Source of the DNA: Albugo candida
Lineage: Eukaryota > Oomycota > Peronosporomycetes > Albuginales > Albuginaceae
DNA length: 64,000 nt
Reading direction: 5' to 3'
NCBI GenBank assembly: GCA_905220665.1
Contig: CAJNAR010000159.1
Location: 310,001-374,000 of the forward strand
The position numbers and the translations under genes are program-made. The notes under the pieces are model-generated. The model saw only the letters and a program-made list of their open reading frames with translations, did not search any database and was not told the DNA's origin. Of the stretch, positions 1 to 64,000 are shown in pieces (within the stretch, counting starts at the first letter, position 1; every line of letters starts with the position of its first letter).

Positions 1-701
1 CACAATTTCTAGGCATGCAGGCCCTCTTTGCCTTTGCCAATGCCACCAGCCATGCTGCCTTTGCTGCCGATGCGCTCTGTGCAAACCGCATGAACGTGGG
101 ACCTGGTGGCAAACAACATCTGATGCGACAAACGACTTGGGGAAAAGGAATTTACCGGGAATTGGTTTTTCCAGAAGGTCATGCAATTGAAGAACTTCTT
201 GGTAAGACAAAGGGTATCAAACTTGTTCTTGGAGAGCGAGGACTTTGGCGTGCAAGCCTTAAACTTGAATGTCGCATGAAATGTTCTCCATCCAAACCGG
301 ACTGCTGTGCCAAAAAAATCATGGCAAATAAGCCGGACTTTGTTCGCCGCCAGATATGCATGTTAGAAGAGCTTTTTGTTGGCGCCGGCCACATGGTAAT
401 ATTTTATCCAAAATTTTATTGTGAACTCAGCTTCAGTGAGAACATTTGGGGCTCTGCCAAGCGGTACGCACGAAAACACTGCAACTATTCATGAACTGGA
501 CTAAAGGACATGGTGTCAAAATCATTAAATTCGGTCAGTATGACCGAGATAAGGAACTACTATCGAAAATATCAGCGGTATATGGATGTTTACCGCAAAG
601 GGTTAAGTGGTAAAGCTGCGGAATATGCCGTCAAAAAGTACCGTTCTCACCGACGCGTACCAAATTCAATCCTGATGGACATGAACTGCCTCACGGCTTA
701 A
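1..701 (+). pseudogene. DDE transposase, C-terminal half, frameshifted
   Basis: Two adjoining reading frames (15-494 and 510-701) encode the C-terminal half of a fungal/oomycete-type DDE transposase. Visible landmarks are the second catalytic block (AFANATSHAAFA, where copy B has FDNATGHSAFA), a cysteine-bearing stretch (KPDCCAKKI), the third block (CELSFSENIWGSAKRY, holding the Glu) and the C-terminal signature YMDVYRKGLSGK...KYRSHRRVPNS. The second catalytic Asp has become Ala and the frame breaks near 500, so the enzyme should be dead. The D...DN...E layout resembles IS630/Tc1-type transposases, but I do not assign a superfamily firmly. Confidence 0.7.
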
Positions 702-1061
702 TACTACATTAACGGGACCATACTTTCGAAAATTCTTTTATAATTAATAACTTGTCAAACATGCTTCATAAAACGATCGGTCCCAACAGTATTACGTACG
801 AAAGGTTTTAGTGTATAATCATTGATTTTCCGGCGGCCAAATATCGCTCGTCCCATAGGAAATGGCCGAAATTGGCCGAATTTCAGATCCCAACTATTCC
901 ATCAACAATGAAGTTACGAACAGTTGGCCTTTAATATCTTTATGCGTACGTAGTCTATGTACTTTAAGATAATGGAATTCTTTTTGTTACATTGAATCTT
1001 TTTATGGAGAGAAAAAATTCTTGTCTACCGATTAAACGCGCTGGCGATAAGTGTCTTGCAC
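1..1061 (+). mobile_element. DDE DNA transposon, copy A (3' part)
   Basis: The window opens inside a DNA transposon whose 5' part lies outside. It contains the C-terminal half of a transposase (15-701) and a 3' non-coding stretch (702-1061) resembling the 3' end of copy B (8387-10978): both have a GGCGGCCAAAT block followed by an AT-rich segment. It ends at about 1061 in a sequence like copy B's terminal inverted repeat (GTGTCTTGCAC here, GTGACATGCAC in copy B). The right boundary is inferred from that resemblance. No target duplication can be tested because the left end is missing. Confidence 0.6.
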
Positions 1062-3734
1062 TGTAACACTATGCCACATGCATACCTATACCGTCGGACC
1101 CTGCCACGTCATGGTAGCAATTGGCCAATTGGAGGTTGATTTTAGATTCAGACACCTCTCTCCCACTGCAACTCCTGCCAATCAGTAGGTGGCAATGGGT
1201 GTGGATGACGCAGCTGTGTCATCCACTTCAAAACCGGTTAGAGCAGCTAGTGCATAGAGTCGTCGGCAAAGTTAAGTCGGTATTTTGAAGGGGCAAGCGG
1301 GAGATCCGAAAGGATAAATCCATGCAGAAGGCAAAAATGATCGTACGTTGCAATGCTGAAATCTCTGACACCTGATCTTAAGTAACTTAAAAATCTTTCG
1401 AAACGGACGACCAAGTTGACATGTATGGTTTGCATAATTGTCAGCAGCAGAACCTTTGATGCTATCAAGCACAAATTCTCCATTGTTGTTGAAACGGACC
1501 AGAGTTGGTCACCCGCGCAATTACTGCAATCTTTTGCTCGATATCATCGGAATCCGATCCGGAAGGAGATCAAGGTTGAAGACGAAATTGGCCAGTTGGC
1601 TAGAATGCCTGGAGGCAATTTACGACTATTCGTAACAAGTGAGAAATTCTGCCAGAAGCTGGCCTATAAAAAGGTTTTTTTCCGGATAGGTATGCGCTAT
1701 TCATGGCTACGATATCCTCGACTCAATAATTCTTGAATATTTTCGGAATCGGACCGGAATTATCTACATCCAAAACACTGTATCGTTTTGGCTGCGATGT
1801 TCTGTACGAGAATTCTCGCTAAGCACTTGATCTGAAAGACTCGTTTTGTCTTTTTTGGCGGGTATTTTTTTTCTCTATCTCCTGTTCAGAGGCTTTGATG
1901 GTGGCTGGAAAATTAGTGAACAAATATGCTTCAGATGGAGGTACTCTTTGGCTCGTGGAAATGGGGCTCGTTACCAGCTGAGCGACTGAGGATGAATAAA
2001 TACAGTCCATGCTGCTTACTACTGCTGGTGAACAACCTGAAATTTCCTTAAATTTTGTCTCAACGAGCGATGAAAACCCAATTCATTTCCTACATCTAAA
2101 TCAGAACTGGTGCCGAAGAAGTGCACAAAAAGGCAAAAAAGTCAACTCAAGAATAGCAAAAAGCAAAAAGCAAAAAAAAGTCATTCGAAATCAAGCACCG
2201 CCCAAGGTCAACCCATATGCAGATCAAACATTCTGTCCTCCGACATCTTCTAAGAAAAAAATCGGCAGGTCTACATCCTTTTGTCGAATTTTTCAGGCTG
2301 GTTTACAAGGATTTCAGGTATGTTTCACTTCCTCATAACGGTGATCATCTGGGGTACATTGTAAAATCAGTAAAATAATTTCAAGTTCAGGGATGTGTTT
2401 TTTTTTTGGAAATTCCCTACTTCCTTTTCGACTATCCGATAATAGAGAAGCAATCGAAGAGGAGGCAAACCGTATTTTGGAAAAACTTCGTGTTTTATCT
2501 CATCAGGGAATAGAATGGGAGCGCATGAGAGCTTGTCCAGGTATAATCAGAACTTCAAGTTCGAAAATAAGATGAAGAACATGGAGAAATCATCTCTGCA
2601 TCTCTTTCGCCCAGCGGACTCGACATGTCATCAAGTTTCTTACTAAGAAGTTTTACTTTTAAGTGGACAAACGTTGGAGAATCCGGTCGGTACACCTAAA
2701 ATTCACCCATCACTGGGGTGATATCATGGGATATCAATCAAATTCTGCTGGGCCTACTTTGCGACCTATTACGCAAAGGCAAGCAACAGTCATCCAGTGA
2801 TCCAGTGATTCAGTCATTCAGTCGATCACGAAAAATCACTCATTCGAGAGGATGGAAACAAGTTGACACTCCGCATTGCTCTTTTTCATGACGATATAAT
2901 TTTGGGGAAGTTTTTTGTGGAGAATGACGGACCTAGAATATGTATCACGCCAACGACTATAGCAACGAGTTTGTTTTTGTGAATGACGCGACAGTATTAT
3001 CGTATTCCTTCAGTGAAGTAGAGGTGTAGCTTGAGATTGTTCAACATTCTTGCGAGGATTCAGGGGCCAACTTTTACTGGTCCAAACCAGTTTGCTCGCA
3101 CTCAGTCGACATCAAGTCTTCACCATTTTCTTTTTCGAAGATTGAAGTTCCTTTACCAATGGAATTGTGTAATACTTGAGAATCCACTTTAAGCAATCAC
3201 CAGTGGGTGATCTGACGTGAAATCGTTTTATGGTGGATTTCGTTAGTAGTTTCGTCGATCCGGAACTGTTGGTTAAAATTGCTAATACTACAAACTATGA
3301 ATCGATCACTTTTATGGTTCTACAACGCTTTTCAACATTCAGCAATATCTACATCGACGCTTACAGCCGATGCATAATCGATTTGTTTTGAATCGTAAGT
3401 ATGATCGAGCTTCGCCAGACGTTTAGCTAATCAAGTTGGCCTTCTTATACCTATTCGTACAAAAGGAGGTTTACAGGTTCTGAAACAATAATTCCAATTT
3501 TTACAGCGATTTTCACTCTATTCCAGCACAACTTCACGCAGCAATCGGACACTTACTGTCATGGAGTTCGTGAAAATTGAGAAGTGTTTTTTTATTTGAA
3601 AAGGTCCTTTGTTCGCAAACTTACTTCGAAGCCTTTCCTCTAGCACCATTGCTCCCGCAAGCCAGTGCTATGACGTTGTAAGAATACGTGTACTTACGCA
3701 AGGTATAGAATATTCAATCCGGACAATGACATGT
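1062..3734 (+). mobile_element. Decayed LINE (non-LTR retrotransposon), internally deleted
   Basis: A heavily mutated copy of the LINE family seen intact at 39565-46633. ORF1 remnants appear at 1416-1736, where ARMPGGNLRLFVTSEKFCQKL corresponds to SKMPGGNIRVMVTTADACQQL in the intact copy. A post-endonuclease ORF2 piece lies at 2393-2575 (AIEEEANRILEKLRVLS). A reverse transcriptase remnant around 2930-3130 reads as an FVNDATVLS-like version of FFADDSTLLS, and ORF2 C-terminal remnants run to about 3.7 kb. Most of the endonuclease and the N-terminal RT are missing. Direct CCAGTGATTCAGT-type repeats sit at about 2795-2830. Boundaries come from the neighbouring elements. Confidence 0.6.
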
Positions 3735-4032
3735 TGTGGTGGATAATGGCGGTTAGATAGAAGCCAATCGGATATGTCACGTATCTGTACATCATTATAT
3801 TATCGACAGTACGGTACAAGTAGACGTGTGGCACACATCAGTCTTGTTCATATCTATTGGACAATAAAACAATGGCTGTGGGCGAAACGTTTCTGAAGGC
3901 TTAGACTAACGAGTACAGTGAACTAAGGACCTATACATACTTTTGCTCCATATTGCTACGTAGCGTTTTCGGATTGTTCCAGCCCTCTGATGAAGGAAGG
4001 GCCTCGAGTAGTCTAATTCGGAGATCACCACA
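3735..4032 (+). repeat. 5' LTR of Ty3/gypsy element
   Basis: Starts TGTGGTGGATAATGGCGG and ends GGAGATCACCACA. It matches the two halves of the 3' LTR (8286-8386 and 10979-11169) through shared blocks such as GTGTGG, the TCTATTGGA segment, AGGCTTAGACTAAC and the CCTCGAGTAGTCTAATTCGG block near the end. Confidence 0.8.
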
Positions 4033-4950
4033 AAGATCTTTGGTATACAACTACGAAAATGTACCAGGAAAACAAGGAGAGAGAGGACCCTCGCGTCAGG
4101 AACGCCACGACCAAGGAGATGTCTCCAATAACCATTTTTCAGGCGGTATAAGCTCCGAGAATGACGAGCACTGACCGCAACTTCCTGGTGGAATGGAAAA
4201 GAGTGAGAATTGAGCACGAAAGACTGGTGAAAAGAAACGATGGCGTCAATGTCGCTTTAATAAGAAAACCTGTTGATCCCAGTGTGTTGGAATCGATGGT
4301 GGACTGGGTTTTTAATGTGGCTTCATAGGAGGATATCACGAAGGAGATGCTAATGACGTTTGTCAACAAACAGTGCGAGGATGGTGCTATGGATGGAAAC
4401 GCTGGAGCAATACCTCAAGTATTTGCAAATTTGAAGATGGATTTGGACTTTCCGATACCTATTCTCGATGCTTGAAGATGTTTCAAAAATTTAAGCGAAT
4501 GTCTAAACGAGCCGGTCTGTTGAGATATTTTGAAAAGAACCCTAAAGAATAGTGTAAATTGCTCGTCAATGCGGTTATACCTATGGATCTTCAGTTTGAA
4601 ATCCGTCAAATGATCAAGTTTGAAGTCGACGGCATGAGGTCAGATCCGAAGATGCTATTTAAACAATTGACGAAAAAGGCAGCACAGTTCGATCATTCTT
4701 ACTTGGCAAGAAACTTTCTCATCGCTGCAACTGGAGACCTCAAACCGATAGGTTGTGATGCTGAGAAAGTGAAACGACCAGTAGAGAAGTCGGCAAACCA
4801 GAAAAGCAAAGATCACACACATGCAAAAAATGCCTTGGGTAAAAATAGCGGTGCAACTGTGCGACAAACAAGCCTAGATGAAAACCGAAGCAGGGATGCT
4901 GGAATTGTGGTCAAGATCACTGGCTAAGTGAATGTCCAAGCTTAAGTGGA
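4033..4950 (+). pseudogene. gag of Ty3/gypsy element
   Basis: Broken reading frames between the 5' LTR and the protease/RT region. A zinc knuckle of the retroviral type (CX2CX4HX4C: CWNCGQDHWLSEC) is encoded at about 4897-4935. It lies in a different frame from the capsid-like ORF at 4559-4927, so at least one frameshift separates capsid from nucleocapsid. The order LTR, capsid, zinc knuckle is the standard Gag layout. No intact start can be named. Confidence 0.6.
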
Positions 4951-5639
4951 GCTAAGAAGAAAGAAGTGGCTGCAAAAAAGCGGACCGAATATTCTGCGAA
5001 ATGTTACCGCGTTTGAGTGACGCTGATGCAAAAAGTGGATGGCGTCGTTTGAAGTGGACAGTGGAAAAGTTACCACTATTCCTGCTTGACCAGATAACGG
5101 AGAAGATGATACCAAGAAATTACCGTATGGGAAATGTGGAAGTTTCCAAAGAGTGCTGCCAAAAGGTAAACATGCAGTTGTGTCTGCAGACTACAGTTGT
5201 CCGGTAAAGTTTTCGGATACGGATTGTTACATTGCTCAAGAGGCGTCGTGGGAAATCCTTCTGGAAAACTTTTGTTAAATGCGGTTGGTATAGACGTCGA
5301 AGAGCAGCTGATTTCTCTAGCTGAGAGCCAGAGTCAATGTGACAGGGATGGTGGACTTATGGAAGTTGAGGAGTGCTTGGCGGAGGACCGTAATACTGTA
5401 GAGGAACAAATAGCACAGGTGGTGACTGCCTATATTAAGACTGTCTGAGGGAAGAAAATTCGTGAGCCGTTGGTTGGTTTACTTTCGAATTATCAATGTT
5501 ATTTTGCGTCGGAATTGTTTGGCTCTACACCTGCGAAGATTGAGCCGCTGTCGTTACAGGTCGTGAAAGATGTACAAGTGGTTCGTGGATGATTTAGAAC
5601 GTATGCTTCCTTGAAGGTTCAAGTGATCAGGAACATGTG

Positions 5640-8306
5640 GGCAAGCTTCTTTCAGCAGATTTCATTTATAAAAACACCAGTTCGAGGTGGAATTCTCCCT
5701 TTTTTCCCGTAAAAAAACCTGGAAAAACGCAATAAAGAATGACCATAGACTATCGTGAGGTGAACAGGATGATTCAACCGAAGTGTGGTTCAATGTTTTA
5801 TTGGCGACAAAAACCGTTGTCTTGAAGAAAATGACCACGTTTGGAATTATGGACATGTTCTATGGTTTCTGGAAAATCCGTTACACGTGGACAGTTAAGA
5901 GATACTTTCTTTTGCTACCGATTGCAAAGTCTACACACCTAATCGTGTACCTCAAGGCGCAGTTGATTCTGCTTTGCATTTTCAAGCAGTTATGATCAAG
6001 TGCTTTGATGTATTTTTGGATAAACCAGTTCTCATTTGGATGAACGACCTGTTGTTGTTTGCACGAGATGAGGTCAGTTCTCTCAGGTATTAGAGGATGT
6101 TTTGAATATTGTTAAAAAAAAATACAAAGTGAAGATAAACCCGGGTAAAACCAGTCTGTTCTTGAAAGAAGCTCGTTTGTGTGGGAAGATTTATGATGGA
6201 GATGGAGTAAAGCAAGAACCTGAGAAGTTACAAGGTCTGTGGTACTTGAGAAGTCCGAATACAGTCGATGAAATGCAACAGTTTCTTTGTGGAATGAACT
6301 GGTTGCGAGGGTGGTAACCAGCAGAATTTATTTACAAGAATCTCATTCGCATTTTTGCTCCGGACCGAAACACAAAGAAGAACTCAGTTGGAAGACTCCA
6401 TCGGTGGAGCATGAAACTGGTGTCATTTGAATATGAGTCTTATCATATAGCACGAATTTTGAATGTATGGGCGGATACCCTTTCTCGCTGGCTAGAGGCA
6501 CCATATGAGCTCAAGTCGATAAGAAGGTTGATCAAAAATCCAACTTCCGTCTCCGAACAGTACTCTACTTTGTCAAGGATTTCATTACACTGTTTATCTG
6601 GTTCTTTAACTACCTTACTTATCCTATCATGAGCCCCTGACCGTGTGAATATCACTTAAGTCTGACTTCAAACCTAGGGAGGCAGATATATTCCAAACTT
6701 ATTGCTTGGGTGGGCTCAAACCGCTGCCCACACTGCCGGGGACAGAACTAACGACCTCCGACAGGGGGTCCGTGCGCTCAAGTGCTTAACCGATTGAGCT
6801 GGGGCTGACCCCTTTGAACAGTACTCTACTATTTAACCATTGGGAGCAGACAATATGCCCCTGCCAACGTATGAAAATATAGGGGAAATGCAGATGACAC
6901 ATTATGCCGGTGGAGTTGCCGGTTTGAAATTCTTCAAGTTGAAACAAGTTTGGGAGATAGAGGGGCTTATTTGGATCCACAATCAAGATGTAGAAGTCAT
7001 TATTCGACTACTGATTATGGACACCATGGTATTGCAGGACATCGTGGTTCAAAGGCTCTTTCATCCATGCTGGGAAGGATATTCTGGATACATCAGCTTC
7101 AAGCCAAGTGCGACGAATTTTTTAGGAAATGTACAATCGAGGAAGGAAAAATTATACCGTGGAGCACTGTACGTGGACACCACAAACGAAACGAACGATT
7201 ACATTTGGGATTACTGTTTTGTTGGTCCATCGTACAATGGTGAGCAATGGGTGCTGGGATTGAAAGACGCTTCCAGTCATTATTGTTTATTGCGTACTTG
7301 TGACAACCCGACTGCTGAACATGCTGCTTTGTACATGCTGGAATGGAATCGTTGTTTGGGATGCCAGAAATTTGGGTCAGCGATAGTGGAATTCAATTCA
7401 AAAACAAAGTGATCACTGAGCTCTCTCGTCTTACCGGATCTTCATGCGTATTGTCATTGGAAGAACGGAAGTGTAGAGCGCGTCAATAGAGATTTACTCC
7501 AGGTGCTGAGGGCTATGGTGACAGAAATGAAACTGGATATAAAGAAATGGCCGGATATTATCTCGAGTGCTATGGTAATATTGAACCATACTCCTTGTCA
7601 ATCGCTCGGTGGAAGAAGTGCTATCAAATGTTTTACAGTATTAAAGCCAGACACTCCAATTAATCGTGTTTTTTATTGATGATATGGCTACCCCGAGAGC
7701 AGTGGGAATACGTACATGTGATGAAGAGATGCAGATTTTGCACCAGTCACTTGTGAATATTCATCTGGAGATTGTTGATGAATTGGAGAGAAGACAACTC
7801 AAAAGTCAACTGGCTCAGAGAGGCGTGCAACCTGCGTTATTTACTGTTGGTGATATGGTTCTTTGGGCAGGAGTCGATATGAAACTGCATCCGAACAAAC
7901 TGAGGGTCAATTGGCTCGGCCCCTATCGAGTTGCAGAATGCAAGGAATATTCATGTGTGATCAAACACTTGTTCTAAGGTCGTGCAAATTAAGTCCATCA
8001 CAGTCGGTTGAAATTCTATCGCGACTCGGAGCTAGAGGCAACTGAAGACATCATGGCGCACGTATCGAACCAAGATTTGATGCTAAATGTGGAGTCGATC
8101 CGAGGTCATCACAAAGTGCACGGGAAATGGGAGTTACTGATCAAATGGCAGGGTCTCGAAGAGGTGGAGGCATCATGGGAGCCTTATGTATCTTTGAAGC
8201 GAGATGTACCTACTCTGATCACGAGATATTGTCAGAGTTGTGACTCAAAAGAGTTGAAGATACTGGATTCCCATTTTGGGAGCAGTGTGGTGGATAATGG
8301 CGGTTA
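5640..8306 (+). pseudogene. pol of Ty3/gypsy chromovirus (RT, RNase H, integrase, chromodomain)
   Basis: Degenerate pol in several frames. RT begins near TIDYREVNRMIQP (about 5738), with VPQGA at about 5950 and the active-site segment LIWMNDLLLFARD at about 6030-6070, where the usual double Asp is Asn-Asp. RNase H remnants lie at 6411-6560 (ILNVWADTLSRW). A SINE follows at 6570-6815, then an integrase HHCC-like segment (about 7010-7130), the integrase core (WDYCFVGPSYNGEQWVLG at about 7207) and a GPY/F-type segment (KLRVNWLGPYRV, about 7890). A chromodomain ends the protein (about 8070-8240: HGKWELLIKWQG, ASWEPYVSL), placing the element among the chromoviruses. The frame breaks repeatedly. 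Confidence 0.75.
6570..6815 (-). mobile_element. tRNA-derived SINE, 246 bp
   Basis: A 246-bp insertion flanked by a perfect 15-bp direct repeat, GAACAGTACTCTACT, at 6555-6569 and 6816-6830. Read on the minus strand, the head is tRNA-like: a box A-like segment (AGCTCAATCGGTTAAGCA) about 10 nt from the 5' end, then a box B-like segment (TTAGTTCTGTCCC) about 40 nt further on. The rest is unrelated body sequence. It interrupts the chromovirus pol between RNase H and integrase; the residues EQYST are encoded on both sides because of the duplication. The perfect repeats suggest it is younger than its host element. Confidence 0.8.
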
Positions 8307-8386
8307 AATGGCCAGGCAATCCTCCGTTGTATTATGGACAGTATGGTACACGTGGATGTGTGGTATACATCAGTCTAGTTCATACG
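8286..8386 (+). repeat. 3' LTR of Ty3/gypsy element, first part
   Basis: Begins TGTGGTGGATAATGGCGG like the 5' LTR and runs to CAGTCTAGTTCATA, where a DNA transposon starts. The 5' LTR continues from the same point without a break (TTCATATCTATTGG), which places the insertion point to within a few bases. Confidence 0.8.
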
Positions 8387-10978
8387 GTGCATGGCACTTA
8401 AAACCAGCAAACCCTGATTTGAATGGCCAATTTTTGGATCATAATACCCTATAATGTTGCCGCTGTTGATTGGCTAAAAGTACATCATGAGGCACGGATA
8501 TAATGTTGCCACTGCTGATTGGCTGAAAGTACATCATAAACAATCGTCCTTGCCCTGACCTAGCCTCAGTCGTCGCCACTAAGTACTTACTCACTTGAAA
8601 ACTCAACCATCAACCTGCATTCCGACAATATCGTACAAGTATGCCTCGCCTAACAAAGTTAATAAGGCAGATGCGGGAAATGAGAGAGGTCGAGCGCGCC
8701 AAAACCGATAACAGCTCAGGCATTCATATGTCTACTGATAGCAGTTCTGTAGAAGACCTGGATGTTTCGGAGGGCAATGATGACGAAAATCTCGACTTCG
8801 CATCTGTTTAAGAAAATATTGGAAGAGCCTATCAAGCAGCTGTTATAGTTCTACCGTTACCAGGATTAAACCATAACATATCAATCCAATATACAGGTGG
8901 CGCACCTCGAACTCAAAGACGGAAAAGAGCCGAGCTGAAGAAGGCTGCTGTTGGCTGTAATCTTTTGACCAAATACTTTGCTGTTGCAGGACTAATTTTG
9001 CAAGAAGCTGAGGTCACGGATGAGGGTGACAAAGATGATGACGACGAGGATGGTGCAGTCTGGACCAGGGAGAGGCTGACAAGCACCATTAACACATTTG
9101 CCACCTGAGCAAAGACTGGTAAAGCCGAGCAAAACCGGCGACTTGCAGTCTTTTCTTATCTTCAGCTGGTAAAATCTGGATATGCGCGAATAGCAGCTAG
9201 CACACTGATAGCGGAAGGTGCTGGGAGGGGTGTGTATTTTTGCGCTCTCTGCGTGCTTGGGCAACACTCTGTCTAGACGGCAAAGAATTGCCTTTGTCGC
9301 AGACGGGAAAACATGCAAAACGGCGAAGCTACCTACAGGATGAGGACTGCATTCTACCGTTTCAGGAGTATCTTCCAGCGAACAAGTTCAAGGTGGAAGT
9401 ATCAGCTCTGACAGAAAATGTCAACACAAACAACCTTCCGCAACTTGGATACGCCCCATCTCCCACAATCTCTGAAAGGACTGTGACACGCTGGCTCCAT
9501 TCACTGGACATCAAATACCGCACAGTGACTAAAGGAATACACATTGACGGCCATGAGCGGGAGGATGTCATTGCTTTCCGGCAACACTTCCTGGAGCGAA
9601 TGGCCGACCTTGAGGCGCGGATGCCGACTGTTGTTGGGAAGGAGGAAGTCGATGGTAACAATGATTCAAATTCAATCTCCTGGACCCCTGATGGCATTCG
9701 TCCACTCATCTTGGTAACTCATGATGAGAGAACTTTTGCCGCTCATGATGAACTCAAGCATCTTTGGTCGCCAGAAGGTGAACAACCATTACGAAAAAAG
9801 ACAGGGCAGGTCCATTCACGTCAGCGACTTCCTTTGCAACATCGTAGGCCGGATAGCACTTGATTAAGAAAAGGCTGCTCAGCATCCTGACCTACAAGCA
9901 GCATGACGGATGGTGGACATCGGAAAACCTGTGCAAACAAGTCTGTAACTTTGCTTTCCCAATCTTCGAAGCTCAATTTCCCGTCTGTCAAGCTCTTTTT
10001 GCCTTCGACAATGCAACTGGACACAGTGCATTCGCCCCTGATGCCCTTCGCGCCGGCGCAATGAACTTGTCAAGTGTAGTCAATCAGCCAAAGATGCCTG
10101 CAACAACGTAGGGACACGGAGTCTCTCAGGATTTGATTCTTCTTATGACCATCCTGATGAAACGCTCCGTGGTCAGGAAAAGGGACTGAGTTGTGCTGGA
10201 GGAACGTGGGTTGTAGGATGCTGGTCTGAAGGCGCGATGCAAAATATGTCCTGTGGATGGCGCAACCTGCTGCGCCAGAAAAATTATGGCCAATCAATCA
10301 GACTTCAAAGCACAAGTAGGAATGATGGAGGAGCTAATTGTTGCCGCTGGTCATCAAGTGATATTTTACCCAAAATTTCACTGCGAGATCAACTAAATCG
10401 AAAAGTTTTGGGCAGCCGCTAAGCTATACGCCAGAAAACACTGCGATTACACTTGGAAAAATTTACTGGTAACAGTTCTAGCTGCCTTGGCATCTGGTCC
10501 ACTGGACGAGATACGTCGACACTCACGAAAAGCTTTGCGATACATGGACGTTTATCAAAAAGGTCTCACCGGAAAAGAAGCAGAGTATGCGGTGAACAAG
10601 TACAAATCCCACCGACTTGTACCCAATTCTGTTTCGATGGATGTGGGTGTTATGACAAGATAAGTAGCACCTTTATTGACAGTTTCCTGCAAAACTAAAA
10701 TTTATTCTTCGAAACATAATATTATCCTGCGAAAAGTAATATTCGACAGAATAGTTTAGGCGGCCAAATTTTCTCCAACCCTAGGAAAATGCCAAAATTC
10801 AGACGACTTTGCACCGCTACTGCTCCAGTTGAGATAATAAAAATCCGAGACTTGTGAAGGGAAGCTTAGAGCATGCTCTTTGTTGCCAAAGGCTTCTTTT
10901 CTGTGTAATTTGTATTCTGGCCAAGCCTTAGCGATTCTTGCAGGGCCACTAAAGCTGCTGGCTTTAAGTGACATGCAC
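8387..10978 (+). mobile_element. DDE DNA transposon, copy B, inserted in the 3' LTR
   Basis: A 2.59-kb element with terminal inverted repeats: GTGCATGGCACTTAAAACC at 8387 and, on the opposite strand from 10978, GTGCATGTCACTTAAAGCC. It sits in the chromovirus 3' LTR at a TTCATA/TATCTATTGG junction. The simplest reading is a TA target duplication, but the junction allows 2-4 bp. It encodes a decayed transposase on the plus strand. Two TTGCCnCTGnTGATTGGCT-type direct repeats sit near the left end (about 8456-8535), in the likely promoter region. Confidence 0.8.
8641..10664 (+). pseudogene. DDE transposase, frameshifted
   Basis: The likely start is 8641 (MPRLTKLIRQMREM...), stopping early at 8811. 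The remainder is spread over frames at 9240-9863, 9860-10111, 10237-10422 and 10453-10664. Recognisable parts are a helix-turn-helix-like stretch (SERTVTRWLHSLDIKY), the first catalytic block (LVTHDERTFAAHDE), the second block (FAFDNATGHSAFAPDALRA, Asp retained), a PKFHCEIN block near the catalytic Glu, and the C-terminal signature RYMDVYQKGLTGKEAEYA with KYKSHRLVPNS. It belongs to the same family as copies A (window start) and C (23804). Multiple frameshifts make it non-functional. Confidence 0.7.
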
Positions 10979-11169
10979 TATATCTATTGGAGATTAAACC
11001 AGTGGCTGCGGGTGAACCCTCCTTTAGGCTTAGACTAACTAGTATAGTGAACTAAGACCTTGGAAAAATAATATACATACTTTTTGCTTTATATTGTTAC
11101 GTAGTGTTTCCGGATTATTTCAACCCTCTGATCAAGGGCCTCGAGTAGTCTAATTCGGAGACCACGACA
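10979..11169 (+). repeat. 3' LTR of Ty3/gypsy element, second part
   Basis: Resumes with TATATCTATTGGAGATTAAACC and follows the 5' LTR to its end, GGAGACCACGACA. Together with 8286-8386 it rebuilds one LTR of about 290 bp. Confidence 0.8.
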
Positions 11170-11269
11170 CGTGTACGTCTATCTATTAGGAGCATGTTCT
11201 TAGTATGTTCATTATGACTCTAACTGAAATGGTACCCGTACGATGCATTTTGTGGACATTTTTTTCTGA

Positions 11270-12550
11270 CCATACCAAGCACTCGATATCCTCAAGATAT
11301 CACAAAGTCGTCATTCCACTATGGTTTATATGATTTCAGGATCGCAATGTGGAAGCAGACGTGTGTTTGGTGACACCAAAAATAGTGGGATCTTTAAAAC
11401 GAGGACTTATCACAGCAGGAACGATTCACCAACATGTTGGATATTCTTATATGGTTTGATATCGACCTCCGTATTTATTTTGAGCAGAGACAACAATCGA
11501 AGGTGTCTTTTCTTATAGTCGATTTTTGGGAATGGTATCCAAACCAGTTCGGCCGCGATTCGCTCAGGCGTTTCGGTTTCGGTCATCAAGTGACTTCTTT
11601 GGTGAACGTTGGCTATACTTCGCATCAGATCTTGATTTCATAGTGGGCTTCTAGTAGAAGTGAAGTAAAAAAAGTGTTAAATCAATCTACATCGAGCTTT
11701 GCGCCGCTTGTACGCCGAAAGAGCGCAATTTCTTCGATAAGATTAATTGGATGGAGCATTATTGAGTCCCGACAGGAGACTGGAACAAGGTTATCTGGTT
11801 CAGTTTGGCATTCAATTCACAGACAGGGCGTATCTTCTCCACCTAGTTTTAAGAATCAGCTCTTTGAAAATGTAGGAAAGGCTTCACCACCGGATAAGCC
11901 GTACCCAGTATTGTTACACGTACCAGAAACTGATGCAACTGGTGCTGTGTCCGGGTGACGAAATTTTACCAGCTCTTTAAACGTCTTGGCAGACGTTTGC
12001 AAAGAATACACTCGGATCTCCAGTTCCGATTCTCGTGCTGCATCTTATTAGTTCGTGAAAGTTTCTGTTTTTTACAGCACACACATCCGGATATCACCCA
12101 AGAACTATGAAGCATCGTGCTGGCGTAAATCACCGGCATTTGTTTATCGACTAGAGCAGAACAATTGCTCCAAATTTGTCGCGGTGGCGTTCCATTTTAT
12201 TCTAACGGATCTGAGCCGCAGATTTTTCGACCAAAGCACTCTTATAGCTAACCCCCTGCTGTATTTAAAGCCCACTCAGCGCCCGTAACCGATATATTCA
12301 ATGACAATGCTATAGTACTTTGCAGCTTGGGCAATAGGTAAAAGTATTAGAGTCAATTCAATATACTGGTACAGCACGGATTTATTTCTCTTCTCGCTCA
12401 GTCTTCTTATTTTTCGAGAACCTTGAACAATTTAAGTCGGTTTTGGGTGGTGATTCTACCCAGTACCACTTCTCTGTCCGCTGAATACTTCGTTGGGGAT
12501 TTTCTGCATCAACGTTGCATGTATTTTTGTTTATTTATTATAGTCTCGGC
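11270..12550 (+). mobile_element. 5'-truncated LINE fragment (ORF2 C-terminus and 3' end)
   Basis: Decayed ORF2 C-terminal coding matches the LINE copy at 36.7-39.5 kb more closely than the intact copy: MWKQTCVW (about 11350) against WWKQTCVW, and YFEQRQQSKVSFLIVDFWEW against HFEQRQRSNSSVAHCRCMGM. Later pieces include KASPPDKPYPVLLHVPETD, parallel to AEPPDKTHPMLLHLPERD at 38.75 kb, and FHFILTDLSRRFFDQS, parallel to the intact copy's LHFVWTDRNRRLFDH. The 5' end is missing, as is typical of LINE insertions. The 3' end merges into the next LINE at about 12.55 kb. Confidence 0.65.
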
Positions 12551-12667
12551 AAATAAAGAAGTCATCTACGTCTAACTCTAGTTCTGCTAGCAACAACAAT
12601 TTGGGATCCATTTTAATCTAGGGCGGTCACTTCTAGATGTACTGGCTACTACGTAACAAGTAACAAT

Positions 12668-14910
12668 GATTAGAGTCGCTCTTTCGACACAATCAAGTGT
12701 ATTGGCGACATTGGCGCTGACTTGGCAACCTTGCAAAATCCTCCGGTGTTGATTGCTTGCAGATTGTTCACGAGTCATCACCCCTGTATGATTAATCAAA
12801 AGATACCTCCACCCCGTGTGATCCGAAACAAGAAAGCAAATGTAATACTCCCATTACCTCGTCAAATGGTAGTAAAAAGGCAGCTGCAAGCGTGGATGAA
12901 CCCACACGTCCCACTTTGGTTAGTATCATCAAGTTCGAAGAATTCTTGCGTGATGATAAGGCTAAAGTGAAAACGCGGTAACGCAGGGAGCTTTATAAGC
13001 ATCGTATATTGATGCAATATTAAAAAATCTATGCTGGATAGTATCCAGAATGGTCAGTTGTTGCTGCAATAAGCGAAGCAGGACGGCCTTACAAAATTTC
13101 ACAACAAATATTTCCTATAATTTTGAAAACGGGTCAAGCATTGAAGCGCGTTCCAGATGGAAAATTGTTACCTATACTCCACCGGGATATTACGACCCGG
13201 TGTTCGAATATCTACTGGATAGTTACCAGATTGCTCAGGTGTTCCATGAGATGATGTGAAACGGTCAAGTAGTATTATACGCTTGAACTCTAGTACTACA
13301 AGAATGCATTCGGAGTGAATCTTGAGAACGAAAAGGAAGGTATTTGAAATCACTCCACGAAAATAAATGTGGAGTACTCATCAAAACCTCCTGAGGAGAA
13401 ATGCATCAAGAAGAGTGGTCATGGCGATGTAAAGAATTCACTTTTGTGTGTCCTCTACGCGTCCATAGGCATTGATGCATGTTGGGAAAGTAATCAAGAA
13501 AAAGCGTTAGGCAGACAGGTCTCCCCTGCACGGGTTAAGAATGCTCATATTTGGACAAAGCGAGCACGTTTCGGTCAACGTGGGCACTGCTTACCAGCGG
13601 CGGAGACAAAACGCCAAAAAAGAACAGAGCCCATCACCACAAAACATACATCCGTGGTCGCCACAAAAGAGATAGAATCACCTGTCCTATTCAAAAGAGG
13701 GAAAAGCAAGAGAAACGGAAAGCCTAGGACGAAATATCGTTGGAGTCTAATTTTTCTCGAGGAATCAAGACACCAGGTACCTCAACCCCGCCCCCCCCGC
13801 AAGCAACCCTCCTCTTCTTGTACTTGAGGACAACCAGATCAACCAGTGTTCTTGTAACCGGTGACGTGGGATGAGATATAGCAATGCTGGTGGTTCGTTC
13901 ATGAAAGAAAAGTCCCCGCGTGGATCCATTTCGTCACATGGTTTCAAAGGGAAGCCCTCATGATCTACCTGGTTTGGTAACCAAGAATCATTTATCCACT
14001 CCGGTGATAATTGAGGTGGAGATGAAGGAATTCGGAGCGGTTGGCAACGCGGAGAATGATACACGGTTTCAAATTATCGTGAATACACGGATGCAAGAAT
14101 AATTAATTAGTCATTTTAAAAGAGGCTGCCCATTTTTTTCGCAAACGCCCCACCAAGATCGAAAAAACGGAGCGACCAACTCGGTTTGGCGAACTGGGAG
14201 AGATGATGGAAATTGATTTCAGAAATGCAATCTACACATTCCGACCAGACGAGCTGGTCCAAGATGCTGCAGGAATCTCTCATATGCGAAGGCTCATACA
14301 GTTCTACACATATCCGGCAAAAATTATACGAGCAGCACTTGATCATCCTATCATAATGAATGGCGGGCTTCTCGCGTGTATGGAGTCGAATGGTAGGGCC
14401 TTGAAGGACGTGGCATATCTTCTAATGATTAATAGAGTCTTCGCTGCTCATGACTTGAATGAAGATGTCACGTTTTCGACACGATATTGTCTACATGTTG
14501 GTGGAAATGTTCCATCGATACTTGATCTGATGGTCAAGCGAGCCGCCACACGGTAGACGGCAATGCAGAAAATGTCTCTCGTTTTGTCAAGGGCAACAAA
14601 AGTTTTCGCTATGTTGGAACTACTACTCATGTGTACTACCCCACTTTTTGCTGGGTACAATATCTCACTGATTGGCCAGTGATTTGGATTCCTGGACATC
14701 ATTGTCGATTGTTTCCCACCAATGTGCTACTCTCATTGTCACGCTCAGGAGTAGGCATGAAGTGCTGGTACCAGTGGTATCGACGTAAATGGCGAGGTGT
14801 TTTCTGTATTGATATCGACGAGCTCTCCCTTAGAACTTAATTTTCCCCGGAAGAATCAACAACACTAAACCTATCACAACCAGATGGTGAAAACGAAGTT
14901 GACCGATGGC
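12668..14910 (+). pseudogene. LINE ORF1 remnant
   Basis: Broken ORF1. The N-terminal block encodes serine/threonine-rich sequence matching the intact copy's start. Around 13.14 kb it reads LKRVPDGKLLPILHRDITTRC..., parallel to TRTPNGKILTSLMRDHGNPVFES. HIWTKRARFGQRGHCL at 13550 matches RPRFGQRGPYCL. The best-preserved part is 14203-14556 (MMEIDFRNAIYTFRPDELV), which matches LMEMDSKNALHQLRPDKLV near the ORF1 C-terminus. No zinc knuckle is visible in this ORF1 family. Confidence 0.7.
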
Positions 14911-14929
14911 CCACTTAAGCGTGAATGCT

Positions 14930-17900
14930 GAAGGCTCCTCAATTATAACAACGTGTGACAACATTTCAGCACTCATGGTGAATAGTAATGGAATTTATAA
15001 AAATGGCCATCTTTTTTATTGACCACGTACTATCACAACACTCTATTTGTTGTGTTCAAGAAACGAAGTTCCACGACCACAACCAACTGGAATCAATTTT
15101 TAGTTTTTATTACATTCAAAAATGAAGCAGATAATGTTGGTCAATGGTCCAAAACAGTGCTTTTCTCCATCTTATTTTTATTCATTTATTTAGATATCTC
15201 AAAATCGCAGTGACGGCGTCAATACATACTTCGTATTGAAAAGCTGAAGAGCTCACCAACGAAGTATTCGCATTCGCTAGTCGGTTTTACGTCTCTCATT
15301 CACGAGGCACCAGTGTATATTCATAAGTATATGCACTGGTCGAGGCCGAGGAAAGGATGATATTCTATGAGGTATTATTCTCCAAATCTTTCGAAGCGAT
15401 GACAACATACGTCGCATTTGATGATTTCAACAGACCAATCGATCCAGCTATCGATTCTTCGAGCGGAACAATTCGACACGAACCAAGTCGATTAGCGTGT
15501 GTGGAATGGCTTTCACAGTTGGGTGTGGTAGACGCTTGGTGAATTCAACATCCAACTGAGAAAGTAGTTACAGGACCATTACCGCGCAAGAATCGACTTG
15601 ATTATATCTGCATGTCGGAAGAGCTATTCAATATGGTATACAAAACCTCTGAGTATTTTCGTCCACGACATGCCGGAGATCATCTGGCACAAAAAGTAAC
15701 TTTTGCAAATCCAACTTAATCTCCGGGTCGAAGATATTGGAAATGTTCATTACGACTATCTGAATATCCTAGAGTTGTCGAAGCAATCAAATTGGAAGCG
15801 ATTTTGGTGCTCGAACAGTTACGGACAACTTCGAATCCCGGTTAAATCTGGGAAAGTTGGAAGACGAAAGTCAAGAAACAGCTTCAAAGCATTGAAAACA
15901 AGGTTGCACAAGAGAGCCGACGTGATGTTGAGTCTAGCCAGCGTGTTTTGGAAGTCGGAACAGCTCGATATCGCATTCAAGACACCAATGAGTCACGGTA
16001 TTTTTACGAATCGAGTCTCCAACAATTTAAAATTTCAGTCGAAACCGATGAGAAATACAGCCAAGATAATAGCTTTGACCATCACGTGAAGCATATGGAG
16101 AACTCTTACAAGCATTGTTTTCGCCCTCCAGATAGTTCTTGTCGTCGCGTGCCGATTGAAAATGTCATCAAAAAATGTGGTACCGTGACATCGAATCCGA
16201 GGGAGATTATTGACGAATTCAGAGATCATTGGGGTGGTGTCATGGGCTCTGTTTATAGCTCAGAGATCGACTCAACTGATCCATGTGAAAGAAAGCAAAA
16301 AAAGTTACTCGATTTGATTCAAGTTTCCCTTGCCTCAGCAGAAAAGACCGTCTCTCAGCTCGCTTAAGTACGACCGAGATGGCGGAAGCGATCAAGCACA
16401 TGCGGAGTAGTTCTTCTCGAGGTATGGATGGACTACCAGCTGCATTTTATCAGCTTGATCCGGAAACGTTTGGCGAGTGTTTGAAGATCGTGTTCGAATT
16501 TCAGCTAGAAAGAGGAATTTTACTGCGATCACAACGTCACTCAGCAATCACACTTTTATACAAAAAAGGATCACGAGGTGATCCTGGCAACTATCGACCG
16601 ATCGCACTGCTTTGCGTCGATGTAAAAGTACTTTCAAAAGTGTTGGCGTATCGATTGCAACGTTTTTTGCCAGAATTGATCCATCAAGATCAAAAAGCAT
16701 TTGTGCGAGGAAGGTCGATGCATCACCATATTCGACATCTCACCGACCATCAAGACTTGGTCACTCATCGTGAGGAGGAAGCTTATGCGACTTTTCTCGA
16801 CTTTAAGAAAGCTTATGATCGAGTCAATTGGACGTACATGTTTCGCGTTTTGGAAAAAATGGGCGTTGGAAAAAGTTTCATCGACTGGGTTCGTCTTTTG
16901 TACAATAACACAAAGGCGCAGTTGATGATTAATGGAAATATCACACCGTCCATTACACCACAACGTGGCGTGAAACAAGGTGATCCTCTCTACTTTTTCT
17001 TTTTCTGATGACGATCGAACCTTGGGAAATTTACTTCGTCAACATGAAGAACATGGCATTTGGATTAATGACACGACTGTCGCAACTGGATTATTTTTGC
17101 AGACGATTCGACATTGCTTTCAGAGACACCAAATGGTGTTTTGACGCAACTCGAACTCGTCCAAGTCTATTGCGATGGATCGGGTGCGAAACTCATCTTG
17201 AGTAAATCATCCTTGCTCTCGTTGAATCGGACCAAGCCGTGTCCACGTATTCCCAATTTGACCATAATGGGTCCGGAGGATTCGGTCAAGTATTTGGGTA
17301 TTCCATTCGACCAGACACCGACTCATTCGATGGTCTTTTCAACTCTCGACAAGCGTTTTTACGATGGGTTTGGTGTATGGTTTCGACGAGCAAGAACTGT
17401 TCGTGGTCGACTACTGGTTGCGCAGACGATGATTTTATCACGTTTGTGGCATTACACGATGCACGTGGACATACCAGCAATGACTATTCGACAGTGGCAA
17501 TCGATGTTAAATGGATTTGTGCTTGGTCGGAAACACAAAAAAGATTCAAAACATGTTCACCTACTCAGCAAAGAGTTTTTATATCTTCGCCAACAAGATG
17601 GTGGACTACAAGTTCCTTTTTTGGTGGGACGATTAAAGCTACAACGTATTCAATTCCTTCAGCAGTTCGCATCCGATGCGTCAACAATTATTCCTGCGAA
17701 TTGGACAACTGCTTCGACGGAATTATTACAACTTATCCAACCTTCCTTTGGACCACACAAGCCGATGGATATCTTCACCATCGCACCAAATCGACATGGG
17801 AAAACGGTTCAATGGGAGAGCATATCGTCATGGTGGAAACAAGCATTTAGAATGTGGCATCGGATGGATTGGAGCATTTCAATATCAGATTTAAATGTTT

Positions 17901-19190
17901 CACAACGCCGTCAGTACTACATGGAGCAACCGATGTGGTTTCACTGCGACCAAAAGTTACATTACGAAGCTGCTACTCGTAATCCGAGTACGCAGAACGT
18001 TTGGTACAATCTTGGCATGGTGGATGAACCACATCGAACATTTCGAAAAACGTTTGCTACACTTTTCGACGTTCGAAGTTTGCAAGACTTTTTTCGTGAA
18101 AGCGACACATGGCCAACGAAGGAAGATTTCGTCGCCAACTATTACAACGACGAAGAGCAGAACACATCGGATATGTCTGAAGAAAAGTTGTTGCGTCGAC
18201 TTTACAATGAAGTCTCTCGGCTACTGCAGAGAATTCGCTCGACGATTGGTCTCATTACTTGGATCGAACCAAACACAAGTGGTAGATCGTTTGTTATGGG
18301 AGTGCATAGCAAGGAACGGAAACATTATTTCTCATCTATTCCACTCTCACAGCTCTCACGAAACCTCTAGAGCCTCCCGAACCAACCAAGAGTCATCCGC
18401 TGTCAACACATCGGTGATCACGTGAGGGATCGGATGCACTCGATACAGAAGGAGTTCGATCATTTGTAGATGGTATGACATGGCCTTTTTACTAGAGGAA
18501 AACGATTATATTTGACGAACGCGAAGTTAACAAATGGCTACATCACGGCATCTTCGAAAACGTGCCTTACCAATTTTTGAAGATTTACAGTTTTGTCTGG
18601 CTTTCGGATGCTGCCAGTTTGATCTCGGTTCTGTTTTTCAAAGGATATTCTGCCCAACATTATATTGTGCACGCAGCCTTCGTGTGGGGCAGTGGAATTC
18701 AATCAACATCACTTTCTAAAGTGCTATCACTCGGGGAAATTATGGATGGAGTTACTCCCTTGTTGAGATCAGTTTTTCTCCTCCCGACCACGTTGGACGC
18801 ATATTGGATGTGCAATCGTACCAGCACTACGGTCGGATTGGAAAGAATATTTACAAAGTATATCACATTTATGGCTTGCGTTGCAATCGGTGACGCTGCA
18901 CGTCTTCTGGACGGATCGGAACCGTCACTTACGCGATCAGCAATAATAAACTCCGACAGTTCCAGCACGTTTCAGGACCGACAACACGTTTAATACGCAC
19001 GTTCGCTACTTTCGAAGGAAGTGTTACGATCAAGACAAACGCATTCTGATTTCAAGGGTGCTGGATCAACTCGCTACAGAAGGAGCATTCGGTTGGTTTT
19101 TCAGAACTCAAAGATCATTGCCCCGGGTATCACACAGGCAAGTAGCAATGCAAGGGCAAAACGGATACTAGTCCTAGTTCTAGTTGGATG
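14930..19190 (+). pseudogene. LINE ORF2 remnant (APE endonuclease, RT, zf-RVT)
   Basis: Endonuclease motifs survive in several frames at about 15.36-15.70 kb (AFDDFNRPIDPAID, a damaged form of GDFNTPLDPAID; NRLDYICMSEELFNM). RT occupies 16379-17130 (GMDGLPAAFYQ, NYRPIALLCVDVKVLSK, FLDFKKAYDRVNW, RGVKQGDPL). The catalytic FADD segment at about 17090 is frameshifted by a shortened T run. The thumb/connection continues at 17114-18370 and the C-terminal zf-RVT-like region lies at 18.56-18.72 kb. The ORF is also broken at 16367, just ahead of the RT. Confidence 0.75.
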
Positions 19191-19250
19191 GCTCTGTACA
19201 TCCTAGTATGGCGCACAGCAATTCGCAAAACTCGTTATTGCGTTCTTTTC

Positions 19251-20512
19251 TCGAAATCGAAATCTGCGTCCAATAAAAAATGCCGCTGCGTTTTTTTGCC
19301 AACGCCCCACCCCAAACCTCACAGACCGCAACCCACCCAGCATGCCTTCCACGCCGCAACATCTTTTGTCTGGTGTCCCTCTGCCACCCTACGCCCGTAC
19401 ATAGCAATAGCGTAACCTTCAAACATCCGACCAACACCAAAACAACTCTCCTTCTTCTCACCCATCCAGATCTGTGTCGCATTCATTGTCAGCATCCTCG
19501 TCGCCCCACATGTCAACAATTACGGCCGAGGAAAGTACATTTACTGCATTGCAACAAGTAGTTGACGAATTCGAAGAAAGCAATGTACTCTTCCGCGTGA
19601 AGTTTTACGTCAGTCTCAAGTCTTACAGAGCTGCACACACGCGTTCGGCCGAAGAGCTTGGCATATAGACAATCAATACTTCCATATTGAAGAGATTTTT
19701 AAACAACTTTGAGGAAAGGAACAGGAACTTAGCGGTAATGAACAGCAAGTCGAGTTCGACAATGCGTGAAGAGGCGCTCGAGCAAGCAGACATGGGACGG
19801 TGTGCATATTAGACATAACAACAGGACCTATCAAGTTGAACGCCAGTGAAACAGACTTGTTTTGTGCTTAAATGCTTGCTTTCCATAAATATGACAATCG
19901 CATCGCTCCAGGCTTGGTCGTGCCCCAACGCCAACCCTCAACTTCACATGTTCAAGTATGGATTGAATTTTGCAAAAGCTGCACAGTTTTCTACATTCCG
20001 CGCCGCTGCGTTAGCCCCACAGCAGACAGTGCTAGAGCAGATGCACAATCAATTGTGACCGATGTTACGCAGTAGCTCTTGTCAAGGTGGGGTACAATAT
20101 ATGCGTCGTAGCACATTAATTGGCAAATTTGGGCGTCGCAGATTGTCTGTAAACCCATGCCGTTACAGGCAGCAGCGATTGAGCGGCCCCGGCCAATCCA
20201 AATCTTCCATCTGTTTCGGCATTTACCAAGGGTGGAGATGCTTTTGTACAATCTGCACAGCAGAACAACTCGGTTGCTATAGCCATTCTTGATGACTTTG
20301 GTGAGCAAGTTGATGTGATCAAGCCCGAGATTACGAATTCTTTGTTGCGAAATGAGGATTTAGAGCAGAGTATGGCCCGTCACCGTCGATGATTGTGGTA
20401 TTCAACAATGCATTAATACCCGTTGAAACTCCTGACAGTCAAGAAATTCTTCAAGATACCCCTGATCAGGTAGATATAGATAATGCAGAATAAAAACAAT
20501 TGAGAACTGCGG
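19251..20512 (+). other. Unassigned spacer with short open stretches
   Basis: No gene or transposon is recognised here. A C-rich, low-complexity stretch (about 19270-19500) precedes a short open frame (19509-19668, STITAEESTFTALQQVVDEF...). A second open stretch at about 20217-20387 encodes a charged sequence (NNSVAIAILDDFGEQVDVIK) that ends in a stop without a recognisable domain. Both could be remnants of a decayed transposon ORF. Nothing supports an active gene. Confidence 0.3.
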
Positions 20513-20516
20513 TTTC

Positions 20517-21880
20517 TTATGCAAAGCCCAGTTCAAAAAGATCAATTGAATTATTGTATCGTACACAAGGTTTAAATCGTCCTGAAAGTGAATATCTGCA
20601 TTTATGGAAGAGATTGTGCATGTTATAGTTTATATACGTTTCAAACTTAGAGGAGATTGCCGTCGGCATATCTCGTGCCTTGACTGAGCCTTCTGTGTAA
20701 TTGCGCTGCGTGCTTTCCCTGGTCAATCCAAACATCACCTCAATGAGATTGTAAAAAGGACAATACGAAAGCAAAAATATGGGTATAATCTCACGCGACC
20801 GCATGTAATTAGTGAAATTTGGGTGGCAATGAATCCTCGCGCCGTCAGCAACCCACACAGAGTGCATTCCTGGGTGCTTTTGTACCTTGCCTGACTTAAG
20901 GGAAAACTTACGGCAGCATTCCATGAACTTGCTCCGATCAAATGTTCCCTCAGTCATGTAGGCACCCAAAAGACCTTCACACCGGATGAAGCAGAGCAAG
21001 GATGTCTTTTTCATTCTGGAGAATTCGCCTCGATAGAGCAGCTTTTCCCCCTAAATGATAATCAAAGCATTTAATGTTGAAACAAAAAAATACCACGATA
21101 TGACATATCCGCTATGATTAACTTCAAGGCATACCCTCGCTTTCTCAACATGACACGATTTTCAAATGATACTTCGTCCAAAAACGTCAAGGTAAGATGC
21201 GTTCAATCAACAGAATTGATCTCACATTCGAAGCGTATGATATCTGATTGTTTGATATTGATTGCGTGGCGTTCAAGAACCTATCATGGAGTATTAGCGT
21301 TGCATAATACCACATCAACATTTCCCGCTATGTAACTAAGTGACTGACTTTATATGTGAAGTTGAACTCTCGAAGGGTTTGCCGAATCGTCGAGCAGCTG
21401 ATGTCCGTGTTCCACTTCACTTCGAATGCGTGATTGGTCTCGTCCAGGTATGAAAGTGGGTTGCTGATTGTATAACAGCGCAACCATTCGCGGTTCTCCG
21501 CGTTATACTTTTGGTTTGGAAATTCTGTGAATTGACGTGCAACAGAGCCAGTCTTCTCGTATGCCTTGATCCAGGCGCTGACGGTAGACGGTAGCAACCC
21601 TCCTATATACAAATCTCAGGAAGTAATAGGCATACAGAGCGTGTAACTTCATGTTTTCCGAAGCGTGCTGACGTTCTATGGTGGAAAGAAGCATATAGAA
21701 TAAGCGGGTTCTGTTAATCTCTGGTAGAGATACTGAGATTTGTCGTGGTGTGTAATAGAAAGCAAAGAAGGGGGTTAGGGTTGGCAGGTAGAATGGGTGA
21801 CAGCTGCCAAAAAAAACGCAAAATTTGGATTTTCCTTGAAATCGACAGTACTTATGAACGATTTTGAACAACTTTCTTTC
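20517..21880 (-). pseudogene. IS630/Tc1-like DDE transposase, decayed
   Basis: Minus-strand transposase in pieces. The N-terminal part (about 21880-21330) is rich in helix-turn-helix features (LLPSTVSAWIKAYEKTGSVA) and has a frameshift near 21600. The catalytic part includes FLDEVSFENRVMLRKRGYA (first Asp, about 21190), VWVADGARIHCHPNF (second Asp, about 20850) and YCPFYNLIEVMFGLTRES (Glu, about 20760). This is the D..D..E plan of IS630/Tc1-type enzymes with an (S/C)P(F/D)xNxIE motif. A roughly 70-nt interval at 21046-21117 looks like a former intron or insertion (ends in TTTAG) and leaves the frames mismatched by one base. I could not delimit terminal repeats. Confidence 0.7.
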
Positions 21881-21884
21881 ATTT

Positions 21885-22078
21885 ATAGGATGGACGCAGT
21901 CTCGTACTCTGGTGGTTGAGGCTAACGCAATACAGGACTACCAAGGAGAAGACATGATTATCATCTCTCACAGGTATTTTCACGAAACGTTTATTGTAGG
22001 TATATGTGTTATTGAAGATAGCTTAGGCAACTAGAGAAGTCAGTTAGTCTAGTCTGAATCTAGTAATATAGACACCTT
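21885..22078 (+). mobile_element. LINE 3' tail fragment
   Basis: About 190 bp matching the last 200 bp of the near-intact LINE: GGATGGACGCAGTCTCGTAC, then ATCATCTCTCACAGGTATTT, CACGAAACGTTT, AACTAGAGAAGTCAGTTAGT and the terminal block AATATAGACACCTT. It ends at 22078, directly against an antisense tRNA-Lys fragment. Confidence 0.75.
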
Positions 22079-22121
22079 CAACTAAGCTAGACAGGCACTT
22101 CTCAATTTGCCGTCTACTGCG
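22079..22121 (-). repeat. tRNA-Lys 5' fragment plus flank (LINE target site)
   Basis: The reverse complement of 22079-22096 matches the first 18 nt of the tRNA-Lys at 46658 with one change. It is followed by the same 5' flanking sequence (ACTTCTCAATTTGCCG on the plus strand). It separates a LINE 3' tail from a LINE 5' head and therefore marks a LINE insertion site. Confidence 0.7.
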
Positions 22122-22340
22122 TAATCCGCCATTTTAGCAGAAACAACTCGAAAAACAACTTTTTTGAACCCCCAAGTCGACATATCGACACAACCCAGGG
22201 TGCTGCGTCCACTTGTAGTGAAGTGGCAACCGTCGTGAATCACCTGGGTTTGGGTGACTGCATGATTGTTGATGAGTCATCATCCCTGTGTGATGACGTA
22301 GTGAGTGCCCCCACCCCATTGTGACGGTTCAGGGTGGGTC
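22122..22340 (+). mobile_element. LINE 5' head fragment
   Basis: Matches the 5' UTR and the start of ORF1 of the near-intact LINE: GAAACAACTCGAAAAACAAC, then AAGTCGACATATCGACACAA and a coding block equivalent to the first about 55 codons (HDCMIVDESSSLCDDV-like). Similarity fades by about 22340. The stretch 22341-22500 holds nothing I recognise. Confidence 0.7.
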
Positions 22341-22582
22341 AGTGCTGTATATATTCAATGACTGACCCGAGCAACCAAAGCTTTTGCATTGAAGGAATTA
22401 TATCTTACGTGTAGTGCCCTACGCAGTGCACAAACGATGATGCGTTGGTCCACTGACGAACTAGAACTTTGATCCTAGTCTATCCTTATCATTTGATGTA
22501 CAGTGCCCTTACAAAAAGATTGTCGATTTTTTAGGGTATTGATATCCCGACAACTTTTTTTAGTTGCATTTTTATTTTTATA

Positions 22583-23347
22583 GGGAGCCGCTAACCAGCC
22601 CGCAGGTTACGCTAAACAGCCCCCAGCCTCCATGTATTAATAGATGGGTGGCCTCTGGTTAGTTTAAAAAAATATAATAGAGTAAGTAAAATAAAATTAG
22701 GAGAATCGTTATCCAGCCCCACCCATCATAAATTTATGGAAATCGGGGCCTCTGATTGGTCTGAATAGATGCAACGGAATCAAATACAATAAAATCACAC
22801 TTCAACCCATCAGACCCAACTTTCAGCAATGCATGCCACCTTCGCTGCTTCGATGAGCTACCTTGAGACAGCTTGGCTGGTTTACAAGGAGCGTTTTTTT
22901 GCTATACTACACAATAGGCGCCATATGGGCTTGTACTAACACTTTGGGTGGAGAGCGTCCATGCTGCTCTCAAAAAATAGATCTCTGTGTCAGCAGGTAA
23001 TTTGTATTGTATGCTACTTGTGCTGGCAAAAGTTACATTTATCTGACAATTCATTTATTGCAGGTGATCTACTCTCAGTGGATTCAGCAGTTCGCCTTCC
23101 TTGCGAAGGACAGCTTGCTGCCATTGTGCAGCAAATGCAAAACAGCATCAACAGCACCAGCAAAACCTGCAGCAGTAGATTTAGATATAGGCCTAGCCAA
23201 TCTTAATATTGTAAAACCGCTATCTAGAGCATATATTCAAATAAGGGTACTCTTTTTAGCCAATCGTGACTCGTAATCATATCTTAGAGTGCTATATTCA
23301 AGGGTGAGGGCTGGTTAGCGAAAACTGCGGGCTGGTTAGCGGCGCCC
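22583..23347. mobile_element. MITE-like non-autonomous DNA element, 765 bp
   Basis: Terminal inverted repeats of about 44 bp: GGGAGCCGCTAACCAGCCCG at 22583 and GGGCGCCGCTAACCAGCCCG read inward from 23347, continuing with a second CGCTAAnCAGCCC sub-repeat. The flanks TTTTTATA (22575-22582) and TTTCTATA (23348-23355) form an 8-bp target duplication with one mismatch. No transposase is encoded. It sits in the left arm of the MULE and splits an A/T-rich repeat whose two halves otherwise join up. Confidence 0.8.
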
Positions 23348-23803
23348 TTTCTATATGTTAATTACATCATGCCTACTTAGATTATTTCTCCCACAACTTT
23401 TTAGAACAATAAATAATGGGAGCCTTTAGTATTCACTCACCCTCTTCATAGTATTCACTCATCCCCCTAATCATTGGCCAAAAATTCACTCAAATTGACT
23501 TGAGACCGAAATCAATATTCAATTACTTGTAACAACTACTATGGTGCGACTCCCCTAGAAGCAACATTTTTTTTGTTCAATTTCGGGCAAATTTTTTTTT
23601 AACAGATCCAAGGAGTTTTGTGATATTACCAAAGCTATTTTTCGAATATACTCATTCAAATTTGAATTATTTCAAGTACTCTTTAAACTTAATTTTTAAA
23701 AATAAGAATATGGATTTGAATAAAGTTGGTAAGGTTCTGCGCGTATTATCGAATCAAAAAATTGAAAAAGAAATTTCAAAAAAATGTTTTAATTTTTTTT
23801 ATA

Positions 23804-25843
23804 ATGGCTCCTCCCAAAAAAAAGAAGGCTGGCCCTATTATCCAACTTGCACCTAGCCAACAACAAGAATAGACAGCTTCAGGCACATAAACTACAGCTG
23901 AAAGAGGTGGTGGCAGCAGAGGATCTCGACTGTCAGAGCCTGATGTCAGACTGGAGTGGAGAGGAGCAGGAGGAAGGAAGGGGGAAGGTGAAGGTGAAGG
24001 TGAAGGTGAAGGTGAAGGTGAAGGTTAAGAAGACTGGCTGGAAACAGACACAGCTACAAAAGTTAATTGCTACTGTCCAGGCTCAGCTGGAGAAGGAAAA
24101 GAAGGGGAAGAAGAGATCTTCTACCTTTAAAAGTGAGCCGGCTTCTTTTGCCAAAAACGTTCTTTACCCTTTATCTCCTTACATACCTTGGCAGAGAACT
24201 CAAGAACTACCATGTGGAGGAGGGAGAAGTATCTAAAGGAGAATAACCTGCAGAGGCTGAACATCTACTTCAAACCAGCAGGTCAACAGACATCAGCAAC
24301 TAAAAGAAAGGAGCTGTTCATTGCATCAGAACATGAAGTAGTGAGCAGCAGGGAGAAGAGGAGAAGAAGAAGACAGGACGCAAGAGGCGATTAACGGTTT
24401 GAAGGAAGGGCTGTAAGGCATACAGAATCAGAAAAGCAGCTGGGGAAAATTCACCCTTTACTTGTTTTAAGACTTATGGCCATCCTCCATTTTCTGGAAG
24501 GACAGCTTTACTAGGGCATGAGGAAGTAGGAATTGTCAGCTACTGCAGCCAACGACAAACTGCAAAAGACGTCAGAATGGGCCTGCAGGAACGTTGGGCT
24601 TTGGGCAGATCGGTACTTGATCAGCAAAGCCCTTCCAACACATCAGGAAGGCCGACATTCAAAAAGGGGAGAGATCCTGGCAGATCTTGATATCAAGAGG
24701 GGGTGCCTGTCATGGATGAGGGGGAGGAAGCTCAATGAAAGATCGCTCAAAGAGCTCCAGATGGTCCTTCAAAACAGCATTTTCCCAAAGGTCCTGGGAG
24801 AGAAGAAGCAGAAGATCAGCTACTTGACAGCTGGTCAAGTACCAGTGGTCAAGTATTTGGTCAAAGAGAATGCTGGAGTACAAAAAGAAGATGGATGAGC
24901 GGACTGGAGAGGTGCTGGCAGAGGGCAAGGTGGAAGTGTGGGACAACAAGTATGTGCATGTGACGCATGATGAGTCTACCTTCTACAGCAACGATGGAAG
25001 AGAGAAGGTATGGGTAGAAGAAGGCGATAGTTGGATTAGGAGGAAAGGACCATGGGGGGGTTAATCATGATCAGTGATTTTCTCTGCCCGGGTGGTCAAT
25101 CATGATCGATGACTTTCTGTGCCCGTGCCATGGGCCCATAAAAGTCACTGATCAGCAAGAGAGGGAGAATGGGCTCACTTCACCATCAGCCAGAGAGATC
25201 ATCAAGTCCGGCAAGAACAGAGATGGTTGGTGGAAAAGTGAAGACATGGTAAGGCAACTCAATGAGAAGGCCATCCCCATTTTCAAAATTCTTCATCCAG
25301 GATGTATTGGTGAGTTTTTCAAAATTCTTGTTTCACATTTCTAGTTGAAGCTGAAAATTGATTTTTTCTTTCAGCAAAAAAAATCAGGACTTTTTTCTTT
25401 CGACCAATCCTCCAGTCATCAGGCGTTTGCTCTCAACGCTCTGGTGGCTGGCAGGATGACTGTCAAGCCTAAGAAGGAGCCATTCCAAGGCATTGCCTCC
25501 AACAAATGACTGCTTCTGGAGGCATGCCTTGATGGCCCAGTCCGATTTTGCTGAACAGGAGTCAGCCCTGGAGATGGAGGTGAAGCAGACAGGGCATATT
25601 ACTGAATATTACCCCGAATTCCACTGTGAGTGCAACTTCATCGAGAGGTACTGGGAGCGCCAAGAGAGCAGCGCGAAACCAATGTAATATAATTTCACCT
25701 CGCTTTGGGAGAGGCTCCCTGGTATCCTCGATGGAGTGATCATGAAAGAAATTCGGAAGCACTATCGAGCATCCTGGCGATACATCAAAATGTATAGAAA
25801 AGGCAAGGATGCCATCGAGGCGGAGAAGGTTGAGCGAGGCTGA
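23804..25843 (+). pseudogene. DDE transposase of copy C, frameshifted, probably intron-bearing
   Basis: The likely start at 23804 gives MAPPKKKKAGPIIQLAPSQQ, a basic nuclear-localisation-like N-terminus, but stops at 23870. Later segments include 24188-24394, 24533-25064 (SYLTAGQVPVVKYLV; first catalytic block VTHDESTFYSNDGREKVWV) and 25102-25307. A GTGAGT...TTTCAG interval (about 25311-25376) looks like a short intron. The second block FSFDQSSSHQAFALNALVAG follows at about 25398, the third EFHCECNFIERYWERQ at about 25617, and the C-terminal signature (SWRYIKMYRKGKDA...KSHRRLRVN) ends near 25880. Frameshifts and an A8 run at the intron acceptor disrupt the frame. Confidence 0.7.
23985..24026 (+). 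repeat. Hexamer tandem repeat (AAGGTG)7
   Basis: Seven consecutive hexamers, the last AAGGTT. In one frame it encodes alternating Lys-Val, in another Glu-Gly. It lies in the N-terminal region of the copy C transposase and does not itself shift the frame, because the unit is 6 bp. Confidence 0.9.
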
Positions 25844-26724
25844 CGGAAGCTGAAATCGCACCGACGTCTGCGCGTCAACGATCGATTTCTGCAGGCATAT
25901 CGATGTGTTGACAGGTTTTTGAGCTTTTTTTGGATTTTCTTATGACTCCGCCATATATACATCACCATTACTCGTTTTTGTATACCTCTCATGCCCTATT
26001 TACTCTCATCCCAGGCCAAAAACTGTGCATAGACATTCCTATTTTAATACCTTGCCTGCCTTATGTCTTTCTATACCAGCCACGAAAAAAAACTTTCACA
26101 GCGTACGACCTTTCACACGGGATGTTTTAGATCCTGCCGATCTTAGGAAAACGTGCAAAAAGGTCAAACTTTCAGGCGTATCAGCACCATGAAAAAAAAG
26201 ATATGCACAATCTGCTTGCAACAAAATGTTCAGCACTGCAAAAGCTATCGTTTGGTGCAAGAAAAATTGACAAAACTTTCCAATCCAGGTGTCTGATAGA
26301 CTTTAAACTTGATCAAAAAATGTTGGTTCTAGAGGAGTTGCACCACTCTGCTCACTACCATTCAATTCACTAGAAAGGAAAAAAGTCAGCTTTCTAGATC
26401 AATCAGCCAATCTCTTATATCGCGAATACTGACCGAGAAGAGCTAAAGTTGTTATTTTTTGTTTTTAAAAATAGCTTTTTCATTATTTCTAAACAAAGTG
26501 TGTTTATAATTGCAGAATTTTTACGTGTATGTGCTGAATGTATAAGGTTAATAAGTTGAGTTCAATCCATACTCTGTTTGTGCCGAGGAGTGCTTGAAAG
26601 TGAGTCACTGCGCGTGATGGGTGAGTGATGATTATTGATAAATTTTAGCCAATGGAGTGGGGGTGGGGGGTGATTGAATATACTATCAAGAGGGTGCGTA
26701 AATACTAAAGGCTCCCTAAATAAT

Positions 26725-27379
26725 GGATACTCGATATGCCGGCAACTTTTTTTTCTTAAATCTCATTTCGTTTCAATTTAAATTGCGTCATGCATACTTA
26801 AATTATCACTTCCACAACTCTTTTGGAAAAAAAATTAGTCTACATTTCTAACTAATAGAAGTCATTTACGTGTTAGGCTACTTCTAGTAATATAGATACC
26901 TTCAACTGAGCTAAACGCTCACCAATATAGACGATTCATTGCCAGTTTGTCGTTGTTGAGCTATAATGCGTCGTAAGGACGCAACAATTATCTGTACCAA
27001 CGCCGAAAATAAAATGTGCTAAGAAAATCATTTAGTTACTAGAGCTTGTCCCTGGATCTGAGCTAGGCAAAGTTGCGTTTCTCACAGGTGGCGCGGTATT
27101 GCTAATCTGCATCTATCTGAAGTTATTTGCATCTGAACAGCTTGCCAATGATTAATTTTACATGCAAAGGTGTTATCTCTTTTAAATTTGCTACTATAAA
27201 AAGTAAGAGTAGGATGTGTCAAATGGAAATGTCATATGTATTAGCCGAGCACACTTGAAACTTTCTGTGCATTAGCCAATCACAAATATTTCTCGATTAA
27301 AGTTGTTGGAGCAACAATTAGGGTGTGTATGGATGTATTTAGTTAATTAAAGTAAAATTATTTATGTACTTTTCAAAAT
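26725..27379 (+). repeat. MULE left-arm remainder with a LINE tail fragment
   Basis: 26725-26825 is a diverged direct copy of the MULE outer repeat (ATATGCCGGCAACTTTTTTT, then CATACTTAAATTATC and CCACAACTCTTTT). About 26849-26902 resembles the LINE 3' tail (AGAAGTCATT, CTTCTAGTAATATAGATACCTT) and is followed at 26903-26918 by CAACTGAGCTAAACGC, close to the antisense tRNA-Lys start. The remaining sequence up to the inner MULE repeat at 27380 shows no gene. Confidence 0.5.
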
Positions 27380-28429
27380 GGAATTGCTGCGGACACACCC
27401 CTAAAAAAAGAAATTACAAACATATTCCTTACTCTCGCACCGTCAATTAAGTAAATTAAGGAGTCTATCCATGCCTTCCCTGAAAATAAAATTTACAAAC
27501 ATACCCCCTACTTTCGTACCGCCATGTCCGCTGCTCTCAAGTCCAACTCTTGATGGTGGCAGTAACACCATCAGAAAAGCTGACATTATTTCAATCAAAG
27601 TAAAAGTAGCCTAGTGGGCAGGCATTACAGTGAAGAGAAAAATCCAGCCACGATTGCCTTCTATCATATTGCGCTCTTTGCTGATTCTGATTAAGCTTTC
27701 TGTAAAGCCTGCCGTTTACGCAGCATAGTGGCTCGAAAGCACATGAGCTGGTGGTGCACCTCCACCAATATCCCTACCTTGCGCAGCTTCACAAACGTAG
27801 TAGGATGTAGATTTGCCACAGGAATTACCATCGTCGAGTTGGCCATTCGCGACGGAGCAAGACGACACTGCTCAGTGCTGTTGGTTCAGCGTGTAGGTAC
27901 GCAACAATGACACCATTGTCCGATTATTTAGCCACATGTTGTCGTCAGGAAATGGAGTATAGCTTCGCGTAGGTCTCAATTCCCCTCAACAACATCGTTC
28001 CTTTTGGAATGAAAGAACACAACAGGAAATTATCAACATATAGTGAAACAATTATTCTTGATTAAGGTACCGGCTTTGACAACTAAACTTCTTTGATGGA
28101 AATGACTCACCTCTTCAGCCAAGTCCCTGTTCTTTGCTTCAACATTTTGTCTTTAGCTGGATTGCTAAATGATGCGAGCGAGTTAGCTACAATTATTTCT
28201 TCCGTCAAAGATATGCATCGGGTGTTTCCACGTTGTCGACGACACTAATCTCGGGCTCCTCAACAGTTTTTAAAAGAGTTTGTGGAACTCTGGATAGTAC
28301 TTATTCATATATATCAGAGAAGTGAGACCTCACTAATTTGTGTTGTTGTATTATGGAATGACAACAGAGAAAGTAAGTAGACCAGTCAAACAATACCATA
28401 CCAAACTGATGACCTGCATACCTGTCTCA

Positions 28430-30507
28430 ATTTTTACACGTTATTCTATTATGCTCCCACTTGCCACAAGCTAGGCATTTGTTTCTCTTTTTTCCAGGTT
28501 GATGGTATTCAAAGGCTGATGGGTCACGCTTGTTTGATTTTTAGGCTACTTTTGCGCAGGTCGCCCACGCGTTTTGACGGAATGTGGTGGAAGAATGTCC
28601 CGCTCAGTCAAAATATCTCTAACTGCTGAGTGCAAACGAGCATGAGGAGCAGCACTATTATGCACCTCATAGAGCTCGGAGTGTGTGTCCTCCCAACTAT
28701 TTATATCTCTTTGCATGGAATTCTACGGACCCCCTTTCAATCAGATTTAAAATGAATGCAGGTTAGCTATGGTCAGAGAATCGTTGGACTGTAGTTTTGC
28801 TTACAGAGTATCCTGGCAGGGCAAGCCAAATGCGACATGTTGTGCACAGAGGAAAAGTTTGGGGAGTGATTTCCCAGCTTTCTGTAATGCTTTTATCGCC
28901 TCCAACTGGGCGAAAATCTAGAAAAATGGTTGAAGGGCACAGATGTGAGACTTTATCATTTCTATGACCCAAAGCAAAGAAAAGTATCATACGTTTTCGA
29001 TGGCGAAGCTGAACACCACACACCACCCAGGAAGCTGAAGAAGGGCGTCCTGGTATTTGTGAATTGTTCTAGCTGGTCTGCTGCCTCACCAGCTCGGATT
29101 GCATCAACTGGTGCTGGATAGCAATGTAAATTTGGCCTACCACCTGTTGAAGGTCACCTATCGACGTATGGACATATTTGTTGAGGAATGAATCTGAACC
29201 CTCCATTCGAGAGGAGATGGTCCGTCCGAGATGAAAACGATTTCGAGTCCATGCCTGCATGAAATGTTTCTTTCCAAGGTAGCCAAGTTTCGCGCAGACA
29301 CGTGATGCACTTTGCATAGAATTCATCATATTGGGTTCTAACAGGATCCCACATATCCTTGTACTTGTTGTCTGTAGAAAAGTGAACAATAGTTTACAAT
29401 TGGCAATTAATTCATTCCAATCATGCGCGGACGGAAATTCGCTTTTGAAGTTTCCCAGGATATTCTTATTGGTATGCCAGACACGAAAGTGAGGAACCCC
29501 TGGGAAAAAAATTCATGGCATTGATCAATGCCACTTCTCTGTCAATTACTAGGCAGGCAGGCAGTTTTCCTGGTAGCAACGTAATATTCTTAAATTTATT
29601 AAGCGCCCATATGTCACCAACCTTTTCTTCTGTGACAAAGATCACGGAAGCGGAATAGGACTGATTCAGCGGGGTCATCTCAACAATATGAAGAAGTGGC
29701 ACACCATACCGGTTCGTTTTATGTGTGCAGTCAGTCACAAACACAGGATGGTATTTATCAACCAGATTCCTTGATGCAACGTACTGACATAGAGATGACT
29801 TTTTTATGACCTGCTTGGTCTGATTAGAGCTGTGGTGCCATTTCTCCCCAGGACAGAGCTCATCCATCAAGGCCTTTGAAGATATGCGGCGTGCAAGGTA
29901 CTGCTTGGAATAAAAGCTTTTTGCTTGCTGATTTACTTTATTACGAACGCAACTTGAGGGCCCTCAGCCGGTATCTGCCTTAAATCAGTTGCAATTTTCT
30001 TTGGTGGGAAATTGCCTATTGACATTACAGCTATTTGTGAAGATGCAGTGATGAAACTTTTCTGGCACCTGGATGGCCACTGAGGTCAACATCAATCTCA
30101 TGCTTGTGCTCCGAGCGAACGTCATCAAGCAACCAAACTCTTTGTTTTAGCCAACCAACCCAGCGGAAGGGGCAACCATGTTGACGGCTAGAAGATATCC
30201 GCTGGCGGGTATTTTCTGTTAATCTCCAATTATTTCTGTAAACACCACCCAGGTCGCATCCATAATAAACAGCAGTGGCTTTCGAACGGACTATAGTTAG
30301 AAAGAAATCATTGTATAGTGCATATCGTTTTGCTGCCTCATCAATAGCGATTCGAGAATTAAAGGATGTGTTTTTCACCAGATCTAGAGGTGAAGTATTT
30401 GCAAGTAAATCGGAACTGGATCCGTGAAGAGCACCAGGAGCGAGAGCGGAGAACAAGGTGGGAGGAGTGTACAGAGTGGCCTGGGGAGTGGGCTGGGTAC
30501 CAAACAT
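28430..30507 (-). pseudogene. MULE transposase (FAR1-like N-terminus, MULE core), broken
   Basis: Order on the minus strand: 30507-30031, an N-terminal FAR1/FLYWCH-like DNA-binding region (RYALYNDFFLTIVRS...YGCDLGG...SRQHGCPFRW); 29870-29466, the MULE catalytic core (FVTDCTHKTNRYGVPLLHIV with the first Asp, CLVIDREVALINAMNFFPRG with the second); 29389-29069, the region after the core, in two frames; 29026-28763, a further segment; and a C-terminal zinc-knuckle-like CLACGKWEHNR at about 28455. Frames are interrupted at least four times. No second gene is recognised at 27450-28430. Confidence 0.7.
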
Positions 30508-30949
30508 ATCTCAAATTTCTCTTTCAAACCAATTAGCTACTTTATGAATTGGGGCTTGGAGGTGCTAGCAGCTGAGAAAATAGCACCAGGAGTGGTGGAC
30601 GGAGTGGTTGGGAGACCGGAGGGGTAAAAGGAGAGGGACTCCTCGATTCACTTCATTGACGGTACGAAATCAAGGGGTATGTTTGTGGTTTGTATTTCTA
30701 AGGGTGTGTCCGTAGCAAAAATTGGGTGTGTCCGCAGCAATTCCTTTGCAAAAAAGAAAAAGTTGTGAGAGTAATAATTTAACTAGGATGCTGTAATTTG
30801 AAAAAAAGTTGTCGGGATATCAATACCCTTTTCTTAATCCATATTTTTATATACAGCCAAGCGCATTTCAGCCACAGTTACACAACCGACTTCTCCTTAA
30901 TGCATGCCATGCTACCAACCAGTTGATCCACCATTTGGAGCAACGACTA

Positions 30950-31950
30950 CCATAATTCTGCCTTCGAGGGTGTTGACTACTAATCTACTCAGCCAATCTT
31001 CATCTATCTTGAAAAAACATCTTGAATTTGTTTCCACAATTCTTCTTCATTTTTTTTCCCTGGAAGCCTCTGGATCTTCTCTTTGAGTCTCGCCCACTCA
31101 TGTTCTATTGGGTTCGGTTCTGGGGAATGTGGTGCCAATTCAACTATGCAATGTCCTTTTAATCCCTCCGTTTCATAGGGTCATTGCTTCGATGGGCTGG
31201 AGAGCCACCTTCCATTAACACTGGGCCATTGATCTCAGCCCAAAATCTGCCCAATTCAATATCATAGAATTGTTCAACAAAGTCAACTGCTTTCCGCCGA
31301 TTGCGACCCATGCGGATCTCAAGACTCTTATTTTTGCCTTGAAAGTTACCCCAGACCATCACTGAAAAGTGCCCTGATTTGAAAGTAAGCGCTAGAAAAT
31401 TCAGAGTGTACCTGTAATAGGCTGTTCTCTAGACAAGCGTCATGCGGAGATTCTTGCCGATTTCAAAGCTGGATTCATCTGTCCATCAGACCAAATTTCA
31501 AAACTCCATAGTTGCATTCTGTGTTTCCGTGTAAAAATTCCACTTCACAGGCAATTTTATTTGCACTTAGAATCGGCTTCTTGGGCGCTACGCGAGAAAA
31601 TAATACAGTTTCATGAAGTTGCCTTCTTGTTGTTGACGGGCTGAATTGGACAATCATTTTATTTGTGACGTTTTGAAGTTTCGACCGCCGATCTTCCTTG
31701 AATTTGCGGACCAAGTGCCGAACGTCCTTTTTATCAAGTTTTTTTGGTCATCCTGGGCTTTTCTTGGGAATAACACTGTATTCATTGCAGTAGTGTTTCA
31801 CGATGCGCTGTACTTGTCTTTGACTGATGCCGATTGATCTGCAATCCAGGGAATTTTCTGACCAGCCAACTTCATTTCAACGAAACTTTTTTTATCCTCA
31901 AAAAGATAAGGCTCTATTCTTCAGAGCTTGAGTGGCCATAGTTTGATTTT
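30950..31950 (-). pseudogene. Tc1-type transposase, decayed
   Basis: Minus-strand coding in pieces. There is an HTH region (about 31950-31500; RQLHETVLFSRVAPKKPILS), the first catalytic block WTDESSFEIGK (about 31470), a central region (31362-31159; MVWGNFQGKN) containing LMEGGSPAHRS, and the third block APHSPEPNPIEHEWARLKEK (about 31135-31075). The family usually has Asp at the third position of the LMED block; here it is Gly. The frame also breaks, so the enzyme is predicted inactive. It lies at the right end of the Tc1 element, reading towards the MULE. Confidence 0.75.
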
Positions 31951-32017
31951 GGGAAGGGAGCACGTCGTCAATCAAAAGTGTCATATAAAAAACGACAATC
32001 TTTTTGGAAGAGTACTG

Positions 32018-34087
32018 TTCACCAATGTGCTGTTATCGTTGTTATTGTTGAAGCTGACGTTAAGGCTTATTCAAAGGTTTGGACGGAATGGCTCGGTGAT
32101 ATACGCGATATCAGTAAGGACGCCAAAATTTCATTATTTTTAGACTCTGTCGCCGTCAACAAGTATGTATTGAATTTTCGACGCGCTAGAAGACGAGACG
32201 GATCAGTGAAGGCACCGAGCATTACAACAATGTAAGGATTGAGAGTTAAGGTGACTTGCAATTTCAAAAAGACTTTCTCCTATGCTGCGTTATATTCGTG
32301 GTAAGCGCATGCAAAAAGTAGGATTTGCGTTAGTTGCGATATGACGAAAGGAATGGAATCTTAAATAGGCTTACTTCAAAGCAAGTTAAGACATGATTTT
32401 ACCTGTTGTTTGCAATTAAAATCTAAAGAAAAGTTGCAAGGCTAAGAAGCAATTTCAGCTGTTGCACATATAAATGTTCTCTTACGTGGTATTTCATGGA
32501 TAATTGAGCAACCAAGGTCAACACATAAGAACATGATCTACACGACTGCTATAATCTTTGAGTGCTTACTTAATCTTATATGATTAACCGAGCTGTGTTA
32601 CAGCAAAAGGTGATGCATCAACAAAAAGACAAAAATAACAGAATTAAGTAATGACCCATTTGAACTATTCAAATTCTACAAGCAGTTGTCAAGAATGCGA
32701 GAATAAGTGTATTATTCATGCTTCAATTCCAAGGCTTATCGGCGGAGGATTCGATAACTTGATTGCTTTAAAGATTATTTTACCGGCCAATTTGCTGGAA
32801 TATTCACCTTAATCTCGGCGCTCGGCATCAAGTACACAGAGGAACACGTCAGATTGATCATGTGTCGACACTATCTACCAATAACGTCATTTCGCAAGAC
32901 TAAGTCAAGACATGCCGAATATCATGTAGCAGAATAGATCATCTACTACAGTCGCACCATTGATCATTTATTCTCGCTGTCGACATTATTAGAGCTAATA
33001 CCAGCAGAAATATCACTCACTTGATTTAGCACAAGAAAAAGAATGAACACGTAGAAACCATTAAACAATATTCTATAGAACCGGAGGCGCCTTCTATATC
33101 ATTCAAGCATTTCTTTCTGGAGCAACATCGTTTTTCGGAATGGTCAAGCTCATGATGCACTATAAAGCTTGCTTCAGCATTGAAGTAGTCGCTGGTAGTA
33201 CCTCGCTACGGAAGTCATTCATTCTATCTCATTATATGGTCGAGTCGATGCAGATTAGCATCCACATGAGCGAACATGATCAGACTGTCTGCAATAGTAT
33301 TTCTTTGACGCTTCCGTCTTGTAGTACGTTTCAAATCATCGGGAATGTGCTCCTACCATATTTATCAGCTCCTATCAAGTATTTAGAGTGCCTGCATCCA
33401 TCAGAATAATTATCTTTTGCTTCTTCAGAAAATATATAAATCCGAATGAAGTAGCGATAACATTAGAGCATTTCACTATCAAAAAAATGGAGGGACGAAG
33501 CACTAAAGTCAATGTTTTATGCTGGATGTCTTGCTACAATATTGCGAGTTTCAATCAATCTTCGAATTCTTCGGCCATTGAGCAGCAAGAGGGCGACCCG
33601 ATCAGCGTTCGCAATTGATCTTGCAAAGAAATGAGCGCTGTCTTGTTAAAGCAGTTGCATACGACGGTGTTGCTTTTTTCGAATTTACAAAGGTGAAGTT
33701 ATACATGACTGGGAATGTACCAACGTGTGGAGAAAACTTGGTTTATCATGGACTATCTGTTATGAAATAGTTTTGATGAAGCTGCGCGTAGTCAGCAAAG
33801 CATCGATGAAAGTAGGATATAATCAGGTTACAAAGTCTCACATATGGATAATTCAGCTTCTGGGATGTACTAGATCGAATCGAAATTTACAAAGCATTCT
33901 GTCGGCATGGATGATAGTGTAAATTTGTGGCGTACTCGAAAGCAGATGTTCCCATTACCACGGTGATTTCTGAATCAAAAGATTGTATTTTTTGATGCAG
34001 ATGGAAACCTAGATTTTTCTCAGCAAAGATGAAATGCAGAGTATATGCGGTGCTTCCTTGAGTATCATTGCTTCTAACCGCATTTAT
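32018..34087 (+). other. Unassigned region with short, broken open frames
   Basis: No product recognised. Open stretches occur at 32023-32235 (VEADVKAYSKVWTEWLGDIR..., ending at a GTAAGG that could be a splice donor), 33140-33409 and 33388-33618. None joins convincingly to its neighbours by GT-AG introns. The region may be a decayed host gene or old transposon sequence. It is the sequence into which the Tc1 element inserted. Confidence 0.3.
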
Positions 34088-34100
34088 TGATTTAGCCTGA

Positions 34101-34296
34101 CATTTACAAGCTGGACACAGTCTCGTATTAAGGGTGCTGAGGCTACTACGATACGAGATTATCAACGAGAAGACATATTATCATCTCTCACAGGTATTTC
34201 ACGAAACCTTTTTTATATGTATATATGTTATTTAAGATAGCCTAGGCAACTAGAGAAGTCAGTTAGTCTAATTCTACTAATATAGACACCTTCAAC
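34101..34296 (+). mobile_element. 196-bp LINE-tail element with 13-bp target duplication
   Basis: Flanked by the perfect direct repeats TGATTTAGCCTGA (34088-34100 and 34297-34309). All 196 bp match the last part of the near-intact LINE's 3' UTR, starting CATTTACAAGCTGGACACAG and ending AATATAGACACCTTCAAC. It holds no coding sequence. An inverted repeat TCTCGTAT/ATACGAGA (34121-34128 and 34151-34158) forms a possible hairpin. It could be a severely 5'-truncated LINE or a SINE-like unit using the LINE machinery. It lies 45 bp upstream of a host gene. Confidence 0.75.
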
Positions 34297-34353
34297 TGAT
34301 TTAGCCTGAGTAGTTTGTGTGGTTACATGCATTAAGTTGTGGAGGTAATTAAA

Positions 34354-35084
34354 ATGTCTACCGCGCAGAAAGCACCAAGAAGCTTCGTGGAATTTTTAGA
34401 ATTGTTATTTCCAATCTTCAAATATTATGCAATTTTGATGCTCTTTTACTTCATGGCCCGTCGATTCAATCGCACGCTCGATAAAGAGTCAGAATCAGCG
34501 CTATTATCGAAGGCAACAACTGCTGTACTCTGTAACTTCTCTGCTAAGCCTAGCTGACGATATTCGAATATATTTTTGCGCAGGAAAAACCAAATTTGTC
34601 GAAAGAGCTTCTACTAGATGGAAGCGATGATGATGAAGAGTGCCAGGAGGAGCTCACTACGGACGGTAGCGTCATAAGAAAGAAGCTTCACTTATGAGAA
34701 TTGATTCTTGATTCTACCTCTCTTCAGGTTCGCGTCTGATCGTCTCCAGCTCCTCTAAAGACTCTCTGCGGTACCTCTAATGATGTTGGATTCAAGTTAT
34801 TCGGTAATTGAGTTTGCTGAACATCTAGAAAGCGATCCAAGCAACATCCACTATTTGAAGGCTTAAAAAAAGTGGAAACAGAAATAAGAAATGCTGATGA
34901 GAATGAAAAGGTTTCAAAAGTTTCTTGGAATGATCTGCATACATCGATGTTGAAGAAATATCAAGAAAAGTATCCGGATCATGGACCCCATATAGCGGAC
35001 GAGCAAGAAGGATACGATGATGACTTCAAAGAATTGTTGAAAAAACACAACATCGACATAAGCCGTATGGAAAAAGCCAATTGA
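34354..35084 (+). CDS. Hypothetical single-pass membrane protein, four exons
   Basis: Four exons (34354-34524, 34584-34665, 34728-34770, 34829-35084) separated by GT-AG introns of 59, 62 and 58 nt give one uninterrupted 183-residue protein. Each intron contains or bypasses stops, so the open spliced frame is good evidence of a working gene. Residues about 16-36 (ELLFPIFKYYAILMLFYFMA) form one membrane segment followed by Arg-Arg. The middle is acidic (LDGSDDDEECQEE) and Ser-rich; the C-terminus is charged and helical (HTSMLKKYQEKYPDHGP...). I do not recognise the family. The start follows AATTAAA; the upstream 45 bp abut a LINE-tail insertion, which may affect the promoter. It is the only plausible host gene within the transposon half. 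Confidence 0.6.
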
Positions 35085-36740
35085 GTAAATTCATCAAGAT
35101 TATTATCACATAGCTTTGAATGATTTTTTGACAAACTGTATGCTTTCGGCTTGATCACCTCATTCTGTACTGCTCGACGACATAAACTTTCTCTCACCTC
35201 ATTTTCCGCCCTTTAGGGTCATACCGCATCTCGATAGTAGATCGGATTTGAGAGCATTTTGGTACGTGTTCTTGTAGAGCCAATAAAATGAAGATATTAG
35301 TCATTAATTGAAGGTTGATCGCACGAATATTGCTGGTCTCATACGGCTGAAATCTTCAGCATACCTTGGATTTGGCTGAAAATCCGATGTTATTTAGGAA
35401 AGGCGATTGAATTCCTACGGCTCATGAGATTTGTAGGAGTTCATGTGCCGGAGAGGGTTGGAGCACAGCAGTTGCTATCAGTGCATATATAGACTATCAA
35501 CGATGTTGTACGCTTAATTCTTGTGCTGGAAAGTCACAACAAGCTCGAGACTTCATAATTCCAGCAACACATCAATGAAAAGTGAACACTTGATGAAATG
35601 TAATAAGCGCATCCGACTACTATCATAACTTCCCCGTTAGATATTTGGGCTGCGCTGGTTCTCACAGTATATCGTGGGAATATCTTGGTAGAATTTGGCA
35701 TCTTGTATTGTCGTCCGTCAACTACGTTTTATACATCTATTATAAGGAGAATAAACAAAGCGAGAAATGTGTTATTTGTACAGGTCAATTCGAAAAGAAA
35801 ATCATGCCACCACTTTCTTCGACATATTCAGTAAAAATGCGACAATATGATAATAGCACTGTTGATCGATAGTCGCTGAGTGAGCATTCATCGACAAAAT
35901 TCTCGTCATTGAGTGGCACATAAATAAAAAAAATGACTTCAGCTCCTTCGAGAGCAAAAGAAAGTCACTTAGAACATGAAAGGTTACATGCTCGAGGGGG
36001 AGAACAAAAAATACTCACGTTGGCTGACGTATCGCTTTAGTTTTCACATTGCACGAAGTATCAATTCGTCGCTGACGTGGTCCATGAGAGTGGTGATTAT
36101 CTCAGATAGGCTAAACAAAATCATTACATTAACTTACATGCTCAAAAGGTTATCGAGACTAAAAAAGTTCCTAATGCGCACCATTCTGATCAGCACATCT
36201 TTCGTACTTCCGTGCCACTCAAAGAAGCCCATTATCTGCAAAATACGAAAGTGTCATCCCATTGGCTAATAAACTTTTCCGTGAGCATCACGCCTGCTTC
36301 AAGACTCCCTGTTTTGTTCCTCAGTTGCTTCAAGCTTTGAGCCTTGGTATTCACGCACCACAAATCTTATACTAGCTGCTTCACATTTCATCACAATGCT
36401 GCAAATTTGAAATACTGACGGTATACAAACATTCGAAGCTTCAACTTCTGTTAGGTAATGTGCAAATGCTTGTGTTCTTCTTATGGCATTGCTCAAGTCG
36501 CTCGTTGGAGCAACTATAGAACAAGATCCAATGATTATATCCTGAAAAAGTGTCCGTTTTTACGTGTATGAATTGAGAAGCGTCAGTTGAAGGCGTTTCT
36601 CAACACAGTAGCCGAATGGTTAAAGACTAGAATGAACTTACAAAGACAAATCAGAAACGTCTGAGTTATGTAGTGCAATGTTTTGAAGTAATCAGAGACC
36701 ATTAAGTGGCTTAGATTTTTTAGACCGACTGAGATGAACC
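35085..36740 (-). other. Unassigned region with possible exons of a decayed minus-strand gene
   Basis: Several minus-strand stretches look coding. One is 36541-36304, preceded by a TTTTTCAG acceptor and encoding SCSIVAPTSDLSNAIRRTQA... for about 78 residues. Another is about 36300-36237 (GVMLTEKFISQWDDTFVF). A third is about 36233-36141 (MGFFEWHGSTKDVLIRMVRI). A fourth is about 35960-35800 (VIFFIYVPLNDENFVDECSL...). I could not connect them through consistent GT-AG introns; the upstream donor at 36641 leads into a stop. The 5' end may have been removed by the LINE at 36.74 kb. Elsewhere in the interval I see nothing. Confidence 0.3.
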
Positions 36741-39523
36741 CATTATCGACCTGCTCTTATAGATTCTTTGAATTGCTTGTCACTTTCTTATGCTCGAATC
36801 CAGTTCTTTGTCTGGAATGGATGGATTGCCGGCAGCATTCTACCAACTCGCTCCGAGCGATTTTGGTGAATGTTTGCAAATTGTCTTTGATGATCAACTT
36901 GGTCGAGGCTCTTTGCTGCGCTCTCAGTGTAGTTCGGCAATCACGTTGCTTTAAAAAAAGTATCTCGAGCAGATCCTGGCAACTATCGTCCTATCGCATT
37001 GATATGCGTGGATGTGAAAGTGCTGTCGAAAGTACTTGCCTATCGACTCCGGAAAGTGCTTCCGAAACTAATACACGAATATCAAAAAGCATTTCTGAGG
37101 GGCAGATCCATCCACCACCACATTCGGTACATAAGTGATCTACAGAATTTGATCACTCATCGTGGTGAACAAGCATATGCAATCTTTCTCGATTTTGAGA
37201 AAGCGTACGATCGAGTGGACTGGTCGTACATCTTTGCAGTGCTTTCAAAAATGAATTGTGGAAATTCGTTTATCAAGTGGAAAAAGCTTCTATACACCAG
37301 CACGACTGTTTCGTTGTTGTTGAATGGAACGCTTTCACCGAGGATCAGTCCATCCCGGGGAGTGAAACAAGGTGATCCACTCTCCGCATTGCTCTTGCTC
37401 ATGACAATCGATCTGCTGGGTAATTTATTGTGGAGGAACGACGGCCCTGGTATTTGTATCACTCCAATGGATACATCAACCAGTTTATTCTTTGCGGACG
37501 ACTCGACTTTGTTATCGTCTTCGCTCGGCGGAGTGGAGGCTCAGGAGCAAAATTAAATCTGTCCAAGTCGACTTTACTTCCTCTTAATCGTCCTCAAGTA
37601 TGTCAGCCGTTCGCTTTAGTGAAAGTTTTATTTATCACGTTACGAGACGTTACGAGTCGGTCAAGTATCTAGGAGTTCCTTTCAGTCATTAGTGGGTGAT
37701 TTGATGATTGAATTCCTAGAAGATCGTTTCTTATGGTGGTTTTCGTCAGTGATTTCGTCGTGCAAGAACGCTGCGTGGACGTTTACTGGTGGCGCAGACT
37801 ATGGTTTTGTCAAAATTATGGCATTTTACGGCACATTTCATATCCTGCAGCATTTACTGCGACGCTGGCAATCGATGTTAAATCGATTTGTGTTGAATCG
37901 AAAGTACGAGCGGGATTCAACGCACATGCAACTATTTCGATCGGAACTTTCATATCTGCCTTAATCACAAGGTGGTTTACAGGTTTCGATGATCGAAAAT
38001 CAATCAAAGAAGCAGCGAATCCTATTCCTCCAACAATTTGCGCTCCATTCGAGTACGACTGTTACAGAAACTGGACACTGACTGGAATGGAGATGGTGAA
38101 GACTATCTTACCCAACTTTGGACCGTCTAAGCCGCTTGATATCTTAACGATATCACCTGGTTGGCATGAAACCATGGTTCGTTGGAATGTAGCGTCATCA
38201 TGGTGGAAGCAGACGTGCGTTTGGTGGAGTCAAGTAAATGGGAGCTCACACCGACGACTTTATCTTCGCAGAAGCAACACATAGTTATGTTAAATGCTCC
38301 TGTGTGGCCATATATGGATAATCATCTTCACTTTGAGCAGCGACAACGTTCTAATAGTTCTGTTGCTCATTGTCGATGTATGGGAATGGTCCCAGAACCT
38401 GCGCGGACTTTTCGGATGCAGTTAACTCAAGCGTTCCGTATCCGTTCTCTGCGTGACTTGTTCGGTGGAAGATCAACTTGGTTCGATTCGTCTTTCGAGT
38501 TTGTCTTGCGTTAAAGTACGCACTCAGATGGCACTCCAGCTAAAGTTTCCACGACCAAGCTTTTGCGACGATTGTACGTCAAAGCTACTCAAATTCTTCG
38601 TCGACTTCAACCAGAGGGTGTGTTGTTGTGTCCTGGGCGTTCACTTTCCGGAGCTCATCCGTTTCATTTTGGCATACAAGTTTTGGATAAGAAAGTTTTC
38701 TTTCCAAATATTCCTCGGACTCAACTCTTTCGAGATGTTAGTATAGCAGAACCACCGGATAAGACGCACCCAATGTTGCTGCACTTACCGGAGAGGGACC
38801 GGACAGCTGCTTCGACTTGGGTAAAGAATTTCTCAAAGAGTTTTCAACGTCTTCGTGGACGTTTATTACCAATCTACTCGGACATTCAACCCCGACTTAC
38901 ATATTCAATTCTACCAGTGCGATCCCGGTTCTGGTATATGAAGCAAGCTTATCCGGAAATATCTTGTGCGCATAGGAGCATTGTGGTGAGGTGGAAAGTT
39001 ATCAGCATCTGTTTTTCGACTGTAGTAGGACATACACGATTTGGGAAGAGCTATTCCGATCGTGGATAGCTTTCTTTCCAGCTCGACCTAAGTGGTCGCA
39101 CATTGCGTGTCTACGACTTCCTCTCCTCCGTGAGACGTGGAAACCATTCAGGGTGGTGTTGGAGGATCTTTGGTTTGCATTGGTTGCCATTGCAATCCAT
39201 TTCATCTGGACGGATCGCAATCGACGACTATTCGATCAAACATCTTCAAAACCAACAGGACCAGCTATATCGGTGATTTGTAGCACATTCAGTGCCCATA
39301 TTCGGTTTTGCCAACGGCAGTGCTATGATCCCGCACAGCTTGATCAGCTTCAGACGGTTTTGCTCGGCCTATTGCAATCGGGTTCAGCTAAACGATATTT
39401 CTCCAGTAGATCAACTCTTTTCAAGATACGAAGGCGCGAGCGCTTATAAGTCTGGTCTGAGTGGTCTAGTCTACTCACCGGTCCTTGCTTGCGCCAAGTT
39501 CACTTTTGTGTTGGCAAGTTGCG
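36741..39523 (+). mobile_element. 5'-truncated LINE, second subfamily
   Basis: Starts within the RT domain and runs to the ORF2 C-terminus (stop at 39449) plus about 75 bp. RT motifs: GMDGLPAAFYQLAPSDFGEC (about 36815), NYRPIALICVDVKVLSKV (about 36980), AIFLDFEKAYDRVDW, RGVKQGDPLSALLL and LFFADDSTLLSS (about 37485). The protein is clearly diverged from the near-intact LINE and closer to the fragment at 11.3-12.5 kb. Frames break at about 36955, 37550 and 38515. It meets the near-intact LINE tail to tail at about 39.52 kb. Confidence 0.75.
36760..39449 (+). pseudogene. LINE ORF2 remnant (RT to zf-RVT)
   Basis: The main open pieces are 36999-37556 (palm and fingers of RT, with the FADD active site retained), 37692-37964, 38182-38514 and 38563-39449. 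The C-terminal stretch holds the zf-RVT-like block (about 38985-39045: VESYQHLFFDCSRTYTIWEE, partly frameshifted) and LVAIAIHFIWTDRNRRLFDQ, parallel to LQAVTLHFVWTDRNRRLFDH in the near-intact LINE. Confidence 0.75.
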
Positions 39524-39564
39524 TAGTAGCCGGCAAATTGAGAAGTGCCTGTCTAGCTCAGTTG
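39524..39564 (+). repeat. LINE target-site duplication, left copy (tRNA-Lys 5' part)
   Basis: 41 bp matching 46634-46675 except for one missing T. It consists of the tRNA-Lys 5' flank (TAGTAGCCGGCAAATTGAGA...) and the first 18 nt of the tRNA (GCCTGTCTAGCTCAGTTG at 39547-39564). The LINE 3' end follows at 39565. Confidence 0.85.
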
Positions 39565-39860
39565 AAGGTGTCTATATTACTAGAATTAGACGAACTGACT
39601 TCTCTAGTTGCCTAGGCTATCTTAAATAACATATATACATATAAAAAACGTTTCGTGAAATACCTGTGAGAGATGATAAAATGTCGTCTCGTTGATAATC
39701 TCGTATCGTAGTAGCCTCAGCACCCTTAATACGGACTGTGTCCAGCTTGTAAATGCTGTAAAGTTGAAAAAGTTGTTAAGTTGTAAAAATGGTCCAAAAG
39801 TACCGTGGGTTGCAAATTGGTGTGCGCCACACTACGGTGAGAAGAACCAGCCAACTAGGA
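39565..39860 (-). other. LINE 3' UTR with conserved hairpin
   Basis: The last about 195 nt are shared with the copies at 34101-34296 and 21885-22078. Pairing arms TCTCGTAT (39699-39706) and a partner near 39729-39735 surround a conserved loop (GTGCTGAGGCTACTACG on the minus strand). LINE 3' UTR structures are often the recognition site for their reverse transcriptase; that role is inferred here. Confidence 0.5.
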
Positions 39861-42800
39861 CTAGGATCCGAGTTGCACTTGCATTTTGACTTGTCTGTGC
39901 CGTACCCGCAGTAATGATCTTCGGCTTCTGAAAAATCCACCAAATGATCCTTGCGTTGCGAGTTGATCCAGCACCTTTGCAAGCCGAATGCGCTCCTCTT
40001 GTTCGTAACACTGTCTTCGAAAGTACCGAACGTGCGCACTAAACGTGGTGTAGATCACGGAAAGTGCTGGAACTGTCGGAGTTGCTGATCGATGATCGAA
40101 CAAACGACGATTCCGATCTGTCCAGACGAAGTGCAGTGTCACCGCTTGCAATGCAAGCCACAAATCCGATATAATTGCTAAATATTCTTTCCAATCCGAC
40201 CGTAGTGTTGGTACGATTGCACATGCAATATGCGTCCAACGTGGTCGAGAGGAGAAAAACTGATCCCAACTAGGGAGTAACTCTCGCCATAACTGTGCCG
40301 TGTGATCGCACTCTAGAAAGAGATGTTGATCGGATTCCACTGCCCCACACGAAGGCTGCGTGCACAATATAATGTCGGGCTGAATATCCTTTAAGAACCA
40401 GAAACGAGATCGAACTGGCAACATCCGAAAGGCGATACGAAACTGTAAATCCTCAAAAATTGGTAATACACGTTTTCGAAGATGCCGTGATGTAGCCATA
40501 AAAGTTCGAACTCGTTCTGAATCCAGTGCGTCCGATCTCTCCCGTGATGACCAATGTGTCGACATCGGATGACTCTTGGTTGGTTCGGGAGGTTTCCAGA
40601 CGATTCGTGATAGTTGTGAGCGTGGAATAGATGGAAAATAATGTTTTTTTTCCTTGCTTTTTACTCCCACATAAAATGATCTGCCACTTGTAGTTGGTAT
40701 AATCCAAGTGATGAGACCAATCGTCGAGTGGATACGCTGGAGAATCTGAGTGATTTCATTGTAAAGTCGACTCAGCAACTTTTCTTCAGACATATCCGAG
40801 GTGTTCTGCTCTTCGTCGTTGTAATAGTTGGCGACGAAATCTTCCTTCGTTGGCCATGTGTCGCTTTCACGAAAAAAGTCTTGCAAACTTCGAACGTCGA
40901 AAAGTGTAGCAAACGTTTTTCGAAATGTTCGATGTGGTTCATCCACCATGCCAAGATTGTACCAAACGTTCTGCGTACTCGGATGACGAGTAGCAGCTTC
41001 GTAACGTAATTTTTGGTCGCAGTGAAACCACATCGGCTGTTCCATGTAGTACTGACGGCGTTGTGAAACATTTAAATCTGATATTGAAATGCTCCAATTC
41101 ATCTGATGCCACATTTCAAATGCGTGTTTCCACCATGACGATATGCTCTCCCATTGAACCATTTTTCCATGTCGATTTGGTGCGATGGTGAATATATCCA
41201 TCGGCTTGTGTGGTCCAAAGGGAGGCTGGATAAGTTGTAATAATTCCGTCGAAGCTGTTGTCCAATTCGCAGGAATAATTGTTGACGCATCGGATGCGAA
41301 CTGCTGAAGGAATTGAATACGTTGTAGCTTTAGTCGTCCCACCAAAAAAGGAACTTGTAGTCCACCATCTTGTCGGCGAAGATATAAAAACTCTTTGCTG
41401 AGTAGGTGAACATGTTTTGAATCTTTTTTGTGTTTCCGACCAAGCACAAATCGATTTAACATCGATTGCCACTGTCGAATTGTCGCTGCTGGTATGTCTA
41501 CGTGCATCGTGTAATGCCACAAACGTGATAAAATCATCGTCTGCGCAACCAGTAGTCGACCACGGACAGTTCGTGCTCGTCGAAACCATACACCAAACCC
41601 ATCGTAAAAACGCTTGTCGAGAGTTGAAATAACCATCGAATGAGTTGGTTTCTGGCCGAACGGAATACCCAAATACTTGACCGAATCCTCCGGACCCATT
41701 ATGGTCAAATTGGGAATACGTGGACATGGCTTCGTCCGATTCAACGAGAGCAAGGATGATTTACTCAAGTTGAGTTTCGCACCCGATCCATCGCAATAGA
41801 CTTGGACGAGTTCAAGTTGCGTCAAAACACCATTTGGTGTCTCTGAAAGCAATGTCGAATCGTCCGCAAAAAATAATCCAGTTGCGACAGTCGTGCCATT
41901 ATCCAAATGCCATGTTCTTCATGTTGTCGAAGTAAATTTCCCAAAGGTTCGATCGTCATCAGAAAAAGTAATGCTGAGAGAGGATCACCTTGTTTCACTC
42001 CACGTTGTGGTGTAATAGATGGTGTGATATTTCCATTAATCATCAACTGCGCCTTTGTGTTATTGTACAAAAGACGAACCCAGTCGATGAAACTTTTTCC
42101 AACGCCCATTTTTTCCAAAACGCGAAACATGTACGTCCAATTGACTCGATCATAAGCTTTCTCAAAGTCGAGAAAAGTCGCATAAGCTTCCTCCCCACGA
42201 TGAGTGACCAAGTCTTGGATGTCGGTGAGATGTCGAATATGATGATGCATTGACCTTCCTCGCACGAATGCTTTTTGATCTTGATGGATCAATTTTGGCA
42301 AAAAACGTTGCAATCGATACGCCAACACTTTTGAAAGTACTTTTACATCGACACAAAGCAGTGCGATCGGTCGATAGTTGCCAGGATCACCTCGTGATCC
42401 TTTTTTGTACAATAATGTTATTGCCGAGTGACGTTGTGATCGAAGTAGAATTCCTCTTTCCAGCTGATATTCGAACACGATCTTCAGACACTCGCCAAAC
42501 GTTTCCGGATCAAGCTGATAAAATGCAGCTGGTAGTCCATCCATACCTGGAGAAGAACTACTCCGCATGTGCTTGATCGCTTCCGCCATCTCGGTCGTAC
42601 TTAACCGAGTGAGAGACGTTCTTGCTCTGCTGAGGCAAGTGAAACTTGAATCGAATCGAGTAACTTTTTTTGCTTTCTTTCACTTGGATCATATGAGTCG
42701 GTCTCTGAGCTATAAAGAGAGCCCATGACACCACCCCAATGATCTCTGAATTCGTCAATAATCTCCCTCGGGTTCGATGTCACTGTACCACATTTTTTGG

Positions 42801-44085
42801 TAACATTTTCGATCGGCACGCGACGACAAGAACTATCCGGAGGGCGAAAAAAATGCTTTGAAGAGTTTTCCATATGCTTCACGTGATGGTCGAAGCTGTC
42901 ATCTTGGTTGTATTTCGCGTTGTTTTCGACTGAAAGTCGAAATTGTTCGAGACTCGATTCGTAAAAGTACCGTGACTCATTGGTGTCGTGGATGCGATAT
43001 CGAGCTGCTGCGACTTCCAAAACACGCTGGCTAGACTCAACATCACGTCGGCTATCTTGTGCAACCTTTTTTTCGATTCCTTGAAGCTGTTTCTTGATTT
43101 TCGTCTTCCAACTTTCCCACATTTTACCGGGATTCGAAGTTGTCCGTAACTGGTTGAGCACCAAATTCGCTTCCAATTTGATTGCTTCGACAACTTTAGG
43201 ATATTCAAATAGTCGTAATGAGCATTTCCAATATCCTCGACCGGGTGATTGAGTTGGATTTGCAAAAGTTACTTTTTGTGCCAGATGATCTCCCGCATGT
43301 CGTGGACGAAAATACTCAGAGGTTTTGTATACCATATTGAATAGCTCTTCCGACATGCAGATATAATCAAGTCGATTCTTGCGCGGTAATGGTCCTGTAA
43401 ATACTTTTTCAGTCGGATGCTGGATTCGCCAAGCGTCTACCACACCCAACTGTGAAAGCCATTCCAAACACGCTAGTCGACTTGGTTCGTGTCGAATTGT
43501 TCCACTCGAAGCATCGATAGCTGGATCGAGTGGTGTGTTGAAATCACCAAATACGATATGTGTTGCGGTCGATTCGAAAGTGTTGGAAAGCAATAACTCA
43601 TAAAAACCCACTCGTTCCTCGACCTTGACCGGTGCATATACATTGTGAATATACACCGGTGCATATACATTGTGAATATACACCGGTGCATCGTGAATGA
43701 GAAGACGCAAAACCAAATAACGATTTCGAATGCTTCGTTCGGTAAGTTCTTCAGCTGTTGAGTAACCGGGAAAGTCCGAACGAAGAATTGTCATGACGCC
43801 GCCACTGCGGTTTTGAGTCGGATGTAGAAATGCACTGTTGTGATCATTGACAAACATTTTGTGCTGCATTTTTGAGGATAATAAAAACTGAAATGAGTCC
43901 AGTTGGTTGTGATCGTGAAACTTGGTTTCTTGAACACAACAAATGGAGTGTTGTGATAGGATGTGGTCGATAAAAAGATGACCATTTTTATGAATTCCAT
44001 TAACATTCACCGTGAGTGCTGAGATATTGTTCCACGTTGGAATAATCGAGGAGCCCTTAGCATTCACGCTGAAGTGGACCGGCAA
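39861..44085 (-). pseudogene. LINE ORF2 (APE endonuclease, reverse transcriptase, zf-RVT), two frameshifts
   Basis: Three successive frames: 44085-42601 (494 aa), 42589-41822 (255 aa) and 41906-39861 (681 aa). The endonuclease carries LTVNVNGIHKNGHLF, CCVQETKF, SGGVMTI, VFGDFNTPLDPAID, NRLDYICM and AGDHLAQKVTF. RT carries SPGMDGLPAAFYQ, NYRPIALLCVDVKVLSK, FLDFEKAYDRVNW, RGVKQGDPLSALLF and the active site FFADDSTLLS. The C-terminal zf-RVT is SCGAVESDQHLFLECDHT. Comparison with the copy at 12.6-19.2 kb shows one base lost near 42612 and one lost at about 41903 (GGATAATGG, against GGATTAATG). All catalytic motifs survive, so inactivation is recent. Confidence 0.85.
43629..43690 (-). repeat. 27-bp in-frame tandem duplication in the LINE endonuclease
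   Basis: Two complete 27-bp units and a partial third, starting at 43629, 43656 and 43683. They encode a repeated nine-residue block (VYIHNVYAP) in the N-terminal endonuclease domain. The frame is kept. Confidence 0.9.
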
Positions 44086-46564
44086 TCAACCTCATTTCAC
44101 CATCTTCTTTTGAGAGGTGAAGTGTTGCTTTCTCTTCAGGGAAAAAACTGAGATTGACTGAGAGCTCGCCGATATCGCCACAGAGAAGTCCTTGCCATTT
44201 ACCACCAAACCATTGCGACCAACACTTTATGCCCACGTCGGAGCGTAACAACAAGATAAGCACATTGATGGGGAGTAAACGACAATGGTGACCCGGAATC
44301 CAGATCACTGGTCTATCGGTGAGATAGTGGATCCAGTGATCGTTTGTGTAAAATGTCGGGGCAGTAGACATAAATAACAATTCCAATAATGCGAGAGCTT
44401 TGGTCGCCCGAGTCAAACCGTGAACAGTGTCCGGCACTGACCTCCACCAAGGCATCACTTTCTCGAACAATACAGCTCTCTTGGAGGGAACTTTTCCACC
44501 AACGTGGCGATTCCATCGCGTCGTAAATGTGACATCTTCGCCGAGATTGTGCGCTGCAAAAACGCGATTGATGAGAAGTAGATGTGCTACTTCGTCCAAC
44601 GCAGGATCATTCGACTCCATGCATGAAATAAGCACCCCATGCATGGTGATGGGATGATCTAATGCTGCCCGGATGATTTGGTCCGGGTTAGTACAAAATT
44701 GTACCAGCCTACGCACATGTGGGATGCACGCATCGGCTTGGACCAGCTTGTCCGGTCGAAGCTGGTGGAGTGCATTTTTGGAATCCATTTCCATGAGCTC
44801 TCCGATTTCACCAATTCGAGTTGGTCGCTCTGCTTTTTCCACCGTTGTATGACGCTTCTTATAAAAGTGTGCCGCCTCTTTCGAAGTGGCTACCTCTTTT
44901 GGCATCCGTGCTTTCACGGGAATAATTTGAATGCGATTGCCATGCGCCGGATTGGCAACCGCTTGAACTTCTTCGACATCCACCTCCATGGTTGCGAGCA
45001 CAGAAAAGTAATTGCTTGTCGCCAACGTTGGGAGCGCACGAGGTGGTGCATTGGAAACCATTTGGTCGAACGGCTCAGTTCGATTACGCTTTCCTCGCGT
45101 CCATGCCAACTGCATGTATGTGTCACCATCCTTCTCCACCCGTGGATGGGAAGATGATTGACTTTTTAAATGTAGGATGGGGGGAGTGGTCTGTGATAAG
45201 TCTGGTGACCCTGGTGGTGAGATAGAGGGAGGACTGTTGAGCTCCAACGAAATTTGGTCGGAATTTTTGCGCTCCGGTCGCCTCGTCTCCAATTCCTGAA
45301 TTTGAATTGGCTTCTCCACCTTTTTTGGGACCACCACGACTGCCGTTGGCGCGGTTGTTTGTTTTTGTTTTTCTTGTTGCGATTTTGCTTGCTTTTGATT
45401 CTGAGGCTGAGTGTGAGTTGTGTTTGGTTGTTTTGTGTTTTTCTTTTTGTTTTCCTTTGGTTGTTGCCGTGTTCCCGTGTATATTGCAGCACCCAAATCC
45501 AAGCAGTAAGGACCACGTTGACCAAAACGTGGTCGTTCCGTTGGAATAGGAGCATTCTTACCCCGTACTGGGTAGAGCTGTTTGTCGTAAGCGATTTGTT
45601 CAATCACTTTACCAACTCTAACCAGTTGTTGGGGACACGTTGAGCAGCCAAAGTAGACTCTCCAAGTCGACATTACCACCTCTTTGGTTGGAACCGTCTC
45701 GCGAAAGGTGTCATACACCACTTGACACCCGAGTTGGTGAAGAGCACGGAGAATGTTGTTCCGTTCTTCCTCCACGCCTACGCCGAAAACATCGAGGTAG
45801 TACTTTGTTTCAAGAGTATCAAACTCCCGAAAAAAGTACTTCTCCCCAAGGATAGTCACCGGCTGACACTCCAACTGTTGGCAGGCATCCGCTGTGGTGA
45901 CCATCACTCTGATGTTTCCCCCAGGCATTTTGGACACCTGAGCGATTGACCGGCTCTCCAGTAGGCTTTCAAAAACCGGATTACCGTGGTCTCGCATCAG
46001 GGATGTTAGTATTTTTCCATTTGGAGTACGGGTCAAGGACTGGCCCGTCTCCAAGACCATCGGGAAGGTTGCTTTCCGGATTTGGAAAGGTCTTGCTGCT
46101 TCCAATTTAGCAGACAGAACAGACCAATCCGGGTGCTCCCCATCAGCATATAGCTGCAGTATAGCCTCGATATCCGAGGCTTTCGGCTTCGCGAGCTCGA
46201 CTCGAAATTTCGCCCGAGCTCTAGCCTGGTCCTTACGCAAGGACTCCTGCGACTTGATTATTTCTGCCAAAGTGGGACCTTTGGTGTCGTCCACACTTTC
46301 AGTTGCAGTTGCCTTTTGGTCACCCTGTGACGGGGCAACGACAGTACCGCTTGTACCACCGGTACCACATCCTACACCGGTAGTACCGGTATTACCCTGT
46401 ACCGTCAAACAGGGGGTGGGGGTACTTTCCACGTCATCACATAGGGGTGATGACTCATCAACAATCATGCAATCACTCAAGGCTGGGTGACTCATGAGGG
46501 TTGCCACGTCACTACAAGTGGACGCTAGCACCCTTGGTTGTGTCGATATGTCGACTTGAACCAT
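44057..46564 (-). CDS. LINE ORF1 protein
   Basis: Intact 835-residue ORF. The N-terminus is Ser/Thr- and Gly-rich (residues 1-85). A basic, Gln/Asn/Lys-rich linker lies at about 360-430 (KENKKKNTKQPNTTHTQ), followed by a proline-rich stretch (NSPPSISPPGSPDLSQTTPP). I see no CCHC zinc knuckle and no obvious RRM, so its RNA-binding mode is unclear. The function of LINE ORF1 proteins is RNA binding and chaperoning; that role is inferred from position. It begins 69 bp from the 5' end of the element and overlaps ORF2 by 29 nt, which suggests that ORF2 is translated by reinitiation or leaky scanning. Decayed relatives lie at 12.7-14.9 and 1.4-2.4 kb. Confidence 0.85.
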   Translation of the reverse strand: MVQVDISTQPRVLASTCSDVATLMSHPALSDCMIVDESSPLCDDVESTPTPCLTVQGNTGTTGVGCGTGGTSGTVVAPSQGDQKATATESVDDTKGPTLAEIIKSQESLRKDQARARAKFRVELAKPKASDIEAILQLYADGEHPDWSVLSAKLEAARPFQIRKATFPMVLETGQSLTRTPNGKILTSLMRDHGNPVFESLLESRSIAQVSKMPGGNIRVMVTTADACQQLECQPVTILGEKYFFREFDTLETKYYLDVFGVGVEEERNNILRALHQLGCQVVYDTFRETVPTKEVVMSTWRVYFGCSTCPQQLVRVGKVIEQIAYDKQLYPVRGKNAPIPTERPRFGQRGPYCLDLGAAIYTGTRQQPKENKKKNTKQPNTTHTQPQNQKQAKSQQEKQKQTTAPTAVVVVPKKVEKPIQIQELETRRPERKNSDQISLELNSPPSISPPGSPDLSQTTPPILHLKSQSSSHPRVEKDGDTYMQLAWTRGKRNRTEPFDQMVSNAPPRALPTLATSNYFSVLATMEVDVEEVQAVANPAHGNRIQIIPVKARMPKEVATSKEAAHFYKKRHTTVEKAERPTRIGEIGELMEMDSKNALHQLRPDKLVQADACIPHVRRLVQFCTNPDQIIRAALDHPITMHGVLISCMESNDPALDEVAHLLLINRVFAAHNLGEDVTFTTRWNRHVGGKVPSKRAVLFEKVMPWWRSVPDTVHGLTRATKALALLELLFMSTAPTFYTNDHWIHYLTDRPVIWIPGHHCRLLPINVLILLLRSDVGIKCWSQWFGGKWQGLLCGDIGELSVNLSFFPEEKATLHLSKEDGEMRLIAGPLQREC

Positions 46565-46633
46565 TGTTTTCGAGAGGAAGGAGATGAAAAAGGTTGTTTT
46601 TTCGAGTTGTTTTTACTAAATTGCCCGGTTACT

Positions 46634-46675
46634 TAGTAGCCGGCAAATTGAGAAGTTGCCTGTCTAGCTCAGTTG
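46634..46675 (+). repeat. LINE target-site duplication, right copy
   Basis: 42 bp matching 39524-39564 with one extra T. It covers the tRNA-Lys 5' flank and tRNA nucleotides 1-18. The similarity stops exactly where the LINE 3' end begins in the left copy. Confidence 0.85.
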
Positions 46676-46730
46676 GTAGAGCGCAAGACTCTTAATCTTG
46701 TGGTCGAGGGTTCGAGCCCCACGGTGGGCA
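46658..46730 (+). tRNA. tRNA-Lys (CUU)
   Basis: 73 nt folding as a complete cloverleaf without an intron. The acceptor stem GCCTGTC pairs with GGTGGGC (three G-U pairs) and the discriminator is A. The D-arm is AGCTC...GAGC with box A TAGCTCAGTTGG. The anticodon stem CAAGA/TCTTG holds loop CTCTTAA (anticodon CTT at 46691-46693). The T-arm contains box B GGTTCGAGCCC. A TTTT run at 46749-46752 can terminate RNA polymerase III. The LINE ends 24 bp upstream, so the gene's native 5' flank has been kept through the target duplication. Confidence 0.95.
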
Positions 46731-46748
46731 ATTTCTAATATGTGTTGC

Positions 46749-46752
46749 TTTT
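46749..46752 (+). terminator. Pol III terminator of tRNA-Lys
   Basis: TTTT run 19 nt downstream of the mature tRNA 3' end, the first run of four T after the gene. Confidence 0.6.
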
Positions 46753-46772
46753 AGTACTCTATTCTTGATTTG

Positions 46773-46792
46773 AAAAAAAAAAAAAAAAAAAA
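46773..46792 (+). repeat. Poly(A) run of 20
   Basis: Twenty consecutive A between the tRNA and the 3' end of the C2/PH-like gene, which reads in from the right on the minus strand. On that strand it is T20 just past the stop codon at 46812. It could be a simple homopolymer or an old retrotransposon tail; no flanking duplication is visible. Confidence 0.7.
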
Positions 46793-46811
46793 GTATAGGA
46801 TATGGTATACA

Positions 46812-47969
46812 CTAAGGTACCTTATTATCTACTATAAATTTCCTGTAATGTGACACAGTTGTGGCCCATTCACATAACTGTTCATATGAAGACATGTAGA
46901 ACACATTGATCCGCCCTTTTGCGAAAATCCGAAGTGGATACCTATCCGGTCTAAACTCATTGTACGTCTTAGTGTCAATTCTTGAATTCCAGTAGAATCC
47001 CGTCAAGCTTGATTGTGATGTTAAGACTTGTATTTTGTCCAACTCAAAACTCATCACGGCTGCTGCAGTTCCTTGCTCATATATATTTAAATGTGATCTA
47101 GTCAATACGCCCCAACGCACAATCAATTTGTATCGTGCGGATACATTTGCTGTTGCTTTGGGTGTGTTGAGTGAGTTGGATGTCAACCATGCATCGTTAT
47201 GTTTGAACCACTTACTCAGCGTCGTCACCACCTTGGATTTCGAAGCACACTCCTTCATTGTGAACTGACCCGCATGAACGATGGTGTCGTCAAAGACAGG
47301 TTTAAGTTCAAGATGGATTGATCCAGCGACATTAAACGAAGTACCAAGCAAAAGGTGGTCTGTAGGATATCTCCAATTCCCCAATGCATCACTGTAGGTG
47401 CACCTACGGTCCCATTTTGGACACATTTCGAATACTGTCTGTCCCAGGAACCGTTTTTGGCCTGTTCTGCTTTGCAATATGAGTGTGACAACGATTGTGC
47501 ATCTTCCAGAAAGCATAGGAATGAAAAATTGATTGGTCCATGTAGGCATTGGCTTCATTTTGCTCAAATGCGTGGTGTATTGAAACATGAATGGCCCGGA
47601 AGGCTTTTTCATGACGCGAACATTGCAATACATCGAATCCAGTCCATTTATATTATTTGAAAGTAGGCCGGTTGCTTTACTTACACAGAGCAATGCCGGT
47701 TTTCCTAAAAATCCGTTCTTCGACAAGTGACTCCGCACGAATTTCTGTATTGTAATCGCAGCTCTAAGAAGTTTTTTCGAGTACCGTGCGCTGACCATGG
47801 CGGTCTTGATATGAGCATCGTGAGAAGCGGATAGATTGGGCTTCTGCATTTTGCAGTCTGGTAACGGAGGGGTAAAGGGACCAAGTGTTACAGGGCTCGA
47901 AGAGCTTATCATGGTTGCATTGTCACTAAGGGAAAGATTATCACACTCTGAGAGTTCAGCGCTGTGCAT
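46812..47969 (-). CDS. IQ/C2/PH-like domain protein
   Basis: Intact single-exon ORF of 385 residues. Residues about 1-50 are Ser/Pro-rich and probably disordered. An IQ-like calmodulin-binding helix follows (LRAAITIQKFVRSHLSK, about 68-84). Residues about 92-185 have the beta-rich pattern of a C2 domain (ALLCVSKATGLLSNN..., CTIVVTLILQSRTGQK). Residues about 280-380 resemble a PH domain (YKLIVRWGVLTRSHLNIYEQ; RYPLRIFAKGRINVFYMSS; the closing helix YEQLCEWATTVSHYRK). Such proteins act at membranes by binding phosphoinositides and calcium; the exact role is unknown. Domain calls rest on pattern only. It is divergent from eIF3g, with 141 bp between the two start codons, so the pair probably shares a promoter. 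Confidence 0.75.
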   Translation of the reverse strand: MHSAELSECDNLSLSDNATMISSSSPVTLGPFTPPLPDCKMQKPNLSASHDAHIKTAMVSARYSKKLLRAAITIQKFVRSHLSKNGFLGKPALLCVSKATGLLSNNINGLDSMYCNVRVMKKPSGPFMFQYTTHLSKMKPMPTWTNQFFIPMLSGRCTIVVTLILQSRTGQKRFLGQTVFEMCPKWDRRCTYSDALGNWRYPTDHLLLGTSFNVAGSIHLELKPVFDDTIVHAGQFTMKECASKSKVVTTLSKWFKHNDAWLTSNSLNTPKATANVSARYKLIVRWGVLTRSHLNIYEQGTAAAVMSFELDKIQVLTSQSSLTGFYWNSRIDTKTYNEFRPDRYPLRIFAKGRINVFYMSSYEQLCEWATTVSHYRKFIVDNKVP

Positions 47970-48110
47970 TTCAGCAGCTCAATATTTATAAAGGATAAGA
48001 AGCACAGTCTGCATTTCTCATTTGTGATGTATCATTAAATACTTGTCCAATCAAAACCATCTTGATAAACTCTATAACTTGCTACCGTTTCCTAAAACCA
48101 ACGATTTAGC
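47970..48110. promoter_or_regulatory. Bidirectional promoter region between C2/PH gene and eIF3g
   Basis: 141 bp between two divergent start codons must serve both genes. It contains an AT-rich TATTTATAAAGG at about 47983 and no recognisable repeat. No specific factor site is claimed. Confidence 0.45.
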
Positions 48111-49240
48111 ATGGTGATTTCGGAAAGTCGCTGGGGTGATGAAGATGATGGTAATACATGTAATAAGTGTTTTCACGAGCGTGAACTGACGTTTTTCTGA
48201 TTTCATGTATAGACTTTTTACCAACACGTACAGAAAGTGAGCCCGATAAAAATGGCGTGCGCACAATCGTGGAATGGAAATTCAATGATCTTGGGCAAAA
48301 GGTGAAAATAACGAAAAAAGTACAGAGAGTTGAAGAAATTCATAGAATCAGTAAGCGCGTTTTAGAGCGAAAGGTATGTCAATTTATTAAATTGCGAGAT
48401 TTATTGAAGATAGACACGTGAACTCTTAGAACTGGAAGAAGTTTGGTGCAGCTTTGCAAGGCAACGATAGCAACGTGACTTATCCTTCCAATGAAACGGT
48501 AATTGAAATTGTCAGCTCTCACGGCACAGTTGATATGATGTGTCTATCCTTCGAAGGTATATATGGAGGATCCAAATGCCGACCAAATCTTGCCTGGAGA
48601 AAAAAGAGAAGAAGAAAGCGTTTTTGCTGGTGTTAAAGGAGCGTCAATCATCACATGTCGCCATTGTGGTATTGTTGGTGACCATTGGACTTTAAAGTGT
48701 CCGTACAAAGATACTCCTCCGGGCGAGATTCCGACGGGCATCAATTCTGGAGCGGATGAAGACACTAAGGCTGATGCTGATACAACGGAATCAACCACAG
48801 AAAGTAGCTTATCGCGAGCATTTGGTGGTGGTCCCGATAAATACGTTCCTCCCAATTTGCGGAATCGTGGTGACGACAAGGGCGAATCCTATGCCAACGA
48901 TACTGACAATGCCACTCTCCGGGTCACGAATATCTCTCCTGACACATGTGAGGATGATCTCTATGAGCTTTTCCGTGTATTTGGTCACGTATTGCGCGTC
49001 TACTTGGCAAGAGATCGAGAGACACTTCAATCTCGAGGCTTTGCTTTCGTGAGTTTTGCACGAGTGGAAGACGCTGAACGCGCACTCGACAAACTCCAAG
49101 GTTACGGTTATGATCATCTGATACTCAAACTGGAGTGGGCTAGACCTTCGAACAAACCACGTGAAGAAGACCGCGGTATGTCGACAACATATCGTTCAGG
49201 TTACGGCAAAGCTCTTCCACAAACATTGGCATCTAAGTAG
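48111..49240 (+). CDS. EIF3G: Translation initiation factor eIF3 subunit G
   Basis: Four exons (48111-48150, 48213-48373, 48430-48498, 48557-49240) with GT-AG introns of 62, 56 and 58 nt give a 317-residue protein. The start MVISESRWGDEDD opens the usual eIF3g N-terminus. NWKKFGAALQG and the VYMEDPNADQ segment match the family's conserved N-terminal domain. A CCHC zinc knuckle CRHCGIVGDHWTLKC lies at about 124, and a C-terminal RRM at about 208-290 (LRVTNISPDTCEDDLYELF for RNP2, SRGFAFVSFARVEDAERAL for RNP1). eIF3g is part of the eIF3 complex on the 40S ribosome and supports scanning and reinitiation. The USP gene starts 110 bp downstream on the same strand. Confidence 0.92.
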
Positions 49241-49350
49241 TTTGATACAAGCTAGTTTAACATGTTATGTTTCAATTGCATTTCAGTTATTAGTCGCAAC
49301 TTGTGCTATCACGTTCTCTGATCCGAACGAGATTCTTTGGATAGAGATAG

Positions 49351-52300
49351 ATGATGCTGACAGATGCAATTGATGCTTTGCTTACAAAGTTGAGATGTAT
49401 CTCGTTCCGAGTGAGTCCGGATGACAGGAAATGGGCGGAATTGGTCCATAAATCCTTACAATCGCTACAAAATCCGATTGAAACTGAGATGCTACAGTTT
49501 TACATGGACACAAATTGCACAAGAAAGCGAAAATCAGACGAGCTGAAGGACTGGGAGGAATGGGATCGTGATGAATCGCATCATCTTACAATGGAAACCG
49601 TTCTAGATCCAGCCAAATGGAAAGACGTCGAAGCCATTGCGTTGGCACTATCGACAGGATTGACATCGTCTGAACGATTTCTTGAGGTCTTCAAAGTGCT
49701 TTGCTTACATTACTCAATGAATAGCATCTCTATCTCTCGTCTGTACCGTTCTATGGTTCACACATTGAAAATTGCGAAGCGATGGTCTTGGCTACAAGAG
49801 CTCTCGCCATCTTTATTAGATATCACTTATCGTAAAATTCAACTTTTATATGCAGAAGCAAAGTTTGCAGAAGAAGAAGATGAAGTAATGTTCAATCTCA
49901 TGGAAACAGTACTATTGTGGTGTGAACTACTGCTTGGATATCAGCACTCGTCTTCATTATTTTCAAGCCGAAAATATCAAGTTGTTGGACTTTTGACCCA
50001 TCTGGAAAGCGTAAACGATAGCGTGCAGCTCATTAGTGTCAGAATGAAAGGTTTAGTGGACATAAAAGATTCGAATGCAATTGCTTGTCAGATTATAACA
50101 ACGGTTATGGCACTTCTTATGTATCATCAGAGTTGTCCTCACGAGAATAAAAATATTTATGGGCTGATCATTGCACTTGGGTTTAGTGTGAATAGTGGAG
50201 CGATGAAACAGCCCAGAAGAGACTTGATCAATGTGCCATCGGAAAAATTGACCAACCTTCTACGTCAAGCTGCGTGGATATTACAACCAGAGAAGCTAAC
50301 GTATATTTTACCTTTTTTTGAAGGGAAGTGGGAAGCTGATTGGATTGGTGACAAAGGCTTTGGAACGATAACGAATTCCTCTTATCAAAAGCACTTTGGC
50401 ACTCTCTACATGCGCTCAGTGGAGCGTTATCTCACATATCATGTAAACGCCACAATTCATGAAGCAAGCAATTTTACCGCTGGAAAGAGACCATTACAAT
50501 TTCGTGGATATATCTTCCGAGGAAATGATTGTTTGGATGAAAACTCAAATGCCTCTTGGACTTTTGAAAGTCATTTTGGTTACGAAAAGGGTGATGCATC
50601 ACTCAACCAGTGGAAGTGCTTGTCCTGTGCATTTGTCAATAAAGCCTCGGCTTTATTTTGCATAACTTGTGGAAAGCCGGCTCCAAGTAAAAGTGGTTCC
50701 ATGACAAAAAGTAGTGCGCAAGATCCACTCTCCAATGCTGGTTTCTCGCGTGGAATTTTCTTTGGAAAGGACAAAGCTTTCCTACGAGTGCACTGGTCAC
50801 GAGGTGAAGAAACCGGCGTTTGGTTAGCCCGCAAATGTGAGACAAAAAAGAACTTCAGTCTCGGTCAATTATATAATAGTTTGGCTGAGGTCTCCTACAG
50901 CGCTAATGTTTTTGCAAATGAATGGAATCCAGACCATGTCGTCATGATCGAGAACTGCTCTCTATCATCAACACCCGACATGACAATCGAATTTTGGATG
51001 CTTCCCAAACAGGCTGATGGCTTCCAGGTCATATTGTCAAGTAGAGATAACGTTGTGTATCTCACACCCAGAAACAATCTCATTTGGCAGGTAAAAAAAA
51101 TGCACACAATAGCCGCCAACTCGAATGAAACACAGCAAAATGGAATGTTTTTAGACGGAGGTACAATGAATGTCAAAAAATTCACTCATGTGTCTCTGAC
51201 GATGGAGAAAAACGGTCATCGGCTGATAAGAATTGACAATACAATTGTAGCCGACTCACAAAATTCACATTCTTGTGATCTGAAGGTCGAGGATTCTCTC
51301 GAAGAAAAAGCATCAGATCAAAGGTCAGAAGCTTTGGAGAACTTGCTATTCCTAGGTGGAAAAGGTCATTTACACGGTGATTTCGCGTGGAAAATATCTG
51401 ATTGTTTCGGTGGTGCAATAAGTGATCTCCGAATATGGTCGCTTTTTGCACCATTTACGGAACAGCTTCCTTCCTCCAAACTTTCATTGTATGGAAATGA
51501 ACTCAATCTTTTGGGCTATTACCCGCTGGTAGGAAACTTGTGTCGGGTCCTCATGGACAAATCGAACGCACAGAATCACGCTAGTTTGGCCTCATGGTGT
51601 AGAGAAAATCTGTCGCTAGAGACAACGCGAGAAGTGGAAGGTAGTCCTCTGTGTCAGGTGCATCAGTATCCAGTGCAAGATGGTTTCGTGAAAGAAATTG
51701 GGTCCTTGCTGATTGCAGGACACTGTGAGCTGTGTGATGATGCAACCTTACAGATTCAGCGTGCAGGATTGGGCTCTTCCGTGTGGCTCAACGATCCCAT
51801 CAATATAAGAGAAGGTTTTCATGTTTCCTTAACAATTAGAGAGGAGTCTGGCAACACTACTTCACCTTCTCCGCTACTACTTGGAATATGTAACAATACA
51901 ACCTGGGAATTGAGCTCATGCTTACGTGAAGCAAAAGTAATTTGTGACAATCTAGGTGATACATGCACGTTTGTGGAATCAAGCAACGCATTGATGACAA
52001 CCACGTCTTTTTTCGTCGTCATTCGACGTTCATCAACCTCAACTTCTGACAAATGTATTTGCGATATCGCCATTTTCGTATGGCGTGCTCAGAAGGCATT
52101 TCAGATTTGCCGGGCTTCTCATATCTCCATCAATGCTTTTACGACCATGTCGATCGATTATAGTGCACCTGAACACGTGTTTAAAGTGAGCATCGAAGGA
52201 ACAGGGACGATCATAGAGTCTGTAATTGATCTCGAGTCAGCACTCGTCATGACCCCGAAAGTCAATGATACCGACTCGGGAAGTGCGAGATTCGGGATTA

Positions 52301-55300
52301 TATTCCCAAATTTGGAAAATACGATCCTGCCGTCTGTGTATTTGACCGAATGGCTTGTGAATGCGTCAGTCCGTGACACGAACGACGCCATCCACAAAGA
52401 TATCCCAATGGATGGACTCGCAGCAATCTATCCACACTTGGCTCGACAAAATAGCTCTACGCATGCGGGAAAAGAAGATCGAGATAACACTATACCGCCC
52501 CTGACACTATGCTCCCGTATCCGATTCGATGACCAAGCAATTCAACAAGAAACATATGGCTGTCAGACCTGTAGTCTCGATCATGGAACGCTTTGCCGCA
52601 CCTGTGCGGTTATATGTCATAGTGGTCACGATCTGATCGCAACTGGTGCAAAGTCGATTTCATGTGCTTGTCAGTCACGGGGATCGGATCTTTGCCAATG
52701 CACAACGCAGACTCCCAAATTCACTGTTGATTTATTTCCAGCGCTTGAAAGCGGAACGGTAGCACATTTCTGGCGTTGCGATCAGTGCACTATCGTTAAT
52801 GAGGCTAACGCGGTAGCATGCAAAGTTTGCGGAAGGAATACAACAATTTCGCCAGCTCGAGACACGGCAGACACTCCAATGCTAAACACCTCATCAGATG
52901 GAACATTGTGTGAGTCGGCAAAACATGCTTTCTCGGAATGGTCTTGCGTAGCGTGCACAATGCTTAACGAACCAAATGCGAAAAAATGTGCTGTTTGTGA
53001 GACAGTAAGACTCGGACACTCGCCCCACACAGGTGGCAAAGAGACGCAGTCACGAGGACAGCTGACTCCATTTCATACAGATAGCGCTGGTATAACGACG
53101 GAATCACCAAATGATCCTTCTGAGTCTCATTGGGATTGCCAGGCTTGCACGATGCAAAATCCGGCAAGTAATGTCTGTTGTTATATGTGTACAACTGCTC
53201 GCGAGAATTCCCAAACAGAAGCGAATCCTCCAAATTCCCCTGACACATCAACGTGTGAAGCGCTTCAGACTCCTTCAACACCTTCTCAAAACATTACGAT
53301 CGAACGAAATACGATCATGGAGAGGAACGTTTCAGTCCTATCGACGCTGTACGCTGACATATTGCCAGATGAAGCACGAAAGAACGGCAATGACTGTGAT
53401 TTTGTAGGCGAAAGCTTTTGGGAGACAACAATCGGCAACATGCTTCTCAACACAAGCGACCATCCATTTACGTCTCATTATGTCAACAGTAAATGTGAAG
53501 GAGATGGCTCTATCCACGGAATCGCATACTGGGCACATTCGAGTGGGAGTTGGAGACTCCGAGGAGCGTATAGAAAAAAATCACAATCTCTCGGAAGCGC
53601 CATTGATATTCAGTGGAATTCAGAAGGGTCTCGATTTGAAGGGAAATTACATTGTGGGAATGCAGGCGAGACACTGAATTGCACAAAGTCTCCATACACT
53701 TGCGAATTCCGTGGGCTCAAAAAGGTGCTTTATGAATGCAAGGGCGAGAAGTCCGTGGATTCTGCCACAAAGTTTCAACCATTTTACTGTGGGCTTCTGA
53801 ACATGCAAGACAGCTTGACAAATATATGCTATCAAAACAGCTATTTACAGGCATTGTTCATGACAAAAGCATTTCGCCATTTGATCCTCGAGTACACAAC
53901 AAACGACCGTGAACAAGCCAACAAAGAAAGTGTTGAAAGTGTCAACAAATCGATCACAAGCATTCTGCAGGACATATTTGTAAAGCTCCTCTGCTCTCAG
54001 CGTCCGTTTATTGCAACACGAGAATTACAAAAGTGCATACCGTCAGAATTTAATAGCGGCCAGCAACAGGACACTTCAGATTTTGCTCATTATCTAATGG
54101 ATGCAGTAAGCTCAGAGGTAGCTCATGACCACATATTCGCATCCAAACTAGCTCAGATATTCGGTGGATTACAAGCAACCATTGTCACATGCAAAAAGTG
54201 TGAGAAACATTCGATGCATGAAGAGTACTTCTGGGAACTCTTATTGAACATGGTGGATTTGAAGTATACTCCGATTGTGGATATTTGTGCTGTGAGTGGT
54301 GACGCATCCCATATCGAAACTCCTGAGGGCTATGAACGACTTAATTTTGATCTCAACCAAGGTCGGACAGGATCACCTCCTCATGTGTTTTTATGTGTCA
54401 AAAGAGCTCCCGAGAAGAAGCAGATCGAAAATGATGACTCTGTAGCAAATCTCCCAGTGACCGAGATTGTGCTCAGAACTTCCCTTACTATCGATGCTGC
54501 TCCATGCATGCCATCAGAATATGAACGTGTGGGCGTCAATCTGAATGTTGGAGGATCCAGTTTGAACGATAACAAGCGCCAAATTTACATGTTTTTCAGA
54601 AGAGATCCTAATGGGTCCCCGATCACTGACCTCCACGTACTGTATAGAAATGAGCCATTACCTGACGGATACAATCTTTTGGATACTGATCTCAATATGG
54701 GAGATGGCGATAATGTGTTTCTGTGCTACCGTTGTGACATGCCCATTACTGATATCAAACTGGTTGATTCGAACGTCTCTGGCTATAGTCTTAGTCCCGA
54801 ATCGCTTGTACTGAAAGGACCAACGACCAATTCTCAGCATGCTGGTGAGCAGTACCTTGCTTACAAAGTAGGTGGCGGGACGGATGTCTGCGTGACAGAT
54901 TTGACCGTTGTATCTGAATCACGATCCAAGGAGCTCAAACAGCGTGGATGGGAGTGTATTGGTGTGCTTGGAAATACGCGGGGAGCTGTAACTCGAAATG
55001 ATGCGATGGAGGACAATGACACTGGATTGGATACAAGAGCTGATGATAGTTCTGAAGAATACAACTCGGCAGCCATAGATCATGTGATGGTGCTAAGAGG
55101 CCATGGGAATCCAATCGTTGCAATTGATGTCTATCGAGCACCTCGACAAGTACCAAAGTTCAGTGACTATGAGATCCAATCTTTATATACGCATTTGGAT
55201 GCAACGAAGAACGCCAGTAACGATACGAGCTCGAGAGTGGAGAGAATTCTGGCCACTTTGGAAGGAAACTGGAAAGCCACAGAGAAATCCGATCAGTCAC

Positions 55301-57684
55301 ATCGTTTCATGGTAATCGATCCATTTTCTACAGTCGACATCAATTTGGATGAAGCGTATCTTGTTCAGGGTCACTGGAACGATAAAGACGAGATTTTCGC
55401 TGTTGCAATACCAATCAGAAAGCCGATGGTCACGTGGGGTCCGACGAAGGAGAAACTGAACAACGCACACGAGCCAGATTCTGGGGATATCGGTCCTGCC
55501 CAAGCAGAAGACACAATCACTTCTTTCCGACTGACAGGTTATGTGCGAGATGCATCGAGATCAAGCGAGCCACACGTGATGCAGTTTGATTTGACCACAC
55601 CGCAGCATGAAGACCTCGATTCTTTTTGTACAGTGCTGGGGAATATGGGCGATGGTCGTGGAATGCTGCTACCTTTTTCAGCCATACAACGATCGAAAAA
55701 ACCATTGCTGAAGCGAGTTGCAACAAGCCTCGTGCTCTTACGAGGGGATGAAAGTATCCCAGAGAACGTCGACGTCGTTCGGACCACTGTGTCTGGAAAT
55801 ACTGGGAATTTACTTGCACAATCCAAGTCTCCTCACAGTCTCTACGTTGGCGTCACTCGTGATCCATCGAGCAAGCATTATGTCGACGACGTGTGTGTGA
55901 TATATGGGGAAGTTGATGCGGTCCCTGAAAGGTGTATATGCGTAGAGACAACACCTGCTGGACACTCGGCAAACCTCAACGACGGAACGTCTGGAGTCAC
56001 CATGTTTATATGTTATCGACTAGCTTCGATCGACGAACAGACAGAAGAAAGTCAGACCGTGATGGATGTGGCTCTCGTCTGCTCTTCTCAGGGTCATAGC
56101 GATGCCATTCCGCCAAATTTCTACAAGGTGACACAAACCCCGTTAGGCCTTAGTGCGAATCTGAATGAGGGAACCCAAGGTGCCATGATGTTTTTGTGCG
56201 TTCAGAAGCGACTTCTGCATGAGGTTCCGAGGATTATACATCATCCGATGAATGGAAGATACGAGATCTTATCATTTGGAAATGGACCGCCTTTGAAAAA
56301 GTATCTCAATCTCTGCGTCACACGAATGTACACGCGAGCGTATCCGATAAAAGGCGGAGTTGGACCAACTTTTCACGGAAGAGCATCTATGCATACGGTC
56401 CGTGGGATTCTCTGTGTTGATGATGCAAAGGGAGCATCTAACGAAAAGATTATTGGCTTATGGACACCAAACTGCCAAGGACAATTCATGGCCTCTCTTC
56501 CGGTATTTCCATTCGAGTTGACGCTGAAAGGAAGTGATGCAGAGATGGAGGGATGGTACAGCTCACCAGATGGATCCATAAAACCTAATGTGCTCACCAT
56601 CAAGACCCCTGGTAGCAAAACAAGCAATGCAATTGGAAGCGGACGTGCCTGGTGTCTTCGAAAGGATTCTTATGTACAGATAGCCTTCAAGAAGGACTAT
56701 GGTAGTGAATGGAAAGACGGCAAGTTGATCTCATCTGAACGTGTCTGGCGACACGACATTCCATCGATGCTGAAACGATTCACCGCGACCCGCACCATGG
56801 GAGGCCTCGACGCCTTATCATGCTCCAGATGCCAGGAGAAAACGGAATCTCGCACGCACACAGTGATCGTGTCTCCCCCCGACCATCTCGTACTGACTCT
56901 CAAACGCATGTATTATGACGTCAAGCAACAAAAGACCCAAAAATGTCTTCGTGATGTTGCATTCCCGGCATTCCTGACACTTCCAGATGTATCTTTTAAC
57001 GATGAGGAAATCATCCACGCAAGCAAGGAGAGGAACCAAATTCATAAGTCTCATGATCGGGACTATGGGCTTTACGCTGTGTTGATTCATAGCGGCCTGA
57101 CTGCTAATTCTGGTCATTACTATAGCTTCTGTCGGGTGAGCGACGGGAATGAGCTTCATCTTGACGACTCAGAAGCGAATCCTTGGATCAAATTCAATGA
57201 CACAAATGTGGAGTTTTCGAGTATGAAGGAGATCCATCGAACGACCAGATCGGTGTCGGACTCTGTGTATTTACTGTTGTACAAGAAGCTCAATTACAAA
57301 GTGGAATTTGAAATTGAAGGCGCTGAAGGAGATGAGACACTTTTATTAGCTAAAGCGATGGCGCTTTCTATGTCTGCTGCAACTGATTCTGTCGAAATCG
57401 TCTGCTCTGGAGGTGTAGATGTGGATGCGCGCGGTTTGGATAGGAATTTAGTCGCTAAGGTACGCATTGTTGCCGCTTTCATCGCGCAAAAAACTGAATT
57501 TTGTGCACAGGTTGAGCAAGAGAATACGAGATTTTTACACCATCTGGAGAAATTCGCGTGTAGCGAGGAGTATGTAAAGGATTTGCACGCAATGAGCCTT
57601 GCTACATGCGGATTGCCCCACAATATCTCGTGGCTGCAAGACAAGCTAAAGTTCGATCGACAAAGTTCGGACGAAAAGCTCTAA
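49351..57684 (+). CDS. Giant ubiquitin C-terminal hydrolase (USP) with UBR box, RanBP2 zinc fingers and MABP-like repeats
   Basis: One 2777-residue ORF with no intron. It is predicted to be a cysteine protease that removes ubiquitin. Order: helical N-terminus (1-400); RanBP2-type zinc finger (about 420, WKCLSCAFVNKASALFCITC); LamG-like region (about 545-700, EFWMLPKQADGFQVILSS); UBR-box-like zinc finger (about 1070-1115, CQTCSLDHGTLCRTCAVICH); three more RanBP2 fingers (about 1140, 1196, 1260); USP Cys box (about 1480-1500, NICYQNSYLQALF, Cys about 1493; QQQDTSDFAHYL follows). At least six MABP-like repeats lie between about 1640 and 2300, followed by a USP zinc-binding/finger region (LSCSRC, about 2490) and the His box (about 2580-2620, HSGLTANSGHYYSFCRV, FND). 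RanBP2 fingers often bind ubiquitin and UBR boxes bind N-degrons. Two adjacent Met codons open the frame. Confidence 0.9.
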   Translation: MMLTDAIDALLTKLRCISFRVSPDDRKWAELVHKSLQSLQNPIETEMLQFYMDTNCTRKRKSDELKDWEEWDRDESHHLTMETVLDPAKWKDVEAIALALSTGLTSSERFLEVFKVLCLHYSMNSISISRLYRSMVHTLKIAKRWSWLQELSPSLLDITYRKIQLLYAEAKFAEEEDEVMFNLMETVLLWCELLLGYQHSSSLFSSRKYQVVGLLTHLESVNDSVQLISVRMKGLVDIKDSNAIACQIITTVMALLMYHQSCPHENKNIYGLIIALGFSVNSGAMKQPRRDLINVPSEKLTNLLRQAAWILQPEKLTYILPFFEGKWEADWIGDKGFGTITNSSYQKHFGTLYMRSVERYLTYHVNATIHEASNFTAGKRPLQFRGYIFRGNDCLDENSNASWTFESHFGYEKGDASLNQWKCLSCAFVNKASALFCITCGKPAPSKSGSMTKSSAQDPLSNAGFSRGIFFGKDKAFLRVHWSRGEETGVWLARKCETKKNFSLGQLYNSLAEVSYSANVFANEWNPDHVVMIENCSLSSTPDMTIEFWMLPKQADGFQVILSSRDNVVYLTPRNNLIWQVKKMHTIAANSNETQQNGMFLDGGTMNVKKFTHVSLTMEKNGHRLIRIDNTIVADSQNSHSCDLKVEDSLEEKASDQRSEALENLLFLGGKGHLHGDFAWKISDCFGGAISDLRIWSLFAPFTEQLPSSKLSLYGNELNLLGYYPLVGNLCRVLMDKSNAQNHASLASWCRENLSLETTREVEGSPLCQVHQYPVQDGFVKEIGSLLIAGHCELCDDATLQIQRAGLGSSVWLNDPINIREGFHVSLTIREESGNTTSPSPLLLGICNNTTWELSSCLREAKVICDNLGDTCTFVESSNALMTTTSFFVVIRRSSTSTSDKCICDIAIFVWRAQKAFQICRASHISINAFTTMSIDYSAPEHVFKVSIEGTGTIIESVIDLESALVMTPKVNDTDSGSARFGIIFPNLENTILPSVYLTEWLVNASVRDTNDAIHKDIPMDGLAAIYPHLARQNSSTHAGKEDRDNTIPPLTLCSRIRFDDQAIQQETYGCQTCSLDHGTLCRTCAVICHSGHDLIATGAKSISCACQSRGSDLCQCTTQTPKFTVDLFPALESGTVAHFWRCDQCTIVNEANAVACKVCGRNTTISPARDTADTPMLNTSSDGTLCESAKHAFSEWSCVACTMLNEPNAKKCAVCETVRLGHSPHTGGKETQSRGQLTPFHTDSAGITTESPNDPSESHWDCQACTMQNPASNVCCYMCTTARENSQTEANPPNSPDTSTCEALQTPSTPSQNITIERNTIMERNVSVLSTLYADILPDEARKNGNDCDFVGESFWETTIGNMLLNTSDHPFTSHYVNSKCEGDGSIHGIAYWAHSSGSWRLRGAYRKKSQSLGSAIDIQWNSEGSRFEGKLHCGNAGETLNCTKSPYTCEFRGLKKVLYECKGEKSVDSATKFQPFYCGLLNMQDSLTNICYQNSYLQALFMTKAFRHLILEYTTNDREQANKESVESVNKSITSILQDIFVKLLCSQRPFIATRELQKCIPSEFNSGQQQDTSDFAHYLMDAVSSEVAHDHIFASKLAQIFGGLQATIVTCKKCEKHSMHEEYFWELLLNMVDLKYTPIVDICAVSGDASHIETPEGYERLNFDLNQGRTGSPPHVFLCVKRAPEKKQIENDDSVANLPVTEIVLRTSLTIDAAPCMPSEYERVGVNLNVGGSSLNDNKRQIYMFFRRDPNGSPITDLHVLYRNEPLPDGYNLLDTDLNMGDGDNVFLCYRCDMPITDIKLVDSNVSGYSLSPESLVLKGPTTNSQHAGEQYLAYKVGGGTDVCVTDLTVVSESRSKELKQRGWECIGVLGNTRGAVTRNDAMEDNDTGLDTRADDSSEEYNSAAIDHVMVLRGHGNPIVAIDVYRAPRQVPKFSDYEIQSLYTHLDATKNASNDTSSRVERILATLEGNWKATEKSDQSHRFMVIDPFSTVDINLDEAYLVQGHWNDKDEIFAVAIPIRKPMVTWGPTKEKLNNAHEPDSGDIGPAQAEDTITSFRLTGYVRDASRSSEPHVMQFDLTTPQHEDLDSFCTVLGNMGDGRGMLLPFSAIQRSKKPLLKRVATSLVLLRGDESIPENVDVVRTTVSGNTGNLLAQSKSPHSLYVGVTRDPSSKHYVDDVCVIYGEVDAVPERCICVETTPAGHSANLNDGTSGVTMFICYRLASIDEQTEESQTVMDVALVCSSQGHSDAIPPNFYKVTQTPLGLSANLNEGTQGAMMFLCVQKRLLHEVPRIIHHPMNGRYEILSFGNGPPLKKYLNLCVTRMYTRAYPIKGGVGPTFHGRASMHTVRGILCVDDAKGASNEKIIGLWTPNCQGQFMASLPVFPFELTLKGSDAEMEGWYSSPDGSIKPNVLTIKTPGSKTSNAIGSGRAWCLRKDSYVQIAFKKDYGSEWKDGKLISSERVWRHDIPSMLKRFTATRTMGGLDALSCSRCQEKTESRTHTVIVSPPDHLVLTLKRMYYDVKQQKTQKCLRDVAFPAFLTLPDVSFNDEEIIHASKERNQIHKSHDRDYGLYAVLIHSGLTANSGHYYSFCRVSDGNELHLDDSEANPWIKFNDTNVEFSSMKEIHRTTRSVSDSVYLLLYKKLNYKVEFEIEGAEGDETLLLAKAMALSMSAATDSVEIVCSGGVDVDARGLDRNLVAKVRIVAAFIAQKTEFCAQVEQENTRFLHHLEKFACSEEYVKDLHAMSLATCGLPHNISWLQDKLKFDRQSSDEKL

Positions 57685-59928
57685 TGGCTGGACAAGATCG
57701 ATCATACCAAAAAGATGCGCCATCTAAATCATGGAAGAAGTCGCAGTCGCGGTCGAAAGGCAAGCATAAACGTGTAGATGCGCACAGCGATATAGTCGAT
57801 AGAAGAAAACGTGCTCGAGAGCACATGAAAGCGAGACAACAGGCAAATGCCAATAGGTTGCATGGAGAAGAAGTAAAAGCAAGAAAGCAGAAACTATGTC
57901 GTGAAGTAGCTGCGAAAATTGTATGGCGCAAGTTTGAGCGGAAAAATGAAGCGTTTGAAACGTTTTATAAGCAGTTGATGCAGAAAATGTATTTTAAATG
58001 TGACAATTTTGATGCAATATGGACGAGTTTCATTGACTGCATGAAGAAATCTCTCTGCGTCCATTTTCGCTTCAATCTCAATCAACCTGACCTCGCATAT
58101 CAAACTCTCCACGTATTCCAACATGAAATTATTCCAAAATACGTCGCTGAGTCACATCGACAGAGAGTTTCGGAGGATGTCAGTGGAGAGGAACGAACGA
58201 TTCAGATCGCTCCTTTGGCTTGGGCTTCTTTTGCCAATGAAAATCTATGGAAAGTGTCAGTCGATGCGAAACAATTCCGCAAAGAGGAAAGCCTTATGGA
58301 AATTTGCGCTTTTGTACATGAAAACACAAAATTCGGTTTGCTTATTCGCCATGATCCGACAATAAGCCTTCTTCCCGAATTGCTTTCTATACGACCATCG
58401 GATCGAGTCTTGGATCTATGTGGTGGGGCAGGAGAGCATGGTATTCGAGCGCCTGTGCTCGCAGAGTGCTTAAGAGCTCCTGGTTCTCAAGGAGTACTTG
58501 TTGTGAACGAAACAAGTGTTGCGTCTGGTGCGATTGCACTCAGGAATCTAAGCCGCACGTTGACTTGTAGCGCCAATGTGATTGTCACTACCCATCGAAT
58601 CCTCGACTATCCTCAAATGGAAAACACGCATGATGGATTTGATCGTGTCTTATGTATGGTGCCCTGTTCCGGCGACGGAATGATTCGGAGTTGTCCGGAG
58701 AAATGGCGTACATGGACCGTATCAAAGGGAAATGAGAATCATCAGAACCAAATCAATCAACTTACCAAGGCAATTTCATTGCTAAAGGTGTGTGTTTGGT
58801 GCTTGACGCAATCGAAAAGCATCACCATCTTTCTCTGTTCTTCAGGTTGGAGGAACTGTATTATATTGCACCCGCTCTATGAACCCAATCGAAAACGAAG
58901 CTGTTGTTACTGCAGTATTAGACAATGGTTTATGCAAAGTTGAGGTCAGCTCACATTCTTCAAAAAGTCTCAATCATTATACCTTACTCACTGCTTCTTG
59001 TCTGTAGCTTATCGATATTCACCGCAATATGGACGAGAAATTCCCGGCCTTCTTAAAGCATCCTGGTGTAGAATCTTGGGCAGTGTTTGGCGAGGACATG
59101 CAGATCTTGCCTTCTTGGAAAGATTTGAATGACAAAGACAAAAGCAGACTCAACCTCACCATGTGGCCTAAAGCAAATATGAAATTGGATCGATGCGTTC
59201 GAGTACTTCCGCACGAAAACGACACTCACGCTTTTTTTTTTGCGGCTTTAAGGAAATGCACAGCGGAAGCCATTCCCACTGTCTCTGCAGCTCCAAAAGC
59301 TGACAAGCCCCAATATTCCGATCGACGAAAACATATATCTTCCAGCAAGCACTTTGCACCATTAAAGCGTCTGAATTGGGAAAAAATGATCGAGTTTTAC
59401 GGACTGGAATTACCACCACATTGGAATCAAGATAGCTTCCTACAGAAACGACAATCCATTCAGAACGGGCAGTGCTCTGTTCATCTGGTATCGCATCAAG
59501 CAGTCAGCATACTAACCTCGAGGCATATTGGTAAATTAGCGGTTCAACGAGCTGGCGTCGAGGCTTTCCATTTGAGTGTGTCAACGAGCCGAGCCGAGAT
59601 AACGGATGCAGGCGCTCAAACGCTCACATCAGCTCTCACAAAGCAGATTCTTGGATTACAACTCGGTACATTTGAGAAATTACTGGAGGGAAAAGAATTG
59701 TGGAATCATCAGCTTCCAGCCCTCACACTCGAACACGCGGAGGCACTTGAAGATGGACCATTTGTGGCCGCCATTGAAACACCACGCGATCCAAACGAGA
59801 ACATAATTGGTCTCATCACTTGTGTCAAGCATCAGAATGGGATCTCACTGGCAGCATCACCGGATCTCAATTATAATCGATCGCGTCTTCTATTTCTACT
59901 TTCTCGATTCAACAAAGCCAAAAAATAG
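57684..59928 (+). CDS. NSUN2-like RNA m5C methyltransferase homologue, catalytic motifs degraded
   Basis: Three exons (57684-58787, 58846-58944, 59008-59928; introns 58 and 63 nt) give 707 residues. The start ATG overlaps the protease stop (TAATG). The N-terminus is basic (SKSWKKSQSRSKGKHKR). The NSUN fold is recognisable: SAM motif region at about 240 (RVLDLCGGAGEHG, family DMCAAPGSKT), motif IV at about 328 (LCMVPCSGDG, family DxPCSGDG) and motif VI at about 374-386 (LYCTRSMNPIENEAVV, family STCSxNPIENEAVV). The motif VI Cys, the nucleophile in this family, is Arg378; the motif IV Asp is Met; the SAM-loop Pro is Ala. The C-terminal region (LIDIHRNMDEKFPAFLKHPG, then a PUA-like part) follows NSUN2. 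It is probably a non-catalytic or altered RNA-binding paralogue. Confidence 0.82.
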
Positions 59929-60003
59929 CAAAAATTTGGTCTCATTATTTGCACAATTTTGTATAAAGAGTGTTTTACACTTTTCTTTTGCTCAAGAAAT
60001 AGC

Positions 60004-62464
60004 TCAAGGTTTTGTGCTTTGCGGCGGTGGACTCAGCAAACAACTCAAAACACTGCGAGTAAATCGTGTTGGCCGATGATAGCGGAGCGTGTAATACAAA
60101 TCTTCAAACAACGCCACCACACGCGGAAAAGCAAAACTACTAGAGCCCACATTGCTATCAGGATGAATCGGGTCTTCAATAACCAATGCTGGTTGTGATC
60201 CAGCAACTTTAAATTCGGCCAGACGATAAATGTATCCTCCATCTCGAATGGAGAGTCCGTTTTGGCGGTAATCAAACGTTAGCCCAAAGAATTCGAGGAA
60301 TTCATAAATGTATTGGCCAAGCTCATTTGCATCTTCTTTTCCGGCTTGCTTTCGCTCCAACGATACGGATGCCTCGGCCTGCTTCTCACTCGATTGACTT
60401 CGACAACTGCAGGATGAATCCTCTGTATCGGCACTACTGCTTGTGACACTGATTGCGTCAGTGCTGACGTCAATATCACGTAAAGCTCGTCGAAAATCAG
60501 CGGGTGAGATGGAGACGTGAGGGTCAGACTTGGGCTTTGCTGGAGCAGATACGATCGAAGCATAGCTCAAATTTTTCTGATTCTTGCAATTGTGATCAGC
60601 AGCTGAACTCTTGGCTATCGTTGCTTTACCAGCGGCGACAGCGGCATAGCTGAATGGCGTAGATGCAGTCTTCTCCTTGCATTTCAACCCGGATTCGTCA
60701 TTTCTTTCATTGGGCGTACTATTGACAGACACTTTTTCTTTCTTTGGAGCGGCGAGGACGACACTTGCGTATGATTTGTCATCAGTGATTCCACTTGCAT
60801 TCTGTTCGATCCGAAAAGAGCTTTTCCTTGAGCTTTTTTGAGTGCGTTTGGGAATGTCGGAGAGATTTCGTCGTGACCCACGCTCAGTATCTTGCGAATG
60901 TGCTGATTGATCGATGTTCGTATCCCTTACGTGCTGTGTTCGGTGGTCTGTGAACAGTTCTTTCCAACTAGAGCGTGTCGACACTTTGGTTTTTATGTCG
61001 TCAACTGCAGTGTGCACGGAAGGGATCCCACCTGAAGCGTAGACCGCTGCAGCCTCGAAGCAAGCTCGACCGTGTCGTCGAAGTAAGGAGAAGTGGATCA
61101 GCATCAAGACGATCGAATATGAACTCAATCCACCAGTATACGCATCATTCAGGTCCCGTTCACGCAGCAGCTGCTTCATGATGATCGCCGCTGGGTAAAG
61201 CTCTGGTAGTTCATTGACATACCGACTCACCAGATCACTACAGAATCAGAAAAAAATGAAAAGTTCGCAATCGATTCACAGCCCAAGTAGCACGAACCGT
61301 GCAAGTAAGCCGCTGTGAGTGGATGATGTCTCAAAGGAGATGTCAATGGGAATAGAAACATCTTTACTGACGAGTTTGATGACTGGCACCTTGGCCGTCT
61401 CAAGCACCACGATAGAGGCGACCCAGTCTTGTTGACTCAATACATCTGCCAATTTCCCGAGATTTGCCGCTGTTGTTCTCAAGTCACAATTCTCCAAAAC
61501 ATTCTAAACCAAAATGTCAGATACTAAAACACACATATATAGCCGCATCCACGTACGAGAATAACCAAATCGACATCGCTTGTTGGCAGCCAAAGTCCCG
61601 TAGAGTACGAGCCGAATGTTTCAATAGTCGAATCAGACCATAAATCCTGCACACTTGTAGTGACATTTTCAATAATTTTCGCGATGTGAATTTTCATAGA
61701 ATCGACAGTTTTTTTGGTCTGTGACGCAATTTGTACAATTTCCGAATGCAAACGTTTGACCATCGTATTGTATCTCGGGCTTTTGCTGGATGAACAGGTC
61801 GCTTCTTTGTACTTGAAGGGTTTTAAGGACGTACACTCACTTGGAGATGTATTTGCTTTTCGTGAGAGTTTGACTTTGTGAAGAGAAGATAATCCTAAAG
61901 AGCGCTCGAGATGCCGACTTACGAGTCGATTCAGCTTTTCAGTTCGTTTCTCTGTGATCAATCGAGTCTGTGATTTTGATAGCGTTTTTCGTTCTTTCGA
62001 GTCGAATTTCGCATTCAAAAGCACTAGAGACATACATAAGCGAAATGGAGTCTGATGAATAAATTCTTACCAGCCTCTTGTCTGCCGAGTACGCTGTCTG
62101 CGGTCGCTTTGTCCCTTCGATTCAAATGCATTTCTAACGACTCACAGGTACCCGATGACGTCATCCTTTGGGTTTCAACGGTATTATCGTTCTGTGTGGC
62201 TTTGTTGCTCATATGTGCTGAGAGGCTTTTTGTGAACAACTTTTGCATTTGACCACAATGCGTTCTTTTTTTATTTTCCTTTGGTGTGATTGGTATACGC
62301 TTTGATAGCTCTCTGCGCGGTGAATGAGCAGGGAATAACGGAGCATTTGACGCAATTACGGACATTATATTCTCAAAGTCTGCAGAAAATAGCTTTTTAT
62401 ACGTTGTGGTGGGTACTTGAGACTTGAAAACATTTATGGGTGGACGATAGGCGCATACATACAC
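60004..62464 (-). CDS. TRF4/PAPD5-type non-canonical poly(A) polymerase
   Basis: Four exons on the minus strand (62464-62071, 62023-61557, 61503-61298, 61237-60004; GT-AG introns of 47, 53 and 60 nt) encode 766 residues in frame. The nucleotidyltransferase core shows GSYSTGLWLPTSDVDLVI (Asp281 and Asp283) and IPIDISFE (Asp341), the three metal-binding carboxylates. The central domain reads LPELYPAAIIMKQLLRERDL and AYTGGLSSYSIVLMLIHF. After a roughly 210-residue Ser/Lys-rich insertion comes the PAP-associated segment YIYEFLEFFGLTFDYRQNG with IRDGGYIYRL. TRF4-like enzymes add short A tails that mark nuclear RNAs for exosome decay. The long insertion between the catalytic and PAP-associated parts is unusual. 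The start (62464 or the Met at 62365) is uncertain. It ends 75 bp from the NSUN-like gene, tail to tail. Confidence 0.85.
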
Positions 62465-63017
62465 GTGTGTCGTTAAACGTATTATCTGTCACAGTATATG
62501 AAAGTATACAGATAGTGGAATGTTATCATTTAAAGCTCTGTTTTGGTGGTCTCCTACACTTTCATTCTAAAACTGCCAAGTATCTGGGTGTAGAAGCTGC
62601 TGATGGTGGTACGTTGCAATCATACGATAGCGTTTTCCATTCTGACAAATACATTAACCATTGATTCCACGATTCAATTCGAATCAGAACGCATGTAAAG
62701 TGACCTCGCGTTGCGATTTAGCGAGCTATAAACCCAGTAGAGTTAACGTATCATATTTATGATTATATAAGATCTCCGATTCGATCCGTTCTTGGTCTAT
62801 AACAAAGGTTTTCAATGCAAACTCTCAAGAAAGGGAATACAGGAAGAATGGCCAAAAGTGTCTACGCCACAATCACACACAAACAATCCAATTCCGGCAT
62901 TCGGATATTGGCCGCCGAATCACGAAAATTAAGACTATGAAACGAACGTCTCCATTGCGTAAATCTTTATATCCTATCAAATAGCTGCAAGGCGACGGAC
63001 GCGTTTATTGTGAGCGG
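62465..63017. promoter_or_regulatory. Divergent intergenic region
   Basis: 553 bp between the start regions of the TRF4-like gene (minus) and the DUF1769 gene (plus). No coding sequence, repeat or RNA gene is recognised. It presumably holds both promoters, and a small first exon of the TRF4-like gene cannot be excluded. Confidence 0.4.
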
Positions 63018-64000
63018 ATGGTATCTTCATCTTCATCAGCGGCTCTAAGCGTACGATCGCGAGGAATACGTGCTAGCTCCTGTACGCATCGTTCTCACGA
63101 CGCACCTGTAATAACATCACAAAAAATGTATGACCTCCTTCAGGACGTCGCGTTTCTATCTTCCTGCGTTGCTTTATTGCATTATTACGTCGGGTTCACG
63201 GGACTATTTGTATTTATTTTGTACGGAACCGCTGTCGAATTCGGATTTTCTATCACACAATCACTAAAATTCATTCAAAAGCGATTTGCATTTGTGTCGG
63301 AAATTCACAGTTCTATAAAGCGTTTTAGTCCCTCTTTCTTACAGATACTTTGCGCCGCGTTGAGAATAAAAACATCGCCAAATAATGCGTCAGGCAATTT
63401 GGAGTCTGAAGTATCTGATTCCGAGTCGTTTACTCCTTCCGATTGTGCCTCGTCAATCGCTGAAACCGATGGGGAAGCTGAGGTCCATCAATTTGATGCA
63501 TTGGAAGCCGTCAAGTCTTCCAGGAGTAAAAGTGCACCGGCAGTCTGCTCGAATTCGGCTACTTCTCCGCTTACGGTTCACAATATCTCTCATTTGAAGG
63601 AGCATCTCGATCAGTCAATGGCTCCGGGCCACGCGATTTTGGATAGTGCAAAATGCTCTCATTGTGCATGCAGTGACACCTTTGTTCGAATCAATTCACG
63701 GGAGCCGGTACACTTTGAAAATGAATTCTTTGACGGGAACGCATACCTTTTTGTGCGTACAAAGCCTGAGAGTCCATTATGGGCTCATCTTTTCCAAGGA
63801 AGACGACGAATGTTTTGGATTCAGGTGCAAGGAAGATTCAAACAAGAGCCTCGAGGTGTTGTGTATCTGGGTGGAGAGCTTCCATGGCGGATCTCATTGG
63901 GCATTTTCACAAAGAGTGTCGCTCTTATGGTGCTCGGTATCATTAAGAAGCTCGTAGGGAAGATCCATTACAGCTTTGGAGACTCCAAGAACCACGAACT
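63018..64000 (+). CDS. DUF1769-family protein, truncated by the window end
   Basis: An uninterrupted frame from ATG 63018 to the window end (327 residues visible, no stop). A second in-frame ATG at 63126 is an alternative start. The N-terminus is Ser-rich (MVSSSSSAALSVRSRGIRA), then comes a hydrophobic membrane-like stretch (about residues 43-68, VALLHYYVGFTGLFVFILYG). A Ser/acidic low-complexity region follows (about 120-170). From about 225 the conserved domain begins: FDGNAYLFVRTKPESPLWAH, LFQGRRRMFWIQVQGRFKQE, GVVYLGGELPWRISLGIF and KIHYSFGDSKNHEL, the pattern of DUF1769 proteins of fungi and oomycetes. The function is unknown. Membrane association is inferred from the hydrophobic segment. 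Confidence 0.75.
   Translation, partial: MVSSSSSAALSVRSRGIRASSCTHRSHDAPVITSQKMYDLLQDVAFLSSCVALLHYYVGFTGLFVFILYGTAVEFGFSITQSLKFIQKRFAFVSEIHSSIKRFSPSFLQILCAALRIKTSPNNASGNLESEVSDSESFTPSDCASSIAETDGEAEVHQFDALEAVKSSRSKSAPAVCSNSATSPLTVHNISHLKEHLDQSMAPGHAILDSAKCSHCACSDTFVRINSREPVHFENEFFDGNAYLFVRTKPESPLWAHLFQGRRRMFWIQVQGRFKQEPRGVVYLGGELPWRISLGIFTKSVALMVLGIIKKLVGKIHYSFGDSKNHE

Follow-up and report, generated by a model that had tools for sequence, protein, structure and literature searches.

An APE-type LINE of the oomycete Albugo candida, examined here in a 64,000-nucleotide stretch of one contig (the window) and across the genome, is likely to be attracted to tRNA genes, with the RNA polymerase III (Pol III) complex as the probable lure; it would cut them within box A, rebuild them through the stagger of its cuts and insert again at the same place. 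In the window, one such LINE lies against an intact tRNA-Lys(CUU) gene.

The insertion at a tRNA-Lys gene

The LINE occupies 39561–46656 on the minus strand, with its sense 5′ end at 46656 and its 3′ end at 39561. Both ends are present, as judged from the 23-mer TAGTAGCCGGCAAATTGAGAAGT at the 5′ terminus (46634–46656, minus strand), which adjoins the tRNA 5′ end, from GTTGAAGGTG read at the 3′ end (39561–39570) and from Pfam matches. The tRNA-Lys(CUU) gene is intact at 46658–46730 on the plus strand (ARAGORN, 46657–46731; Rfam RF00005, 60 bits). Gene and minus-strand LINE had both been recognised in a preliminary description, whose view of the element as near-intact holds for its length (7.1 kb) and for ORF1 but not for the ORF2 region, which is split over three frames. 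ORF1 (44057–46564, minus strand; 835 aa) gave no match in a Pfam scan and has relatives in Albugo, Pythium and Globisporangium. ORF2 comprises, on the same strand, a part with an APE-type endonuclease (Exo_endo_phos, E = 5e-9; 42601–44085), a part in a different frame with the reverse transcriptase (RVT_1, E = 3.2e-26; 41822–42679) and a third-frame part, delimited by ORF reading and Pfam scan, with the RT end and C-terminal region (39861–41918). With its RT and apurinic-type endonuclease, the element is an APE-type LINE (non-LTR retrotransposon), and the position of the APE-type domain upstream of the RT does not fit the NeSL/R2 group with its restriction-like endonuclease. Target duplications of ~14 bp and 5′ truncation of some copies (at 34101–34296 and at the tRNA-Met locus L103) are further LINE features. 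In a sequence search of PDB, the RT part matched LINE-1 ORF2 (1.2e-33) and R2 (1.6e-16). The nearest named relatives of the RT were mostly from Albugo, and ORF1 or the RT has protein matches in Albugo laibachii, A. candida and Pythium.

Direct repeats of 41/42 bp flank the LINE and had been described as a target duplication of the tRNA 5′ flank plus tRNA nt 1–18. They do hold the tRNA 5′ end, but their first 23 nt are the LINE 5′ end: TAGTAGCCGGCAAATTGAGAAGT has 298 genomic matches at ≤3 mismatches, including non-tRNA sites, and a 41-bp target duplication is therefore rejected. That all 41 bp belong to the element is rejected as well, because the last 14 nt vary with the tRNA. By sequence comparison, the repeat is a composite of 23 nt of LINE 5′ end and a 14-bp duplication of tRNA nt 1–14. 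The right copy of this duplication, GCCTGTCTAGCTCA (46658–46671, plus strand), is preceded by one extra T (46657); the left copy, of the same sequence (39547–39560, plus strand), is a tRNA fragment, and upstream of it lies TAGTAGCCGGCAAATTGAGAAGT once more (39524–39546, minus strand), a direct repeat of 46634–46656 that represents the 5′ terminus of an older LINE, a stack remnant. GTTG (39561–39564) is assigned to the LINE 3′ end on the evidence of L047/L074, where the left side reads CTCA-GTTGAAGG and the right side CTCA-ATGAGG.

The break lies inside box A, as first proposed, and more precisely after A14 of the tRNA. Copy comparison places the tRNA-sense strand, joined after A14 (mostly after TCA elsewhere), against the LINE 3′ end, GTTGAAGG..., as predicted by target-primed reverse transcription, and the other junction 14–17 nt upstream, at tRNA nt 1 or immediately ahead of it; the distance from LINE end to A14 falls in this range in 52 of the 54 tRNA cases. 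With junctions so spaced, approximately nt 1–14 are duplicated and the tRNA gene is rebuilt whole; here the gene is whole on the 46.66-kb side only, in agreement with the preliminary description. The LINE 5′ end abuts the rebuilt gene, with the LINE pointing away from it.

Target range and spared sites

The same LINE end adjoins tRNA genes of nine isotypes (Lys, Ile, Asn, Phe, Thr, Met, Ala, Arg and, by eye, Tyr), at a fixed insertion distance, and the proposed specificity for tRNA-Lys is accordingly rejected. Of the 99 LINE 5′ ends examined, tRNA genes or stacked tRNA fragments account for 54, a tRNA-like SINE for 5 and other places for 40, raw counts that are inflated by stacks on small contigs and by duplicate-like contig pairs (C149/C164, with equal spacings); on contigs C1–C15 alone, 5 of 21 are at tRNA genes or fragments. 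A tRNA box A pattern matched 15 sites: at 12 of them the 5′ end of a LINE is no more than 14 nt away, two carry a ~320-bp SINE and one is empty. From the 54/99 and the 12/15, the preference for tRNA genes is real and wider than first claimed. When nuclear tRNAs were instead collected by RF00005 irrespective of LINEs (n = 31, box A classes assigned by eye), 15/20 of the GCTCA class were occupied (13 by LINE, 2 by SINE; 5 empty), as were 3/3 with GCTTA/GCCTA and 0/8 of the remaining classes; for 18 of the 31 genes the 5′ flank is now LINE or SINE DNA. Tabulation of LINE 3′ ends (the first 30 of 478 matches, on contigs C1–C15) gave three on a tRNA fragment and most elsewhere. Together with the 40/99 5′ ends at ordinary sites, this indicates that targeting is a preference and not strict. 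The preliminary description had named two outcomes as adverse to it, LINE 3′ ends mostly off tRNA and a repeat lying within the element, and each was borne out in part.

For 39 of the 99 5′ ends, the sequence that comes next is not the start of a tRNA and not the 3′ end of a further LINE or SINE (three of these sites, by eye, are in other parts of the tRNA-like SINE, and a few have a repeated target in common, which means that not all are independent). In 30 of these 39, a TCA has its end 12–17 nt from that of the LINE, against a mean of 3.6 and a maximum of 11 in 2000 shuffles. On its own, the endonuclease would be loosely TCA-specific. It might then be supposed that the LINE enters after any TCA and that copies at tRNA sites survive because they are harmless, which fits both the duplication that keeps the tRNA whole and the 40/99 5′ ends elsewhere. 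However, filling 12 of 15 such short targets in a 38.9-Mb genome, several of them repeatedly, would require very many random insertions, copies elsewhere survive too, and the decoys described below are spared; we regard survival at harmless sites as an improbable explanation.

Those decoys are copies of the tRNA bases AGCTCAGTTG outside known tRNA genes, and the LINE is present at none of 57 (40 checked, none a tRNA by ARAGORN; the other 17 absent from the box A-pattern and RF00005 tRNA lists). For AGCTCAGTTGB, it is present at 10 of 14 nuclear tRNA sites and at none of the 57 others (Fisher 2e-9, a test that, like that below, assumes independent sites). More than AGCTCAGTTG must thus be required. 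Selective loss of insertions that fell within genes may account for some of this absence from the 57 sites. Recognition of an extended box A motif by the endonuclease, with the Pol III machinery uninvolved, would account for A14 being common to the tRNA targets and for the 0/8 among tRNAs without TCA, CTTA or CCTA at nt 11–14. It sits poorly, however, with the 57 places where the identical ten bases are spared, with the occupied Thr(TGT) and Arg(CCG) genes, which have no TCA, and with the box A of the tRNA-like SINE2, CCAGCTCAGTYGGTTRAGC, where despite a longer box A match the LINE is found at 3/81 as against 12/15 (Fisher 3e-10). Sequence recognition by itself is likewise improbable. The SINE2 count was not significantly above that of plain decoys (0/52; p = 0.28), and this comparison thus detected no graded influence of Pol III promoters.

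Recruitment of the LINE by Pol III is probable from these genomic patterns, and the tRNA preference would stem from Pol III complexes at work on the genes or from the open chromatin that goes with them. Target-primed reverse transcription would begin in box A, and the stagger would restore the tRNA gene and leave the target open to the next insertion.

Stacks, the partner SINE and the LINE ends

Rebuilt tRNA genes bear stacks of LINEs with tRNA 5′ fragments in between, and the ~320-bp SINE occupies the same slots, alternating with the LINE in one stack (L183, L184). Such stacks probably grow by repeated insertion. Assembly errors or unequal crossing-over might instead have produced them, as would be consistent with the finding that, of 24 neighbouring positions in stacks (same strand, ≤16 kb apart, by eye), 5 carry different tRNA fragments, expected from ectopic recombination or misassembly, and with the equal spacings in C149 and C164. 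Yet the fragment is the same in the other 19, SINE and LINE alternate within a single stack, and stacks play no part in the junctions seen at whole tRNA genes of various isotypes, all of which makes an artefactual or recombinational origin very unlikely.

In the stacked copies examined, antisense tRNA nt 14–1 directly follow the LINE 3′ end. A read-through LINE RNA ending in UGAGCUA... could pair with the cut ...TAGCTCA-3′ strand of the tRNA gene and in this way lead the copy on to another such gene, and the SINE in the same slots has LINE-like last bases (ACACCCTTAAC versus ACACCTTCAAC). The RNA is putative, its match would be poorer at the Thr(TGT) and Arg(CCG) sites, and pairing by itself fails to explain the 57 spared decoys with the same ten bases; guidance of this kind seems unlikely.

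The first 30 nt and last 100 nt of the LINE form a predicted duplex of −28.0 kcal/mol, equalled by 0/1000 shuffles; the part of the 3′ UTR that is complementary to the start of the element is located from the sequence at 39598–39619 (minus strand). It is conceivable, if doubtful, that the LINE ends are adapted: complementarity of the first ~29 nt to the 3′ UTR would let the RNA/cDNA close on itself, place its 5′ end close to the tRNA target and favour complete copies, and the same end would then become the new tRNA 5′ flank, so that most eligible tRNA genes would be transcribed from LINE/SINE upstream DNA.

Relation to known elements

Among the sources consulted, the closest parallels are the Dictyostelium TRE5 and TRE3 elements, L1-type non-LTR elements that target tRNA genes, with 61% of D. 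discoideum tRNA genes bearing a TRE (PMC5006619), and that are likewise APE-type (PMC5911963). The Albugo LINE resembles them in being APE-type and in entering many different tRNA genes. The insertion point lies ~50 bp upstream of the gene for TRE5 and ~100 bp downstream of it for TRE3 (PMC5006619), whereas the Albugo LINE cuts within it after A14, with its other junction at tRNA nt 1 and not ~50 bp upstream, and the gene is rebuilt by duplication. Nearest in position is D. purpureum NLTR-A, 2–6 bp upstream of the tRNA and thus next to nt 1, which has an RNase H domain and for which the description consulted mentions no box A cut (PMC5006619); the Albugo LINE differs in its junctions at nt 1 and nt 14 and in giving no match to any RNase H family in the five pieces scanned with Pfam. 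NeSL-1_TV (tRNA-Pro), LIN15_SM (tRNA-Arg) and LIN25_SM (tRNA-Glu) are also reported as tRNA-gene-specific LINEs and treated as relatives of NeSL, a restriction-like-endonuclease clade (PMC4640811), each with one tRNA gene, in contrast to the APE endonuclease and nine isotypes found here. Small-RNA genes are targeted too by Utopia (U2 snRNA genes; oomycetes among its hosts) and by the Dada DNA transposons (tRNA and snRNA genes), for which the consulted parts of PMC4640811, PMC3706591 and PMC8869645 indicate another endonuclease class or a DNA transposon, and another target. In titles and abstract openings on oomycete and tRNA-targeting LINEs, from a literature to which Repbase and most subscription journals are external, none was described inside a tRNA box A.

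The published APE-type tRNA-targeting LINEs found in these sources land beside the gene, whereas the Albugo LINE cuts within the internal promoter, a cut that is tolerated because the stagger is as long as the stretch between the gene start and box A. Nine isotypes, decoys with identical bases and a partner SINE together constitute a natural experiment that can tell whether DNA sequence or the Pol III complex is the targeting cue, and the stacks may preserve old tRNA-gene 5′ ends.

An APE-type LINE beside an intact tRNA-Lys gene

The 7.1-kb LINE (39561-46656, minus strand) lies directly upstream of tRNA-Lys(CUU) (46658-46730, plus strand), which, as the preliminary description had it, is left intact. 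The element carries ORF1 (835 aa, with no Pfam match) and, after it, one piece of Exo_endo_phos endonuclease and several of reverse transcriptase (RT), the ORF2 region of this copy being split over three frames. In comparison with solved structures, the RT matched LINE-1 ORF2 better than R2 (1.2e-33 versus 1.6e-16). Its top protein match was 87% identical over 80%, and among named sequences those of Albugo laibachii (60-77% across the parts that matched) and Phytophthora cactorum (63%) scored best; ORF1 had 21 relatives, among them proteins of A. laibachii, A. candida, Pythium brassicae and Globisporangium splendens. An adjoining eIF3g gene has its closest named match in Pythium oligandrum (68%), which likewise suggests an oomycete.

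The 41/42-bp repeat, described earlier as target duplication throughout, is present and includes tRNA nt 1-14, but consists of two parts. The 23-mer TAGTAGCCGGCAAATTGAGAAGT (39524-39546 and 46634-46656) is the LINE 5' end in reverse, as judged from its genome-wide recurrence (298 matches at ≤3 mismatches), and only GCCTGTCTAGCTCA (39547-39560 and 46658-46671), corresponding to tRNA nt 1-14, is target duplication. The GTTG that follows is LINE sequence: at L047/L074, CTCA-GTTGAAGG is found on the left and CTCA-ATGAGG on the right. A diverged LINE fragment in opposite orientation (36802-39511; 68% identity with the main LINE across 716 bp and ~85% with loci L025, L027 and L036 near its end) reaches the older 23-mer at 39524, a junction that may have formed at similar terminal sequences.

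The first 30 and last 100 nt of the LINE form a predicted duplex of -28.0 kcal/mol, matched by 0/1000 shuffles of either side and by 0/136 other windows of the element. Eleven other chosen 3' ends, including three 3' UTR variants, gave -20.9 to -30.0 kcal/mol with ≤1/300 shuffles as strong, the 5' side always being that of the window copy and the copies having been found by exact 5' sequence. Our guess is that end pairing helps complete copies to form.

Occupancy of tRNA genes across the genome

The RF00005 profile gave 65 matches, best candidates only. We set aside 32 on contigs C134 and C196, which we infer to be mitochondrial from their tRNA density, and loci L102 and L115, which look mitochondrial by sequence; C134 and C196 are packed with tRNA genes, some as mirrored pairs. 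When the 31 left were classed by eye, 15/20 genes with GCTCA were occupied, 13 by LINEs (one a 5'-truncated copy at tRNA-Met, L103) and two by SINE1, a SINE using the same insertion slots, as were 3/3 with GCTTA or GCCTA and 0/8 of the remaining classes, two of the eight having identical flanks. At the 15 places with the box A pattern TAGCTCAGTNGGNAGAGC, a LINE end lay within 14 nt at 12 and SINE1 at two (L099, L124), and one (L100) was empty. The target is thus broader than the tRNA-Lys first proposed: nine isotypes (Lys, Thr, Asn, Met, Arg, Ile, Phe, Ala and Tyr) are LINE-flanked, Tyr being assigned by eye to an intron-bearing gene missed by ARAGORN (L125, L126) or called Thr (L129).

We read 99 of the 100 exact 23-mer places listed in contig order, the missing one lying at a contig end. 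Ten LINE 5' ends abut an intact tRNA gene, 40 occupy stack positions (LINEs piled beside a tRNA gene, with tRNA 5' fragments between) with a recognised fragment, and four more have a variant or shortened fragment (CTCGAGTGTAGCTCA in three cases, ATAGCTCA in one), assigned by eye. These 54/99 ends are non-independent, many being stack neighbours on small contigs and some contigs apparent duplicates; contigs C1-C15 alone gave 5/21. Five further ends lie at box A of SINE2, a separate tRNA-like SINE, and 40 elsewhere, one of them a stack at a non-tRNA site. The preliminary description had proposed looking for the target after LINE 3' ends; there, in contrast to 54/99 5' ends, a tRNA fragment followed in just 3/30 of those read (contigs C1-C15, of 478 matches).

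LINEs targeted to tRNA genes are known from dictyostelids (TRE5, TRE3 and NLTR-A; PMC5006619) and as NeSL-1_TV and two planarian LIN families (PMC4640811). The insertion windows given in the review PMC5911963 begin 2 bp upstream and extend outward, or begin 7 bp downstream. Our literature search found no tRNA LINE combining APE type, a cut inside box A and many isotypes. The A. candida genome paper (PMC3206522) puts LINEs at 5%, and the word tRNA is absent from it.

Stacks and SINE1

A spacing of ~7.1 kb is common between adjacent LINE 5' ends of the same contig. Counted by eye, stack neighbours (same strand, ≤16 kb apart) shared the same tRNA fragment in 19/24 cases and differed in 5/24, behind which recombination between stacks or tRNA loci, or misassembly, is possible. 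Differing neighbours are found at L174, L140 and L141 (C64), L023 and L125 (C74, where Phe fragments lead up to a tRNA-Tyr gene), L143 and L031 (C71), and L132 and L171 (C29). Stacks would grow at the tRNA end, preserving old tRNA 5' sequences. The Lys stack on C149 has GCCTTTC in the gene itself and in the stacked fragment closest to it, and GCCTGTC in the three fragments farther out, as expected from such growth; exchange between loci may alternatively account for it, GCCTGTC being present today in other Lys genes.

The window holds a second, older pile (12662-22335, plus strand), in which ARAGORN finds no tRNA: a LINE 3' end extends to 22082, a singly altered copy of tRNA-Lys nt 1-14 (GCCTGTCTAGCTTA) occupies 22083-22096 on the minus strand, and a further LINE follows with its 5' end.

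SINE1 is a 319-bp element whose 5' part is tRNA-like by eye, with no tRNA found by ARAGORN. Its terminal bases resemble those of the LINE (ACACCCTTAAC versus ACACCTTCAAC), and it lies between LINE end and tRNA at Asn (L187), Ile (L186) and Cys (L188) genes, as well as between LINEs (L183, L184) and at SINE2 (L185). SINE1 presumably uses the LINE's enzymes.

Address and cut

AGCTCAGTTGB occurs at 75 genomic places: 14 nuclear tRNA genes, four on mitochondrial-looking contigs and 57 others. A LINE end lay within 14 nt at ten, every one a tRNA gene (10/14 nuclear tRNA genes versus 0/57 others; Fisher 2e-9), decayed ends being missed in every class because exact ends were searched. ARAGORN finds no tRNA at the 40 of these 57 decoys that were read, five of which resemble SINE2 (one preceded by a SINE1 end); the other 17 are absent from the box A pattern and RF00005 tRNA lists. 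The SINE2 box A (CCAGCTCAGTYGGTTRAGC, 81 matches) is also a target of the LINE and, in L185, of SINE1 (loci L185, L076, L135, L167). With this longer box A match, SINE2 had a LINE at 3/81, far under tRNA-gene occupancy (Fisher 3e-10) and with no significant excess over plain decoys (0/52; p 0.28). Sequence alone is probably insufficient for targeting.

At 30/39 non-tRNA sites the end of a TCA lies 12-17 nt away from the LINE end (2000 shuffle trials gave a mean of 3.6 and a maximum of 11), and the LINE end stands 14, 15, 16 or 17 nt from A14 in 52/54 tRNA sites. A 5'-truncated copy in the window (34088-34309; 196 bp, 34101-34296), at a non-tRNA site with a 13-bp duplication (TGATTTAGCCTGA, by eye), fits a loose TCA preference. 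Because TCA and A14 stand at similar distances from the LINE end, the cut looks alike at tRNA and non-tRNA sites, the address alone differing.
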